Shown: positions 1 through 64,000 of the stretch, piece after piece | How the letters are laid out: the number at the start of each line of letters is the position of its first letter | Numbering within the stretch: the stretch's first letter is position 1 | From: Candidatus Acidulidesulfobacter diazotrophicus | GTDB taxonomy: Bacteria; SZUA-79; Acidulodesulfobacterales; Acidulodesulfobacteraceae | Assembly: GCA_004195025.1 (NCBI GenBank) | Contig: SGBB01000009.1 | Span: forward strand, 1-64,000 | Direction of reading: 5' to 3' | DNA length: 64,000 nt | The notes under the pieces: generated by a model | The model's input: the letters and a program-made list of their open reading frames with translations, nothing else | Told to the model about the DNA's origin: nothing | Database searches by the model: none | Program-made: the position numbers and the translations under genes

Positions 1-134
1 ATATATCTATGGGGGACTACGAAAATAATTTATATAAAAACACCCGCAAACCCGCATATATTTGTTTAATAATATCTAATTTAGGGGTATTTTTAAGGAC
101 TTAAGGGATGGAAGTGGTGAAGTTGGGCTAACGG

Positions 135-232
135 GTGTCATTCCTGCAAAAGCTGGAAAGTTCCGTAAGTTGTATAATTTTAATTAACCACTAAATTAAA
201 TGTGTCATTCCTGCAAAAGCTGGAAAGTTCCG
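135..232. repeat. 31-bp direct repeat pair
   Basis: Positions 135-165 and 202-232 are identical over 31 bases, beginning GTGTCATTCCTGC and ending GGAAAGTTCCG, with about 36 bases between them. The second copy continues into a longer module that recurs near 52.9 kb. The repeat contains a small imperfect hairpin (TTCC...GGAA). It looks like a REP- or MITE-type non-coding repeat. Confidence 0.85.
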
Positions 233-353
233 AAGATAGAAACGAATACCGTTTCTGTTCACGAGGCTATAAGCCGAGAGCGAAGCGGTCATCAAGTATT
301 TATTATATTTATTATATGTTAAAGCAATTTTAATAGTTTCTGACGGCGATTTA
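202..353 (+). repeat. Interspersed repeat, copy A
   Basis: Two modules are visible. The left one (about 204-293) runs from CATTCCTGC through GGAAAGTTCCGAAGATAGAAA and GAGGCTATAAGCCGAGAG to CGGTCATC. The right one (about 296-353) includes ATATGTT and TTTCTGACGGCGATTTA. Both recur at 52897-53083, where the left module is inverted but the right module is in the same orientation. There is no ORF, so this is a non-autonomous or structural repeat. Confidence 0.8.
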
Positions 354-373
354 ATATAATTAATTTAATTTAT

Positions 374-426
374 ATTCCTGCCATAAAATTTATTTAATTT
401 AATAAATTTTATGGCAGGAATTTTTT
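374..426 (+). terminator. Rho-independent terminator-like hairpin
   Basis: A perfect inverted repeat pairs 374-394 with 401-421 (21 bp; arm TTCCTGCCATAAAATTTATT), with a 6-base loop TAATTT, and is followed by a T run (TTTTTT at 421-426). This is the classic intrinsic terminator layout for plus-strand transcription. No gene is visible between the window start and this hairpin, so it either ends a transcript from further upstream or acts as a leader terminator about 160 bases before pheS. Confidence 0.7.
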
Positions 427-479
427 ATAAAAATATAATATTAAATTTTAAAAAATGAAAGAAAGTATCAGGTGAAAAT

Positions 480-530
480 ATGACAACAAAATATGAAAAC
501 ATTAAAAAATATAATATTAAATATAATTAA
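480..530 (+). CDS. Possible 16-residue leader ORF upstream of pheS
   Basis: An ATG at 480 follows a good Shine-Dalgarno-like AGGTGA (470-475) and opens 16 codons (MTTKYENIKKYNIKYN) before TAA. It sits between the terminator-like hairpin and pheS. It contains no phenylalanine codon, so it is not a classic pheST attenuation leader. The region is so AT-rich that the ORF may be chance; only the ribosome-binding site argues for it. Confidence 0.2.
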   Translation: MTTKYENIKKYNIKYN

Positions 531-548
531 ATTATGAAGAATTAAATA

Positions 549-584
549 TTGATAAAAAATTTAAAAATGATAATATAATACATT
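549..584 (+). promoter_or_regulatory. Candidate promoter directly before pheS (possibly leaderless)
   Basis: A perfect -10 hexamer TATAAT lies at 574-579, only five bases before the pheS ATG at 585, with a -35-like TTGATA at 549-554 (19-bp spacer). There is no Shine-Dalgarno sequence in front of the ATG. If used, transcription would begin at or next to the start codon. AT richness makes chance matches likely. Confidence 0.35.
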
Positions 585-1613
585 ATGGATAATAACGAAT
601 TAATAAAAAAAATTGAAACTGTTTTAAATAATGCTAAGGCAGAATTTAATGAAAAAATTAACGAGAAAAATTTAGATGAGGTTTATAAAAATTATCTCGG
701 GAAAAATAGTTTTCTAAATAATATTTCACGCAGCATCTCCGAATATGAACCTGAAATTCGCAAAATTATAGGTATGTCCGTCAATAATGCTAAAATTAAA
801 ATTGAAGAAATATATAAAAATTTAAAAGAACAAATAAAATATGAAAATAGTTCAAATGATTCTTATTCAAAAATAGATCTTTCTCTTCCCGGCGTAAAAA
901 TAACGCAATTTCATAAACATCCGATTACCGCAGTTTTAGACGAAACTGTTGAATTTTTTACTTCAATGGGATTTGAAGTTGTTGAAGGTCCTGAAATAGA
1001 AACGGCTTATTATAATTTCGATGCCCTTAATATTCCCGACAATCATCCTGCCCGCGATGTCTGGGATACTTTTTATTTAAAAAACGGACTGATTCCGCGA
1101 ACTCATACGTCAAGCGTACAGGTTAGAACAATGGAAACTAAAAAACCGCCTCTTAGAGTTATAGCGCCCGGAAGATGTTATAGATATGAATCCGTCGATG
1201 CAACCCATTTATTTATGTTTAATCAGGTAGAAGGTCTTTTTGTTGATAAAAATGTTAAGTTAAGCGATTTAAAAGGTATACTTGAAGCTACGGTAAAACA
1301 CCTATTAGGCGCAAAAAAAACTAGATTTAGACCCGCTTTCTATCCCTTTGTTGAACCTGGTTTAGATTTAGATATTGAATGTGTTTTTTGCGGAGGCAAG
1401 GGATGTAATGTTTGCAAATTTACAGGATGGATAGAGGTGATTCCTTGCGGTATGGTGCATCCTAAGGTTTTTGAATATGCTGGAATAAATCCCGATATAT
1501 ATAAAGGTTTTGCATTTGGAATGGGATTTGATAGATTAGTTATGTTAAAATATAACGTTAATGATTTACGATTATTATATTCCGGAAATATGGATGTTTT
1601 AAATCAATTCTAA
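585..1613 (+). CDS. pheS: Phenylalanine--tRNA ligase alpha subunit
   Basis: Cytoplasmic catalytic subunit of the (alpha-beta)2 enzyme that charges tRNA-Phe. At 342 residues it has the usual bacterial length. An N-terminal coiled-coil region (about 1-85) precedes the class II catalytic core, with motif 2 region THTSSVQVR, then PGRCYRYESVDATH, and motif 3 GFAFGMGFDRLVML near the C-terminus. The CVFCGGKGCNVC cysteine cluster and GWIEVIPCGMVHP are typical of PheS. The ATG has no Shine-Dalgarno but a TATAAT five bases upstream. Its partner pheT is 4.2 kb downstream, separated by three unrelated genes, one on the opposite strand, whereas pheST is normally one operon. Confidence 0.97.
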   Translation: MDNNELIKKIETVLNNAKAEFNEKINEKNLDEVYKNYLGKNSFLNNISRSISEYEPEIRKIIGMSVNNAKIKIEEIYKNLKEQIKYENSSNDSYSKIDLSLPGVKITQFHKHPITAVLDETVEFFTSMGFEVVEGPEIETAYYNFDALNIPDNHPARDVWDTFYLKNGLIPRTHTSSVQVRTMETKKPPLRVIAPGRCYRYESVDATHLFMFNQVEGLFVDKNVKLSDLKGILEATVKHLLGAKKTRFRPAFYPFVEPGLDLDIECVFCGGKGCNVCKFTGWIEVIPCGMVHPKVFEYAGINPDIYKGFAFGMGFDRLVMLKYNVNDLRLLYSGNMDVLNQF

Positions 1614-1649
1614 GTTTATGAGTTTATTAAATAAATTTTTATTTAAAAT

Positions 1650-3968
1650 CTATAAATCTATAAATACTGATTTATCCCCGGTATAAGTAATAAAAATAAT
1701 ATCTTTAGCTCTTGTTGCCCCTACATAAAACAACCTGCGTTCGTCATCTATATTTTTATAATTATTAGATTGCAGTCTGTAAAAAGAGCTAAAAGGATGT
1801 TTAATTTGATGTTCAATCCCAAAATTATTATTTATTCCGTCTTTTTTTGGAAAATTTGCTGAAGAAAAATTGCTTAAAATCACTGAATTAAATTCCATAC
1901 CTTTTGATTTATGAATAGTTCCGATGAAGGCATTTTTTATATATTTAGAATTTAGATTGTTTTTTGAAGGCATTTTCATATAATATTTCAAAAATTTTTT
2001 ATATTTAATTTCTTCTCTAATTGTTCTGGTTAATATTGCTGTTTTAAATCCGCTATTTAATAAGGCAACTAACAAATTAATATTAAATTCAATTTCATCG
2101 GTATAGTTTTTAAAATTAATAAGATTTATAAAATCATAATATACCGAATTTTTAGGTTCCGTTTTTTTATTAATTAATATCCAATTATTTGCGCCGGATT
2201 TAAATACAGAAAAATTAGCGGCATATGTTTTAATAAAATTTAAATAAAATTTTTTTAATTGTAAATCCCCGGTTATTTTTTTAGTATTATTATTTTTGGT
2301 ATTATTTCCCTGGATCATTAATTTTGGATACCTGAAGTCAATTTTTTTAATAATATTATTGGAAAAATTAATTATAGTCTCATTAGAGCGGTAATTAGAT
2401 TGTAATAAAAAGATTTTCCCCGAGGGATAAAATAAATCAAAGCTAAGTAAATTTGTAGAATCTCCGCCGTTAAATCTGTATATAGACTGGTCATCGTCCC
2501 CTGCATAAGTAATATTGCCTCTTCCGTAATCAATTTTTTTAATTATAATATCGCTTAATATATTAAGGTCTTGATATTCGTCAATTAATATATATTTATA
2601 ACTTTTTGATATTTCAGTTAAAATATCATCATTTTCAAATAATTTTAAAGCATAATTTAAAATATCGTCAAAACTTTTTATGCCGTCCGTATTATTTAAA
2701 TAAGGCGGATAATCATAATTTTCAGAAAAAAATGTATTTTTTTTAGTATTGTCATTATAGTTATTTTCAGCATAAATTTCTGGAACATTTTGAAAACCTA
2801 AATATTTATAATAAATTTTAATAAGAGAATAAAAAAAACTATGATAAGTATAAATTTTTAAATTATTTTTTATGATAAACTCGTCATCATTTAAATTTAA
2901 AGTCTTAAATATACGGTTTTTTATCTCATTCACCGCGTTATTAGTGAAAGTTAAAACTAAAATTTCATATGGTGATATATAATTTAAAAGATATAAAAAT
3001 TTATTAACGATAACTTTAGTTTTGCCTGAGCCGGCGCCTGCCATGATAAGAACAGGATTATCAATTTCACTTGCGGCTATATTTTGAATTTTACTAAGAT
3101 TAATATCTGCATTAGGGCGGCATTCAGATTTAGTAATTTTGGAAATATCTAAAATATCCGAGCCTATATTGTTAAAATTATTTTTGATATGGGCAATATA
3201 AGCTATAATTTTATTAATTAATAAAGAAGGATTAAAATAAATTTCATAAAAATTTGAATAGACGGTTAAATTAATTACATATTTATTGTTTTTAGATTCT
3301 AATTTACGAAAAGAAAATTTTTTAGAAAAATTTAATTTATTTAATTTATCTAATTTAATAGTTATTTGACAAAGATTTGAATAATTTAGAATTAAATTTT
3401 CAGGAATAGTATCTGCATTGTCATTGCTAAAACCGCGCTGTAATGCATAATGCAAAAAAAAATTTATACTTTTTGGATAAGTTTCACAAGCGGCTATTAA
3501 TCTGGTAAGGCATAATAATTTAAGTCTTAGTTTAAATATTTCAATATAATAGGATTGCGGAAACGCGCATTTTTTTGTATAAGAATCGTAAACATTTAAA
3601 ATTGAAATATTTGAGCTGCTTAAAGAAGGTATAAAAATAGTTTTATTTGAATTTAAAAAGTAATCTACGATAGAATTAAAAAGCACTGCATCGTTCAAAG
3701 TTTCTATGGATATATTTTTTACAAGCAAAAAATTAAAATTTTTATAATCAGCCAAAAATGTATCTAAACAAAAATTTAACGGTTTTTTATTGAAGTCTAT
3801 TATTAAATTATTTTTAAAAGTTTCAAAATTCAAAACATTATATGATGCATTAAAGTTTATATTTTTTAAATTATGAATAAAATAATTTATTTCATATTCG
3901 CTAAAAAGTTCGGTGCCTATAAGATTTGAATAATAAAATTTTATATTTTTAAAGAAATTTAAATTCAT
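1650..3968 (-). CDS. UvrD/Rep-family superfamily 1 DNA helicase with an unusual N-terminal extension
   Basis: ATP-dependent 3'-5' helicase family. All core motifs are present: Q-motif glutamine (about 295), Walker A GAGSGKT (311-317), LTFTNNAVNEI (Ia), IDEYQD (II), GDDDQSIYRFNGGD (III), NYRSNETI (IV), GTIHKSKGMEF (V) and VGATRA (VI). Normal UvrD proteins begin a few residues before the Q-motif; here about 290 residues precede it, without any domain I recognise. The protein is rich in Asn, Lys, Ile and Phe. It converges on pheS and diverges from the phosphoribosyltransferase gene at 4103. The neighbouring DNA-processing genes suggest a recombination or repair role, but which UvrD/PcrA/Rep subfamily it belongs to is unclear. 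Confidence 0.9.
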   Translation of the reverse strand: MNLNFFKNIKFYYSNLIGTELFSEYEINYFIHNLKNINFNASYNVLNFETFKNNLIIDFNKKPLNFCLDTFLADYKNFNFLLVKNISIETLNDAVLFNSIVDYFLNSNKTIFIPSLSSSNISILNVYDSYTKKCAFPQSYYIEIFKLRLKLLCLTRLIAACETYPKSINFFLHYALQRGFSNDNADTIPENLILNYSNLCQITIKLDKLNKLNFSKKFSFRKLESKNNKYVINLTVYSNFYEIYFNPSLLINKIIAYIAHIKNNFNNIGSDILDISKITKSECRPNADINLSKIQNIAASEIDNPVLIMAGAGSGKTKVIVNKFLYLLNYISPYEILVLTFTNNAVNEIKNRIFKTLNLNDDEFIIKNNLKIYTYHSFFYSLIKIYYKYLGFQNVPEIYAENNYNDNTKKNTFFSENYDYPPYLNNTDGIKSFDDILNYALKLFENDDILTEISKSYKYILIDEYQDLNILSDIIIKKIDYGRGNITYAGDDDQSIYRFNGGDSTNLLSFDLFYPSGKIFLLQSNYRSNETIINFSNNIIKKIDFRYPKLMIQGNNTKNNNTKKITGDLQLKKFYLNFIKTYAANFSVFKSGANNWILINKKTEPKNSVYYDFINLINFKNYTDEIEFNINLLVALLNSGFKTAILTRTIREEIKYKKFLKYYMKMPSKNNLNSKYIKNAFIGTIHKSKGMEFNSVILSNFSSANFPKKDGINNNFGIEHQIKHPFSSFYRLQSNNYKNIDDERRLFYVGATRAKDIIFITYTGDKSVFIDL

Positions 3969-4102
3969 ATTATGATAAAATAAAAATTAAATTTAATTTT
4001 TTAGCATTATTAAATAATAATAGCATTAATTTAATTAAAAAATAATAATAACATAATATAATATTAAAAAATTATATAACGACGTATATCGCATATATCT
4101 TA

Positions 4103-4678
4103 ATGATTTATTTATCGGGCAGCAAAATAAAAGATATTGAAACACAATACTTACAAATACAATATAATGAAAAAGATAATTATTTCTATTTAGATAATTA
4201 TTTTCCAAAATATAAGAAAAAGGAAGACGCCTTTTCTAAATTAATTATCTTGTACAAAAAAGGGGACAAATTTGCTATAAAATATTTTGAAAATATAATT
4301 GTAAATATTATATTTAATTATTTCTGGTTTTGCGATTTAATTGTTCCTATTCCTCCAAGTTCTTCTATGTTTGATGTCTATTCAAATAAAATAATATGTT
4401 TGTCGTTAAATTCTTTAAATATTATTCAATATAAACAAGATATATTAAAAAGGTCAATGAGTTCCGCTCCGTCGCATATTACAAATAAGAGAGATATCGC
4501 TCACATATTAGATTCCGTTAAAATAACGAATGATGATTATATTAAAGATAAAAAAATTATTTTGTTTGACGATATAATAACAACTGGAAATACTTCAAGT
4601 ATAATTAAGAATATGTTAATATCGAGAGGTGCATGCTCTGTAATCAGATTATTTTTAGGGAGAACGATAAATTTATAG
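4103..4678 (+). CDS. ComF-like phosphoribosyltransferase-fold protein
   Basis: A 191-residue protein with the PRPP-binding signature of type I phosphoribosyltransferases, KIILFDDIITTGNT, near residues 150-163, preceded by a DLIVPIPPS segment as in ComF proteins. ComF assists natural transformation in some bacteria. The usual N-terminal zinc-binding cysteines of ComF are absent; residues 1-70 are charged and unrecognised. It lies 62 bases upstream of a DprA-like gene, which supports the competence-related reading, but a general phosphoribosyltransferase cannot be excluded. No Shine-Dalgarno is seen before the ATG. Confidence 0.7.
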   Translation: MIYLSGSKIKDIETQYLQIQYNEKDNYFYLDNYFPKYKKKEDAFSKLIILYKKGDKFAIKYFENIIVNIIFNYFWFCDLIVPIPPSSSMFDVYSNKIICLSLNSLNIIQYKQDILKRSMSSAPSHITNKRDIAHILDSVKITNDDYIKDKKIILFDDIITTGNTSSIIKNMLISRGACSVIRLFLGRTINL

Positions 4679-4740
4679 ATAATTCTTATAACATATATCA
4701 TATTAAATTATCATATTAAAATTTAAAATATTAAATTATT

Positions 4741-5721
4741 ATGGACGATCTGATTTGCACTCTGGCATTAAAAAAAATTCCTGGATTAAGTAACAGGCAT
4801 ATATTTATTTTGTTGACGCATTTTGCTAATCCCTGTGATATATTTAATACAAATAAAACTGAATTTTTAAAAATTGGGTTAAGAAATGATGTTATAGAAA
4901 TATTGATGAATACAAGAGCAGTAAGAACTGCATTTTTGAATGCAATAGATGAAATTGAAGAAGCTTCAAAAAATAATATTAAAATAATAACATTTAGATC
5001 GCCCGCATACCCGCCAAATCTTTTGTTTGTTAAAAATAAGCCGCCTATTTTATATTATAAGGGAAATATTAAAGAAAATCTCAGGTTTGCCGTTGCGATT
5101 ATCGGACAAAGAAATCCTCCGGATTATGCATGCGAAATTACCGCACAAATAACTAAAAAAATAGGAGATGCAGGGTTCTCGGTAATAAGCGGATTGGCGG
5201 CTGGAATAGATACTGCTGCGCATAAAACGGCTATTGATGGCGGTATTAATACAATTGCATATATAGGTTCTGGACTTTTAGAGCCTATATATCCAAGTCA
5301 TAATACAGAGCTGTATCAAGATATAATTTTAAAAAAAGGAGCTATTATTTCTGAATTGCCCCTGCATGAAAAATTATCAGCTAAAAATTTAGTTGCGCGG
5401 GACAGGCTTCAGAGCGGATCTTGTTTGGCGGTATTTGCAATGTCTTCGCCTTTATCAAGCGGAACATTGAAAACTTGTAACTTTGCGTTTAAACAAAAAA
5501 GACCGGTATTTATTCCTTCGTATAAACCTGATATTATGGATAATTATTCGAATCTGGGGCTTAAGTCATTATTGAATAAAAGCGGGGTTATTAATTTTAA
5601 TGTTGAAAATATTGATTTAAACGATATAATTGATGAAATAAGAATAATCTACAATGATTTATATGAAGAAAAATATGATAAAACAGGATATTTATTGGAG
5701 CAGCCGAACCTATTCGGTTAG
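4741..5721 (+). CDS. dprA: DprA/Smf-like DNA-processing protein (SLOG Rossmann fold)
   Basis: DprA binds incoming single-stranded DNA and loads RecA during transformation. The 326 residues show an N-terminal helix-hairpin-helix-like region (KKIPGLS, 11-17) and the DprA Rossmann core: VAIIGQRNPP (118-127), VISGLAAGIDTAAH (148-161), IAYIGSGLLEPIYP and ISELPL. The normally conserved F-P-x-R-N-R-I-I stretch is replaced by LVARDRLQSG (217-226), and the later SGTLKT (240-245) replaces the usual SGSLxT. There is no C-terminal winged helix. The variant motif makes it a divergent DprA or a DprA-like SLOG protein. It follows the ComF-like gene and precedes pheT. Confidence 0.8.
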   Translation: MDDLICTLALKKIPGLSNRHIFILLTHFANPCDIFNTNKTEFLKIGLRNDVIEILMNTRAVRTAFLNAIDEIEEASKNNIKIITFRSPAYPPNLLFVKNKPPILYYKGNIKENLRFAVAIIGQRNPPDYACEITAQITKKIGDAGFSVISGLAAGIDTAAHKTAIDGGINTIAYIGSGLLEPIYPSHNTELYQDIILKKGAIISELPLHEKLSAKNLVARDRLQSGSCLAVFAMSSPLSSGTLKTCNFAFKQKRPVFIPSYKPDIMDNYSNLGLKSLLNKSGVINFNVENIDLNDIIDEIRIIYNDLYEEKYDKTGYLLEQPNLFG

Positions 5722-5808
5722 TTATGATTATGTGATAAAATATTTAAGTATTTAAATAAAAAAATAAAAAAATCATAATAATAAAATAATGAAATATCGG
5801 AGGAAATT

Positions 5809-8247
5809 TTGAAGGTTAGTTTTAATTGGCTTAAGGAATATGTTGATTTTACGGGAAAAGAGAGTTTAGCGCCGTCTCTTTTAAATAGCAGGACGATGGA
5901 AGTTGAAAAAATTATCCCGTATTTTGAAAAAAAATCGTTTAAAAATATAATAGTAGGGGAAGTTAAAGATATTAAACCTCATCCGACCAGCCCTAATTTT
6001 AATATTGCAGCAGTTTATGCAGGAGAAAACATTGGGCAGAAAACAATAGTTTATACAAAAGCTAAAGCTGATTTAATTATAGGCGATAAACCTTTAATAG
6101 CAATTAAAGGAGCTATTTTTGACGACGGACTGAAAATTAGGGAAAAATCAATTCTCGGAGTTGTTTCGGAGGGTGCATTTTGTTCTGAAAAAGAATTAGG
6201 ACTTTCTTTGAATGTATCAAACATATTAAAATTTCCAGACGAACCGTTAGGAAAATCGGCATATGATATTTTTGAATTAAACGATACCGTTTTAGAATTT
6301 GATCTTGAGCCAAACAGACCCGATTTGTTCGGTATTCAAGGGTTTGCTTACGAAGTATCGTCTATATTTGATAAAGATATTAATTTGCCTGACGCAGATA
6401 ACGATATTGCATTTAAAATAGGCGGCTCATATTCTTCAAATCCTGATATTCTGTCCGTAATAATGAGCAATGCGGAGGCCGTTCCCTGTTATATTGCCGT
6501 TCAGATTAACGGGATTATAATTAAGGAATCGGACTTAGAAATTAAAAATAAATTAATTAAATCCGGAATAAGACCTATAAATAATATAGTTGACTTAACA
6601 AATTTAGTCATGCTTGAAACAGCTCAGCCGCTGCATGCATTTGACAGAAATAAACTTGCGGGCAATAAAATTTTTCCGAGACTTAAAGAAAAAGATGAAG
6701 ATATTATTTCTACTCTTGATGACAAGGAAAGGAAAATTTTTGATGATTCTATTGTTATTGCAGATAAAGATAATATTATTGCGCTTGGAGGGATTATAGG
6801 CGGATTTTCAAGTATGATAGATAAAAAAACAGATTCTATCATAGTTGAATCGGCTAATTTTAATATGTCTAGTATTAGAAAAACATCAAGATTAATGTCT
6901 CTTAGGACTGACGCTTCCGCAAGATTTGAAAAGGGGTTGAGTCCTATTGCCGCTATTAATGCTATAAAGAGATTTATATATTTAATTAAAAAAAATATTC
7001 CCGAGGCTATAGTAAATTGCTATTCATATTATATTGCAGATATTGTAAAACCCAAAGAATTTTATATATACTTTGAGGATTTATTTAATTTTCTCGGACA
7101 ATCTATAGATAAAAATAAAGTTATAAAAATTTTGGCAAGATTAGGTTTTGATGTTAGATTATCAGAACAGGAAGACGGTATTTTCGTAACAGCTCCATAT
7201 TTCAGAAGCGATATAACCGACGCAATAAATATTTACGAAGAAATATTTAGAATTTACGGGTACGATAAAGTAAAATCTACAATGCCTGAAGGTATTTTAA
7301 GCTATCCCGAAGCAAATATTAATTATAAGACATCCAAAGAAATAAGAGAAATATTGAGATATGCCGGTTTTGTGGAAATAATAACGCCGTCTTTTACAGG
7401 CGATAAAGAACTTAAAATAATTTCCGAAAATTTTAATAATGCATTAGAACTTAAAAACCCGATTTCTGTTGAATTTAATTATCTAAGAACGAGTCTTATA
7501 CCAGACTCTCTTAAATCATTACATCAAAATTCAAGGAAATATAAAGATATTAAAATTTTTGAAATAGGTAAAACATACTTCGGCAAGGATAATGCAGATA
7601 ATAATAAACATACAGATAATTATCCGGTTATAGAAAAAAATAGATTATGCGGAGCAGTTTGCTCGGGTATAAAATTGCAAAGCGGGGAAACCGAATTTTA
7701 TAAAGTAAAAGGATCTGTAGAGTTTTTGCTTTCAAATTTAGGAATAAAAAAATATAATTTTTCACAGCCTAAAAATAATAATATATTTGATATTAATAGA
7801 ACGCTTGAAATTTTTGTCGGAAAATCTTCCGCCGGTTTTTTTGGTGAAATTAAAACTGATGTGCTTAAAGAATTAGATTTAGATTGCAAGGTCGGAGTAT
7901 TTGATATTGACTTAGAAATTATAAAAGAATTTATTTCTCATAAAAAAACTTTCAATGCGCCTTCAAAATACCCTATTATAGAGCAGGATATTTCTATTAT
8001 TGCACCTGCAGTTATAGAATACGGTGAAATTGAAAAATTTATTAAAAAATTTTCAAATCTTATTAAAAATGTTGTTTTAATAGATATTTATAAAGGAAAA
8101 CAGATAGAAAAAGATAAAATAGCATACCTGATAAGATATGACGCATCGGATATTGCAAAAACATTGACAATGAAAGAAGTAAATGAACTCAGAGACCGAT
8201 TAGTAATTGAGTTAAATAAAAATTTCGGAATTATTTTAAGAGGATAA
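5809..8247 (+). CDS. pheT: Phenylalanine--tRNA ligase beta subunit
   Basis: Partner of PheS; carries tRNA binding and B3/B4 editing functions. The 812 residues show the expected order: N-terminal core KVSFNWLKEYVDF, an EMAP/tRNA-binding domain (about 40-150), the B3/B4 editing domain (about 215-380; FDLEPNRPD lies before it), B5 (about 405-475), the catalytic-like core and a C-terminal FDX-ACB anticodon-binding domain (about 715-811, starting near KYPIIEQDISI). I use the TTG at 5809 because GGAGG (5799-5803) is well spaced before it and the resulting N-terminus matches the family. It is separated from pheS. Confidence 0.96.
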   Translation: MKVSFNWLKEYVDFTGKESLAPSLLNSRTMEVEKIIPYFEKKSFKNIIVGEVKDIKPHPTSPNFNIAAVYAGENIGQKTIVYTKAKADLIIGDKPLIAIKGAIFDDGLKIREKSILGVVSEGAFCSEKELGLSLNVSNILKFPDEPLGKSAYDIFELNDTVLEFDLEPNRPDLFGIQGFAYEVSSIFDKDINLPDADNDIAFKIGGSYSSNPDILSVIMSNAEAVPCYIAVQINGIIIKESDLEIKNKLIKSGIRPINNIVDLTNLVMLETAQPLHAFDRNKLAGNKIFPRLKEKDEDIISTLDDKERKIFDDSIVIADKDNIIALGGIIGGFSSMIDKKTDSIIVESANFNMSSIRKTSRLMSLRTDASARFEKGLSPIAAINAIKRFIYLIKKNIPEAIVNCYSYYIADIVKPKEFYIYFEDLFNFLGQSIDKNKVIKILARLGFDVRLSEQEDGIFVTAPYFRSDITDAINIYEEIFRIYGYDKVKSTMPEGILSYPEANINYKTSKEIREILRYAGFVEIITPSFTGDKELKIISENFNNALELKNPISVEFNYLRTSLIPDSLKSLHQNSRKYKDIKIFEIGKTYFGKDNADNNKHTDNYPVIEKNRLCGAVCSGIKLQSGETEFYKVKGSVEFLLSNLGIKKYNFSQPKNNNIFDINRTLEIFVGKSSAGFFGEIKTDVLKELDLDCKVGVFDIDLEIIKEFISHKKTFNAPSKYPIIEQDISIIAPAVIEYGEIEKFIKKFSNLIKNVVLIDIYKGKQIEKDKIAYLIRYDASDIAKTLTMKEVNELRDRLVIELNKNFGIILRG

Positions 8248-8357
8248 TTATCAAAGTATTTTAAAACATTTGCACTTTATATAAAAAAAAATTATAATAT
8301 AATTTAAATTAAAATGATTTTCTAATTAAATTAATAACCGGGAGCTTTCATATTTCT

Positions 8358-9533
8358 ATGGGCAATATATTGTTATCATTATTTTCAAACGGAGTAATAG
8401 CAGATATTTTAGCATTTATTATAGTTGTAAGCATAATTGTAGTTTTTCATGAATTCGGTCATTTTATAGTAGCCAAAATACTTGGCGTAAAAGTAGAAAA
8501 TTTCTCCTTAGGATTCGGACCTAAATTAATATCAAAAAAAATAGGTGAAACCGAATACGCAATTTCAGCATTACCTCTTGGCGGTTATGTTAAACTTATG
8601 GGGGAAGATCCTGAAGAAGAGCTATCGCCTGAAGATGAAAAAAGGTCTTTTAGCAAGCTCAGCCCTTTTAAAAAATTCTTAATTATATTTTTTGGACCTA
8701 TGTTTAATTTTATATTGGCATTGGTTATTTTAACAATAATTTTTTCGGCAGGCAAACCTGTATTAAAATCGGTTGTCGGTAAAGTTATAAAAGGAGATCC
8801 TGCTGTGATGGCCGGACTTAAAAAAGGCGATGTTATAACATCTGTCAACGGCAAAAAATTATGGAAATGGACTTCTCTTTCAAGCTATATACAAAAATAC
8901 GGAAAACATACTATTGTTTTAGGTGTAAAGCGTCCCATTAATACAATAAATAATAAAACAACAAACAATAAGGCAGTTAAAGAATCGACGGCAACTAATA
9001 AAATTAATTATTCTAAAACATTTTTTATTCATGTTAAGCCTAAGCTGATTTCAGGTTTAAATATATTTAAACAAAAAATTAAACGCTATATTATTGGCAT
9101 ATATCCTTCAAATGTGACCGTCAATCAAAGCCGTAATATATTTTCGGCATTTTACGCAGGGTTAAAAGAAGTTTGGTTTATTATTTATATAACGATATTG
9201 AGCGTATATATGCTTATAGCAGGTAAGATTCCGGCTACGGATTTAGGCGGACCCATAATGATTGCGCAATTATCAGGCAGAGCCGCTTCTATGGGACTAT
9301 CCCAATTCTTTTATTTTATAGCGGTTATAAGCGTAAATATAGGATTGGTCAATTTGTTTCCTATACCTGCATTAGACGGGGGACATATTTTATTTTCATT
9401 TGTTGAAATGATTAGGCGGAGACCTCTAAGTCCAAAGTTTCAAGAAAACGCTGCTAAAATAGGGTTTGCATTGCTTATAATGCTATTATTGTTTGTTTCT
9501 TATAATGATATAATGAGAAACATTAAGACTTAA
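8358..9533 (+). CDS. rseP: RIP site-2 metalloprotease RseP
   Basis: Inner-membrane zinc protease that cuts transmembrane substrates such as anti-sigma factors. The zinc motif HEFGH is at 31-35 in the first membrane helix and the NLFPIPALDGGH motif lies in a C-terminal helix. One PDZ domain (around GKVIKGDPAVMAGLKKGDVI) is seen, not the two of E. coli. Within or after the PDZ a hydrophilic Asn/Thr/Lys-rich stretch (about 190-217) is inserted. Length is 391 residues. In many Gram-negatives rseP neighbours dxr and bamA; here bamA is 29 kb away. Confidence 0.94.
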   Translation: MGNILLSLFSNGVIADILAFIIVVSIIVVFHEFGHFIVAKILGVKVENFSLGFGPKLISKKIGETEYAISALPLGGYVKLMGEDPEEELSPEDEKRSFSKLSPFKKFLIIFFGPMFNFILALVILTIIFSAGKPVLKSVVGKVIKGDPAVMAGLKKGDVITSVNGKKLWKWTSLSSYIQKYGKHTIVLGVKRPINTINNKTTNNKAVKESTATNKINYSKTFFIHVKPKLISGLNIFKQKIKRYIIGIYPSNVTVNQSRNIFSAFYAGLKEVWFIIYITILSVYMLIAGKIPATDLGGPIMIAQLSGRAASMGLSQFFYFIAVISVNIGLVNLFPIPALDGGHILFSFVEMIRRRPLSPKFQENAAKIGFALLIMLLLFVSYNDIMRNIKT

Positions 9534-9809
9534 TTTAAATTTATAAATGCAATTTAATTAAAGCTATATAATTTGTTTATTTTTTAATTATATAAGTAAT
9601 TATATGTATGTGTTGTATAGTAAATTTATGTTATGGTCATTTATATATTTGACCCGGCATTTAGCCTGATTGGCCGCAAATTAATTATTTAATATTTTTA
9701 TTTGTTATACAAAAATTAAAAATTTTTTAATTTAAATATTTTATTGAATACCATTTTTATTATGATGCTGCTATCATAACTGTTAATATTATGCTGTTAC
9801 TATACTATC
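9534..9809. other. Intergenic spacer between rseP and tsaB
   Basis: 276 bases of very AT-rich sequence. The only less AT-rich patch is 9651-9681 (GACCCGGCATTTAGCC...GGCCGC), which can form small GGC/GCC hairpins. No ORF with a ribosome-binding site and no clear terminator is visible. Confidence 0.5.
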
Positions 9810-10559
9810 ATGTTGTTACTTTCAATAGACACTTCCGGCGGTTATTCAAGTATTTGTATAATTGACGATAAATATGAAATCATTGCTGAAAACAATATAG
9901 TTTTAAATGAAAATAAATATCTTAAAGAACTATATAGTAAGGCGTTAATGCAGCCTTCAACTTTGATTTTTAAACAATTAGATTATATTTTATCCGGCAG
10001 CGGATTAAATTTGGATGATATTGAAGGCATAGCTATTACTTTAGGCCCTGGTTCATTTACAGGAATTAGAGTTTCGCTTTCTATTGCTAAAACATTGGCT
10101 TACAGTCTTAATTTGAAAATAGCAGGAGTGGAAAGTTTATATGCGTGCGCATACTCATTTATAAATAAAAGCAATAATTTCTACTTAACTGTTATTAAGG
10201 AATTTATAAAAGATAAATTTTATTTTGAAATTTATAAAATTGAAAATGGAACTCTTGAAAAATTTAAAGGGTTAGAAACAGGAAGCATAAAAGAAATTAG
10301 TATCTTTATAGATAATTTAAACATTAAATCTTATTTTGTTTATTTAGGAAGCCGTAACAAATATAATTTAGATAAAAATATTCAGCTAATCAATAATAAT
10401 AACGAAATAGAATTTGAATTTTTTGACAGTTTAAGATTGGCATATTTTTCAGGAATAATTGCTATTAATAAATTTAATAATAATAAAAAAAATCAATCGG
10501 ATTTTAAATATCTTGCAGAACTTTCGCCTGTTTATGTATATAGCGGCGGAGCTTTTTAA
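9810..10559 (+). CDS. tsaB: tRNA threonylcarbamoyladenosine biosynthesis protein TsaB
   Basis: Scaffold partner of TsaD in making t6A at position 37 of ANN-decoding tRNAs. The N-terminus MLLLSIDTSGG is the ASKHA-fold phosphate loop region, and GIAITLGPGSFTGIRVSLS matches the family hallmark GPGSFTGLR. Length is 249 residues. The C-terminal half is divergent and Asn/Lys-rich. It precedes a small DUF465 gene by 60 bases. A TATACT lies at 9801-9806, very close to the ATG, and no Shine-Dalgarno is seen. Confidence 0.92.
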   Translation: MLLLSIDTSGGYSSICIIDDKYEIIAENNIVLNENKYLKELYSKALMQPSTLIFKQLDYILSGSGLNLDDIEGIAITLGPGSFTGIRVSLSIAKTLAYSLNLKIAGVESLYACAYSFINKSNNFYLTVIKEFIKDKFYFEIYKIENGTLEKFKGLETGSIKEISIFIDNLNIKSYFVYLGSRNKYNLDKNIQLINNNNEIEFEFFDSLRLAYFSGIIAINKFNNNKKNQSDFKYLAELSPVYVYSGGAF

Positions 10560-10619
10560 TTATTAAATATATTTATAATTTAATTAATATTATAAATTTT
10601 AAAATTTGGAGGTCATAGT

Positions 10620-10856
10620 ATGCAATGGCTTGATGAAAATGAACAAAAGATTGCGGAAACATTAATACAAGAAAATTCAGATTTTAAAAAAATTTATGAA
10701 GAACATATTGATATAGATAAAAAATTAAATAAGTTTAGCACGAAGCCTTTTTTAACGCCTGAAGAGCAAAAAACAATAAAAGAATTAAAACTAAAAAAAC
10801 TTAACGGAAACGATATTATGAATAAAATGATTAAATCTAGTATAATTAGCGGGTGA
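10620..10856 (+). CDS. DUF465 (YdcH-like) small coiled-coil protein
   Basis: A 78-residue predicted helical protein matching the DUF465 pattern: an N-terminal EN-x-x-F-K-x-x-x-x-EH element ([19 protein letters not shown]), a short linker, then [23 protein letters not shown]. The family has no established function. The start is supported by GGAGG at 10607-10611. It sits five bases upstream of ilvD and is probably co-transcribed with it; small DUF465 genes are often inserted into housekeeping operons. Confidence 0.85.
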
Positions 10857-10860
10857 TACA

Positions 10861-12528
10861 ATGAAAAGTGATAATATTAAAAAGGGCATAGATAAAACAC
10901 CTCACAGAGCTTTGCTCTATGCGACTGGCATTACAAATAAAGAAATGCGTAAACCTTTTATCGGCATTGCATCAAGTTTTACGGATCTTATACCCGGACA
11001 TGTCGGAATGAGAGATCTTGAAAGAGCTGTTGAAAACGGTGTCTATAGCAATGGAGGACACCCGTTTATTTTCGGAATACCGGGTATTTGCGACGGAATA
11101 GCAATGGGACATAAGGGGATGCATTATTCGCTGCCATCTAGAGAACTTATAGCAGATATGGTTGAAACTATTACTGAGGCGCATTCCCTTGATGGTTTAG
11201 TTCTGCTTACGAACTGTGATAAAATTACGCCGGGTATGCTTATGGCATCGCTTAGACTTAATATACCTGCCGTAGTTGTAACCGCAGGTCCGATGCTGTC
11301 GGGACATTATCACGGTAAAAGACTTTCTTTTGTCAGAGACACATTTGAAGCCGTTGCCAAATATAAAGTAAAAGAAATATCTGAAGATGAACTTATGGAG
11401 CTAGAGATGTGCGCATGTCCGGGTCAAGGTTCATGTCAGGGATTATACACCGCAAATACTATGGCTTGTCTAACGGAAGTTATGGGAATGTCTTTGCCGG
11501 GTGCAGGAACTGCTCTGGCAGGCTCGGCAATTAAAAAAAGGATAGCATTTGAAAGCGGAGTCAGAATTGTAGATATGGTTAAAGAAAATATACTGCCCCG
11601 CAATATTGTTACAATGAATGCGTTGCAAAACGCTATAATGGTTGATGTTGCGCTTGGCGGATCGTCAAATTCGGTTCTTCATTTAATTGCCATAGCTAAT
11701 GAAGCAGGGATTAAATTAGATTTAAAACTTTTTGATGAAATTTCTAGAAAAACTCCCCAGATTTCAAGTTTAAGACCTGCAGGAGAATATTTTTTAGAAG
11801 ACTTAGATTTTGCAGGAGGTATTCCTGCTCTTTTATATGAACTTGAATCCTTAGTAAAAGATTCAATGAATGTTAGCGGACTTTCAATCAGAGAGATAAT
11901 TGGCGGAGTCAGATATGTAAATAATGAAGTAATCAGAAAAATAGACAATTCTTACCGGGCAGAAGGAGGAATTGCCATATTATACGGCAATTTGGCGCCC
12001 AACGGAGCTGTTATCAAATCAAGCGGCGTCGGTCCTTCTATGATGAAATTTACAGGAAATGCCAGAGTTTTTGATAGCGAGGAAGATTCTATGAAAAGCA
12101 TATCCGCAGGAGAAATAAAACCAGGTGATGTTGTAGTTATAAGGTATGAAGGACCTAAGGGAGGTCCAGGCATGAGGGAAATGCTTGCTCCTACTTCTCA
12201 AATAGTCGGTATGGGATTAGGAGATAAAGTTGCTCTTATAACAGACGGCCGTTTTTCAGGAGGGACAAGAGGTCCATGTATAGGACATATTTCTCCTGAA
12301 GCTCAGGAAGGCGGTCCTATAGCTTTTATTAACGAAGGCGATAAAATAGAAATTGATATAAATGAAAGAAAACTTAATATACTCCTTAGCGATGAAGAAT
12401 TAAATCTGAGAAAATCAAGCTGGAAGAAAAAAGAGAAAAAAATAGATTACGGCTATTTGGCAAGATATTCAGATATTGTTTCGTCAGCCGACGAAGGGGC
12501 AATTGTAAACAGAAAGGTGAGAAAATAA
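10861..12528 (+). CDS. ilvD: Dihydroxy-acid dehydratase
   Basis: Fe-S enzyme that dehydrates 2,3-dihydroxy-isovalerate and -methylvalerate to the 2-keto acids, the third shared step of valine and isoleucine synthesis. At 555 residues it is full length. Cluster cysteines lie in [10 protein letters not shown] and [11 protein letters not shown], and the C-terminal [14 protein letters not shown] motif is intact. A GGTGAT just upstream of the ATG can serve as ribosome-binding site. It opens the ilv block; its stop is directly followed by the ilvB start. Confidence 0.97.
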
Positions 12529-14247
12529 ATGATTAAAGAAAATAAAAAGCAGCTGATGACCGGTTCTAAAATTCTCATTGAAAGTTTATTAAAAGAAGGG
12601 GTAGATACTATTTTCGGTTATCCGGGCGGAGCTGTACTTAATATTTATGATGAGCTTTTTAATTATAGAGATAAATTAAATCATATTCTTGTGCGTCATG
12701 AACAGGGTGCTGCGCACGCAGCCGACGGCTATGCCAGAGCAACGGGCAAAGTCGGTGTAGTGTTGGTTACGTCAGGTCCCGGAGCTACCAATACGATAAC
12801 CGGAATTGCTACTGCGTATATGGATTCTGTTCCTATGGTAATTATCACGGGGCAGGTTCCGACAAGTTTAATCGGTAACGATGCTTTTCAGGAAGCCGAT
12901 ACGGTCGGAATAACAAGACCGTGCACAAAACATAATTATCTCGTAAGAAACGTTAAAGATCTTGCAAGAATTGTAAAAGAAGCGTTTTATATTGCTTCAA
13001 CCGGTAGACCGGGCCCTGTTCTTATAGACATTCCTAAAGATATTACTTCCAATGTTGCCGAATTTGATTACCCGGAAAGTATTGAAATGCGCAGTTATAA
13101 TCCTACTTATTTTGGTCATCATGTTCAAATATTAAAGGTCGTCAATGAACTTTTGAAAGCTGAGAAGCCGATGTTTTATATCGGTGGAGGAGTAATAAAC
13201 TCAAATGCGGCTGTAGAGCTTAAAGAAATTGCAGAAATGATAGATTTACCGATTGTATCCACTCTTATGGGGCTTGGCGGTTTTCCTTCCGAGCACTCTT
13301 TATTTTTTGGGATGCTCGGAATGCATGGAACTTATGCGGCTAATACAGGTATATCAAATGCTGATTTTATTGTGGCAGTCGGTTCAAGATTTGACGACAG
13401 AGTTACAGGTAAAGTTGACGAGTTCGGCAGAAACGCGAAATTTGCGCATATTGATATTGACCCGTCTTCTATCGGCAAAAATGTAAAAATAGATATACCC
13501 GTCGTAGGAGATGTTAAATCTGTTTTAAGAAGTATGATAGAAATATTAGCGTTGAAATCAAAAGAAATAGAATCCACGCAGTATAAAAGAATGAAATGGT
13601 TAGAAGAACTTAATATGTATAAATACGAACATCCGCTTTCATATAAAATGACGGATATCATTAAGCCTCAATATGTTGTTGAAAAAATATATGAATTAAC
13701 TAACGGAGAAGCTATTATAGCAACGGAAGTCGGACAGAATCAAATGTGGACAGCCCAATTTTATAAATTTAAAAAACCTAGATCGCTATTAACATCGGGA
13801 GGACTCGGTACTATGGGGTACGGATTTCCGGCTGCTATCGGCGCTCAGGTAGCGTATCCGGATAGAACCGTATTTGATATTGCAGGCGATGGCAGTATTC
13901 AAATGAATATACAGGAATTGGCTACGGCTGTTCAATATAATCTGCCTATAAAAATTGCAATAATAAATAATAATTTTCTTGGAATGATTAGGCAATGGCA
14001 GGAATTATTTTATGAAAAAAGATATTCTTTTTCTAACTTAAATGTTAACCCAGACTTCGTTAAGCTTGCCGAAAGTTATGGAGCCGTCGGACTGAGAGCA
14101 AAAAAACCTGAAGAAGTAGAAGATATTTTAAAAACCGCATTATCAATAAAAAAACCTGTTATTATGGATTTTGTTGTTGCCCAAGAAGAAGGAGTATATC
14201 CTATGGTTACCCCAGGTTCTCCAATTACGGGAATGTTGTTAGTATAG
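12529..14247 (+). CDS. ilvB: Acetolactate synthase large (catalytic) subunit
   Basis: Thiamine-diphosphate enzyme that condenses pyruvate with pyruvate or 2-ketobutyrate. The 572 residues contain the N-terminal [14 protein letters not shown] and [16 protein letters not shown] (catalytic Glu), the SGPGATN motif, the FAD-domain region, and the TPP motif beginning [12 protein letters not shown] and ending in [12 protein letters not shown]. The ATG abuts the ilvD stop, with AAGGTGAG at the end of ilvD as ribosome-binding site. The regulatory subunit gene ilvN is 270 bases downstream, an unusually long gap for this pair. Confidence 0.97.
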
Positions 14248-14282
14248 TATAATGTTTGCTATTTTCATTTTATCAAAAAATA

Positions 14283-14444
14283 GGTAAGGAAACCTTGCTT
14301 TTATAAGCAGAAGATAAATTACCGTTTGCAATTCGCAGTTTAGCTATATCGGATATAAATATTAAACAGGCGGCAAATTTTTAAATATGCGTCTGGATGA
14401 TATTATTATATCGGTATATTATATAGCTAAATATAAATTTGCAA
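14283..14444 (+). other. Potentially structured spacer between ilvB and ilvN
   Basis: The 270-base gap (14248-14517) is richer in inverted repeats than other spacers. GGTAA (14283-14287) can pair with TTACC (14319-14323) around a small GCTT/AAGC hairpin (14297-14308). A larger stem pairs TTGCAA (14326-14331) and TTTAGCTATAT (14339-14349) with ATATAGCTAAA (14421-14431) and TTGCAA (14439-14444), leaving a symmetric 7-base internal loop. It could be an RNA leader for ilvN or a small palindromic element. No leucine- or valine-rich leader peptide is seen. Confidence 0.4.
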
Positions 14445-14517
14445 TAAAATTTTATTATAAAAATATATAAATTTGTTTGTTTTAACTAAAATTCTTAAAA
14501 ATAATTAAAGGGAAAAT

Positions 14518-15006
14518 ATGATGGAAAAAAGCCATATTTTATCTATACTTGTTGAGAATGAGTCGGGCGTTTTGGCAAGGGTGGCGGGACTTTTTTCTGC
14601 TCGAGGATTTAATATAGACGGAATAAGTGTTGCCGGCACGCTTGAAAAAAATGAATCAAAAATGATAATATCAACTTACGGGGATGAACAAATATTAGAA
14701 CAAATTACAAAACAGCTAAATAGGCTTATTAATGTCATTAAAGTTCAGGAGCTTACGGATGACGAATCGGTAGTGAGGCAGACTGTCCTTGTTAAGGTAA
14801 ATGCCGACGATTCTACGAAAAATGAAATATTTCGCATTAAAGAAATATTTGAGGCAAGAATTGTTGACGTAAGCCGAAATGCTTATGTTTTAGAATTTAG
14901 CGGATCAGCTAAAAAAATGGAAGCGTTTATAGAGCTTATCAGACCTGTAGGCATTAAAGATATTGTAAAAACAGGAACAATTGCGATAACAAGGTCTAAA
15001 AAGTAA
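14518..15006 (+). CDS. ilvN: Acetolactate synthase small (regulatory) subunit
   Basis: ACT-domain subunit giving valine feedback inhibition and activation of IlvB. The 162 residues start with the ACT domain (HILSILVENESGVLARVAGLFSARG), including the GVLARVAGLF ligand-site loop, and continue into the C-terminal ALS_ss_C domain. Two ATGs are adjacent (14518 and 14521); AAGGGAAAAT just upstream is the ribosome-binding site. It is followed by ilvC after 123 bases. Confidence 0.96.
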   Translation: MMEKSHILSILVENESGVLARVAGLFSARGFNIDGISVAGTLEKNESKMIISTYGDEQILEQITKQLNRLINVIKVQELTDDESVVRQTVLVKVNADDSTKNEIFRIKEIFEARIVDVSRNAYVLEFSGSAKKMEAFIELIRPVGIKDIVKTGTIAITRSKK

Positions 15007-15111
15007 AAACACTGTTTATTATAAATTTGCTCAGTTAACCCTAAGCTTGATATATTTGTCTAATATAAATGTAGAATAAAAAATATTAAATTTAGTAATT
15101 AAAAATATTAA

Positions 15112-16146
<1,035 letters not shown>

Positions 16147-16198
16147 TGTTAATTTAATTTTATTAAACAATTTATTAATAATTTAAATTAATGTTTTT

Positions 16199-16915
16199 AT
16201 GAAATTAATTGCTAAAGAGGGTATAAAATTAATAATATTTCCTTTAGTTTGTTTTATTATTTTTTTATGTTTATATTTAATTTTTAATATTAACGCAGAC
16301 AAATTAAAATATATTTTTATAGTATTGTCGGTAATATTTTTTATTTTGTTTCTCTTTAGCATTTATTTTTTCAGGGACCCTGAAAGAAAAGTATCGGCAG
16401 ATAAAAATGAAATAATTTCGCCTGCTGACGGCAAAATTATTTATATAGGAAGAGTTTACGACGATAGATATTTAAACCAAGATGTTTTAAAGATAAGTAT
16501 TTTTATGTCATTGTTTAATGTTCATGTAAATAGGATTCCTATTTCAGGTAAAGTATTAGAAATAAAATACAATAATGGAAAATTTTTTTCCGCCGACTTA
16601 GATAAAGCTTCATTAGATAATGAATATAATGCCGTAATTTTAGAAACAGACTGTATTGATACTGAAGAGATAAGTAAAAATACCGATTGTAAAAACGGCA
16701 AAACAATTATAGCATTTGTACAAATAGCAGGGTTTGTTGCAAGAAGAATAGTCTGCAAAATTAATAAAGGCGAAAAGGTTATTGCAGGCAATAGATTTGG
16801 ACTTATTAAGTATGGTTCAAGAATGGATTTATATTTGCCTTTAGATTTTACGACTTATGTAAGAATAAATGATAAAGTATATGCCGGTAAAACTATAATA
16901 GGCAAAATCATTTGA
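16199..16915 (+). CDS. psd: Phosphatidylserine decarboxylase proenzyme, short (archaeal-type) form
   Basis: Membrane enzyme that converts phosphatidylserine to phosphatidylethanolamine using a pyruvoyl group. The 238 residues have two N-terminal membrane helices (about 9-28 and 36-60), FFRDPERK, the core segment ISPADGKI, and FNVHVNRIPISG. The self-cleavage site is the Gly-Ser of KYGSRMD near the C-terminus, as expected for the short form. Its stop overlaps the start of pssA. The placement of psd-pssA inside the ilv-leu block is, as I recall, also seen in Geobacter-like genomes. Confidence 0.95.
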   Translation: MKLIAKEGIKLIIFPLVCFIIFLCLYLIFNINADKLKYIFIVLSVIFFILFLFSIYFFRDPERKVSADKNEIISPADGKIIYIGRVYDDRYLNQDVLKISIFMSLFNVHVNRIPISGKVLEIKYNNGKFFSADLDKASLDNEYNAVILETDCIDTEEISKNTDCKNGKTIIAFVQIAGFVARRIVCKINKGEKVIAGNRFGLIKYGSRMDLYLPLDFTTYVRINDKVYAGKTIIGKII

Positions 16916-17718
16916 AAAATAAGCAAAAATACAATAGTCGCCTTAGACCTTATAAAAATCAGCTGACAAAGACAGCCGACGAATTTTTTGCGCGCAGTAT
17001 GAATAAAGGTATATATTTTTTCCCGAATCTTATTACAAGCCTATCCCTATTTTCAGGATTTTATTCAATAATAAATTCTATTAACGGTAAATTTTATATT
17101 GCAGGATGGCTTATAGTAGTTTCAATTTTTTTAGACGGTTTAGACGGAAAAGTTGCAAGAATTACAAATACAAGTTCTAAATTTGGAATAGAATATGATT
17201 CGTTATCTGATTTAATAGCGTTCGGCGCTGCACCATCAATATTAGTATATGTTTGGCAATTAAAAAATTTTGGAAAAATAGGCTGGGCGCTTATATTTGT
17301 GTATTTTATCGGCGCCGCTTTGAGGCTTGCCAGATTCAATGTTCAGGTAAATTCGGTAGAAAACAAAAAATTTACGGGTCTGCCTTCTCCTGCGGCGGCA
17401 GGCATGGCAGTTTTTTCTATTTTTGCTATGGAAAATTTTAAATTAGCAATAAATTACCATATCGTAATGATGATTATTATGCCGCTGCTTGGACTTTTAA
17501 TGATAAGCAATATAAGTTATTATGCAATGAAAGATTTAAGTATTTTTAAGAAAAAACCTTTCGAAATTCTTGTATTAGCGTCATTAATTATTATTATAAT
17601 AATAATTAAGCCTGTTTTAATGTTTTTTTTAATTTTTATTATTTATTGTTTTATTTCCCCGCTATTGTATTTTTACCTTAATAATGATAAGATAAAAATC
17701 AAAAATATTAAAAAATAA
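16912..17718 (+). CDS. pssA: CDP-diacylglycerol--serine O-phosphatidyltransferase
   Basis: Makes phosphatidylserine, the substrate of Psd. The CDP-alcohol phosphatidyltransferase signature is complete: DGLDGKVARITNTSSKFG followed by EYDSLSD. Five to eight membrane helices are predicted from the hydrophobic profile over 268 residues. The TTG at 16912 overlaps the psd stop (TTGA), giving translational coupling; the next in-frame ATG (about 16999, MNKGIYFFPNLITS) would give a shorter but also plausible protein. Confidence 0.94.
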   Translation: MKNKQKYNSRLRPYKNQLTKTADEFFARSMNKGIYFFPNLITSLSLFSGFYSIINSINGKFYIAGWLIVVSIFLDGLDGKVARITNTSSKFGIEYDSLSDLIAFGAAPSILVYVWQLKNFGKIGWALIFVYFIGAALRLARFNVQVNSVENKKFTGLPSPAAAGMAVFSIFAMENFKLAINYHIVMMIIMPLLGLLMISNISYYAMKDLSIFKKKPFEILVLASLIIIIIIIKPVLMFFLIFIIYCFISPLLYFYLNNDKIKIKNIKK

Positions 17719-17991
17719 TCTTAATCCTAAACTTAATTGAATACTTATTTTATATATAATTATATGTAATTTTACTGAATTATATTTTTATAATATAATA
17801 AACTTTTATATAAAATAAATTAAAATTCAGCTTTAAAAAAAATTATTTTAAACTTATTCTAAATCAATATCAATTAATAATTGTAAGCCTGAGTTTAATA
17901 ATAATAAAATATTAATCGGGATAAAATAAAACTGAAATAATTAAACATTGCAGTAATTATCCAAAATGTTTACATAGAGGGTTTTAATATT
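17719..17991. other. Intergenic spacer before leuA
   Basis: 273 bases of almost pure AT sequence. I see no leucine-rich leader peptide, T-box, or clear terminator. The only recognisable signal is AGAGGG near 17977, the ribosome-binding site of leuA. Confidence 0.5.
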
Positions 17992-19563
17992 ATGAATTTT
18001 GATAAAAATAAAAAAATAATAAGAATATTTGATACAACGCTCAGAGACGGCGAGCAATCGCCGGGCGCGAGCATGAATATAGAAGAAAAACTTAATCTTG
18101 CCCGCCAGCTGGCAAGACTTGGTGTTGATACAATTGAAGCAGGTTTTCCGGTAGCTTCCGACGGCGATTTTGAGGCGGTAAAAACAATTGCTCAGGAAAT
18201 AAAAAATGTTGAGATAGCCGGACTTGCAAGAGCTAACGAAAAAGATATATATAGGGCATACTCGGCGGTAAAATTTGCAGAAAAACCTGTTATACATACA
18301 TTTATTGCCACGTCAGATGTGCATTTAAAATACAAATTAAAAATGACGCGTGAAGAATTAATTGAAAAAGCCGTTAATATGCTAAAATATGCTAAATCGT
18401 TTATTGATGAAGTTGAATTTTCAGCCGAAGACGCTTCACGAACCGATATAGATTTTTTACAATTAGTATTTGAAGAAGTCATAAAAGCAGGAGCTACAAG
18501 GTTAAATATCCCCGATACCGTCGGGTATGCAACGCCTTTTGAATTTTATAATTTTATAAAAAATATAAAAGCTAATGTCAAAGGAATAGAAAATGTTATT
18601 TTAAGTGTGCATTGTCATAACGATCTTGGACTTGGAACAGCTAATTCCTTAGCCGCTATTCTTGCCGGGGCCAATCAAATTGAATGCACAATCAACGGCA
18701 TTGGAGAAAGAGCCGGAAACGCTGCATTAGAAGAAATTGTCATGGCGTTAAACGTTAGAAAAGATATTTATAATATGGAAACAAATATTAAAACAGCCGA
18801 GCTATACAGGACATCTCAATTACTTACCTATATAACCGGAATTTCCGTTCAGCCCAATAAAGCTATTGTCGGGAAAAATGCATTTGCTCATGAGGCGGGT
18901 ATTCATCAAGACGGTATTTTAAAAGAAAAAACCACTTATGAAATAATGACTCCGGAATTAGTAGGCAGACAGCCAAACGAGTTGGTACTTGGAAAGCACT
19001 CAGGCAAACATGCATTCAAGGAAAGACTTAAATCATTGGGATATTTACTGAACGAAGAAGAAATAGATAAAGCTTTTATAAAATTTAAATCTTTAGCCGA
19101 CAAAAAAAAAGATATATACGATGAAGATATAGATTCATTAGTAGCTAAAAATTCAAAACATTCTGAAAAGTATGAACTAAAATATGTTAATGTTGTCTGC
19201 GGAGATACGGTTACTCCTTTTGCTATGGTCAAAATTATGATAGACGGCGAATTAAAAACAAGTTCGGAATGGGGTAATGGTCCTGTGGACGCTGTTTATA
19301 ATTCAATAATAAAAATAACGGGCGCAAACTGCACTGTTGTAGGTTATGAAGTAAAGTCAATAAGAGGAACTACGCAAGCGCAAGGAGATGTTAGCGTTAC
19401 AATTGAAGATAACGGTATTAATTTCACCGGGAGGAGCGCTCACACTGATATTGTTGTTGCCAGCGCCAAAGCGTATATTAACTGTTTAAATAAACGTTAT
19501 ATATATAATAAAAATTTAGAAAATATTTCGGAAAAGGAACCCGATCCGATATATCATACATAA
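17992..19563 (+). CDS. leuA: 2-isopropylmalate synthase
   Basis: First committed step of leucine synthesis, condensing acetyl-CoA with 2-ketoisovalerate. The 523 residues show the TIM-barrel start FDTTLRDGEQSPGASM, metal-ligand motif VHCHNDLGLGTANS, NGIGERAGNAALEE, and a C-terminal LeuA dimer domain (about 375-510) carrying leucine feedback control. A ribosome-binding site GAGGG precedes the ATG by about 11 bases. A palindromic repeat element follows it. Confidence 0.97.
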   Translation: MNFDKNKKIIRIFDTTLRDGEQSPGASMNIEEKLNLARQLARLGVDTIEAGFPVASDGDFEAVKTIAQEIKNVEIAGLARANEKDIYRAYSAVKFAEKPVIHTFIATSDVHLKYKLKMTREELIEKAVNMLKYAKSFIDEVEFSAEDASRTDIDFLQLVFEEVIKAGATRLNIPDTVGYATPFEFYNFIKNIKANVKGIENVILSVHCHNDLGLGTANSLAAILAGANQIECTINGIGERAGNAALEEIVMALNVRKDIYNMETNIKTAELYRTSQLLTYITGISVQPNKAIVGKNAFAHEAGIHQDGILKEKTTYEIMTPELVGRQPNELVLGKHSGKHAFKERLKSLGYLLNEEEIDKAFIKFKSLADKKKDIYDEDIDSLVAKNSKHSEKYELKYVNVVCGDTVTPFAMVKIMIDGELKTSSEWGNGPVDAVYNSIIKITGANCTVVGYEVKSIRGTTQAQGDVSVTIEDNGINFTGRSAHTDIVVASAKAYINCLNKRYIYNKNLENISEKEPDPIYHT

Positions 19564-19590
19564 CATTTAAGCAAAATAAAACAAGAAAAA

Positions 19591-19756
19591 CCAAAATTGC
19601 CGATAGAGATTGTTAAATATACCGTAATGTATTAAGAATACTGGATTTATGCTTTCGCAGGAATGACTGCATATAGCGGGTGAAACGATAAATCTTCTCA
19701 AAGTCATTCCTGCGTGGGCGGGAATCCAGTATAAAATTTTCTATCGGCAATTTTGG
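19591..19756. repeat. MITE-like palindromic element between leuA and leuC
   Basis: A perfect 16-bp terminal inverted repeat (CCAAAATTGCCGATAG at 19591-19606, complement at 19741-19756) bounds a 166-bp element with no ORF. Inside is a second inverted pair built on ATACTGGATT...GCAGGAATGAC (about 19639-19668 and 19702-19731). The inner sequence resembles the widespread repeat found as GTCATTCCTGC...ATCCAGTAT in many proteobacterial genomes, and partial copies occur near 25743 and 53010 in this window. Confidence 0.8.
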
Positions 19757-19853
19757 GGAAAATAATAAAATTTAAATAAAATAATAAAAAATATAAATAT
19801 TAAAATAAATATATACAATATAATAAAATTTTTTTATTAAAGGGGTAATTTTT

Positions 19854-21128
19854 ATGACTAATCCGCTTACAATTACCGAGAAAATAATTCTTGCACATAC
19901 AAATTTAAATTCCGTTTCTCCGGGCGATATAGTAAATGCAAGAGTAGATATTGCTCTTGGAAATGATATAACGGCTCCTATTGCCATAAAAGAATTTGAT
20001 ACGATAGGCGTTTGCGATGTTTTTGACAGAGAAAAAATAGCTTTAATTCCCGACCATTTTGTTCCCAATAAAGATATAGCAAGTGCAAAACAGGCAAAAA
20101 TGTTAAGAGAGTTCGCAAAAAAATATGATATAAAATATTATTTTGAAAGCGGAGAAGTTGGTGTTGAGCATGCTTTATTACCTGAGCAAGGAATCGTACT
20201 TCCTGGAGATTTAGTTATTGGCGCCGATTCTCACACCTGCACTTACGGGGCGTTAGGCGCTTTTTCAACAGGAGTAGGGTCAACAGATTTAGCTTACGCT
20301 ATGGCTTTCGGAGAAATATGGCTTAAAATTCCGTATTCTATAAAAGTTATCTTTGACGGAGAACCGAATAAATGGGTATCAGGCAAAGATTTAATATTAT
20401 TTCTGATAGGTAAGATAGGAGTTGAAGGAGCTAATTACATGGCTTTAGAATTTTCAGGTTCAACCTTTAAACATCTTACGATGGCAGATAGATTTTCTAT
20501 TTCAAATATGGCAATAGAAGCAGGGGCTAAAAGCGGAATATTTGAACCTGACGAAATTACCGAAGAATATGTGTCTAAAAGGGCTAAAAGAGATTATATA
20601 ATATATAAAAGCGATCCTGATGCAGAATATATAAAAACTTTAAAATATGATACAACAAAAATAAATCCTCAGGTGGCTTTTCCTCATCTGCCGGAAAATA
20701 GTATTGATATTACAGAAGCCTCTGCTAAAAATATTAAAATAGACCAATCCGTAATAGGTTCATGTACTAACGGCAGAATAGAAGATTTAAGAATTGCCGC
20801 TTCAATTTTAAAAGGTAAAAAAATAGCCAAGTATACAAGATTAATGGTAATTCCAGCAACTCCCGAAATATATTTAATGGCTGAAAAGGAAGGACTTATA
20901 GACATATTTATGAATGCCGGAGGAGTTGTAAGCACTCCAACCTGCGGACCGTGTTTAGGCGGCTATATGGGAATACTTGCCGACGGGGAAAAAGCGATTT
21001 CTTCAACTAACAGAAACTTTAAGGGTAGAATGGGAGATATAACAAGCGAAGTTTATCTTGCAAATCCTGCAGTATGCGCTGCTTCTGCCATAACAGGCAA
21101 GATATCTTCTCCCGATGAAGTTGCATAA
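19854..21128 (+). CDS. leuC: 3-isopropylmalate dehydratase large subunit
   Basis: 4Fe-4S enzyme subunit that isomerises 2- to 3-isopropylmalate. At 424 residues it is the shorter (archaeal/HacA-like) type rather than the ~466-residue E. coli type. Cluster ligands are visible in [12 protein letters not shown] and PTCGPCLGG; the substrate/cluster region [21 protein letters not shown] is intact. AAAGGGG precedes the ATG at good spacing. It pairs with leuD 185 bases downstream. Confidence 0.97.
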
Positions 21129-21313
21129 GACATAATTTATAATTTTAACTAAAATTTCTTATCATTTTTTCGGTGCGGTATATTGTTCCGCATTATTTGA
21201 AAAGTATCTATTTCTAACGAAACAATATTGAACAATATTGTGTGATACTATAGGTAATACAAAATCAGAATATTTGATTTTAAATAAAATAAATAAAATA
21301 TTAGAGGTGCCGT
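21129..21313. other. Spacer between leuC and leuD with small hairpins
   Basis: Contains an 8-bp inverted repeat ACAATATT/AATATTGT (21222-21229 and 21234-21241, loop GAAC) and a short TGCGG/CCGCA pair near 21174-21192. Neither is followed by a T run. A processing or mRNA-stability role is possible but unproven. Confidence 0.4.
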
Positions 21314-21808
21314 ATGCTGTTAAAAGGAAAAGTATTTAAGTTTGGAGACAATATAGACACTGACGCTATAATTCCGGCAAGATATTTAAATGATTCTGAT
21401 CCTGAAAATTTAAGAAAACATTGCATGGAAGATGCAGATCCTTCATTTGCATCAAATGTCAATAAAGGAGATTTTATTGCTGCAGGCGTTAACTTTGGAT
21501 GCGGTTCTTCAAGAGAGCATGCCCCTATCGCTATTAAAGCATCGGGCGTTCCTTTGGTTATTGCAAAAAGTTTTGCAAGAATATTTTATAGAAATTCATT
21601 TAACATTGGACTTTTAATTTTAGAAGCAGATACCGATTCTATTGATTCAGGAGATATTTTAGAAGTAGATTCGGATAAAGGAGAAATCAAAAATATAACC
21701 AAAAACATTACAATAAATGCAAAACCGATACCTAAGTTTATGTCTGAATTAGTCAGCGCTGGCGGATTAATGGAGCATGCAAGGAAAAGAGTCAAGGAGG
21801 GCTTTTAA
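21314..21808 (+). CDS. leuD: 3-isopropylmalate dehydratase small subunit
   Basis: Swivel-domain partner of LeuC, 164 residues. Family motifs: [16 protein letters not shown] near the N-terminus, [12 protein letters not shown], and [14 protein letters not shown]. The start follows AGAGGTG. The downstream leuB ATG comes two bases after the stop, with AAGGAGGG inside the end of leuD as its ribosome-binding site, so the two are translationally coupled. Confidence 0.97.
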
Positions 21809-21810
21809 AA

Positions 21811-22905
21811 ATGATGAAATTGGCATTATTTGCAGGAGACGGTATAGGTGTTGAAGTTACTAAAGAAGCGATAAAAGTTTTAAAATATTTATTAGATTTA
21901 AATTCCATCAATTATGAAATAGAAGAAGGACTTGTGGGAGGCGCTTCATATGATGCTTATGGAAAACCTATAACGGAAGAAACTCTTAAGATTGCAAAAG
22001 AGTCTGATGCCGTTATATTCGGAGCGGTAGGAGGTACTAAATGGGAACCCCTGCCTATTGAACTAAGACCTGAAAAAGCTCTTCTTACATTAAGATATGA
22101 TTTAGGTTTATACGCTAATTTGCGTCCGGCAAAAGTATATGATGATTTAATAGATGCTTCGCCGTTAAAAAAAGAAATTGTCGGCGGCACCGACATGATG
22201 ATAATCAGAGAACTTACCGGCGGAATATATTTTGGTAAACCGCGCGGAATAGAAGATTTGCCTGATGGAACTAAAAAAGGTTTTAATACGCTTGTATATA
22301 CGACTAAGGAAATTGAAAGAATCGCAAAAATAGCGTTTGATATTTCTATGAAAAGAAGGAAAAAAGTTTTATCGGTTGATAAGGCGAATGTTTTAGAATC
22401 TACTGAATTATGGAGAAATGTTGTTGCTAATGTATCAAAAAACTACCCTGAAGTTGAATTATCCAATATGTATGTTGACAATTGCTCTATGCAGTTAATT
22501 AAACAGCCGGCATCATTTGACGTTATAGTGACTACTAATATGTTTGGAGATATATTGAGCGATGAAGCTTCAATGGTTTCGGGTTCTATAGGAATGCTTC
22601 CTTCTGCAAGTCTAAACGGTAAAAAAGGAATGTATGAACCTATTCACGGCAGTGCGCCGGATATTGCTGGACAAAATAAAGCAAATCCTTTAGCAACTAT
22701 TCTTTCTTGCGCTATGATGCTCAGGTATAGTTTTGATAAGGATAATTTAGCCGATTATATTGAAAAATCTGTTGAAAATGTTATAAAAAAGGGATATAGA
22801 ACTCAGGACATTTACTCAGGAGCGGCAGGATTAAAATTAGTCGGAACGTCTCAAATGGGTGAAGCGGTTTTATCGGAATTAAAAGATATAATGCCTGCAC
22901 AATAA
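21811..22905 (+). CDS. leuB: 3-isopropylmalate dehydrogenase
   Basis: NAD-dependent oxidative decarboxylation of 3-isopropylmalate, 364 residues. Motifs: [15 protein letters not shown] at the N-terminus, [14 protein letters not shown] substrate loop, DNCSMQLI, the metal-binding [13 protein letters not shown], and the adenine-binding [14 protein letters not shown] very strong AGGAGGG lies before the start. The ATG is doubled (21811 and 21814). asd follows after 73 bases. Confidence 0.97.
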
Positions 22906-22978
22906 TAAATTTAATATTAAATAATATAAGTATATATAATTGATTATAAATACAACAATTAATAATAATAATAATTAA

Positions 22979-24022
22979 ATGAAAAAAGATAAATATAATG
23001 TAGCGGTTTTGGGCGCCTCGGGTCTCGTCGGCAGAGAAATGATAGAAATTTTACAGGAAAGAAATTTTCCCGTAAACAAACTTTTTTTACTTGCTTCCGA
23101 GCATTCTGCAGGAGAAATTATTCAGTTTCAAGGAAAAGATTATGAGATTGAACCTGCATCTGAAGATTATTTTAAATTAAATAAAATAGATATAGTTCTT
23201 TCAAGTCCGGGAGCGTCGGCAAGTTCAAAATATAGTCCGATTGCTGCTAAAGAAGGCGCAGTAGTCATAGACAACACATCTTTTTTTAGAATGGATAAAG
23301 ATGTTCCGTTAATTGTTCCTGAAGTAAATCCGGAAGATATTCAATATTTTAGCAAGAAAAATATAATTGCAAATCCGAATTGTTCTACAATACAAATGCT
23401 TGTTCCTTTAAAACCTATTCATGATAAATATAAAATTAAAAGAATCGTGGTGTCAACATTTCAATCCACTTCCGGCGCAGGCAAAAAAGCAATAGACGAA
23501 TTATTTTACGAGACGTTAGATATAATAAATTCTAAAGGAAATGCCGTTCCTGATAAATTTCCGGTACAAATAGCATTCAATTGCATTCCGCAAATAGACG
23601 TTTTTAGCGAAGACGGCTATACTAAAGAAGAAATTAAAATGGCTAAAGAAACACACAAAATATTGCATGATGAAAATATTGGAGTATGTGCCACTGCCGT
23701 GAGAGTCCCAGTGATGTTTTGCCATGGAGAATCTATTAATATTGAAACAGAAAAGGACTTTGATATTAAGGATATAAAAATATTATTATCTAATACTAAA
23801 GGCGTAAAAGTTATTGACAATATTTTTAGCGATGATGCAGATGAAAGATATCCTTATCAAACTATGGTGAGCGGCAGTGACGATGTATATGTGGGAAGAA
23901 TAAGAAAAGATTTATCTATTAAAAACGGTATTAATTTATGGGTTGTAGCAGATAATGTCAGAAAAGGCGCTGCGTTAAACGCCGTTCAGATAGCTGAAAT
24001 ATTGATAAATAATTATATATAG
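22979..24022 (+). CDS. asd: Aspartate-semialdehyde dehydrogenase
   Basis: Reduces aspartyl phosphate to aspartate semialdehyde, feeding lysine, threonine, methionine and isoleucine synthesis. The 347 residues show the NADP-binding GASGLVGREM, catalytic-cysteine motif ANPNCSTIQM (about residue 138), and the FQSTSGAGKKA stretch. Its place at the end of the leu genes is common. No Shine-Dalgarno is visible before the ATG, only an AT-rich leader. Confidence 0.96.
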   Translation: MKKDKYNVAVLGASGLVGREMIEILQERNFPVNKLFLLASEHSAGEIIQFQGKDYEIEPASEDYFKLNKIDIVLSSPGASASSKYSPIAAKEGAVVIDNTSFFRMDKDVPLIVPEVNPEDIQYFSKKNIIANPNCSTIQMLVPLKPIHDKYKIKRIVVSTFQSTSGAGKKAIDELFYETLDIINSKGNAVPDKFPVQIAFNCIPQIDVFSEDGYTKEEIKMAKETHKILHDENIGVCATAVRVPVMFCHGESINIETEKDFDIKDIKILLSNTKGVKVIDNIFSDDADERYPYQTMVSGSDDVYVGRIRKDLSIKNGINLWVVADNVRKGAALNAVQIAEILINNYI

Positions 24023-24128
24023 CATATAAACTATAAATTGCAGTATCAATTTCAGGTCATATATTCTATGATATTTTCTTTTGTTTTTTATTGCTTATTA
24101 AATTATTTAACTATTAAATAATTGCTGA

Positions 24129-25694
24129 ATGACTGCAGGGTCTAAAAACAAAGAAATCCTAAAAAATTTATCGGTAGTTTCTTTTTATACATTTATCAGT
24201 AGAATTTTAGGGTTATTTCGTGATGTAGTAATAGCATATTTTTTTGGTGCAGGATATTTTACAGATGCATTTTTTGTAGCTTTCAGAATTCCGAATCTTC
24301 TTAGAAGGCTTTTTGGAGAAGGCGGAATTTCCGCCGCTTTTATTCCTGTCTATTCCGATAATATTGTTAATAAATCTAAAGAACAATCCGAAGATCTTTT
24401 GATGACGGTTTTTACGATTCTATTTGTCATACTTCTTTTATTATCGTTAATAGGGGTTATATTTTCTTCATTTTTTGTTACAATAACCGCGCCCGGTTTT
24501 ATAGGTAAGCATTTAGAATATAATCTTACGGTTTTTTTGACTAGAATTATGTTTCCATACATAATTTTAATAGGTCTTACGGCTTTTTTCGCCGGAATTC
24601 TAAATGTTCACGGATCATACGGTCCAGGCGCTTTTTATCCGATAATTTTAAATATTGTGCTAATACTTAGTGCGATATTCTTAAGGTCTTTTTTTCATTT
24701 TAAGATTATATCTTTGGCTATAGGTGTTATTATCGGCGGTATTTTGCAATTATCGTCGCAGCTTTATTATATAAAATATAAAAAAATAAAATTAGGATTT
24801 AGATTTCATATTAAAAATAAAGACGTTAAAACGGTATTTAGGCTTTTAACGCCTTCGCTTTTAGGTATGGCGGTAATACAACTAAATTTGCTGTTTGATA
24901 CATTATTAGCATCGTTTTTGCCTGTCGGAAGCATTTCTTATCTTTACTATGCCGATAGGCTTTATCAATTCCCGCTAGGAGTATTTGCTATTGCTCTGCA
25001 AACCGCAATTTTTCCTGTTATGTCAGCTTCTTTTGCAAGGCAGAACAACGAAGAAATACGGCACTCATTTAATTTTGCAACATCGCTAATGTTTTTTATA
25101 ATTATCCCTTCAAGTATCGGTTTAATACTTTTAAGAAGTCAATTAGTAAATTTAATATATATGCATGGATTATTCAACAATTTTGACGCAAAACAGACGG
25201 CTTCGGTACTGCTATTCTTTATAATAGGATTATGGGCTTCCGCATTATTAAAAACGGTAGTTCCAGTGTTTTACTCAATGAAAGATACAAAAACACCCGT
25301 TAATGCAGCTATATATGCTTTAATAATCAATATTGTACTTGCGGTTATTTTAATGAAAATTCTTGGCGTAGACGGCTTAGCTCTAGCATCAAGCATTTCT
25401 TTAATATTTAATTATTTCTTTCTTTTAAATAAAATAAGTACAAAAAATAAATTTAAATTGAATAAAGAATTTTTAGTATCTTTTTTTAAAACAATTTGTG
25501 CAGGAATTATAATGGGAGTTTTAGTTGAATTTGTAATTATTGAAAGTATGCAACTTAGACTAAGTTTAATCTTTATTATAGCGATATCGCTGATTGTAGG
25601 CGTGCTATCGTATATAGGAGCGTCTTTTGCCGTTAAAAATGAAATACTTGAGCTATTGTATAATAATATTTTTAAAAAAAATAAACCAGAATAA
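24129..25694 (+). CDS. murJ: Lipid II flippase MurJ (MviN family)
   Basis: Inner-membrane MOP-superfamily transporter that flips lipid II for peptidoglycan synthesis. The 521 residues contain about 14 hydrophobic segments. The N-terminal signature SRILGLFRDVVIAYFFG, RIPNLLRRLFGEGGIS and AAFIPVY is typical. The start ATG has no evident Shine-Dalgarno. It is followed by a 145-base gap containing a partial interspersed repeat and the phoH promoter candidate. Confidence 0.96.
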   Translation: MTAGSKNKEILKNLSVVSFYTFISRILGLFRDVVIAYFFGAGYFTDAFFVAFRIPNLLRRLFGEGGISAAFIPVYSDNIVNKSKEQSEDLLMTVFTILFVILLLLSLIGVIFSSFFVTITAPGFIGKHLEYNLTVFLTRIMFPYIILIGLTAFFAGILNVHGSYGPGAFYPIILNIVLILSAIFLRSFFHFKIISLAIGVIIGGILQLSSQLYYIKYKKIKLGFRFHIKNKDVKTVFRLLTPSLLGMAVIQLNLLFDTLLASFLPVGSISYLYYADRLYQFPLGVFAIALQTAIFPVMSASFARQNNEEIRHSFNFATSLMFFIIIPSSIGLILLRSQLVNLIYMHGLFNNFDAKQTASVLLFFIIGLWASALLKTVVPVFYSMKDTKTPVNAAIYALIINIVLAVILMKILGVDGLALASSISLIFNYFFLLNKISTKNKFKLNKEFLVSFFKTICAGIIMGVLVEFVIIESMQLRLSLIFIIAISLIVGVLSYIGASFAVKNEILELLYNNIFKKNKPE

Positions 25695-25742
25695 ATGCTT
25701 AATCCTTCGATAGAAATTATCAATGATATTTCAATAATAAGC

Positions 25743-25774
25743 AATACTGGATGCCCGCTTTCGCAGTCATCCAG
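25743..25774. repeat. Short palindromic repeat fragment downstream of murJ
   Basis: AATACTGGATGCCCGCTTTCGC matches the inner arm of the element at 19591-19756 almost exactly. A 7-bp stem CTGGATG (25747-25753) pairs with CATCCAG (25768-25774). No T run follows, so it is better read as a truncated repeat copy than as an intrinsic terminator for murJ. Confidence 0.6.
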
Positions 25775-25804
25775 AAAATGAAATTTTAAATGAACTTATA
25801 AAAT

Positions 25805-25839
25805 TTTACTTTATTTACAATTATGCTATAATTATTAAA
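25805..25839 (+). promoter_or_regulatory. Candidate extended -10 promoter for phoH (possibly leaderless)
   Basis: An extended -10 element TGCTATAAT ends at 25832 (TATAAT at 25827-25832), with a weak -35-like TTTACT at 25805-25810 (16-bp spacer). The expected start of transcription, about seven to eight bases downstream, falls on the phoH ATG at 25840, and there is no Shine-Dalgarno. Confidence 0.45.
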
Positions 25840-26826
25840 ATGACTATAAAGACAAAACTATATACGGAAAAAATTGAATTAAACGATATTGAACTATTTA
25901 ACAAATTCGCGGATATTTCATTAAACACTTTGCCTATAGTAGAGAAAGAGTTTGCCGTGAACGTGGCGATAAGAGGCAATATTATAATGATTAGCGGCTT
26001 AAATGAAAATGTTAAATTATCAAGTTCGTTTATTTATGATCTGGTAAATTTATATAGATTAAATATTAAAATCAGCGATGATGAAATTATTAAGATGTCC
26101 AAGGCAAAAATAGCTAATCCTGTTATAAATTTGCACGAACAATTTTATAAAGCCGTTCTTATTACCCACAGGAAAAAGGTGATTTCACCAAAAACAATAA
26201 ATCAGAAAAAGTATGTAGATGCCATTTTTGAAAATGATATAGTAATAGGTATAGGGCCTGCTGGTACCGGCAAAACATATCTTTCAATGGCTTGTGCCAT
26301 AAATCTTTTCCAAAAAAATATGTTTGACAGAATAGTATTAACAAGACCTGCAGTGGAAGCGGGAGAAAAACTCGGTTTTTTGCCGGGAGATATTACGGAA
26401 AAAATTAATCCGTATTTGCGTCCTTTATATGATGCTTTATATGAAATGCTTGAGTTTGAGAAAGTTGTTAAACTGATAGAGCAAGATATAATTGAAGTAG
26501 CTCCTCTTGCGTTTATGAGGGGAAGAACTTTAAATAATTCATTTATCATATTAGATGAAGCCCAAAACACTACAAATGAGCAAATGAAAATGATGCTGAC
26601 AAGAATAGGCTCCGGCTCAAAAATTGTAGTTAACGGAGACATTACGCAAACCGATTTGCCTGCCGACAAAGAATCAGGTTTAATAACGGCAAGCAATATC
26701 TTAACGGAAATTGAAGGAATTAAAATTATTAATTTTAATAAAACAGATATTTTAAGGCATAAACTTGTCCAGAATATTATAAAAGCATATGAAACGAACG
26801 AAATTCATAGAAATTCTAAAAAGTAA
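25840..26826 (+). CDS. PhoH-family ATPase (PhoL/YbeZ-like)
   Basis: Predicted cytoplasmic P-loop ATPase, often found with YbeY and tied to RNA metabolism. The 328 residues include a short KH-like N-terminal part (about 1-100), Walker A GIGPAGTGKTYLS, ILTRPAVEAGEKLGFLPGD-type conserved stretch, and Walker B FIILDEAQNTT followed by VNGDITQTDLP. The C-terminus overlaps the start of the HD-domain gene by 38 bases. The phoH-pgpH-ybeY order is a well-known neighbourhood. Confidence 0.93.
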   Translation: MTIKTKLYTEKIELNDIELFNKFADISLNTLPIVEKEFAVNVAIRGNIIMISGLNENVKLSSSFIYDLVNLYRLNIKISDDEIIKMSKAKIANPVINLHEQFYKAVLITHRKKVISPKTINQKKYVDAIFENDIVIGIGPAGTGKTYLSMACAINLFQKNMFDRIVLTRPAVEAGEKLGFLPGDITEKINPYLRPLYDALYEMLEFEKVVKLIEQDIIEVAPLAFMRGRTLNNSFIILDEAQNTTNEQMKMMLTRIGSGSKIVVNGDITQTDLPADKESGLITASNILTEIEGIKIINFNKTDILRHKLVQNIIKAYETNEIHRNSKK

Positions 26827-29107
26827 GCGGTTTGGAATAAAAAATCATCAATATAAGTTAGTCGCAATTTTAGTTATATCTTCAATCTTGCTTACTTTTA
26901 TGCTTTATAGCGGAGTAGAGTACATAAAAAACAAATATAAAGCTGGGGAAATATCAAAAAAAACAATAATTGCAATAAAAAGTTTTAGATATATTAATGT
27001 TAAAAAAACTAATGATATTCTTAAATCAAAAATTAAAAATATTCCAGATGTTTATATTTATTACCCGGAAATAAAAGCAGTTTTAGAAAGAAAAATAAGA
27101 AATGCATTCAAGAAAGCAAGTTCTTTTGATCTGATGCATGCCAAAAATAATGTAAATGAGAAAATTTCAGGAAATATATTTAATTCGGAACTCGGTATAA
27201 AATTAAATAATAATTTGATAAATGAATTTTATTTTTTAAACTATAATAAAAATATAGAAAATTATATTTTAAAAATAGTAGATGATATATATAAAAAGGG
27301 AATTATTTCAGGACATTCTATTCAAAATAAAAAAATTGATATTAGAAATATAGTAACAAACAATTCAAAATTAATAAAATATCCCCAATTTTTTTTCACG
27401 TTAAAAACAGTGAAAAATTTTTCTTATTATTATGTTCAAAAATATTTAAGTTTCCTGCCTTCTAACATGAGAAATGATATTTACGACTTGGTATCCGCAG
27501 TCGTGAAGCCTGATATAGTATATTCAAAATCATTAACTATAAGAAAAATTGAAGATGCAAAAAAAGAAATACACCCGATATATAAACATATAATAAAAGG
27601 CATGCTCTTAATAACTGCAGGACAATTGATTACCAAATCAAAAGCCTTAGAGCTTAATACTTATGAAGATAAATTTATATTAAAAAATAATATACCTTCG
27701 TTAATAGGACTTTTCTTTGTAGTTATTATTTTATTATCAGTTTCTTATCTATTTCCGTATAAGTTTATACGTAAGTTCAGAACATCTTTAGATTTTAAAA
27801 ATGTTGTTTTTTCATTGATTATTTTAATAATTTCAGTATTAGCCATAAAGATAGGGATAATATTTGCCAATGCTTTTTCTAATTATTTCCCGTTTATAAA
27901 TAAGCAGGATATTTACTATTTAATTCCATTTGTTTTTGGTCCTATGCTTATAAGAATAATACTAAATTCTGAGGTTTCCGTTGTTTTTATAGCAGTATTT
28001 TCAATATTAACCGCCATTATCTTTAAGAATAATATTTTCTTTATGATATATGCGTTTAGCGGAAGTTTTATAGCTTCATATGAAGTATTTGATTTTTCGT
28101 CTTGGGGGAGAGTTATAAGATCAGGGGTTATTACAGGTATAGCAAATATTTTTATGGTTATAGCATTTTCTTTGGTCAGCCTTAATTTGCTAAATATTCA
28201 GAATATTTACAGTATTTTTTTTGCATTTTCGTCGGGAATTTTTTCTTCTATAATTGTAATCGGATTAATACCTATATTAGAAAAGGTGTTTAAATATACT
28301 ACGGATTTTAAGCTATTAGAACTGTCTAATTCAAATTATCCGTTATTAAGGCAGCTTTCTCTAATAGCACCCGGGACTTATCAGCACTCTATAATGGTAG
28401 CTACTTTAGCGGAAGCTGCCGCCGATGCTACTCTTGCAAACCCGCTGCTTGCAAGAGTAGCAAGTCTTTATCATGATATAGGCAAAATAAATAAGCAGAA
28501 TTATTTTATAGAAAATATTAACAATCAAGATAACCCGCACGATAAGCTGTCTCCCACAATGAGCAGCTTAATAATAGCTTCCCATGTTAAAGACGGCTAT
28601 GAACTTGCCAAAAAATATGATCTCGGAGACAAAGTTACTAATATAATAGCTCAGCACCATGGAAATTCGATGATAGGAGCTTTTTATGAAAAAGCTCTAA
28701 AAGAAAGCAAAAATGATAATTTATCGAAAGAAAATTTCAGGTATATAGGTAAAAAACCTCAAACAAAAGAAGCAGGCATTGTCATGCTTGCAGATTCTGT
28801 AGAAGCTATATCAAGGACTTTAGAAAACATATCTCCGTCAAGACTTGAGCTTATGGTTGAAAAAACGGTCAACAGAATTTATAACGACGGGCAGCTTGAT
28901 GAATGCGAACTTACGTTAAAAGATTTATATAATATCAAAAAAGCTTTTGTTAAAGTTTTAAACAGCATTTTTCATCAAAGAATTCCATATGCAGGGAGAT
29001 CTAATATTGAAGAAACAGAAGAAAAAAATACAAAAAGCAATAATAAATATAATGAATATCCAAAGAAAGGAGAAGCTAAACCAAAAGTTAGTCCGTTATA
29101 TCGTTGA
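26789..29107 (+). CDS. 7TM-HD domain membrane phosphohydrolase (PgpH/YqfF family)
   Basis: The 772 residues have an N-terminal membrane helix (about 24-44), a large extracytoplasmic domain (about 50-290), a bundle of about seven membrane helices (about 300-500) and a cytoplasmic HD domain: QHSIMVATLAEAAA, LYHDIGK, IASHVKDGYELA and AQHHGNS carry the metal ligands. Characterised relatives degrade cyclic di-AMP; whether this organism makes c-di-AMP cannot be judged here. The gene overlaps phoH by 38 bases and ybeY at its end, so the three are probably one translational unit. Confidence 0.9.
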   Translation: MKRTKFIEILKSKRFGIKNHQYKLVAILVISSILLTFMLYSGVEYIKNKYKAGEISKKTIIAIKSFRYINVKKTNDILKSKIKNIPDVYIYYPEIKAVLERKIRNAFKKASSFDLMHAKNNVNEKISGNIFNSELGIKLNNNLINEFYFLNYNKNIENYILKIVDDIYKKGIISGHSIQNKKIDIRNIVTNNSKLIKYPQFFFTLKTVKNFSYYYVQKYLSFLPSNMRNDIYDLVSAVVKPDIVYSKSLTIRKIEDAKKEIHPIYKHIIKGMLLITAGQLITKSKALELNTYEDKFILKNNIPSLIGLFFVVIILLSVSYLFPYKFIRKFRTSLDFKNVVFSLIILIISVLAIKIGIIFANAFSNYFPFINKQDIYYLIPFVFGPMLIRIILNSEVSVVFIAVFSILTAIIFKNNIFFMIYAFSGSFIASYEVFDFSSWGRVIRSGVITGIANIFMVIAFSLVSLNLLNIQNIYSIFFAFSSGIFSSIIVIGLIPILEKVFKYTTDFKLLELSNSNYPLLRQLSLIAPGTYQHSIMVATLAEAAADATLANPLLARVASLYHDIGKINKQNYFIENINNQDNPHDKLSPTMSSLIIASHVKDGYELAKKYDLGDKVTNIIAQHHGNSMIGAFYEKALKESKNDNLSKENFRYIGKKPQTKEAGIVMLADSVEAISRTLENISPSRLELMVEKTVNRIYNDGQLDECELTLKDLYNIKKAFVKVLNSIFHQRIPYAGRSNIEETEEKNTKSNNKYNEYPKKGEAKPKVSPLYR

Positions 29108-29546
29108 AAAAGCCGTATCAAACCTATTTTACGGTCCTTTTAAAATTGATATAATTTTTTGCTCTGCCGCTTATATAAAAAACTTAAATAAGAAATACAG
29201 AGATAAAAATAAAGCAACGGATATTCTTTCTTTTGAATTTAAAGAATATGAATACGATGAAAATGTGTATTTCATAGGAGAATTATTTATTTGTCCTTCC
29301 ATTGCAAAAAAAAATGCTTTAGATTTTAAAGATTTTTGGGACAAGGAAGGTTGGGCATCAAAAAATAAAACAAAATATTTAATAAAGAAAAATACAGAAT
29401 ATACCGATTTTGAAAAGGAGATTGTTTTACTTTTAATTCATGGTATTTTACATTTATTCGGATATGACCATACCGGCGATGATGATGATAATGAAGAAAT
29501 GAAAAAATTGCAGAATTTTTTGTATATAGATGCGGCGATTTCTTAA
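29052..29546 (+). CDS. ybeY: Endoribonuclease/rRNA maturation factor YbeY
   Basis: Zinc-dependent protein needed for 16S rRNA 3'-end maturation. The zinc motif reads HGILHLFGYDH near the C-terminus, and the N-terminal half has NKKYRDKNKATDILSFEF, both hallmarks. An extra hydrophilic segment of about 25 residues (WDKEGWASKNKTKYLIKKN region) interrupts the family pattern before the zinc helix. The frame opens at ATG 28989 (185 residues), which overlaps the upstream gene by 119 bases; ATG 29052 (164 residues) fits the family length better. Both starts lack a good Shine-Dalgarno. Confidence 0.88.
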   Translation: MNIQRKEKLNQKLVRYIVEKAVSNLFYGPFKIDIIFCSAAYIKNLNKKYRDKNKATDILSFEFKEYEYDENVYFIGELFICPSIAKKNALDFKDFWDKEGWASKNKTKYLIKKNTEYTDFEKEIVLLLIHGILHLFGYDHTGDDDDNEEMKKLQNFLYIDAAIS

Positions 29547-29575
29547 TTTATTATTTTATTTTATTTTATTAATTA

Positions 29576-30328
29576 ATGGATACAGGTAAAGAAAATAATA
29601 AAGATTTTTCATATAATAAAAAACCGTATAAGCCTAAGAATTGGGTTGAAGCGTTTAATGTAGCTATTGAGGGTATAATTTTAGCTACAAAGACAGAACG
29701 CAATATGAAAATTCATTTTTTTTCAGCGATGGCTGTTATTCTCGCAGCTATTTTTTTAAAATTGCCGAAGATTGATTTTTTGTTAATATTTATTAGCGCC
29801 ATTATAGTTTTATTTGCAGAATTATTTAATACTTCCATAGAATATTTTCTGGATTCATTTTTCGAAGGCTATTCTATGAAAACAGCCGCAATTAAAAATA
29901 TTGCCGCAGGTTCTGTTTTAGTTGCTTCGTTCGGAGCTTTTGTAGTAGGATATGAAATATTTTCAAAATATATATATAGTATGTTATATTATATGCTTAT
30001 TATGATAAAGACCAATGAATCAAATATGATAATTGCAGTAATATCAATTATATTTGTTATAGTTATTATAATTAAAGCCATTTTTAATAGCGGAAAGCCT
30101 TTGAGCGGAGGTATGCCCAGCGGACATTCTGCTGTTGCATTTTCAATTTGGCTTATGGTGTCTCTCATAACATTAAATCCTATAGTGTCCCTGCTTACTT
30201 TTATTTTAGCTTTTCTTGTGGCGTCATCAAGAAAAAAAAACGGTATACATACTTCTGCCGAAGTCATTACAGGTAGCTTGATAGGCATTGTAATAACGGC
30301 TTTAGCTTTTAAATTTTTTTATTTTTAA
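29576..30328 (+). CDS. Diacylglycerol/undecaprenol kinase fused to PAP2 phosphatase
   Basis: The N-terminal half (about 20-125) is a DgkA-type lipid kinase: FNVAIEGI, ERNMKIHFF, and the signature VLFAELFNTSIEYFLD. The C-terminal half (about 145-250) is a small PAP2 phosphatase: GKPLSGGMPSGHS (PSGH motif) and SRKKNGIHTSAEVITG (SR-x4-H motif, with Glu in place of the usual Asp). Both parts are membrane-embedded. A kinase and a phosphatase acting on polyprenol or diglyceride phosphates in one chain suggests recycling of undecaprenyl carrier or diacylglycerol. It lies 29 bases after ybeY, where a plain dgkA is common. Confidence 0.88.
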   Translation: MDTGKENNKDFSYNKKPYKPKNWVEAFNVAIEGIILATKTERNMKIHFFSAMAVILAAIFLKLPKIDFLLIFISAIIVLFAELFNTSIEYFLDSFFEGYSMKTAAIKNIAAGSVLVASFGAFVVGYEIFSKYIYSMLYYMLIMIKTNESNMIIAVISIIFVIVIIIKAIFNSGKPLSGGMPSGHSAVAFSIWLMVSLITLNPIVSLLTFILAFLVASSRKKNGIHTSAEVITGSLIGIVITALAFKFFYF

Positions 30329-30372
30329 TAAGATTGTGCGCTTAATTAAAATTAAAATATTAAATTTTATTT

Positions 30373-31494
30373 ATGAACCAAAATAAAGAAACCGATTCAG
30401 ATTATAAGCATAATGGGTTTCAGGGATTGATTAATATTGTAGGACAGCTGAGGTCAGAAAACGGTTGCCCCTGGGATAAAAAACAAACCGAAGAGACCCT
30501 TAAACCTTATATTTTAGAAGAAGCTTATGAAGTTATAGAAGCTTTGGATTCTCAAGATACCGGAGAAATTTCGGAAGAATTAGGCGACCTTTTGCTTCAA
30601 GTTGTGTTTATATCTCAAATATATGCAGAGAAAAAAATATTTTCAATTGAAGATGTCATAGAAAAAATAAATAATAAATTGCTGCGGAGGCATCCGCATG
30701 TTTTTGATAAAACATTCAGTTTGAAAGAAGGGGAATGTTTAGATGACGTCATTTTAGAAAATTGGGAAAAAATTAAAAAACTGGAAAAAAAAAATAAAAA
30801 ACAAAGTTATAATGAAAATAATATAAATAATAAAAGCAATAACAATGATGATAACAAAGACGGCAATAATAATTTAAATATAAATAATATTATTAATTCT
30901 TCTATTTATGTCATTAAAAATATGCCTGCGCTTCATAGAGCTTATATGATACAGGAAAAAGCCTCAAGGCAGGGGTTTGATTTCTCAAGCATAGATGAAG
31001 CATTAGACAAAATTAGCGAAGAGACAAGCGAACTTAAAAAAGAAATTGAAAATCATAAAAGCTATCTTATTAATATTAACAAAATTAAAGATAATCAATC
31101 AAAATTATTGAATAAATTAAATAATAATATTGGTTACGATAAAAATACAGGAAGGAACCTTAATTTAAATAATAATAATAATATTGGCAAAAATGAGATA
31201 GATAAGATAAATAAAAAAGAAATAAAAAAAGATAACTATGTTCTTAATGCTAATGAAAATAATATAAACAAGATAATAGAAGAATACGGCGACTTATTAT
31301 TTTCTATTGTAAACATAGGTCGATTATTAGATTTGCATCCCTGCGATGCTCTTAATAAAGCATCCGATAAATTTGTCAAAAGATTTAATTATATTGAAAA
31401 TCAACTTGCATCGGTCCATAATTCTAATATTAAATCTACGGATACCGATGTATTAAATAATTTATGGGAAGAAGCTAAAAAATTTATTAAATAA
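30373..31494 (+). CDS. mazG: MazG nucleoside triphosphate pyrophosphohydrolase with Asn-rich insertions
   Basis: Hydrolyses NTPs/dNTPs to NMP and PPi (house-cleaning). Two MazG domains are seen. The first (about 18-110) has the metal motif EEAYEVIEAL...EELGDLL. The second starts near 185 and has EETSELKKEI (216-225) and EEYGDLLFSIVN (303 on). At 373 residues it is over 100 longer than E. coli MazG (263). The excess is two Asn/Lys-rich stretches: 136-175 between the domains, and about 228-298 inside the second domain between its two metal-binding half motifs. Confidence 0.93.
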   Translation: MNQNKETDSDYKHNGFQGLINIVGQLRSENGCPWDKKQTEETLKPYILEEAYEVIEALDSQDTGEISEELGDLLLQVVFISQIYAEKKIFSIEDVIEKINNKLLRRHPHVFDKTFSLKEGECLDDVILENWEKIKKLEKKNKKQSYNENNINNKSNNNDDNKDGNNNLNINNIINSSIYVIKNMPALHRAYMIQEKASRQGFDFSSIDEALDKISEETSELKKEIENHKSYLININKIKDNQSKLLNKLNNNIGYDKNTGRNLNLNNNNNIGKNEIDKINKKEIKKDNYVLNANENNINKIIEEYGDLLFSIVNIGRLLDLHPCDALNKASDKFVKRFNYIENQLASVHNSNIKSTDTDVLNNLWEEAKKFIK

Positions 31495-31685
31495 AATTAA
31501 TAATATAGTATATTTATATTTAGTATATTTATATTACCTGATTAATTTTATTGTTAAGTTTTTATAATAATTTATTAATTTAATGAAAAACATTAAATAA
31601 TCTTTTAAATTTTATCTATGCGTTTGTTATATTATAATAAATGTTATAACAACAACTTATCTAATTAATTTAACTTAATGCAAAA
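31495..31685. other. AT-rich spacer before lnt
   Basis: 191 bases of almost pure AT. Short repeated TAGTATATTTATAT units occur at 31504-31535. No gene or clear signal beyond possible -10-like sequences is seen. Confidence 0.4.
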
Positions 31686-33281
31686 ATGGCTTTAAAAATA
31701 AATATAAACAATAAGTTAAGCAATGTGTTGTTTTCTGTTTTGTCGGGAATATTGCTTATTTTGATATTTCCTGAATTTAATCTTGAATTTGTTGCTTGGA
31801 TTGCTTTAATCCCCTTATTTATTTCAATAAATAAATCTAAAAGTTTTAAAGAATCCTTTTTTTACGGTTTTATTTCAGGCGTTATATTTTATGCGGGAAT
31901 ATTATACTGGATAGTTTACACGGTTCATGTGTTTGGTAATTTGCCGTATTATATTTCCATTTTTGCATTACTTCTTTTATCTTCTTATCTGGCATTATAT
32001 ATAGGTTTTTTTGCAGGTTTTGCTAAAATATTAATGAATCCTGCTATAAAAAATATTAGAATTAATAAATATTTTATAAACTTAAGTTTTATTCTGATTC
32101 CATCCTGCTGGGTTTTTTTTGAATATTTAAAATCAACTTTATTGACGGGCTTTCCATGGGAAAATCTCGGCTTTTCTCAATATTTAAATATCCCTTTTAT
32201 TCAAATATCTAATATAGTCGGCACTTTTGGGCTATCTTTTATTATAGTGCTGATTAATTTTGTTATTTTTCATTTTATATTTTATAAAAATATTTCAAAA
32301 AAGCAGGCTGCCGTAGAATTTTTCTTTGCATTATCAGTTTTTTTATGCGTTATTGCATACGGATATTTTAATATTTACAGTGTTAAAAATTACCTATCTG
32401 ATAAAAAACCTTACAGAGTGGCCGTCATTCAGGGGAATATAGGTATGTTTCAAAAATGGAAAATTACTAAAAAAAGAACAACGCATATATATTTAAGTCT
32501 GACTAAAAAAGCAATGCATTATAAACCTTATCTCGTCTTATGGCCTGAAACAGCTTTGCCTTATATCATTTCAGCCTACCCTGAATATTGGAAAAAGGTA
32601 ATGAATTTTGTTAAAGCTAATAAAATATATTTAATTTTCGGGGCTATAGGCGTTAGATTTTATAATTACAAATATCATTATTATAATCGCGATTATATGT
32701 TTACTGAATCAGAAAAATACTCGTATTACGATAAACATCATCTTGTGCCTTTTGGTGAATATATTCCCTTGAGGCATCAGTTGCCCTTTCTTGCCCATAT
32801 ATTAAAAGGCGCAGGGATAGGAAATTTTACTCCGGGAGAAAAATTCAGAATTTTAAAAGGAGGAAAAATTAAAGCAGGTTCCATGATATGCTATGAAGCT
32901 TATTTTGATTCATTGGTGAGGCATTTTTCAAAAGACGGAGCAAATCTGTATATAAGTATTACCGATGACGCATGGTACGGTAAAACGGCAGCTCCTTATC
33001 AGGATATGTCAATGACTGTATTTTCTGCGGTAGAAAATGATAGATATGTGGCCAGGGCAGGAAATTCCGGTATAAGCGGAATAATATCTCCTACAGGAAG
33101 TATAATTGCAGAAACAGGGATTTTTAAAAGAACATTTATGATAGGAAATATAAAATTAATTAATCATAAGACTTTTTTTGCATTATATGGTAATATGTTT
33201 GCTCGTATAATTATTTATATTTTTGTAATATCAATGATAATTTATTTTTATTTTAACAGGAGAAAAATAAACAAAAAATGA
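31686..33281 (+). CDS. lnt: Apolipoprotein N-acyltransferase
   Basis: Inner-membrane enzyme that adds the third acyl chain to lipoproteins, a prerequisite for Lol export. The 531 residues have about six to seven N-terminal membrane helices, a periplasmic nitrilase-type domain and a C-terminal helix. The catalytic triad is visible: Glu in LVLWPETALPY, Lys in the DKHHLVPFGEYIP region (proposed Lys just upstream) and Cys in GSMICYEAYFD. Its stop overlaps the prfB start (ATGA). Its substrates are exported by lolC-lolD downstream. Confidence 0.95.
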   Translation: MALKININNKLSNVLFSVLSGILLILIFPEFNLEFVAWIALIPLFISINKSKSFKESFFYGFISGVIFYAGILYWIVYTVHVFGNLPYYISIFALLLLSSYLALYIGFFAGFAKILMNPAIKNIRINKYFINLSFILIPSCWVFFEYLKSTLLTGFPWENLGFSQYLNIPFIQISNIVGTFGLSFIIVLINFVIFHFIFYKNISKKQAAVEFFFALSVFLCVIAYGYFNIYSVKNYLSDKKPYRVAVIQGNIGMFQKWKITKKRTTHIYLSLTKKAMHYKPYLVLWPETALPYIISAYPEYWKKVMNFVKANKIYLIFGAIGVRFYNYKYHYYNRDYMFTESEKYSYYDKHHLVPFGEYIPLRHQLPFLAHILKGAGIGNFTPGEKFRILKGGKIKAGSMICYEAYFDSLVRHFSKDGANLYISITDDAWYGKTAAPYQDMSMTVFSAVENDRYVARAGNSGISGIISPTGSIIAETGIFKRTFMIGNIKLINHKTFFALYGNMFARIIIYIFVISMIIYFYFNRRKINKK

Positions 33282-34442
33282 AAGATATTAAAACTAATAA
33301 TAAAGAAATGTCCGACAGCGTTCATGCAGATACTATAATTAATATTGATTTTATAGAAAAAAATATAGAGATTTTAGATGATAAACTAGCTAAAATACGG
33401 AGGAGCCTTTGACCCGGATAAAATAAATCAGAGAATTGAAGAGATTAATAAAATTGCGGCGGGCGAAGATTTTTTTAGCAATAAATCTTTATCTACATCT
33501 ATTTTAAAAGAAAAAACGTATTTAGATAATAGACTAAATCCTTTTATTGCAGTTTATGAAGAATTTAAAAATTTAAAAGAGTTAGCAAGTCTGGCTATAC
33601 AAGAAAACGATTCTGGATTATTGGCAGAAATTGAACAAAATTTGAAAACATTAGAAAAAACAATTTTAAATTTAGAGATTGAATTAACTCTTTCGGGAAA
33701 AGACGATAAATTAAATGCAATTGTTGAAATACATGCAGGTTCAGGCGGCACCGAATCTATGGATTTTGCGTCTATGCTTTTAAGAATGTATTTAAGATGG
33801 GCAGACAAAAAGAAATTTACCGTCAATATTATGGAGTTTAACGCAGGAGACGAAGCCGGCGTTAAGAGCGTAACATTTATTGTCTCGGGGGTTTATGCAT
33901 ACGGTTATCTTAAATCGGAAACAGGAGTTCATAGACTTGTAAGGATATCTCCTTTTGATTCTAATAAACGCAGGCACACGTCATTTACCTCCGTGTTTGT
34001 TTATCCGGAAATAGAAGATACTTCCGAAATAATTATAGATGAAAAAGATTTGAGAATTGACACATACAGATCAAGCGGGGCAGGCGGGCAGCATGTTAAT
34101 ACCACGGATTCGGCGGTTAGGATTACACATTTGCCGACAGGAGTGGCAGTCGCATGCCAGAATGAAAGGTCCCAGCATAAAAATAAAGATACTGCGCTAA
34201 AACTTTTAAAAGTCAGGCTTTACGATTATTATAGAAAAAAGAAAGAGGAAGAAGAAAATAAATTGCAAAAGGATAAAAAAGAAATATCGTGGGGTTCACA
34301 GATAAGATCATATACGCTTAATCCTAACAGGGTTATTAAAGATCATCGCACAGGGGTTACCATATATGATACTGAAAGTGTTTTTGACGGAAATATAGAT
34401 GAATTTATTAACGGATATCTTATTAGCCAAATTTCTTCGTAA
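33278..34442 (+). CDS. prfB: Peptide chain release factor 2, expressed by programmed +1 frameshift
   Basis: RF2 terminates translation at UGA and UAA. Reading starts at ATG 33278 (overlapping the lnt stop), runs 44 codons to CTT, meets an in-frame TGA at 33410-33412, and continues in the +1 frame from GAC 33411 to the stop at 34442, about 387 residues in all. The shift site (33399-33412) matches the canonical one: GGAGG, three bases, CTT TGA C. Downstream are the RF2 specificity tripeptide SPF (RISPFDSNKRR, about 223) and the catalytic GAGGQHVN (about 268). A plain ORF search sees only the downstream part, from an internal ATG at 33621, and so truncates the protein. Confidence 0.95.
33399..33412 (+). 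promoter_or_regulatory. prfB +1 programmed ribosomal frameshift signal
   Basis: GGAGG (33399-33403) acts as an internal Shine-Dalgarno, separated by AGC from the slippery CTT (33407-33409), followed by stop TGA (33410-33412) and C. Spacing and sequence equal the classic RF2 autoregulation site: low RF2 favours the shift, high RF2 favours termination. Confidence 0.95.
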
Positions 34443-34705
34443 AGCAATTGTTGTGTAGGTGTTATCTCGCCCTTACAGACAATGTTAGCATAATAGCTAA
34501 GAGAAATACGGAATGATATAAGCATAAACACTATCATCGTGTGGGAAGTCTCTATACCGTTTCCTTACAGACAAAGTAGAACTGTATTAGAAGGCTTAAA
34601 AACAGTGTTCTGCAATTGAGTAAATTTTATTATATGTATGTATGTATAATATTTATAAATATAAAATGATTAAATAAATATTAATGAGATGATAAAGGTG
34701 ATAAA
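34443..34705. other. Spacer between prfB and lysS with a direct repeat
   Basis: 263 bases, less AT-rich than most spacers over 34450-34620. A 12-bp direct repeat CCTTACAGACAA occurs at 34471-34482 and 34563-34574. No T-box core or lysine riboswitch core is recognisable, and no ORF with a ribosome-binding site is seen. AAAGGTGA at about 34694 belongs to lysS. Confidence 0.5.
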
Positions 34706-36190
34706 ATGGATGAAGAATTAAATATTATAGAAAAAAATAAAATTAATAATATTAATGCGTTAAGAGAAAAAGGAATAAATCCGTTTAGTAATAAATTTGT
34801 AAAAGAGAATATAATAGAAGATATTTTATCTGAATACAATGATGCTTCTAAAGAATTTTTGGAAGAAAATAATATACATATTAAAACATCGGGAAGAATT
34901 TTAATAATAAGAAGTTTTGGCAAGGCTTCTTTTTTCAGATTGAGAGACGGTTACGGAGAAATACAATGCTATATACAGAAAGGTTCGATAAATGACGAAG
35001 ACTTTGAACTTTTTGACAAATTTTTAGATGCTGGCGATATTTGCGGTGTAACAGGTCATTTATTCAGAACAAAAACAAACGAACTTACAATTAAGGCAGA
35101 AAGCATAAAACTTTTAAGCAAATCGGTATTGCCGCTGCCTGAGAAATGGCATGGACTTAAAGATATAGAAGTGCGGTTTAGAAAAAGATACATTGATTTA
35201 ATTGCAAATAAAGATGTCCGCGATATTTTTATAAAAAGAGCCGATATTATTAGCTATATAAGAGCTTTTTTAAATAACGACAGATTTTTAGAAGTTGAGA
35301 CTCCAATAATGCATGCAAATCCCGGAGGCGCTACTGCAAGACCCTTTAAAACGCATCATAACGCATTGGATTTGGAACTTTATATGAGAGTCGCTCCGGA
35401 ACTTTATTTAAAAAGATTAATTGTCGGCGGATTTGACAGAGTGTATGAAATTGGCAGAAATTTCAGGAATGAAGGAATTTCCGTTAAACATAATCCTGAA
35501 TTCACAATGCTTGAATTTTATATGGCTTATAGCAATTATGAAGATATGATGAAATTTGTAGAAAAGATGATTTCAGGCTTAGTTGAAAAAATTTGCGGAA
35601 AATTAGAAATAAATTATATAGGAACCGATATTAATTTTGCCCCTCCTTTTAAAAAGATTAAATTACAGGATAGCTTGTACGAAGTTGCGGGTTTTTCAAC
35701 CGAAGATATAGATTCTTCTGACAAAATAATTAAAATTTTACAAAATTTAAATTTATCAATTGATAATAATATGAACTATGGGGAGCTATTAACAATTTTA
35801 TTTGAGGAAACGGTAGAATCTAAATTAATAAATCCGACTTTTGTGACCGACTACCCGGTAGAAAGTTCTCCGCTTGCAAGGAGAAATGATATAGATCCTA
35901 AAGTTGTTGACAGATTTGAATTTTTTGTTGCAGGAAGAGAATTGGCAAATGCTTTTTCAGAATTAAATGATCCTTTCGATCAGGAAGAAAGGTTTAAGGC
36001 CCAAGTCGATATTAAATTAAAAGAAGGTTTGCCTGCCGAAATAGACGAAGATTATATAGAAGCGTTAAAATACGGTCTTCCTCCTGCTGCAGGGTGCGGA
36101 ATTGGGATAGACCGGTTAGTTATGCTTTTAACTAATTCTTATTCTATAAGGGATGTTATTTTATTTCCATTACTTAAACCTGTTAAATAA
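34706..36190 (+). CDS. lysS: Lysine--tRNA ligase, class II
   Basis: Charges tRNA-Lys. The 494 residues have the N-terminal OB-fold anticodon-binding domain (about 55-150) and the class II core: motif 1 around FLEVETPIMHANPGGATARPF, motif 2 RVYEIGRNFRNEGISVKHNPEF, and motif 3 GCGIGIDRLVMLLTNSYSIRD. AAGGTGA lies five bases before the ATG. It begins the block leading into lolC-lolD-bamA. Confidence 0.97.
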   Translation: MDEELNIIEKNKINNINALREKGINPFSNKFVKENIIEDILSEYNDASKEFLEENNIHIKTSGRILIIRSFGKASFFRLRDGYGEIQCYIQKGSINDEDFELFDKFLDAGDICGVTGHLFRTKTNELTIKAESIKLLSKSVLPLPEKWHGLKDIEVRFRKRYIDLIANKDVRDIFIKRADIISYIRAFLNNDRFLEVETPIMHANPGGATARPFKTHHNALDLELYMRVAPELYLKRLIVGGFDRVYEIGRNFRNEGISVKHNPEFTMLEFYMAYSNYEDMMKFVEKMISGLVEKICGKLEINYIGTDINFAPPFKKIKLQDSLYEVAGFSTEDIDSSDKIIKILQNLNLSIDNNMNYGELLTILFEETVESKLINPTFVTDYPVESSPLARRNDIDPKVVDRFEFFVAGRELANAFSELNDPFDQEERFKAQVDIKLKEGLPAEIDEDYIEALKYGLPPAAGCGIGIDRLVMLLTNSYSIRDVILFPLLKPVK

Positions 36191-36256
36191 ATTATGAAAT
36201 AAACATAACTAATGTTAAGTAATTTAATTAAATAAATAAAAAAATAAAATAAATTT

Positions 36257-37477
36257 ATGAATTTTCAAACAAAAGTTGCATTGCATTATTTAAAACCAAA
36301 AGGAAATTCTTTTATATCTCTTTTGAGTTTTATTTCAATAGCCGGAATAGCTATAGGGGTTATGGCTCTTATTGTCGTAATTTCCGTTATGAACGGTTTT
36401 GACCATGCGCTTGAAGAAAAGATTGTAGGCATTGAATCTCAGGTTGTTGTGCTAAATTATGGCGGCTTGATACCCGATTATAAACAAATTACTAAAAAAA
36501 TAAATAAAATAAAAGGCGTTAAAGAAGTTGCACCTTTTATATATACCGATGTCATGCTGTCTTCAAACACTACATCAGCGGGAAGCGTGCTTAGAGGAGT
36601 TGATACGGGCAGCGCATCAAAAACGACTAGTCTTGGTAAATATATTATTGACGGAAGTTTAAAATCTTTAAATAATAAAAAATACAACGGAATAATTCTT
36701 GGAAAAGTATTGGCTCAACGATTGGGAGTTGATATCGGTAGCAAAATAAGCGTTATTTCTCCGCAGGGCGAGATTACACCTTTAGGTATAATGCCTAAAT
36801 CTGAAATATTCATAGTAAGCGGTATTATGGATAGCGGAATGTATAACTATGATTCTACATTTTCGTTTATTTCTTTAAGAAGTGCGCAAAATTTTATCGG
36901 ATTAAGCTCCAATGAAGTAACAGGTATGGAAATCAAGTTATATAATATAAATAATGCAATGGCAGTTGCCGCCAGTATTGATAAAAATTTACATAGTCCT
37001 TACTATGCTCTAAGCTGGGAACAATTAAATAAAAATTTATTTGCGGCTTTAAAACTTGAAAAACTTACAATGTTTGTTATACTATCTTTGATAGTTCTGG
37101 TAGCTGCTTTCAATATAATTTCTACATTGATAATGGTGGTAATGGAAAAAAGAAAAGATATAGCGATATTAAAATCGATAGGAGCAAGTTCTAAAAATAT
37201 TATGCAAATATTTATAATTCAAGGTGTTATAATCGGATTAGCAGGAACATTTATAGGTTTAAGCGCAGGTTTTCTTATCAGTTATGTTGAGGAAGTTTAT
37301 CATATAATTAAACTTCCCCCTTCTGTTTACTATATAACTAATTTACCGGTAAGAATGACTTTAAACGAATTTCTTATAATAGGTATTTCTGCTTTACTTC
37401 TTAGCTTTATAGCTACAATTTATCCGTCATACAAAGCAAGTAAAATTGACCCTGCAGAAGGTGTGCGATATGAATGA
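36257..37477 (+). CDS. lolC: Lipoprotein-releasing ABC transporter permease (LolC/LolE family)
   Basis: Inner-membrane permease that extracts outer-membrane lipoproteins and hands them to LolA. The 406 residues show the family N-terminus FQTKVALHYLKPKGNSFISLLSFISIAGIAIG split over the first membrane helix (about 20-45), a periplasmic domain (about 46-265), and three C-terminal helices of the FtsX/MacB domain (about 270-400), with MEKRKDIAILKSIGAS. Only one LolC/E-type gene is present here, so the transporter may use a homodimer (LolF-like). It overlaps lolD by eight bases. Confidence 0.93.
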   Translation: MNFQTKVALHYLKPKGNSFISLLSFISIAGIAIGVMALIVVISVMNGFDHALEEKIVGIESQVVVLNYGGLIPDYKQITKKINKIKGVKEVAPFIYTDVMLSSNTTSAGSVLRGVDTGSASKTTSLGKYIIDGSLKSLNNKKYNGIILGKVLAQRLGVDIGSKISVISPQGEITPLGIMPKSEIFIVSGIMDSGMYNYDSTFSFISLRSAQNFIGLSSNEVTGMEIKLYNINNAMAVAASIDKNLHSPYYALSWEQLNKNLFAALKLEKLTMFVILSLIVLVAAFNIISTLIMVVMEKRKDIAILKSIGASSKNIMQIFIIQGVIIGLAGTFIGLSAGFLISYVEEVYHIIKLPPSVYYITNLPVRMTLNEFLIIGISALLLSFIATIYPSYKASKIDPAEGVRYE

Positions 37478-38174
37478 AAACTTTATAAATGCCGTTTCTC
37501 TTCGTAATGTTTCTAAAATTTTTAAAGCAGGAGCCAATAACGATGAAGTTATAGTACTGAAAAATACGGGAATAGATATAAAATATGGTGATTCCATTGC
37601 AATAACAGGCGAATCGGGAACGGGAAAGAGCACATTACTGCATATAATGGGCTGTCTTTTAAATCCAGATTCCGGTTCCGTCAATTTTTTTGATGATATA
37701 GATGTCAACAATTTGCCCGATAATCGTTTGGCAAGATTTCGCAACGAAAATATAGGGTTTGTTTTTCAATTTCATTATCTTCTTAATGAATTTAATTGTG
37801 TAGAAAATGTGGCGATGCCTTTGTTTATCAAGGGCGAGGCAAAAGCATCGGCGATAAAAAAGGCTAAAGATTATTTATGCGAGTTTGGTCTTGAGCGCAG
37901 GATGTATTTTAAACCTTATATGCTTTCAGGCGGTGAACAGCAAAGGACTGCAGTTGCGAGAGCTTTAGTAGCATCTCCAAAAGTTATTCTTATGGATGAG
38001 CCTACCGGAAACTTAGACCCTAAGCAAGCTGAGTCTTTGCAAAATATGATTTTTAATTTGAAAGAAAAATATAATAAAACATTAATTGTAGTTACCCATG
38101 ATTTAAATTTTTCAAATATGATGAATATTAAAATTACAATTGAGAACGGCTCTATAAAAAAAATATTAAATTAA
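37470..38174 (+). CDS. lolD: Lipoprotein-releasing ABC transporter ATP-binding protein
   Basis: ATPase partner of LolC. Walker A GESGTGKSTLLH, signature LSGGEQQRTAVARAL, and Walker B VILMDEPTGNLD are intact, with FQFHYLLNEFNCVENVAMP in the Q-loop region typical of LolD/MacB-type ATPases. I choose ATG 37470 (MNENFINAVSL), which has GAAGGTG about ten bases upstream and overlaps the lolC stop by eight bases; the frame is open from 37446. bamA follows after 44 bases. Confidence 0.94.
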   Translation: MNENFINAVSLRNVSKIFKAGANNDEVIVLKNTGIDIKYGDSIAITGESGTGKSTLLHIMGCLLNPDSGSVNFFDDIDVNNLPDNRLARFRNENIGFVFQFHYLLNEFNCVENVAMPLFIKGEAKASAIKKAKDYLCEFGLERRMYFKPYMLSGGEQQRTAVARALVASPKVILMDEPTGNLDPKQAESLQNMIFNLKEKYNKTLIVVTHDLNFSNMMNIKITIENGSIKKILN

Positions 38175-38218
38175 AATTAATTGACTTGTTTTTTTATATT
38201 TGATAACTTAATTAAATT

Positions 38219-40972
38219 ATGCGATATTATAAAAATATTATATATATATTTTTGATTCTGATTGTTGTTCTGTGTTTAAACGGCATTGCTTATGCATCTA
38301 TAAATAATAGCAATGTCTTTACCGGATTTTTTCATCAAAAAGGCAAACCCGTTTTGTCAAATATTGATAAATCTTTTGAAACTGCTTTTTTGCGATATAT
38401 AAAATCTTCCAAGCCTTATTTTGTAATAGCTTATTCGCATCTTAAAACCCCCCCTTATTTTAACTTTAATAAAAAAATTAATTTAATTAGAATTAAAAAA
38501 TTGGGATTGTTGTATAATTCTCATTATATTATTACAGGCAGCATTGCCAGATTCGGCTCGCAATACAGGCTCCATGCTATGATAGTTAATTTGAATAATA
38601 TTTATCATTCAAAAACACTGAAATATATAGGGACGGGCGAAAAGTCGCTAAATAAAAATATTGGTCTTTTAGCTTACAAGGTCTCTTCTCTAATTGCAAA
38701 GAATTATAGTAAAAAACCATTATCGGTATTATCAAGCCACGCTAAATTTTCTAAAAAGATATATGCAATACGCGTAGAAGGAAATATCAGGGTTGGAACA
38801 GGTTTTATTCTTAATGATATACTGCTTAAAAAAGGTAGTATCTATTCAATTAAAAAGGTAAATGAAAGCATAAAAAAATTATATAAAACCGGATATTTTA
38901 AAAATATAACGGTTAATGTTAAATCTTCGCCTTACGGATTAATTATCACTTTTATAGTTTCTGAAAGACCATATATTAAGTATGTTAAATATTCCGGAAA
39001 CGGGTCTATATCGGTAAAAAAAATAAAAAAAATAATTAATATTCAACCGAACTCTCCTTATAGCGCATATAAAGGTTTTAAGGCTTTAAAAATATTAAAA
39101 TTTCTTTACTCGGCAGAAGGTTATTATAATGCTAAAATTAGGCTTAACAAGATAAAACTTTCAGGAAATTATGTCGGTTTAAATTTTATTATAGCTCAAA
39201 ACTCCCCTGTTATGGTTTCTAAAGTTGTCTTGAGAGGAAATACTTCATATTCTTCCGCAAAACTTTTAGGCATTATGAATATTAAAACAGTAAATATGCT
39301 TACTTGGATAACTGGAGCAGGAAAATTTGAAAAAGCAAAATTAAATAGTCAGATTATGAAACTTTTAAGTTTTTATTATAATAACGGGTATATTGATGTA
39401 AGCGTAAAAAAACCGAAATTTATTTTTTTAAAAAATAAAAAATTTGTTAAGATATTGTTAACTATACATCAAGGTCCTCAATATAGAATATCCGATGTCA
39501 ACGTTATAATAAAAAATAAAGATAAGCATATTAAAGAATACAACTCTATCATTAAACTTTTAAAAACTAAAGCAGGCAATATTTTTAACAGAAAGATGAT
39601 AGAAAAGGATATTTTGAAAATAACTAAATATTTGACTTACAAAGGATATGCTTTTGCAAATGTAGAGCCGTCCATAAAAATAAGCAGAAAAGATAGATCG
39701 GTTTTTGTTAAACTCACAATTCATAAGGGTAAAATTGCAAGATTCGGAAAGATCACTATTACAGGCAATGATGTAACGTACAGCTATGTTATTTTAAGAG
39801 CGTTAGTTATATATCCGGGAGAAAAATATAATCCTGAATTAATTAAACTATCACGTAGAAATCTTAAAAATCTATCATACTTTAAGCATGCTACCATAGT
39901 CACCGAAAAAGTTCCGGGGGAAAACATATTAAATGTTAAAGTTCATGTAAAAGAAGAAAATACAGGGAAATTTACTATAGGAGGCGGATATAGTTCGGCT
40001 ACGTCATTTATGGCAATATCTTCAATATCTGAATCTAACCTGTTCGGAACAGGTATATCAGCTTCTCTTAATGCTCAGGTAGGCGGACCTTATCAATCAT
40101 ACAGCTTGAATGTTATGCAGCCGTATCTTACATATCTTTACGGGAGACCTATTTCTTTAGATGCATCGGTATACGATACTTTCAATTCTCTTTATTATGA
40201 ATTTGCATACCGTTCCGCCGGCGGCTCTCTTACAGTCGGATTCCCATTATATAGGCGTATACTTACGGAATATGTAAGATATTTGATTGAACAGGATAGT
40301 TCGGTGATAATTCCTGGTTTAGCAAATATACTTCCTCAGGGTAAGCTTATAACAAGCGAGGTATCTTTTACAACTGTGTATAATACTCTCAATAATCCTA
40401 TGGTTCCTACGGCAGGAGATATGGCAAGTTTTAGAGCAAGTTTAGCAGGTTCCCTTATAGGAGGAAATGATGATTTTATTAAATTTACCGCTCAGGAAAA
40501 TCATTATATTCCTTTATGGTGGGGAACGTCTTTTATGACGAGCATTCAGGGGGGATATATAGACCCTACAAATTCTAATGCTCCATTGCCTATATATCAG
40601 CGGTTTTTTGTCGGCGGTATTACCAATACATATCCTCTTCTAGGATTTATGTACGATTCTGTCGGACCTACAGAAAATGGATTGCTTTATGGCGGCACAA
40701 GAATGATGACCGTGGGAGCAAAATATCTTATTCCTATTATGAAAAAAATGGGATTTTATGGTTTTTTATGGTGGAATGCTGGTAACGCATGGACAACATC
40801 GCAGACAATTAATCCATTTAATCTTGATGAGGCAGCGGGTATAGGTTTCAACTGGTATTCTCCGTTCGGTCCCATTGAAATAACATACGGTAAAATATTA
40901 GGAGCGCCTATTAACGGAAATGCCAGTACTAGAATCCAATTCAGTATGGGTGAAGGTTTCGGAGGATTATAA
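38219..40972 (+). CDS. bamA: Outer membrane protein assembly factor BamA
   Basis: Central component of the BAM machine that inserts beta-barrel proteins. Residues 1-26 form a signal peptide (IIYIFLILIVVLCLNGIAYA). Residues about 30-175 form an N-terminal domain not found in E. coli BamA; YIITGSIARFGSQYRLHAMI resembles TolB-N/LpoB-like folds. POTRA domains follow (about 180-580), from IYAIRVEGNIRVG onward, then the 16-strand barrel with GLLYGGTRMMTVGAKY near the C-terminus and a final strand ending in an unusual GEGFGGL rather than a terminal aromatic. Total 917 residues versus about 800 in E. coli. skp follows. Confidence 0.94.
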   Translation: MRYYKNIIYIFLILIVVLCLNGIAYASINNSNVFTGFFHQKGKPVLSNIDKSFETAFLRYIKSSKPYFVIAYSHLKTPPYFNFNKKINLIRIKKLGLLYNSHYIITGSIARFGSQYRLHAMIVNLNNIYHSKTLKYIGTGEKSLNKNIGLLAYKVSSLIAKNYSKKPLSVLSSHAKFSKKIYAIRVEGNIRVGTGFILNDILLKKGSIYSIKKVNESIKKLYKTGYFKNITVNVKSSPYGLIITFIVSERPYIKYVKYSGNGSISVKKIKKIINIQPNSPYSAYKGFKALKILKFLYSAEGYYNAKIRLNKIKLSGNYVGLNFIIAQNSPVMVSKVVLRGNTSYSSAKLLGIMNIKTVNMLTWITGAGKFEKAKLNSQIMKLLSFYYNNGYIDVSVKKPKFIFLKNKKFVKILLTIHQGPQYRISDVNVIIKNKDKHIKEYNSIIKLLKTKAGNIFNRKMIEKDILKITKYLTYKGYAFANVEPSIKISRKDRSVFVKLTIHKGKIARFGKITITGNDVTYSYVILRALVIYPGEKYNPELIKLSRRNLKNLSYFKHATIVTEKVPGENILNVKVHVKEENTGKFTIGGGYSSATSFMAISSISESNLFGTGISASLNAQVGGPYQSYSLNVMQPYLTYLYGRPISLDASVYDTFNSLYYEFAYRSAGGSLTVGFPLYRRILTEYVRYLIEQDSSVIIPGLANILPQGKLITSEVSFTTVYNTLNNPMVPTAGDMASFRASLAGSLIGGNDDFIKFTAQENHYIPLWWGTSFMTSIQGGYIDPTNSNAPLPIYQRFFVGGITNTYPLLGFMYDSVGPTENGLLYGGTRMMTVGAKYLIPIMKKMGFYGFLWWNAGNAWTTSQTINPFNLDEAAGIGFNWYSPFGPIEITYGKILGAPINGNASTRIQFSMGEGFGGL

Positions 40973-41141
40973 ATAAATTAAAGTTATATAACTTGCATTA
41001 AATATATAATTTGATATAAAAATATTAATAATATTCAAGTTGTTTTAATTAAATATCGTATTGCGTTTATTTTATTGAATAATTAAAATAAAATATAAAT
41101 AAATAAATTTTATATAAAACAAAAAAACAATCGGAGGTTTT

Positions 41142-41666
41142 ATGAAACGAATAAGTTTAATTTTTTCTATTTTCATTTTATTGCTTGCATTAATTTTATT
41201 AAGTAATACTTCACAAGCCGAAGCTGCCGGCTCAAACATTGGAGTCGTAAATATGCAGAAAGTAATCGCAATGTCAAATCAGGGAAAGAAAGCTAATTCT
41301 ATTCTTCATTCATTGGTGGTAAAATACAAAGCAAAGTTAAGCGCTTTAAAACAAAAGATAACAACGCTTCATAATGATTTAAAGCAAAATTCATCAATAA
41401 TGTCTTCGTCTGAAAAACTTAAAAAAACAAAAGAATTTGAAACCGATATTGCTAATTTTTCTTCTGAGGAAAAACATGTTCAAGGTGTGATTTCCGAAAA
41501 AAGATTTAATCTATTAAAAGGGATTGTTGCAAAAATTAACGTAATAATAAACAATATTGCAAAACAAAAAGGTTATATAATTGTTATTGATCGTCCGGAC
41601 GTCGTCTACAGAGTCAATTCAATTGATATTACTAATCAGGTTTTAAGTCAGATGAATTCCAAATAA
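41142..41666 (+). CDS. skp: OmpH/Skp-family periplasmic chaperone
   Basis: Chaperone for unfolded outer-membrane proteins between Sec and BAM. The 174 residues have a signal peptide with hydrophobic core ISLIFSIFILLLALILL and likely cleavage after SQAEA, then NIGVVNMQKVIAMSNQGKKA, typical of the OmpH start, a long coiled-coil (about 50-130) and the C-terminal strand YIIVIDRPDVVYR. CGGAGG lies eight bases before the ATG. Its place between bamA and lpxD is conserved in many Gram-negatives. Confidence 0.92.
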   Translation: MKRISLIFSIFILLLALILLSNTSQAEAAGSNIGVVNMQKVIAMSNQGKKANSILHSLVVKYKAKLSALKQKITTLHNDLKQNSSIMSSSEKLKKTKEFETDIANFSSEEKHVQGVISEKRFNLLKGIVAKINVIINNIAKQKGYIIVIDRPDVVYRVNSIDITNQVLSQMNSK

Positions 41667-41801
41667 TTAGAGTTAATATAATATATTTTATATAATAAAA
41701 TATTAAATTAACTATGCTGGTTTAATATTAAATAAATTTATTAAAAAAATATAAAAAAATAAGAATTTTAATTTATTTGCGCATATTTAAACATATTTAT
41801 A

Positions 41802-42833
41802 ATGGATTACTCTATAAAAGAAATTGCAAATTTATTATCTCTAAATATAATCGGCAAAGGAAACTTTGCCGATTTAAAAATAAAGGGTATAAATTCTTTA
41901 AAAGATGCCGGTAAAGACGAGATTAGTTTTATTTCGGACCGTAAATATATAAGATATATAAATGAAACAAAAGCCGCTGCGTTGATAATGGATTTTTCAT
42001 TATTAAAAGATTATCCGTTAGAAAATTTTAAATTCATAATTTTAGACACAAAAAATCCTTATCTGGCTTTTGCAAGAGCCTCACAATTGTTTTATAACTC
42101 TAATAATGACGATTCTTCGTCGAGTCAATTTTTGCTTGATGATGCTTTTATTGATAAAACGGTAATAATCGGCGGCGATACGATAATATACCCTAACGTT
42201 TGTATAGAAAAAGAATCCAAAATAGGGAAAAATTGTAAAATAATGCACGGAGTATTTATAGGACAAAATGTAAATATAGGGGATAATGTTATTATTTATC
42301 CAAATGTTGTCGTTTATAATAAATCTAATATCGGTAATAATTGTATTATACATGCTGGATCAGTTATTGGAAGCGATGGATTTGGATATGCTAAAGACGG
42401 AAAAGAGTATGTTAAAATAGTGCACTCTGGAAATGCCGTATTAGAAGATGATGTTGAGATAGGTGCTTTAACTTCGGTAGATAGAGGAGCTATTGGTTCT
42501 ACGATTATAAAAAAAGGAACAAAAATAGATAATCTCGTTCAAATTGCCCACAATGTCTTAGTAGGCGAAAATTGTGCTATTGCTTCTCAAACCGGTATTG
42601 CAGGAAGTTCTACTATAGGAGATAATGTAATTATGGGCGGTCAAGTCGGGATAGCCGGACATTTAACTGTCGGAAACAATGTAATGGTAGCAGCGCAATC
42701 TGGTATATCGCACGACATTAAAGATAATGAAGTTGTTGCAGGTTCTCCTGCTATACCTATTAAAGAGTGGCGTCTTTCAATGGTTTTATTTAAAAAGCTA
42801 CCTGAATTATTTAATAAAATAAAAAAGATATAA
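41802..42833 (+). CDS. lpxD: UDP-3-O-(3-hydroxyacyl)glucosamine N-acyltransferase
   Basis: Third step of lipid A synthesis, adding the second hydroxyacyl chain. The 343 residues have an N-terminal uridine-binding domain (about 1-105; DEISFISDRKY) and a left-handed beta-helix of hexapeptide repeats (about 110-310; for example NIGDNVIIYPNVVV), with the catalytic His in QIAHNVLVGENCAIASQ. A C-terminal helix follows. It lies upstream of fabZ and lpxA as in most lpx clusters. Confidence 0.96.
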   Translation: MDYSIKEIANLLSLNIIGKGNFADLKIKGINSLKDAGKDEISFISDRKYIRYINETKAAALIMDFSLLKDYPLENFKFIILDTKNPYLAFARASQLFYNSNNDDSSSSQFLLDDAFIDKTVIIGGDTIIYPNVCIEKESKIGKNCKIMHGVFIGQNVNIGDNVIIYPNVVVYNKSNIGNNCIIHAGSVIGSDGFGYAKDGKEYVKIVHSGNAVLEDDVEIGALTSVDRGAIGSTIIKKGTKIDNLVQIAHNVLVGENCAIASQTGIAGSSTIGDNVIMGGQVGIAGHLTVGNNVMVAAQSGISHDIKDNEVVAGSPAIPIKEWRLSMVLFKKLPELFNKIKKI

Positions 42834-43010
42834 AATATATTTTAATAATTTATTTTTTTTAAAATATTGCGAAATCTTTAAAATAATATTTAGCAATAAA
42901 TCGGCAGAGTAGTTTATTATTTACTATAGTTTAGACAAAACTTTACAGAAACCTTTATGTCAATATTAAGCAATAAGCAATATTAATTTATATTTAAAGG
43001 TAATCTAATT

Positions 43011-43490
43011 ATGGACATTAAAACTGCAAAGGAGACATCTTCTTGTGCTATGGACATTAAAGAGATAATGAGTCTTCTCCCGCACAGATTTCCATTTTTG
43101 CTAATAGATAAAGTTGTTGATCTTAAAAAAGGAAAGTCTATTAAAGCTATAAAAAATACAACTATGAATGAACCTTTTTTTCAAGGACATTTTCCTAATC
43201 ATCCTGTTATGCCCGGAGTATTAATTTTAGAATCTTTAGCCCAGGCAGGCGGTATCTTGGCTTATAAAACTGCCGAAGATGATACTATGAAAGATATGCT
43301 CACATATTTTATGGGGATAGATAAAGCAAGATTTAGAAAACCTATATTTCCCGGAAGCACAATCATTTTAAATGTTGAACTTATTAAAAAAAAACAAATG
43401 ATATGGGTATTTCGCGGTACGGCATTAGTTGATAACATATTATGCTGCGAGGCAAATCTTATGGCATCTTTTGTTGCACATAATAAATAA
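43011..43490 (+). CDS. fabZ: 3-hydroxyacyl-ACP dehydratase FabZ
   Basis: Fatty-acid elongation dehydratase, competing with lipid A synthesis for 3-hydroxyacyl-ACP. The 159-residue hotdog-fold protein has LLPHRFPFLLIDKV, the catalytic-His motif FFQGHFPNHPVMPGVLILESLAQAGG (His in GHFP, Glu in LES), and the C-terminal FRKPIFPG. In-frame ATGs at 43011 and 43050 are both possible; the second gives a length closer to E. coli FabZ. AAAGG upstream favours the first. Confidence 0.96.
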   Translation: MDIKTAKETSSCAMDIKEIMSLLPHRFPFLLIDKVVDLKKGKSIKAIKNTTMNEPFFQGHFPNHPVMPGVLILESLAQAGGILAYKTAEDDTMKDMLTYFMGIDKARFRKPIFPGSTIILNVELIKKKQMIWVFRGTALVDNILCCEANLMASFVAHNK

Positions 43491-43549
43491 ATAATGTAAT
43501 TCAGATAAATTTAAATAAATTAATTAAAATTAAAAATATTTATTAAGTT

Positions 43550-44320
43550 ATGATAGATAAAACTGCGATAATAGGAGAAAATGTAACCGTAGATAATTCT
43601 ACGGATGTCGGTCCATATTGTATAATTAAAGATTATGTAAAAATAGGCAAAAATAATAAAATTGCTTCTCATGTTGTTATAGAAGGTAATACGGAGATAG
43701 GGAATAATAACAAGATATTCCAATTTGCGTCAATAGGTTCTGTCCCACAAGATCTTAAATATAAAGGCGAAAATACAAAACTTATAATAGGCAGCAATAA
43801 TATAATTAGAGAATATGCTACATTTAATCCTGGTACAATAACAGGTAATTCAGCTACCGTTATAGGCGATTTTAATCTCTTTATGATGTCAACTCATGTA
43901 GCCCATGATTGCGTTATAGGAAATTATGCAATATTGGCTAATCATGCAACTCTCGCAGGACATGTGGAAATTAACGATTTTGCAATACTTGGAGGTTTAT
44001 GCGCCGTACATCAATTTACAAAAATCGGTGAATCTGCGTTAATTTCAGGCGGCACTATGGTGGTTCAGGATATTCCTCCTTATTTGATTGCATCAGGAGA
44101 TAGAGCTAGGATTTACGGTATTAACAAAATAGGTCTTGAGAGGCGAGGTTTTTTAAAAGAAGAAATAGATGCTATAAAAAATGCATATAAAATAGTATAT
44201 AGATCTAAATTGACAATTAAAAACGCTATTAGTAAAATTAAAAGTGAAATAAATACAAATACAATTGTAGAAAAATTTATTGAATTCATATTAAATTCTA
44301 AACGAGGCATAACTAGATAA
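43550..44320 (+). CDS. lpxA: UDP-N-acetylglucosamine acyltransferase
   Basis: First step of lipid A synthesis. The 256 residues contain a hexapeptide-repeat beta-helix (DKTAIIGENVTVDNSTDVGPY onward, about 2-190), the catalytic His in TATVIGDFNLFMMSTHVAHDC, GSVPQDLKYKGE in the substrate loop, and a C-terminal helical region. It sits 59 bases after fabZ. lpxC, which should follow in the pathway, is not in the window. Confidence 0.97.
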   Translation: MIDKTAIIGENVTVDNSTDVGPYCIIKDYVKIGKNNKIASHVVIEGNTEIGNNNKIFQFASIGSVPQDLKYKGENTKLIIGSNNIIREYATFNPGTITGNSATVIGDFNLFMMSTHVAHDCVIGNYAILANHATLAGHVEINDFAILGGLCAVHQFTKIGESALISGGTMVVQDIPPYLIASGDRARIYGINKIGLERRGFLKEEIDAIKNAYKIVYRSKLTIKNAISKIKSEINTNTIVEKFIEFILNSKRGITR

Positions 44321-44414
44321 GTATAATATTGCCGGATTAAAATATGAGGTGTTCGCTTATTAATGTTGACGGAGTTTAATTTTACATATGGTATCCATTA
44401 GCTAATTTAATAAC

Positions 44415-44424
44415 TATAATTTTA
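44415..44424 (+). promoter_or_regulatory. TATAAT element immediately before lpxI
   Basis: A perfect TATAAT lies at 44415-44420, four bases before the lpxI ATG, with no Shine-Dalgarno and no convincing -35 at standard spacing. It may belong to a very short-leader or leaderless transcript, or may be chance in AT-rich DNA. Confidence 0.25.
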
Positions 44425-45231
44425 ATGATCAATCAAAAAAGAATAGGCCTTATAGCGGGATATGGAGAATTTCCCCTTTTATATATAAAAAAACTTAAAT
44501 CTTTAGGTTTCTATGTTTGCGTTTGCGCCATTGAAGAAGAAGCAGGGGAAAGACTAAGTGACTATGCAGATTCTATCATTTATATAAGCGTCGGCGAACT
44601 TGGAAAACTTATAAAGTTTTTTAAATCTGAAAATGTCAATGAAATTATTATGGCAGGCAAGGTTAAAAAAACTTTAATGTTTAAAAAAATAAAGCCTGAT
44701 TTAAAAGCTATCACTCTTTTTTTGTCACTTAAAGACAGAAAAGACGATACTATTTTAAATGCTATATGTAAATATTTAGAGAAAGAAGGCTTAACTATAG
44801 TACCCCAAACTAATTATTTATCTTCTATATTTCCTGAAAAAGGAATATTGTCAGCCCGCAAACCGTCATCAAAAGAGTTGGCAGATATTAATTTTGGATA
44901 TGATGCCGCAAAATTGATAGCGGGAGCCGACATAGGACAGACAGCAGTTGTTAAAGATCTATCGGTAATGGCTTTAGAAGCTATTGAAGGAACAGACGAA
45001 ACAATTTTAAGAGGCGGAAAATTAGCTAACGGCGGTGCAGTTGTCGTAAAGGTAAATAAGCCGAACCAAGACTTGAGATTTGACATACCGGCGGTCGGAG
45101 CCGACACATTAGATGTGATGAACGATTCACAATGTAAATGTTTAGCTTTTGAAAAAAATACAATAATAATTAATAAACAGGAATTTATTAAGAAATCTAA
45201 TAATTATGGTATAGCGGTTTACGTAATTTAA
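44425..45231 (+). CDS. lpxI: UDP-2,3-diacylglucosamine pyrophosphatase LpxI
   Basis: Hydrolyses UDP-2,3-diacylglucosamine to lipid X, the step done by unrelated LpxH in E. coli. The 268 residues match LpxI: RIGLIAGYGEFPLLYIK at the N-terminus, the middle GKVKKTLMFKKIKPD and KDRKDDTILNAICKYLEKEG, and the C-terminal DUF1009 core VVKDLSVMALEAIEGTDETI and DLRFDIPAVGADT. It lies between lpxA and lpxB, so the pathway order is kept. Confidence 0.95.
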   Translation: MINQKRIGLIAGYGEFPLLYIKKLKSLGFYVCVCAIEEEAGERLSDYADSIIYISVGELGKLIKFFKSENVNEIIMAGKVKKTLMFKKIKPDLKAITLFLSLKDRKDDTILNAICKYLEKEGLTIVPQTNYLSSIFPEKGILSARKPSSKELADINFGYDAAKLIAGADIGQTAVVKDLSVMALEAIEGTDETILRGGKLANGGAVVVKVNKPNQDLRFDIPAVGADTLDVMNDSQCKCLAFEKNTIIINKQEFIKKSNNYGIAVYVI

Positions 45232-45558
45232 TGTATTAATCAATAATATAATTAGTTATTTTTTATGTAGTTAGTTATTTTTTATGTAGTTAGTTATTTT
45301 TTATGTAGTTAGTTACTTTTTATGTAGTTAGTTACTTTTTATGTAGTTAGTTACTTTTTATGTAGTTAGTTACTTTTTATGTAGTTAGTTACTTTTATAG
45401 TTATTTTTTAAGAACATTAATTTAATTTCCTATAAGAACAATATAAATTAAATATTTGCCTATAAATATTAAATTATTAATTTAAATAAAAATCTTTAAA
45501 TTAATTTATGTCAAATCAATTTATGTTCAAAATATATTTAATTTCAAAAAAGCAATAA
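45232..45558. other. Spacer between lpxI and lpxB
   Basis: 327 bases without a gene. The first half is filled by a 19-bp tandem repeat (45252-45396). The rest is AT-rich sequence with no clear promoter or terminator. The next gene starts with GTG. Confidence 0.7.
45252..45396. repeat. 19-bp tandem repeat, about 7.6 copies
   Basis: The GTAG core recurs at 45267, 45286, 45305, 45324, 45343, 45362 and 45381, exactly 19 bases apart. The unit is GTAGTTAGTTAYTTTTTAT, where Y is T in the first three units and C in the later five, so the array itself is subdivided. There is no ORF through it. Such an array is likely to vary in copy number between strains. Confidence 0.95.
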
Positions 45559-46716
45559 GTGGGAAAAATATTAATAGTTTCAGGAGAGCTTTCAGGAGAC
45601 TGGCTTGCATCAGGTTTAATTAAAGAATTTAAGAAGGTTAAGCCCGATGCCGATTTTTATGCGATGGGCGGCGAAAATTTAAAATCTGAAGGAGCGGAAA
45701 TTATTGCAGATTTAAATGAGCTTGCTGTTATGGGTTTCATTGAAGTAGTTTTAAAAATATCAGTTATAAAAAAAATATTGAAACGTATTTTAGCATGGAT
45801 TAAACTTAACAAACCTGATTTGATAATTTTAGTCGATTTTCCTACGTTTAATTTTAAAATTGCGAAGTATGCGCATCAATTAAACATTCCTGTTGTATAT
45901 TATGTCCCTCCAAAGATATGGGCTTCAAGATATAAAAGGATATATTTTATAAAAAAATACATAAAATTTGTGATAGTTATATTTCCTTTTGAAATAAATA
46001 TTTATGAAGAGAAAAATATAAAAGTTTATTATTGCGGGAATCCGCTTCAATTCAGATTAAATAAATTACAAAAAACCGTAAAAATAAATGATATAGATAA
46101 TAAAAATTTAAAAAAAAAGCGTTATCCTGTAATTTCGTTTTTACCGGGTTCAAGAAAATCAGAATTAAAATATCATAGTTCAAGGATTGTAGAATCCGCA
46201 AAACTTATACTTTTTAATTACCCCGATGCTTTATTTGTATTTCCTTTCAGAAAAGGTATTGACATATCAGTTTTAGAAAAAGAGTTGGATAAATCTAAAT
46301 TACCAAAAGAAAGTTATAATATATCAAATTATTTTGAAGAGTCGCTTTTGCAAAGCGATATAATAATTGTTGCATCCGGAACTGCTTCATTGGAAGCCGC
46401 AATGTTTAAAAAACCAGTTATAATAGTATATTATTTAAATTATTTTACTTATTTAATCGCAAAAATAATTGTTAAAGTAAAAGATATAGGATTAATAAAT
46501 ATAATAGCAGGGAAAAGAATAGTGCCGGAGCTGATCGAGTCTCAATTTACTCCTGAAAATGTGTATAATGAAGCAATAAAGTACCTAAAAAATGATGAAT
46601 ATCACAGAACGGTAATTTCAGAAATAGAAAAAACTATTTCAACTCTAGATTCTACTAAAAATCCATTCAAAGAAACTGCAGAAATTATAAATAAAAACAT
46701 TTTTGCGAAGCAATAA
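45559..46716 (+). CDS. lpxB: Lipid-A-disaccharide synthase
   Basis: GT19 glycosyltransferase that joins lipid X to UDP-diacylglucosamine. The 385 residues contain KILIVSGELSGDWLASGL, GGENLKSEGAEI, LVDFPTFNFKIAKYA, PPKIWASRYKR, SFLPGSRKSELK and the acceptor/UDP loop VASGTASLEAAMFKKPVIIVYY. The GTG at 45559 is chosen because it gives the family N-terminus and an in-frame stop lies just upstream. It follows the tandem-repeat spacer. Confidence 0.96.
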   Translation: MGKILIVSGELSGDWLASGLIKEFKKVKPDADFYAMGGENLKSEGAEIIADLNELAVMGFIEVVLKISVIKKILKRILAWIKLNKPDLIILVDFPTFNFKIAKYAHQLNIPVVYYVPPKIWASRYKRIYFIKKYIKFVIVIFPFEINIYEEKNIKVYYCGNPLQFRLNKLQKTVKINDIDNKNLKKKRYPVISFLPGSRKSELKYHSSRIVESAKLILFNYPDALFVFPFRKGIDISVLEKELDKSKLPKESYNISNYFEESLLQSDIIIVASGTASLEAAMFKKPVIIVYYLNYFTYLIAKIIVKVKDIGLINIIAGKRIVPELIESQFTPENVYNEAIKYLKNDEYHRTVISEIEKTISTLDSTKNPFKETAEIINKNIFAKQ

Positions 46717-46865
46717 ATAATTAATTTATTTTATTAAAATAATATAAAATATTAAAACAGTAATAGTATATGGCATATTATAATATTAAGAATTATAATA
46801 TAATATCTATATGATATATTATATTAAAAATCAGGCTGCCTTAAGTATTAAAATATTTTAAATTT

Positions 46866-48707
46866 ATGTTTAAAAATAAAAAAAAAATAGAAAAAAATAA
46901 GCAAAAAACCAAACAATCCTTTATTATATTAAAGAAACTTTTGCCGTATATGCGGCCGTATAAAAATAGGCTGATAATGGCTTTGATCAGTATGAGCATA
47001 GTTTCTTTGCTGACGGGAATACTTGCATATATTGTTAAACCGCTTATTAATGATATATTTGTTTCTAAAAGCTTTGAGGAACTTATATTAATACCGTTAT
47101 TAGTGATAGCCATATTTATTGCAAAAGGAATTTTTTATTATATGGAAGCTTACTACACGGGATATGTCGGACAAAATATAATAAAAAACATTAGAAACGA
47201 TGTTTATAAATCTATCGTAAATCTTCCCGTAACTAAGCTGAATAAGATACCCACGGGTGTTTTTATAGCTAGAATCACTTATGATGTTAATCTTATTCAG
47301 CATACCGTATCAAATGCTTTAAGCGCAATAGCAAAAGATATACTAACTATTATAGTTCTTCTTGCAGTTATTTTTTATATGGACTTTTATTTAGCTATTG
47401 CAGTGTTTATACTTTTTCCGATAGCAATAATTCCTGTTTCTCTTCTTGGAAAAAAAACTAGAAAAACCAGTATTGATACGCAGAACGAAATGGGTAATAT
47501 TACTAAATTTCTTGATGAAACTATTTCAAATTTAAGAATAGTTAAAGCGTATAATATGCAAAAATTTGAAATAGGAAGGTTCAAAAAACTTTCCGACAGA
47601 TTATACAGATTTCTTATCAGAATGACTAAAATTAAAGGTATTACCGTTCCGTTTGTTGAATTAGTCGGGGGCATTGCAGTTTCCTCAATAATATTTCTCG
47701 GCGGTCTGCAGGTTATAAAATATGGATATTCGCCAGGCAGTTTTTTTTCATTTTTAACTGCCATTTTACTTTTATACGAACCTGTAAAAAGTCTTTCAAG
47801 ACTTAATAACAATCTTCAAGAAGGAATAGCTGCATCGTCAAGGGTGTTCGAAATAATGGAAGATAATTTTGAAGATATTTCTAAAGGCGAGAATTTGCCT
47901 AAAAACATAGAAAGGCTGCAGATTAAGAATTTATATTTTAGTTATAATAAAGAAAATGGTTTTGACCTTAAAAATATAAATTTAGATGCTGAAAAAGGTA
48001 AAATAATTGCGATAGTAGGGCGCTCAGGAGCCGGCAAGAGTACTTTGTCTATGCTGATTCCAGGGTTTTATAAACCTAATGAAGGAGAAATATTAATTAA
48101 CGGTAAGAATATAAATTTATATAGTTTGAAAGAAATAAGAGATAATATTTCTTATGTATCTCAGCAAGTTTCTTTATTTAATGAATCCGTTAAATTTAAT
48201 ATAGCATACGGCGCTTCTTTTGAAAATAAAAATATTAATAATAATATAGATAAAGAAAATATTAATAAACATAATAGCAGCGAGTATAACGGCGATAATA
48301 GCGATATGATTATTAATGCTGCTAAACTTGCATATGCGCATAATTTTGTGATTAATCTTCCTGAAGGATATGATACTTTAGTAGATGAATCTGGTTTAAG
48401 ATTATCGGGTGGAGAAAAGCAAAGGATTCTAATGGCACGGGCTTTCTTGAAAAATGCCCCGATATTAATTCTGGACGAGGCAACGGCATCATTAGATAAT
48501 GAATCGGAAAGGCATATTCAAGAAGCGCTTTTGAATCTTTGCAGAGATAAAATTGCTATCGTTATAGCGCACAGACTTTCAACAGTTAAAAAAGCAGACA
48601 ACATATATGTTATGGAAAACGGAGAAATTGTTGAGCAAGGTAATCATGAAGAATTGATTGAAATAGACGGTATTTATAAGAATCTTCTAATTAAGCAGAT
48701 GCAATAA
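46866..48707 (+). CDS. msbA: Lipid A export ABC transporter MsbA (permease-ATPase)
   Basis: Flips core-lipid A across the inner membrane. The 613 residues have six membrane helices (about 30-310) and a nucleotide-binding domain (about 355-610): Walker A GRSGAGKS, Q-loop VSQQVSLFNESVKFNIAYG, signature LSGGEKQRILMARAF, Walker B ILILDEATASLD. An Asn-rich insertion of about 30 residues (451-482) lies between the Q-loop region and the signature, at a loop where family members have only a few residues. waaA starts two bases after its stop. Confidence 0.93.
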   Translation: MFKNKKKIEKNKQKTKQSFIILKKLLPYMRPYKNRLIMALISMSIVSLLTGILAYIVKPLINDIFVSKSFEELILIPLLVIAIFIAKGIFYYMEAYYTGYVGQNIIKNIRNDVYKSIVNLPVTKLNKIPTGVFIARITYDVNLIQHTVSNALSAIAKDILTIIVLLAVIFYMDFYLAIAVFILFPIAIIPVSLLGKKTRKTSIDTQNEMGNITKFLDETISNLRIVKAYNMQKFEIGRFKKLSDRLYRFLIRMTKIKGITVPFVELVGGIAVSSIIFLGGLQVIKYGYSPGSFFSFLTAILLLYEPVKSLSRLNNNLQEGIAASSRVFEIMEDNFEDISKGENLPKNIERLQIKNLYFSYNKENGFDLKNINLDAEKGKIIAIVGRSGAGKSTLSMLIPGFYKPNEGEILINGKNINLYSLKEIRDNISYVSQQVSLFNESVKFNIAYGASFENKNINNNIDKENINKHNSSEYNGDNSDMIINAAKLAYAHNFVINLPEGYDTLVDESGLRLSGGEKQRILMARAFLKNAPILILDEATASLDNESERHIQEALLNLCRDKIAIVIAHRLSTVKKADNIYVMENGEIVEQGNHEELIEIDGIYKNLLIKQMQ

Positions 48708-48709
48708 TA

Positions 48710-50263
48710 ATGAAGCGAATATATTTTTTTATTTATAATCTTATTTTATATATAAGCCTGCCTTTTTTTTTAATTATTATGCTTTTTTTATATTTAATTA
48801 AAAATAAACATGCTTCCGGTTTTTTCCATAAATTAATACCTTCTTTAAGTTTTACCAAAGACAATAAGAATAATAATAAAAAAAGTAAATCTTTATGGAT
48901 TCACGCAGTTTCGGTAGGTGAAGTCAATGCGTCATTTTATTTTATTAATTTATTATTGAACCGCATTAATAATAATATTAATAGCAATGAAAAGCAGAAA
49001 AACATATACCTTTCCGTAGTGACAAAAACAGGATACGAAAATGCAATCAAAAAATTTAAAGGAATGCCTATTTTTGTGATTTATTTCCCGTATGATTTTT
49101 TATTTTCGGTTAAAAATTTTATCAATTTAATAAATCCTGTATGCTTTATATCTATAGAGACTGAAATATGGCCTAATTTGTTTAGTAAACTAAAAAAATC
49201 TAATATACCTATCTTTATTTTAAACGCAAGACTGTCGGATAAGTCTTTCAGAAATTATTATAAATTTAAATTTTTCTTCAGATATATATTTGAGTGCATT
49301 GATTTAGCGGCTTGTATATCAAAAGATTATTATAATAAATTTCTGGATTTAGGAATAAGCAAAGACAAATTATATATTACTGGCAACATGAAATTTGATA
49401 CTGTACAAAAAGAAGAAATAGAAAAACTTAAAATTGAAGGTATTAAATATAAAAATGCTATAATAAATGATTCTGTTTGTCGGCATAACATGAGTGTTAA
49501 CGACAACATTAAATCAAATAGCGCAGAAAATCAATCAAATAATAATTATATTACAAAAATAATAATTGCAGGCAGTACGCATGAAAGAGAAGAACAAATA
49601 ATATTAGATATATTTTTAAAATTAGTTAAAAATATTAATGATGGAAATTATAATTATAATAGCAATATAAAACTTTGCCTGATAATAGCGCCGAGGCATC
49701 CTGAAAGATTTAAATATGTTTCTGAATTAATTAAAAAATATAAATTAGATTATGTTAAAATTTCCTCTTTAGTTTTTAATTATGACATTATAGAAGCAAA
49801 TCATAACCATATTGTTTGTGAAAATAATAATGTTATCGCAGAATATGATAATAACGGAGTTAGTTCTAATTTAAAGTTAAAATCTCATAATAATATTATA
49901 ATTATAGATAAAATGGGAATATTAAATTCATTATACAGCATAGCAGATATTGCATTTATAGGCGGTAGCATGATAACTCCGGGCGGAGGGCACAACATGC
50001 TTGAGCCTCTAGCTTTTGGAGTGCCTGTTGTTTTCGGAAATTTTGTTGAAAATTTTCAAGAAATTGCCGATGAAATTATATCTTCCGGCGCAGGCGTTAT
50101 GGCTGCAAATCCGGAAGAACTTTTTAACGCTATTTATACTTTTATTAATGATGAAAAAAAATCGTCTAAAGCATCCATGGAGGCGTTAAATATTATAGAA
50201 AGAAATCAAGGCTCATCAGTTAAAAATTTAAATTTATTAATAAATTTTGGCAATATAATTTAA
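48710..50263 (+). CDS. waaA: 3-deoxy-D-manno-octulosonic acid (Kdo) transferase
   Basis: GT30 enzyme adding Kdo to lipid IVA. The 517 residues start with a membrane anchor (about 5-28) and contain SLWIHAVSVGEVNA, ISIETEIWPNLFSKL, LNARLSDKSF, TGNMKFD, AGSTHEREEQIIL, IAPRHPERF and GGSMITPGGGHNMLEPLAFG. It is longer than E. coli WaaA (425); two hydrophilic Asn-rich stretches (about 243-283 and 360-399) explain most of the excess. It ends the lipid A cluster and converges on rho. Confidence 0.95.
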   Translation: MKRIYFFIYNLILYISLPFFLIIMLFLYLIKNKHASGFFHKLIPSLSFTKDNKNNNKKSKSLWIHAVSVGEVNASFYFINLLLNRINNNINSNEKQKNIYLSVVTKTGYENAIKKFKGMPIFVIYFPYDFLFSVKNFINLINPVCFISIETEIWPNLFSKLKKSNIPIFILNARLSDKSFRNYYKFKFFFRYIFECIDLAACISKDYYNKFLDLGISKDKLYITGNMKFDTVQKEEIEKLKIEGIKYKNAIINDSVCRHNMSVNDNIKSNSAENQSNNNYITKIIIAGSTHEREEQIILDIFLKLVKNINDGNYNYNSNIKLCLIIAPRHPERFKYVSELIKKYKLDYVKISSLVFNYDIIEANHNHIVCENNNVIAEYDNNGVSSNLKLKSHNNIIIIDKMGILNSLYSIADIAFIGGSMITPGGGHNMLEPLAFGVPVVFGNFVENFQEIADEIISSGAGVMAANPEELFNAIYTFINDEKKSSKASMEALNIIERNQGSSVKNLNLLINFGNII

Positions 50264-50349
50264 ATGTTAAAAATATTATTTATAATTAATATTTTAATTT
50301 TAATCTTAATTTTAATCTTAATCTTAGATATTATATTAATTATAAATAA

Positions 50350-50385
50350 AAAATAAATAATAATTTTTATTTTATTATTTATTTT
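50350..50385. terminator. AT-only hairpin between convergent waaA and rho
   Basis: AAAATAAATAATAA (50350-50363) is the exact complement of TTATTATTTATTTT (50372-50385), a 14-bp stem with an 8-base loop. It lies midway between two convergent genes, where a bidirectional terminator is expected. It contains no G or C, so it is a weak candidate. Confidence 0.3.
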
Positions 50386-50414
50386 ATAATAATAAAATTT
50401 AAAATTTTTGATAA

Positions 50415-51680
50415 TTATTGATTCATAAGGTTAAGAAAATCGGCATTTGTTTTTGTATTTTTTATTTTTTCTATCAAAAATTCCATAGCATCCGAAGTGT
50501 CCATCGAAGATAAAACCTTTCTTAAAACCCATATTTTTTTTAATTGATCTTTATCTATAAGCAGCTCTTCTTTTCTTGTCCCAGATTTATTAACATCTAT
50601 TGCAGGAAATATTCTTTTTTCTGCAAGTTTTCGATCTAAATTGGCTTCAAGATTCCCTGTGCCTTTAAATTCTTCGAATATTACTTCGTCCGCTCTAGAG
50701 CCTGTGTCTATTAAGGCTGTTGCAATAATAGTTAAGCTTCCGCCTTCTTCTATATTTCTTGCTGCCCCAAAAAATCTTTTAGGTTTATGTAATGCATTTG
50801 AGTCAACACCGCCCGAAAGAACTTTTCCTGAAGACGGAATTGTAACATTGTAAGCCCTTGCAAGTCTTGTTATGGAATCTAATAAAATAACTACGTCCTT
50901 ACCTGTTTCAACAAGCCTTTTTGCTTTTTCAATAACTATTTCGGCTATTTGTATATGTCTTTGAGGCGGCTCGTCAAATGTTGAACTTATAACTTCTCCG
51001 CTGATAGATCTTTGCATATCCGTGACTTCTTCAGGTCTTTCGTCAATTAAAAGAACCATTAAAAATATTTCTTTATGATTAGCATTTATAGCATGAGCAA
51101 TGTCTTTTAAAAGAATAGTCTTACCAGTTCTTGGAGGAGCTACTATAAGCGCCCTCTGTCCCTTACCAATAGGAATAAGTAAATCCATCATTCTTGTGGA
51201 AATATTTTTTGAATCAAATTCTAATTTTATTTTTTCCTGCGGGTAAAGAGGGGTTAAATTATCAAATAAAATTTTTTCCTTTGCAATCTCAGGATCTTCA
51301 AAATTTACGCTTTCAACTTTTAATAAGGCGTAAAATCTTTCATTGTCTTTAGGCGGCCTTATTATTCCGTTAACCGTATCTCCTGTTCTAAGCCCAAATC
51401 TTCTGATTTGCGAAGGAGAGACATATATATCATCCGGTCCATGCAGATAATTAGATTCCAATGATCTTAGAAATCCATACTGGTCAGGCAATATTTCAAG
51501 TACACCTTCGCCTGTGATTAACCCGTTTTTTTCAGCTGTTTGATTTTTTTCGGTTTCGGCTTGCAATAACGCATAAATCAGATCCTGCTTACGCATTCCG
51601 GAGGCGCCTTCTATACTATATTCCTTAGCAATTATCATTAGTTCCGATATTTTTTTTGTAGATAATTCTTTTACATTCAT
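50415..51680 (-). CDS. rho: Transcription termination factor Rho
   Basis: Hexameric RNA helicase that ends transcription. The 421 residues include the N-terminal Rho_N domain (about 1-45; [16 protein letters not shown]), the cold-shock-like RNA-binding domain (about 50-125; [15 protein letters not shown]), Walker [13 protein letters not shown], Walker [14 protein letters not shown] and the Q/R-loop regions. AGAGGAAATT before the ATG is a good ribosome-binding site. It follows a degenerate GGDEF gene by 33 bases. Confidence 0.97.
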
Positions 51681-51713
51681 AATTTCCTCTTTCCTTAATC
51701 TTAATTAATTAAA

Positions 51714-52763
51714 TTAAATTATATTCCATTTTAAATTTCTTCTTGCTTCAAATCTTCTTGATTCTGCTAAATCAACTACTATTCTTTCTGTGCTGCCGTC
51801 ATCGGGATACTGGGCAATTCCGGCATTCATAGATATAATGTTATTATTTTGTTTTATGAAATGATCCTGAACTTCTAAAAATATATTTTCAATAATTTTT
51901 TTTGTGTCTGTTTTGCTTAAATCCGGAAAGCAAATAATGATTTTGTTTCCAAACCTTGCGGCAATATCATAAGTTCTTACGTATTTTTGTATTGAGCCGC
52001 CAATAAAATTGATAGCGGCATCACCTGCCGCATGTCCTGATAAAGAATTAAATTCATTTAATTTATTAATTGACATTAAAGCGATTGACATGATACCTTT
52101 TTCAGAATTAATTTTTTGCATTTCTTCAAATAATCTTTGATGAAAATATTTAAAATTGTAAAGACCTGAGGTGTGATCAAATTTAGAGCATTCCAATATA
52201 GATTCGTCGCATTTTTTTGCTTTAATTATATATGAGAGTATTGAAAAAATAATATCAAAAGTATTTTTTATACTGCCGTCCGCTTCTGCATAATTCTTAA
52301 AACCGTTCACGGAATAGATTATAACGCTCATTGATTCGTTATTTTTATTATGTTCTTCCATATTGATAAATAATGGATAAATATATAATTCTTTAATATT
52401 ACTGTGCTCAAAATTTATTGTTTTTACGCTATTTAATTCAGGCAAATTTTCTTTAAAGTCGGTATAAAAAGATTTATTGTTATTTGAAATTTCAATAAGT
52501 GTTTTAATAAGCTGTTCGGAAGGGTCTAATTGATTTTTTATGGTATATTCATGAGAAATACCCCTTGAAATTATAATTTTAATTTCTTTATTGTTCTTAA
52601 TACTTACAAACATAATTGCCGTTGCGCCAAAAACAAGATCAAAACTGATGTTTACAAAGTGTAAAATTTCTTCCAGAGTTTTATTTTGATTAACTGCTTC
52701 AGTAAGCTCTTTAATAAATTTTAAACCAGAATGTTCACGACCGTTTATATTATTATTTTCCAT
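51714..52763 (-). CDS. GAF domain protein with degenerate GGDEF domain
   Basis: A 349-residue cytoplasmic protein with no membrane segment. Residues about 15-185 look like a GAF sensor domain. Residues about 192-345 follow the GGDEF fold: FDHTSGLYNFKYF (DxLTGLYNR-like), GHAAGDAAI, and MNAGIAQYPDDG (SIGIA-like). The active-site GGDEF is replaced by GNKII (272-276) and the metal-binding Asp of the DIDxFK element by Ser (MSINKLN), so cyclase activity is not expected. It may sense a ligand through GAF and signal by protein contact. AAGGGGG precedes the ATG. It is probably co-transcribed with rho. Confidence 0.85.
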   Translation of the reverse strand: MENNNINGREHSGLKFIKELTEAVNQNKTLEEILHFVNISFDLVFGATAIMFVSIKNNKEIKIIISRGISHEYTIKNQLDPSEQLIKTLIEISNNNKSFYTDFKENLPELNSVKTINFEHSNIKELYIYPLFINMEEHNKNNESMSVIIYSVNGFKNYAEADGSIKNTFDIIFSILSYIIKAKKCDESILECSKFDHTSGLYNFKYFHQRLFEEMQKINSEKGIMSIALMSINKLNEFNSLSGHAAGDAAINFIGGSIQKYVRTYDIAARFGNKIIICFPDLSKTDTKKIIENIFLEVQDHFIKQNNNIISMNAGIAQYPDDGSTERIVVDLAESRRFEARRNLKWNII

Positions 52764-52896
52764 ATATAAAACCCCCTTATTGATTTAGCAAGTATTTGAT
52801 TAAATAATGTTTTGATATGCTATGCTTATATTTTTCTATTTTATTTTACAATGATTTATATAATACCTTAAATAACATGTTAGAAATTTTTTTCCG

Positions 52897-53083
52897 GATG
52901 ACCGCTTCGCTCTCGGCTTATAGCCTCGTGAATAGAAACGACATGCTTTTCTATCTTCGGAACTTTCCTGCCTGCGCAGGAATAACTTTGCAAAAGCTAA
53001 CCTATTAGATATCATTCATGTGAAAGCATAATCCAGTATTTATCATATGTTGAAATAGTTTTAATAATTTCTGACGGTGATTT
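52897..53083 (-). repeat. Interspersed repeat, copy B
   Basis: 52897-52982, read on the minus strand, matches copy A from ATTCCTGC through GGAAAGTTCCGAAGATAGAAA and GAGGCTATAAGCCGAGAG to CGGTCATC. 53035-53083, on the plus strand, matches the right module of copy A (ATATGTT...TTTCTGACGGTGATTTA). Between them the minus strand carries AATACTGGATTATGCTTTC (about 53018-53041), the arm shared with the elements at 19591 and 25743. Confidence 0.8.
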
Positions 53084-53169
53084 AAATTAATATTTCATTT
53101 AAACAGTAATTATATTTTGCTAAATAATTATTTTTAGATTTAAAGTTAGATTAAAATAAATAATTTTAT

Positions 53170-53227
53170 TTATATACTGTTATATAACTTATATATACGA
53201 ATATATAAGTTATATAACAGTATATAA
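53170..53227. repeat. 27-bp perfect palindrome (large AT hairpin)
   Basis: 53170-53196 is the exact reverse complement of 53201-53227, with a 4-base loop ACGA. The arm reads TTATATACTGTTATATAACT and continues with TATATAT. It lies 20 bases beyond the coaE stop on the minus strand. No T run follows in either direction, so it is not a standard intrinsic terminator, but it would form an extremely stable cruciform or RNA stem. Confidence 0.9.
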
Positions 53228-53247
53228 CAGGATTTTAAGATAATATA

Positions 53248-53847
53248 TCAATTATTAGTATTATTAATATTGTTAAGAAAGTTTAATAATAAGCATATTT
53301 GAGGGTTCAAAAAATTTAAACCGTAACTATTATTGATTATAAAATGAGATTTAGAAATTTTATAAGGCTGCTTAAATTGAAACTTATTCCGATTAACAAA
53401 ATCTTCATACGTAAATTTTAAGATAGCTCTCTTCAATCTTTTTGAATAATCGCAGACAACGAGAATAATTTTATCCATTTCTAGATAAAATCCTGATTCA
53501 AATATGACAGCTCCTTCAATAACAGCTACTTTTGAGTTGCAATTTAAATCTAAAATTTCTTTAGTTTTCTTTCTTAATGCAGGATAAATAATATTTTCCA
53601 AAATTTTTTTTTTAATTTTATCTGAAAAAACAATTTGCGCAAGAATTTTTCTGTTGATGTCTTCATCTTTATTTAAAATGTTTTTGCCGAAAAAATCAAC
53701 TGTTTTTTTATATTCGTCGGTATTTTTTTTTAATAGCGATTTTGATAGTTCATCAAGATTTATTGTAAGAAATCCTGCTTCTTTAAGAAAAGATAAAACA
53801 GTCGTTTTACCTGAGCATATAGAACCAGTTAAACCTATTTTTAACAA
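53248..53847 (-). CDS. coaE: Dephospho-CoA kinase
   Basis: Last step of CoA synthesis. The 199 residues show the P-loop GSICSGKTTVLSFL with Cys-Ser in place of the usual Gly-Ser, INLDELSKSLL (Asp for substrate binding), and the lid region. The start is TTG at 53847, with AGGAAA about eight bases upstream and a family-like N-terminus (LKIGLTGS). The C-terminal third is divergent and Asn-rich. It follows pgeF by 62 bases. Confidence 0.9.
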   Translation of the reverse strand: MLKIGLTGSICSGKTTVLSFLKEAGFLTINLDELSKSLLKKNTDEYKKTVDFFGKNILNKDEDINRKILAQIVFSDKIKKKILENIIYPALRKKTKEILDLNCNSKVAVIEGAVIFESGFYLEMDKIILVVCDYSKRLKRAILKFTYEDFVNRNKFQFKQPYKISKSHFIINNSYGLNFLNPQICLLLNFLNNINNTNN

Positions 53848-53909
53848 TTTTTTAATTTCCTATTATTAATTTATATCTATATATATAATATATTATATTA
53901 ATTTAAATG

Positions 53910-54686
53910 TCATAATTTTCCGATAAACGAAACAAACCTTGAATCAGTTTTATTTTTCCGATAACTAAAATAATTATCGTTTTCATAATTGCATAGATTT
54001 ATATTGTATATATTTTCTTTACGAAATCCTAAAGTTAAAAGAATATCAGAAATTAGACCTTTTAAATCAAATAAATATTCTTCAAACTTTTCAGATATAT
54101 AATTATAATTTTTGGTATTAATTTGCCTTGCTTTAAAATAATTTTTATAATTTATGTTTATATTTATAAATTTTTGATATAAATCTTCCTTAACGGTATA
54201 GCAATTTTTGCAAATTCCGGGACCTATAACGACTATAATATTTTCAAGATTTAAATTGTAGTAGCCTGCAAGCATATTTTTAGCGTTGATTAGAATATCG
54301 TTATATGTTCCGCGCCATCCGCAGTGAATAGCCCCAATAGTTTCTGAAATTTTATCGTAAAATAATAAAGGTATGCAGTCTGCAGTTTTTATACACAGCA
54401 AGTAATTTTTTAAAGATGTGAAAATCCCGTCCGCATCGCATAGTCCACTTTTTCTCGAAAATTTTTTTATATCCTGTTCTTCAATAGAAAGAACGGTATT
54501 GCCATGAACCTGATTTAATTCTGCAATATTTATATCGTTTGCATTTTTAATAGAATAATTTAATTTTATTTCTTTTAAAAGATTAAACCTTTCATTTATG
54601 TTTTTTGTTTGAAAATCAATTTTTTTATCTCCAAAACCAAAAACAAGGTTGTCATTAATATTAAATTTTTTATTTAAAAATATCAT
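53910..54686 (-). CDS. pgeF: Peptidoglycan editing factor PgeF / YfiH-family purine nucleoside phosphorylase
   Basis: Laccase-domain (multicopper-oxidase-like) family. The 258 residues have the metal and active-site motifs LNQVHGN, CIKTADCIPLLFYD, GAIHCGWRGTYNDI and GPGICKNCYTV. Members have been assigned peptidoglycan proofreading and adenosine phosphorylase activities; the sequence alone does not decide. It overlaps rluD by four bases (ATGA), implying translational coupling. Confidence 0.92.
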   Translation of the reverse strand: MIFLNKKFNINDNLVFGFGDKKIDFQTKNINERFNLLKEIKLNYSIKNANDINIAELNQVHGNTVLSIEEQDIKKFSRKSGLCDADGIFTSLKNYLLCIKTADCIPLLFYDKISETIGAIHCGWRGTYNDILINAKNMLAGYYNLNLENIIVVIGPGICKNCYTVKEDLYQKFINININYKNYFKARQINTKNYNYISEKFEEYLFDLKGLISDILLTLGFRKENIYNINLCNYENDNYFSYRKNKTDSRFVSFIGKL

Positions 54687-55627
54687 ATCATATTATATTC
54701 GGTATCTTTAAGTCCCCATAACATATCTTGCGGAGGTTTTGCAATAAAAATCATAATTTCACTGGTTTTTGGGTGCAAAAAAGATATTTTATATGCATGA
54801 AGCATTTGTCTATCAATAAAGTTAAATTTTTTAAATTCATTTTTATTTCTAATTTCGGTTTTCTTATAAACCTTATCTCCTAATATCGGGTGACCTGCTT
54901 CTAACATAGAGACTCTGATTTGATGAGTTCTGCCCGTAAGAGGATTTATTTCTAAAAGACTTATAATGCCGTCTATAGTTTTTACCGTTTTAAATGAAGT
55001 AGCCGAATGTTTACCTTTAGTCTTTGATAGTTTCATTTTAATTTTATTTTTAGGATCTCTTTCAATAAATCCTTCAATATTTCCGGTACGTTCCTGAAAA
55101 ACACCGTAAACAAAAGCTATATAAGTTTTTTTAATAATTCTATTTTTAAATTGCATCGCAAGTGCATTATGCGATTCATCATTCTTTGCGATTAGCATAA
55201 TTCCCGACGTGTCTTTATCTAATCTGTGAACTATACCAGGTCTTTCAATGCCCCCTATGCCTGAAAGATTAGATATTTTACCGACTAAAGCGTTAACTAA
55301 GGTTTTTTCGTATTCTCCTTTAGACGGATGTACGCTAATACCCGCAGGCTTATTTATAACTGCAATCATATTATCTTCATAAATAATATCTATAGGAAAA
55401 TCAAAAGATTTTAATGTATCTTTTCTTATTTCAGGTTCTTCTACGCTAATCAATGTGCCCGCTTTAATAATCAGCGAAGGTTTTTTTATTATTAAATTAT
55501 TAACGGATACATTGCCTGCTTCAATTAATTTTTTAATAAATGATCTTGTAAAATTATTTAAATTATTTTTTAGAAATATATCTAATCTAATTTTTTCGTT
55601 AGAAGAATAAAAGGATTTCAATACCAT
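54683..55627 (-). CDS. rluD: Ribosomal large subunit pseudouridine synthase (RluD family)
   Basis: Modifies uridines in 23S rRNA. The 314 residues have an N-terminal S4 RNA-binding domain (about 12-75; LDIFLKNNLNNFTRSFIKKLIEAGNV split by strand) and the catalytic domain with HRLDKDTSGIMLIAK (catalytic Asp), INPLTGRTHQIRV and GHPILGDKVY. RluD, RluC and RluA families are close; length and the S4 domain favour RluD-like. It follows gpmI by nine bases. Confidence 0.92.
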   Translation of the reverse strand: MVLKSFYSSNEKIRLDIFLKNNLNNFTRSFIKKLIEAGNVSVNNLIIKKPSLIIKAGTLISVEEPEIRKDTLKSFDFPIDIIYEDNMIAVINKPAGISVHPSKGEYEKTLVNALVGKISNLSGIGGIERPGIVHRLDKDTSGIMLIAKNDESHNALAMQFKNRIIKKTYIAFVYGVFQERTGNIEGFIERDPKNKIKMKLSKTKGKHSATSFKTVKTIDGIISLLEINPLTGRTHQIRVSMLEAGHPILGDKVYKKTEIRNKNEFKKFNFIDRQMLHAYKISFLHPKTSEIMIFIAKPPQDMLWGLKDTEYNMI

Positions 55628-55636
55628 ATCTATATT

Positions 55637-57187
55637 TTACTCCCATAAAACGCGCCCAGTCATTTCTGTCGGTATATTAATATCTAAAAGCCTAAGTATT
55701 GTGGGTGCTATGTCGGATAATCTTCCCTGTTTTAGTTTCGGAATTTCATTTGTATAATTTGAAATTATACAAAACGGGACAGGATTAAGCGTATGGTTAG
55801 TCATAGGAGTGTCGTTATCTCCGTCTATCATAGTTTCGGCATTTCCATGGTCTGAGGTTACTATGCAAACACCGTCATTTTTTAAAATAACGGGAATAAC
55901 TTCTTTAAGAACAAAATTAACGGTTTCTACGGCTTTAACTGCAGCATCGTAATTTCCGGTATGCCCAACCATGTCGCAATTCGCAAAATTACAAACATAT
56001 AAAGAATATTCATTAAGTTTTAATTTTTCAACTAAAGCATCTTTAATTTTATAAGCGCTCATTTCAGGTATTAAATCATATGTTCTATATTCTCGAGGAG
56101 AAGGTATTAATAGTCTGTCCTCGTTTTTAAAGGGTTCTTCGCGCCCGCAATTGAAAAAATAAGTTACATGCGCATATTTTTCAGTTTCTGCTATTCTAAA
56201 TTGTTTTAGATTATTATCGGAAATTACTTCACCCAATATATTTTTATAATTTTGCGATTCAATTATATATTTATTTTTAAAGGAATCGTCATATTTTGTC
56301 ATAGATATAAAATTTTTAACCGGTTTAAATGAACCTCTGTCAAAAAAATTAAATGTTTCTAAAGAAAGAGCTTCTGTTATTTCTTTTGCTCTATCTGCTC
56401 TAAAATTTATAAAAAGAACCCCGTCTTCAGTATTAATCCTGCCGTCATTAGTATCGCCATTTTGTTTTATTATAGATGGTTTTATAAATTCATCGGTAAT
56501 TCCTTGCGAATAGTTATCATTTATTGCTTCAAAAACATCATTGTATTTTTCACCTTCTAACTTTGTAAGCATATTAAAGGCAATTTGAACTCTATCCCAT
56601 CTTGTATCTCTGTCCATAGCGTAAAAACGGCCAATTAAACTTGAAACCGATGCTTTTCCTCCGGTTTTTTTAATAAAGTTCAATAGTTTTTTTAGAAAAG
56701 TTTCAGAGCTTTTAGGCGGTGAATCTCTGCCGTCTAAAAAACCATGTATATAAATTTCTTTTGCATTATTTTCATAAAAAAAATTTATAAGATATAATAA
56801 ATGACTCAATTCGGCATGGACTCCGCTTTCTGAAATCAAACCCATTAAATGGATTCTTCCGTTTCCCTGCTTGACTGAATTTAAAAAATTTAACAAAACA
56901 TTGTTATTTTTTAAAGTATTACTTTCTATCTCTTCGTCTATTTTAGTCAGATCCTGCATTAATATTCTTCCTGCTCCTATATTCGAATGACCGACTTCCG
57001 AGTTGCCCATAGTATTATAAGGAAGCCCTACGTCTTTTCCGTGAGCTTTTAAGGAAGTAAAAGGATATTTTTGAAAAATTTCGTTTATAAAATCAGCTTT
57101 TGCATTTTTTATAGCGTTACCATACATTTTATCAGATAAACCGAATCCGTCAAGTATTATTAAAGCAGCGCTTTTATATTTTTTCAT
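55637..57187 (-). CDS. gpmI: 2,3-bisphosphoglycerate-independent phosphoglycerate mutase
   Basis: Glycolytic/gluconeogenic enzyme with two Mn ions. The 516 residues show ALIILDGFGLSDKMYGNAI, the phosphoserine motif GNSEVGHSNIGAGRI, HGFLDGRDSPPKS, GRFYAMDRDTRWDR, FRADRAKEI and CIVTSDHGNAETM. All metal-binding motifs are intact. It begins a tight gpmI-rluD-pgeF run on the minus strand. Confidence 0.97.
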   Translation of the reverse strand: MKKYKSAALIILDGFGLSDKMYGNAIKNAKADFINEIFQKYPFTSLKAHGKDVGLPYNTMGNSEVGHSNIGAGRILMQDLTKIDEEIESNTLKNNNVLLNFLNSVKQGNGRIHLMGLISESGVHAELSHLLYLINFFYENNAKEIYIHGFLDGRDSPPKSSETFLKKLLNFIKKTGGKASVSSLIGRFYAMDRDTRWDRVQIAFNMLTKLEGEKYNDVFEAINDNYSQGITDEFIKPSIIKQNGDTNDGRINTEDGVLFINFRADRAKEITEALSLETFNFFDRGSFKPVKNFISMTKYDDSFKNKYIIESQNYKNILGEVISDNNLKQFRIAETEKYAHVTYFFNCGREEPFKNEDRLLIPSPREYRTYDLIPEMSAYKIKDALVEKLKLNEYSLYVCNFANCDMVGHTGNYDAAVKAVETVNFVLKEVIPVILKNDGVCIVTSDHGNAETMIDGDNDTPMTNHTLNPVPFCIISNYTNEIPKLKQGRLSDIAPTILRLLDINIPTEMTGRVLWE

Positions 57188-57321
57188 TAAATTATTATTT
57201 TATATTTATAATATGATTTATGAATTTTAAGATAGAATTTAAGATGATTTTAATGTTTTGTTTACTTAGTTACTTAGTAGTCTTATAAAATTTATTATTA
57301 ATAATTATAAATAATAATAAA

Positions 57322-58686
57322 TTATGATAAATTAAAAATATTTTGCGATTCTTCTTTTGCAAAAGATTCATATAATGAATTTGATCTGATATTCATTGTA
57401 TTCCATGAAAAGCAAGAAGGACATAAGCTTGTATAGTTTAATGAACTATAATTGCATTTAGAGCATACGAACGGTAATTTTACGGGATACTGATTTTTTA
57501 ACGCTTTCCTGAAAGAAGATGATGCTTCGTTCATTTTTCCTCTTTTTAAATAGCATTCGCCGAGAAGAAGATATAATGAGCTGTCTTTAAATATAGAAGC
57601 GGGGATAGTCTTGAGATTAGATATGGCTTCATCAACCATTTCAATGCGTACGTAAAATTTTGCAAGAAACAACCTGTATTCCCATTTTTCTGGATTATTA
57701 TATATAAGTTCCTGATAAAATTTGATTATATTTTGAGGACTGTTTATTTTAATCGCAACATCTTCCATTTTTATAATCACTGCAAAACTGTTTGTTTTTA
57801 AAAAAGCTTTCTCCCATAGTTTAAATGCATCGTTTGTTTTATCTTTTTTAACTAAAATATCGCCAAGCGATATATAAGCGCCAACAAAATATTTATCCTG
57901 AGAGATAACTTGATTAAATCTTTTTGCGGACCTTTCTAAATCATTTTCATTTTCAAGAAGAAATTTCCCAAATTCATATTTTAATCCAGTAAGATCCCTT
58001 TCTTCTTTTTTATTAATATTTTTATCTTTGGATTGGCTTAAAAAAAGTTTTGACATCTTATAAGCATTTTTCCATTCTGAATTTTTTATGTATAAATCTT
58101 TAAGCTGCAGTACTGCGTAAAGGTTATCGGGAGCAATTTCGACAGCTTTATTAAAAAAAGATGCCGCTTTTTCATAATTTTTATTAAGTTTATATAGATT
58201 CCCTGCTTCATTAAGCGACTTTACATTATTTCCATCTATTTCAAGTGTTTTATTAATAAATGTTTCGGCAGATTTAAAATCTCCCTTATGTTTATATATT
58301 TTAAACAATAAAAGATATGCTTTAATACTATTTTCATATTTGGACATGTATCTCTTTAAAATATCAATTGCTTTATCGTATTGGGCTTTAATGTATAAAT
58401 CTTCAGCTTTATCTATTGAGTTATCTATTTCTGTAATAATAAACTGTTTTTTGTTTTTTACCAAATTTTTTAGATAAACGGTAACATTTTTTATTAGAGT
58501 AATAATAAGAAATAACAGAATACCTATTAAAAAAGCGGCAAAAATGTAAAAAATTAAATAATAATCTACTGCGTTATGGCTTCCGGGAAGATAATGAAGC
58601 GGGATTTTTATCGGATTTAAAACATAAAGATATTCAAAAAAAGCAACGAGTATTAAAATTAATACAAAAAGGACTATTAAATACAT
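57322..58686 (-). CDS. LapA-LapB-like fusion: membrane anchor, TPR repeats, rubredoxin-type zinc site
   Basis: In E. coli, LapA (YciS) and LapB (YciM) are adjacent genes; LapB controls turnover of LpxC and so lipid A output. Here one 454-residue protein has two membrane helices (about 3-20 and 42-68) separated by LNPIKIPLHYLPGS, which resembles the DUF1049/LapA pattern, then about eight TPR units (about 95-410; for example SLNEAGNLYKLNKNYEKAA), and a C-terminal zinc-finger-like CSKC...CPSC pair (about 420-437) as in the LapB rubredoxin domain. The fusion reading is inference. Its distance from the lpx cluster is about 8 kb. Confidence 0.75.
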   Translation of the reverse strand: MYLIVLFVLILILVAFFEYLYVLNPIKIPLHYLPGSHNAVDYYLIFYIFAAFLIGILLFLIITLIKNVTVYLKNLVKNKKQFIITEIDNSIDKAEDLYIKAQYDKAIDILKRYMSKYENSIKAYLLLFKIYKHKGDFKSAETFINKTLEIDGNNVKSLNEAGNLYKLNKNYEKAASFFNKAVEIAPDNLYAVLQLKDLYIKNSEWKNAYKMSKLFLSQSKDKNINKKEERDLTGLKYEFGKFLLENENDLERSAKRFNQVISQDKYFVGAYISLGDILVKKDKTNDAFKLWEKAFLKTNSFAVIIKMEDVAIKINSPQNIIKFYQELIYNNPEKWEYRLFLAKFYVRIEMVDEAISNLKTIPASIFKDSSLYLLLGECYLKRGKMNEASSSFRKALKNQYPVKLPFVCSKCNYSSLNYTSLCPSCFSWNTMNIRSNSLYESFAKEESQNIFNLS

Positions 58687-58933
58687 ATAAATTTTGTTAT
58701 ATATTATGTTCTTATTTAATTATTTTTAAATTAATAATTAACATTAAAAAGAAAAAAGGTTATTTTTTAATTTTATTAAAGTTGATATATTTAAGTATAT
58801 TATTAATATTTATATATAAACGCATCTTTATAATATAATATTATTATAACTTGAGTATATTGTTAATATTCTATCAATGTATAAACTATTGTATGAATAT
58901 GTATAAATATTTGCAGGCATATTTTAGTAATAA
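58687..58933. other. AT-rich spacer before the LapB-like gene
   Basis: 247 bases of nearly pure AT with several AGTATATTNTTAATATT-type near repeats (58793-58812 and 58853-58872). No gene or clear terminator is seen. Confidence 0.4.
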
Positions 58934-59359
58934 TCAGTTTTTGTCTTCTACGATAAGCTCTTTAGCATCAGGCCATAAATTTTCAAGATTATAAAAAGAT
59001 CTGTAAGATTCAAGAAAAATATGTATTATCATATCGCCGTAATCCATTGCAACCCATCTTGAAGTATCAATTCCGTCAACTGCTATAGGTTTTCTTTTTA
59101 CTGACGTTAAAACATTATCGGCAATAGCTGAAACCTGTCTATCGGATGTTCCGCTTGCAATAATGATAAAATCTGCAAGCTGGGAGACTTTTCTAATATC
59201 AAGAACTATAATGTTTTTTGCATTCTTATCGGATAAATAATTTATAACGGCCCTTATTTCTTTGTTAGTCCTTTTAAATTTTTCCCTTAGGATTATTTTA
59301 TTACTTTTTTTATTACTTTCGATATTACTTTCAATCTTTTCTAATGTAATTGAATTCAC
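58934..59359 (-). CDS. rsfS: Ribosomal silencing factor RsfS
   Basis: Binds ribosomal protein L14 and blocks subunit joining when nutrients are low. The 141 residues have the core NIIVLDIRKVSQLADFIIIA, SGTSDRQVSAIADNV, and the C-terminal DTSRWVAMDYGDMIIHIF characteristic of the family. The start at 59359 is GTG; an N-terminal 30 residues rich in Ser/Lys/Asn precede the usual beginning of the domain. It follows nadD by 85 bases, a common pairing. Confidence 0.93.
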   Translation of the reverse strand: MNSITLEKIESNIESNKKSNKIILREKFKRTNKEIRAVINYLSDKNAKNIIVLDIRKVSQLADFIIIASGTSDRQVSAIADNVLTSVKRKPIAVDGIDTSRWVAMDYGDMIIHIFLESYRSFYNLENLWPDAKELIVEDKN

Positions 59360-59444
59360 AGATTTTATTTTTTATTATTATATAGTTTAGCTTGTTATTT
59401 ATTTAGTATATAAAAATTTTTACGTTTAATTTTAATTATGCAAA

Positions 59445-60104
59445 TTACATATATATATTATTGTTTATTATATATTCAATTATATCATTTGGCAAGAGGA
59501 AACGATTAGATAATTTTTTTTTAAAATTATTTCTTATTTTTGTTGAAGATATATCTAGTTTAGTAACCTCAAACAATATTATTAATTTATTTTCAGGGGA
59601 TATTATTAATCTATTGCGCGCTATATCGATTGTAATTTTATTCTGAACGGCATCAGGAATATATTTTGTAACGGCAGCTAAATTTTCATACGTTGTTTTT
59701 ATATCTATGCCTCTATTAATAATTATAAAATTAGCCATCTCAAAAAGCAAAGGGCTATTTTTCCAATTTCTTATTTCAGTAAAAGCTTCAAACCCTATAA
59801 TGAAAAAAAGTTCATCGTCAAGGTATTTTTTTTTTAATTCTTTTATAGTATTGTAAGAAAAAGATATTCCGCCCCTTTTAATTTCAATATCGGACGTTTC
59901 AAATTTAGAATTGTCTTTTATAGCAATTTTTACCATTTCAAATCTATTTTTAGAATTTTTTGCAGTTTCATTCTTGTTTGAAGTAATATTGGACGGTATA
60001 AATATTATTTTATCAAGGGGCATTCCTTCAATAAGTTCTTCGCATGTTCTTAAGTGACCAAAATGAATAGGATTAAATGATCCGCCGAATATTCCTATCC
60101 TCAT
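59445..60104 (-). CDS. nadD: Nicotinate-nucleotide adenylyltransferase
   Basis: Forms nicotinic acid adenine dinucleotide in NAD synthesis. The 219 residues show the nucleotidyltransferase N-terminus IGIFGGSFNPIHFGHLRTCEEL (GGSFNPIHxGH) split over the first strand and helix, FIPSNIT, and C-terminal ISSTKIRNNF, the ISSTxIR motif. ATG overlaps the proA stop (ATGA), so it is coupled to proA. Confidence 0.96.
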   Translation of the reverse strand: MRIGIFGGSFNPIHFGHLRTCEELIEGMPLDKIIFIPSNITSNKNETAKNSKNRFEMVKIAIKDNSKFETSDIEIKRGGISFSYNTIKELKKKYLDDELFFIIGFEAFTEIRNWKNSPLLFEMANFIIINRGIDIKTTYENLAAVTKYIPDAVQNKITIDIARNRLIISPENKLIILFEVTKLDISSTKIRNNFKKKLSNRFLLPNDIIEYIINNNIYM

Positions 60105-61372
60105 AATCTTGTCTGGTAATTTCCGAAAACCACAAATTTTGTTGTAGTAAGTTCTTTTGCTCCCATCGGACCGTATGCATGTATTTTTGACGTAGATATG
60201 CCTATTTCTGCACCAAGTCCGAGCTCAAATCCATCATTAAATCTTGTAGATGCATTTATTAAAACGCAGGAAGAATTAACTTTTCTAATAAAATCCATTG
60301 CATTTGTATAATTTTCCGTTATTATTGCTTCAGTATGATTTGACCCGTGTTCTTTTATATGTTCAATAGCAGATTCAATACTGTTTACGGATTTGATCGA
60401 TAAAATCAGGTCTAAGTATTCTTCATTCCAATCATTTTCGGAAGCGGCAGTTATAAATTTAAATTTATTCTTAAATATATTTAAAAGATTGCCGTCAAGT
60501 CTTGTTTCTACTCCTTTGCTGTGTAATTCTTTTAATAGAACCGGCATAAATTCGTCCGTTATTTTTTCATGGACTAAAAGCGTTTCCAGAGCATTACATA
60601 CGGAAGGTCTTTGAACCTTAGCGTTTATAACAATTTTAACGGCTTTTTGGATATCACAGGCTTCATCTATGTAAATATGGCAAACCCCTTTATCATGTTT
60701 AATCACTGGAATTTTTGAGTTTTCTGTTACGAATGAAATTAATCCCTCGCCGCCTCTCGGTATTATAATATCTATATATTTTTTCTTTGATATAAGTTCC
60801 AGTACTGCCGATCGGTCGGTATAAGGAACCATTGATATAGTCTCTTCAGGCAATTTGTTTTTTCTTAAGGCTTCTTTTATTATAGAAATTAAAGCAAGGT
60901 TAGAGTTGATAGCTTCGGAGCCTCCCCTTAAAATCGCCGCATTGCCTGATAGTAAGCAGAGTATAGAAGCGTCTATCGTGACATTTGGTCTTGATTCATA
61001 AATTATACCTATTACTCCAAGCGGAATCCGCATTTTTCCGACCATAAGACCGTTAGGTCTTATGGATATATTTTCAATTTCACCTATAGGGTCTTTTATT
61101 TTCTTGACGTCTTCTATGGATTTAATCATTGAATCCATAGTGTTGTCGCTAATAGTCAGCCTGTCTATTAATGGTTTTTTAAGCGAATTAATTCTTGCGT
61201 TTGCTATATCTTTTAAGTTTTCCGATTTTAAAAATTCTTTTTTATCGATCAGTAATTTTTCAATATCATTAAGCAAGCTGAGTTTAATTGCACTGCTTGA
61301 ATTTGCAATAAATCTGCTTGCTTCATATGTTTGCTTTGCAATAATTTCTATGCTGATATTTTGATTATCCAT
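60101..61372 (-). CDS. proA: Glutamate-5-semialdehyde dehydrogenase (gamma-glutamyl phosphate reductase)
   Basis: Second step of proline synthesis. The 423 residues show aldehyde-dehydrogenase-fold motifs: RMPLGVIGIIYESRPNVT, GNAAILRGGSEAINSN, IIPRGGEGLISFV, VCHIYIDEACD, and the catalytic Cys in VQRPSVCNALETLLVH. It follows proB by 129 bases. Near the C-terminus, GAEIGISTSKIHAYGPMG is typical. Confidence 0.97.
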   Translation of the reverse strand: MDNQNISIEIIAKQTYEASRFIANSSSAIKLSLLNDIEKLLIDKKEFLKSENLKDIANARINSLKKPLIDRLTISDNTMDSMIKSIEDVKKIKDPIGEIENISIRPNGLMVGKMRIPLGVIGIIYESRPNVTIDASILCLLSGNAAILRGGSEAINSNLALISIIKEALRKNKLPEETISMVPYTDRSAVLELISKKKYIDIIIPRGGEGLISFVTENSKIPVIKHDKGVCHIYIDEACDIQKAVKIVINAKVQRPSVCNALETLLVHEKITDEFMPVLLKELHSKGVETRLDGNLLNIFKNKFKFITAASENDWNEEYLDLILSIKSVNSIESAIEHIKEHGSNHTEAIITENYTNAMDFIRKVNSSCVLINASTRFNDGFELGLGAEIGISTSKIHAYGPMGAKELTTTKFVVFGNYQTRL

Positions 61373-61501
61373 AATTATTTGTAACCTTATATTTATATTA
61401 AGATATTAAATGTAATATTAATTTATAATACACCGTAAGCATAATAATAATTCAATCAGTGATCGCTTATCTCTAAAAAATTATTAATAATATTTAAAAT
61501 T

Positions 61502-62656
61502 CTATAGGAGTACCATATTATTTTTATGCACGGCTATTCCTATTCCTTTGGCATTTATGCTGTTTAATATTAATTGAATTTCGCTTGATTTTAATCCTTT
61601 AATTTTTTTTATTTCTTCAGCATCAAAATTAGATATTCCGGCGGCAATAATTTTATTTTGTTCATTAGCTATATATACTCCGTCATGTTTTTTAAAATTA
61701 CCCTTAACGTCTATAATACCGCTTGCAAGCAAACTCTTATGATTGAGAAGAATGGCTTCTTCCGCGCCTTTGTCGCAGATTAACGAACCGTTTTTTTTCA
61801 TGCCGAATATAAGCCAGTGTTTTTTCTTGTTAGTATCTTCGCCTGAAGATAAAATAAATGTTCCCGTGATTTTACCGTTTGAGATATCTTCAAGGACTTT
61901 TTTGTTTTTTCCTGAAGCAATAATGGTATCTATTCCTGCTTCCGAAGCAATATAAGCCGACTCAAGTTTTGATTTCATACCCCCGGTTCCGTGAATACTT
62001 TTTGAAGTATCTTTAAAATCAGAAATAAAATGTTTTATGTCGTCTATTATTTTTATCTGATTTGCAAATTTATCTAAAGATGGATTTTTATCATAAACCC
62101 CGTTAACATTAGATAAGATTATTAAAAGATCTGCGCATGCCAGATTTGCCGTTAGCGCAGAAAGATAATCATTATCTGAAAATTTAATTTCTTCGGTTGC
62201 TATAGTGTCGTTTTCATTAATAATAGGAACAACATCATTTTTTAATAATTCATAAATAGTATTTCTTGCATTGGTGAATCTTTTTCTTGACGATATATCG
62301 TCTTTTGTCAAAAGAATTTGAGCAGTTTTTATGTTGTATTTTTTAAAATAGGATGAATAAGTTTTCATAAGAAGAGATTGTCCGCAAGAAGCTAAAGCCT
62401 GTTTCTGAGGAATAGTCAAAAATTTTGCAGATGTTTCAATATTCAGAACATTTCTTCCTGCCGCGATCGCCCCGGATGAAACTAAAATAATTTCTTTTCT
62501 TTTTAATTTTAAAGCATTAATAAACTCTGTAATAGTTCTAAATGATGCAGGGGATAATTTACCCTCGCTGTTAATTAAAACCTGAGTTCCTATTTTTACG
62601 ACTATTCTTTTTTTTAAATTAAAGAAATCATTATTTTGATTAATAATTTCAGTCAT
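61502..62656 (-). CDS. proB: Glutamate 5-kinase
   Basis: First, feedback-regulated step of proline synthesis. The 384 residues have the amino-acid-kinase domain (about 15-270; VVKIGTQVLI, VSSGAIAAGRNVL, INENDTIATEEIKFSDND, GTGGMKSKLESA) and a C-terminal PUA domain (about 285-370). The long form with PUA matches E. coli ProB. It starts 35 bases after obgE. Confidence 0.97.
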   Translation of the reverse strand: MTEIINQNNDFFNLKKRIVVKIGTQVLINSEGKLSPASFRTITEFINALKLKRKEIILVSSGAIAAGRNVLNIETSAKFLTIPQKQALASCGQSLLMKTYSSYFKKYNIKTAQILLTKDDISSRKRFTNARNTIYELLKNDVVPIINENDTIATEEIKFSDNDYLSALTANLACADLLIILSNVNGVYDKNPSLDKFANQIKIIDDIKHFISDFKDTSKSIHGTGGMKSKLESAYIASEAGIDTIIASGKNKKVLEDISNGKITGTFILSSGEDTNKKKHWLIFGMKKNGSLICDKGAEEAILLNHKSLLASGIIDVKGNFKKHDGVYIANEQNKIIAAGISNFDAEEIKKIKGLKSSEIQLILNSINAKGIGIAVHKNNMVLL

Positions 62657-62691
62657 TATTTTAAATTTTTAATTCAAGCTTAATTTATATT

Positions 62692-63699
62692 TTAATAATC
62701 TACTAATAATTTCAATCTTGTTTTTAATTCATCTAGTCCTATATCTTGAGAAGCGGATATAAATAATAGTTCAATTCCTGAAGGTTTTAGATATTCGGTT
62801 ATTTTATTTTTAATATTATTATATTCCTTTTTATTTTTTATTGTATCAATTTTATTTATAACGACAATCTGTTTTTTTGTCAATATATCTTTATTAAATT
62901 TATTTATTTCGTTAACGACGATATTAAACTTATTTATAATTTCATCAGGTTTGCCTATTTCTATTAAATGTAATAAAATTTTAGCTCTTTCAATATGCTT
63001 TAAGAAAATTATACCTAATCCATATCCGTCCGAGGCTCCTTCCATAATACCCGGTATATCGACTATAACAAAAGATTTACCTGTTTCTTCATCTATAGAT
63101 ACGCCGAGGTTAGGAGATTTTGTAGTAAAAGGATAAGAAGATATTTCAGGATGACTTTTAGACAACTTAGAAATCAGTGTAGATTTCCCTGCGTTAGGAA
63201 GACCGATTATTCCAATGTCCCCTATACTTTTTAGAACAAGGTATATTTTTTTAGTTTCTCCGGGCATTCCCGGCTGTGAAAAACGAGGTCTTCTATTGGT
63301 TGATGATTTAAAAAAGGCATTTCCTTTGCCGCCCCTTCCGCCTTTGCAGATAATAAACCTTTCACCGTCTTCAGTAAGGTCTGCTATAATTTCGTTTGAT
63401 TCAAAATCAATTACCGATGTTCCTACCGGAACTTTTATATTAATATCATGTCCGTTTCTTCCCTTTTTGTTTGCACCCTGTCCGCTCCTTCCGTTTTCAG
63501 CAGGATATTTAGGTTTATATCTAAAATCAAGAAGGCTTAAAACATTGTGATCTGCGATAATAATAACATCTCCGCCGTCGCCTCCTTCGCCGCCGTCGGG
63601 TCCTCCTTTCGGGATAAACCGCTCTCGTCTAAAACTAACGGCTCCTTTCCCTCCGTTTCCTGAAACAACGGTTATTAAAACATTATCTATAAATTTCAT
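62692..63699 (-). CDS. obgE: GTPase Obg (CgtA/ObgE)
   Basis: Ribosome-associated GTPase for 50S assembly and stringent control. The 335 residues have the glycine-rich Obg fold (about 1-158; GNGGKGAVSFRRERFIPKGG region) and the G domain: G1 GLPNAGKS, G2 SYPFTTKSPNLG, G3 DIPGIMEGAS, G4 NKIDT, G5 ISAS. No C-terminal OCT extension is present, as in shorter Obg proteins. The usual upstream neighbours rplU and rpmA are not within the next 300 bases. Confidence 0.96.
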   Translation of the reverse strand: MKFIDNVLITVVSGNGGKGAVSFRRERFIPKGGPDGGEGGDGGDVIIIADHNVLSLLDFRYKPKYPAENGRSGQGANKKGRNGHDINIKVPVGTSVIDFESNEIIADLTEDGERFIICKGGRGGKGNAFFKSSTNRRPRFSQPGMPGETKKIYLVLKSIGDIGIIGLPNAGKSTLISKLSKSHPEISSYPFTTKSPNLGVSIDEETGKSFVIVDIPGIMEGASDGYGLGIIFLKHIERAKILLHLIEIGKPDEIINKFNIVVNEINKFNKDILTKKQIVVINKIDTIKNKKEYNNIKNKITEYLKPSGIELLFISASQDIGLDELKTRLKLLVDY

Positions 63700-64000
63700 G
63701 TAAAATAAAAAGTATTATTTATTAAATATTTTTTTAAATTTTTTTAAATTATAAAATTGAGTTCTTTGCAATTTACATAAAAATAATAAATTGCATAGCC
63801 GTTATGGGTAGGATATATTTGGTTGCTATCTGTAGATAACAACCGATAAATTTATACGACGAAGCTTGAAGTTATTTAAAAATATAATTTTATAACCTAT
63901 AACCAATGATATATTATTATAATAATATAATAAATATTACTTCTTATAATTTTATTTTATTATCACAGATTATAATTCGTTAACAACGCTTACAAATTTT
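63700..64000. other. Non-coding right end of window, upstream of obgE
   Basis: 301 bases with no convincing gene. Two small inverted repeats occur: TGCAATTTA/TAAATTGCA (63767-63775 and 63787-63795), and GGTTG...TATC/GATA...CAACC (about 63820-63843). Either could be part of an obgE leader or an upstream gene's 3' end. Confidence 0.5.

Follow-up and report, generated by a model that had tools for sequence, protein, structure and literature searches.

A modular MITE family with IS1380-type ends and probably exchangeable hairpin cassettes in Candidatus Acidulidesulfobacter diazotrophicus

The window analysed here, the first 64,000 nucleotides of contig SGBB01000009.1 of Candidatus Acidulidesulfobacter diazotrophicus, harbours two copies of a repeat which consists of two modules. 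A 20-mer from the core of this repeat matches exactly at 263-282 (+) and 52908-52927 (-) and still only twice when three mismatches are allowed, against 0 matches expected from 100 shuffles. The left module of copy 1 (204-293) is 89% complementary to 52897-52986 over 90 nt, with 78 identical positions over 88 nt on opposite strands. The right module (306-354 and 53037-53085) is identical in 42 of 49 nt and lies on the same strand in both copies. Since the core 20-mer is found twice and both modules align, the two-module repeat of the original prediction is real, and its two copies indeed differ in the relative orientation of the modules. Both copies had also been located correctly; only their limits were drawn too narrow, as copy 1 extends to about 356 and copy 2 is a complete element of 222 bp between exact 5-bp duplications. 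Copy 1 is truncated on its left side, and its first 31 nt are present a second time upstream. A third, coreless copy and some remnants complete the set (Table 1). Directly after copy 1 a near-palindrome with 49-nt arms and zero gap (349-446) lies upstream of a gene which we take to be pheS-like.

Table 1. Members of the repeat family in the window, followed by further loci sorted by end type
Feature	Position or loci	Strand	Basis or remark
Partial duplicate of H1 hairpin and core start, upstream of copy 1	135-165	+	31 nt identical to 202-232
Copy 1, H1 hairpin GTCATTCCTGC..GC.GGAA	204-225	+	pattern match, sequence
Copy 1, core module (H2 and H3 hairpins)	226-291	+	66-nt core aligns with copy 2, resembles other copies
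Copy 1, H3 hairpin	258-287		within core module; hairpin match
Copy 1, long terminal arm, end type A, degenerate end	292-356	+	contains right module 306-354; 42/49 nt as in copy 2 long arm
Copy 2, complete element, type A ends	52866-53087	-	core on short-arm side, 33 bp from that end; TAATA at 52861-52865 and 53088-53092
Copy 2, core module	52899-52964	-	sequence; H3 at 52903-52932
Copy 2, H1 hairpin	52965-52986	-	sequence
Copy 2, long terminal arm, type A TIR (ATCACCGTCAGAAAT)	53028-53087	-	sequence
Copy 3, coreless element, type C ends	19590-19757	+	duplication GAAAA; absent at matching place in G006
Remnant with type B end	25698-25791	+	blastn of elements vs window
Remnant of type B end	29825-29857	+	blastn of elements vs window
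Weak remnant of hairpin body	17733-17808	-	single 76.5% match, blastn
Type A transposase loci	L124, L129, L133		TIR match
Type B transposase loci	L126 (own genome), L172		TIR match
Type C transposase loci	L125, L169, L170		TIR match
Type D transposase loci	L123, L168, L173		TIR match
H1-H3 body with B ends, sister genera	L224
H1-H3 body with C ends, sister genera	L205, L221
H1-H3 body with D ends, sister genera	L209, L212, L214, L219, L225

A complete element comprises TIRs of about 20 bp and two arms, one long and one short. Its middle part M is enclosed by two H1 hairpins in inverted orientation, and an extra core is often present. The basic unit of about 165 bp can be written as [TIR + long arm]-H1-M-H1'-[short arm + TIR], with H1' repeating the hairpin H1 in inverted form; the right module of the window is part of the long terminal arm. 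The core is 66-69 bp long and consists of the hairpins H2 and H3, and a form of 51-52 bp also exists. Coreless elements possess two inverted sites, CTGGATTCC and GGAATCCAG, which are mirror images of each other. When these were sought within 40-70 nt of one end and in the last 50 nt, the long-side site was found 54-60 bp from the end in 21 coreless elements (at 56 in 14 of them) and the short-side site 32-34 bp from the end in 20 of the same 21. In core-carrying elements the core is found at the outer flank of H1 or H1', usually with the junctions GGAA/AGTTCC...GGTCA/TCCAG (slashes mark the core limits) and without a duplication of its own.

Reading 33 core-carrying elements in the orientation of the core reveals two arrangements. 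In 19 elements the distance of the core from the right end is at most 40 bp, in most cases 33 bp, and M is forward; in six it is 50-65 bp and M is reversed, while the remaining eight are duplicated, rearranged or not clearly classed. The two relative module arrangements which had been predicted from the window are thus present across the genome, and, judged by the orientation of M, both also occur among elements with equal ends (one and three elements for type A, four and two for B, 14 and one for C). In both of them the orientation of the core relative to its hairpin is fixed. As the sites are mirror images, the long arm comes to lie either to the left or to the right of the core, and a core of fixed orientation which uses either mirror site therefore gives the impression of a flipped module. 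Of the inverted left module originally proposed, the two arrangements remain and the flip itself becomes unnecessary. In terms of mechanism, the core would have two mirror places to sit, each between GGAA and TCCAG at the outer side of H1 or H1'; the route by which it changes its place or its ends we can only infer. Two elements (L002:720-910 and L004:1499-1689) have no clear M but H3-like sequence on either side, and are possibly collapsed forms of elements with a core at each mirror site.

When copy 1 was used as query against the own genome, which comprises 2.46 Mb in 47 contigs, the best 40 of 166 candidates yielded 61 matching pieces, and at least 42 distinct core-carrying copies could be extracted from 41 fetched loci of this genome. 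These copy numbers are lower bounds, as the own-genome DNA searches scored the best 40 of 166 and the best 40 of 193 candidates. The further copies on which the original prediction depended are therefore present. In the own genome the pattern of the H1 hairpin is matched exactly 137 times and its reversed control not once. Core matches (E <= 0.001) are found in 13 of 30 genomes of the host's family and in none of 31 genomes outside it; several cover part of the core, and several of those in sister genera span only about 20-45 nt, so that a few may be due to chance. With regard to plasmid or phage spread no blastn match was obtained, and the core 20-mer occurs in 0 viral contigs and in one genome contig of a collection from which own or very near records were possibly left out.

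The fetched own-genome loci contain 67 TIR-like end pairs, 61 of which carry H1; the other six were excluded from the duplication count. These 61 hairpin-bearing elements with paired TIRs have the structure of MITEs. Exact 5-bp flanking duplications surround 27 of the 61, compared to a mean of 1.37 and a maximum of 6 in 2000 shuffled pairings; 34 have no exact 5-bp duplication. There is no excess of flanking repeats of 2-4 bp, and two elements match at 6 bp and two at 9 bp. Also in size the family corresponds to MITEs, as its 44 same-end elements are short (163-311 bp), multi-copy and devoid of a transposase gene. Coreless elements measure 163-172 bp, apart from three of 230-237 bp, those with a partial core 216-217 bp, and those with a full core 231-311 bp, apart from one of 191 bp. 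The element at 19590-19757, which lies between genes presumably leuA- and leuC-like, is absent in the congener G006, where the flanks are 90-91% identical and adjoining. In five other congeners the same flanks are close together with no match to the element in between. The L025 element is likewise absent in G006, where the AT-rich spacer differs by 16 nt, so that both insertion sites tested (2/2) are empty in this genome. Because of the 5-bp duplications and the empty sites the units look transposed, and modularity, which had been taken as an argument against a simple transposed unit, loses its force. The gene context of 49 elements is codirectional in 21, divergent in 14, convergent in eight and unassigned in six cases, and no full element (0/49) lies inside an ORF of at least 90 aa. 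A role as terminator was rejected, as only eight of the 49 contexts are convergent.

TIRs starting with CC in combination with 5-bp duplications, which we took to indicate IS1380, gave the initial pointer to a transposase. The profile PF13701 is found in nine of the 30 family genomes including the own genome, whose protein at L126 reaches 203.5 bits against the NCBIfam IS1380 model NF033539 (cut-off 180). Eleven of 14 transposase loci scanned have TIRs of the MITE end types A-D, as would be expected for IS1380-derived MITEs, and three partial loci (L127, L131, L171) have no TIRs of these types. The end types of the MITEs were assigned from hand-written consensus TIRs, leaving 14 of 63 elements without a clear type. 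In a tree the eleven transposases, of which three are fragments, group by end type, and members of different groups are 24-39% identical. We thus confirm a real, modular MITE family with IS1380-type ends, whose putative cognate enzymes are IS1380-family DDE transposases. According to these matches the MITEs would be moved in trans, each end type by its own transposase clade. The anatomy, the duplications, the empty sites, the matching ends, the common core and the paired hairpin changes described below were established directly from sequence. We consider it very probable that the family represents non-autonomous MITEs whose ends and hairpin cassettes are interchangeable and which transposases of the IS1380 family mobilise in trans.

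The distribution of the enzymes follows that of the MITEs in some genomes but not in all. In favour of this reading, G000 and G006 are the two of seven congeners which have both full-length IS1380 genes and many MITEs; of the other five, G005 has a short IS1380 transposase fragment. In the own assembly, which consists of 47 contigs and may have lost multi-copy genes, the type B enzyme and weak short fragments were found and no transposases of types A, C and D. Their absence counts against a simple story of current activity; type C elements occur in this genome in near-identical, apparently young copies despite the missing type C enzyme. Similarly, G009 has no PF13701 hit, yet harbours MITEs with B, C and D ends.

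Comparing elements of different end types reveals that their cores are nearly as similar between types (identity 0.85, 188 pairs) as within types (0.88, 112 pairs), while the outer 15 nt of the left TIR have an identity of 0.60 between and 0.84 within types. The higher identity of the interior (0.85 vs 0.60 between types) is perhaps partly due to query bias, as the queries that detected most copies were cores or bodies, and a conserved interior is thereby favoured; the H1 pattern search does not use the core. In the own genome the same core lies between A, B and C ends, and in sister genera a related H1-H3 body lies between B, C and D ends (Table 1). Among the 30 loci L200-L229 there are seven, each from a sister genus, in which neither side has a TIR at up to 5 mismatches. 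These findings have to be weighed against the idea that types A-D are diverged descendants of one MITE which always carried the core, the coreless forms being deletions, with no exchange having taken place. The subterminal arms are, by eye, partly similar between end types, and core-carrying and coreless forms both exist for types A, B and C, as such a descent would allow. We nevertheless regard it as unlikely, not only because of the identities given above but also because a type A and a type B element (L003 and L008) have cores identical over 66 nt. Moreover, clearly mixed-end elements have a duplication of at least 5 bp in 0 of 5 cases, in contrast to 27 of 44 same-end elements (Fisher p 0.014, small n), a pattern to be expected of products of recombination between inserted elements; 14 further elements whose end types are not clearly assigned include four with a duplication. 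The core would, as we infer, have spread between end types by recombination or by hairpin-mediated copying between near-palindromic elements. As H1 and H1' are inverted repeats inside one element, one could also imagine that recombination between them inverted the internal segment and so created the two arrangements. Such an inversion would turn M around with respect to the arms, while the core would stay in its place. However, in both clear arrangements the orientation of M to the long and short arms is constant and it is the core that changes side (e.g. L069 vs L011), which largely refutes this route and leaves it with scarcely any credence.

Two further explanations start from the hairpins themselves. 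The H3 apex occurs in 24 distinct forms which, counted with one row per distinct apex, have Watson-Crick pairs in 64 of 72 cells (mean of 27 and maximum of 53 in 20000 shuffles), and of the 100 H1 copies counted out of 137 matches, 85 have T-A or C-G at the variable pair. This shows that the palindromes are maintained; a role as RNA does not follow from it. A structured RNA or regulatory cassette under selection on RNA folding, with mobility being secondary, would account for these compensatory pairs and for the strong RNA folding of L027, the one element folded (z -7.3). However, folding of the same element as DNA is nearly as unusual (z -6.5), and template-switch correction of quasi-palindromes would also yield paired changes. 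Together with the unfixed position relative to genes, the two empty sites in G006 and the lack of a match to Rfam in the window at gathering thresholds, this makes the RNA explanation improbable. Even less probable in our opinion is that the repeats are REP, BIME or REPIN sequences spread by a RAYT (tyrosine Y1) transposase, the arrangements being alternating REP units. The short hairpins, some of them solitary in relatives, would fit, and Y1_Tnp genes are present in 19 of 30 family genomes, nine of which have RAYT-like genes with weak scores and open frames of 213-268 aa. When ten fetched RAYT-like loci were scanned (exact H1 pattern, H2 and H3 with one mismatch; three loci with one flank below 130 bp at a contig end), a single locus contained hairpin motifs (H1/H2), and these lay some 3.2 kb away from the gene. 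The TIRs and 5-bp duplications of complete elements are typical of DDE transposition, and on both grounds a RAYT/REP origin is disfavoured. The REP-associated transposase which had been suggested as a partner is thus replaced by matching IS1380 DDE enzymes. The RAYT-like Y1 transposase genes (G000:C36:3217-3546 and relatives) occur once per genome in several family genomes, and the present hairpins are not close to them.

Outside complete elements, H2 (AAACGCRYGCCGTTT) is found in 21 of 30 family genomes and in one of the 31 others, with four matches of the reversed control (two family and two other genomes), and in sister genera it is, by eye, often solitary. H3 is found in eight of the 30 family genomes and its reversed control in none. 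In L148, L166 and L151 (around position 1500; from G028, G025 and G022) a solitary H2-type hairpin lies in the T-loop of tRNA-like 3' halves, which we assume to be Arg-like twice and Met-like once. ARAGORN detected no tRNA in four loci with solitary H2, nor after trial removal of the hairpin, and in L148 and L166 no tRNA 5' half was seen within 160 nt on the upstream side. Other solitary H2 hairpins lie seemingly inside reading frames which read as transposase- or integrase-like (L052/L155, L059/L164, L143, L149, L150). In L050/L207 (G019) H3 follows shortly after the ATG and seems to read through in frame within the predicted protein.

With respect to benefit for the host, the family is probably selfish. 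A more far-reaching reading, which we put forward as no more than a tentative and rather doubtful one, is that the H1-H2-H3 cassette parasitises transposons: it would enter near-palindromic MITE bodies at the mirror hairpin sites independently of any one transposase and ride at least four divergent IS1380 lineages, and H2 and H3 would in addition spread as single hairpins, by way of genes and tRNA remnants, across much of the host's family. The anatomy further suggests how a palindromic element can grow, namely by hairpins being added at mirror-image sites.

A MITE is generally regarded as dependent on the transposase which recognises its ends, and the target duplication of piggyBac elements is TTAA. 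No earlier description of an IS1380 element like the present one was found in the literature searched (one library). The family resembles the coral CMITEs, which may be regarded as its nearest precedent. CMITEs are MITEs mobilised by piggyBac, their ends start with CC[C/T]T and their interior is more conserved than their TIRs; cross-mobilisation by several related transposases was proposed for these elements (PMC2872659). IS1380, in turn, serves as the outgroup of piggyBac in a further study (PMC10813416). The two groups of elements share ends beginning with CC[C/T] and an interior which is more conserved between families than the TIRs. In contrast to the coral elements, the present family is bacterial, has four end types matched to four transposase clades, has an interior of exchangeable hairpins with the core at either of two mirror sites, and combines an IS1380 enzyme with varied 5-bp duplications instead of piggyBac with TTAA. 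The CMITE authors cautioned that using the interior as query biases towards interior conservation (PMC2872659), and because most of our elements were found with core or body queries this caution applies equally here. One interior between ends which match four divergent transposase clades would be the bacterial counterpart of the coral CMITE puzzle, in the related IS1380 group, and with candidate enzymes named, it becomes testable how a MITE changes its transposase.

Other known elements show partial likeness. The Tn3-derived TIMEs are also non-autonomous, have TIRs and 5-bp duplications, are moved in trans, and inter-copy recombination has been suggested for them; however, they have 38-bp ends of the Tn3 family and are usually single copy, and 'mosaic' there denotes larger elements built from TIMEs and not common interiors with swapped ends (PMC4133298). 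Correia elements and other prokaryotic MITEs are likewise short, multi-copy, non-autonomous and bacterial, but the inversion mentioned for Correia elements concerns the element and not a module at alternative internal sites (PMC10969869). In the main text of this review the term IS1380 is absent. The Rickettsia palindromic elements treated there are palindromic as well and recall the solitary H2 and H3 which seemingly lie within reading frames in some relatives, whereas the full elements of the present family lie outside ORFs of at least 90 aa in all 49 cases (PMC10969869). REPs, BIMEs and REPINs with their RAYTs share the small hairpins in inverted pairs, some of them solitary, but the present elements have TIRs and duplications, and no RAYT neighbour was found (PMC3116915, PMC2817692).

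The window contains two additional repeats. A tandem array with a 19-bp unit (ATGTAGTTAGTTACTTTTT) occupies 45246-45396. A second short dispersed repeat, approximately GTGAAGTTGGGCTAA, is found at 117-131, and similar near copies lie beside elements in L005, L020, L031 and L070.
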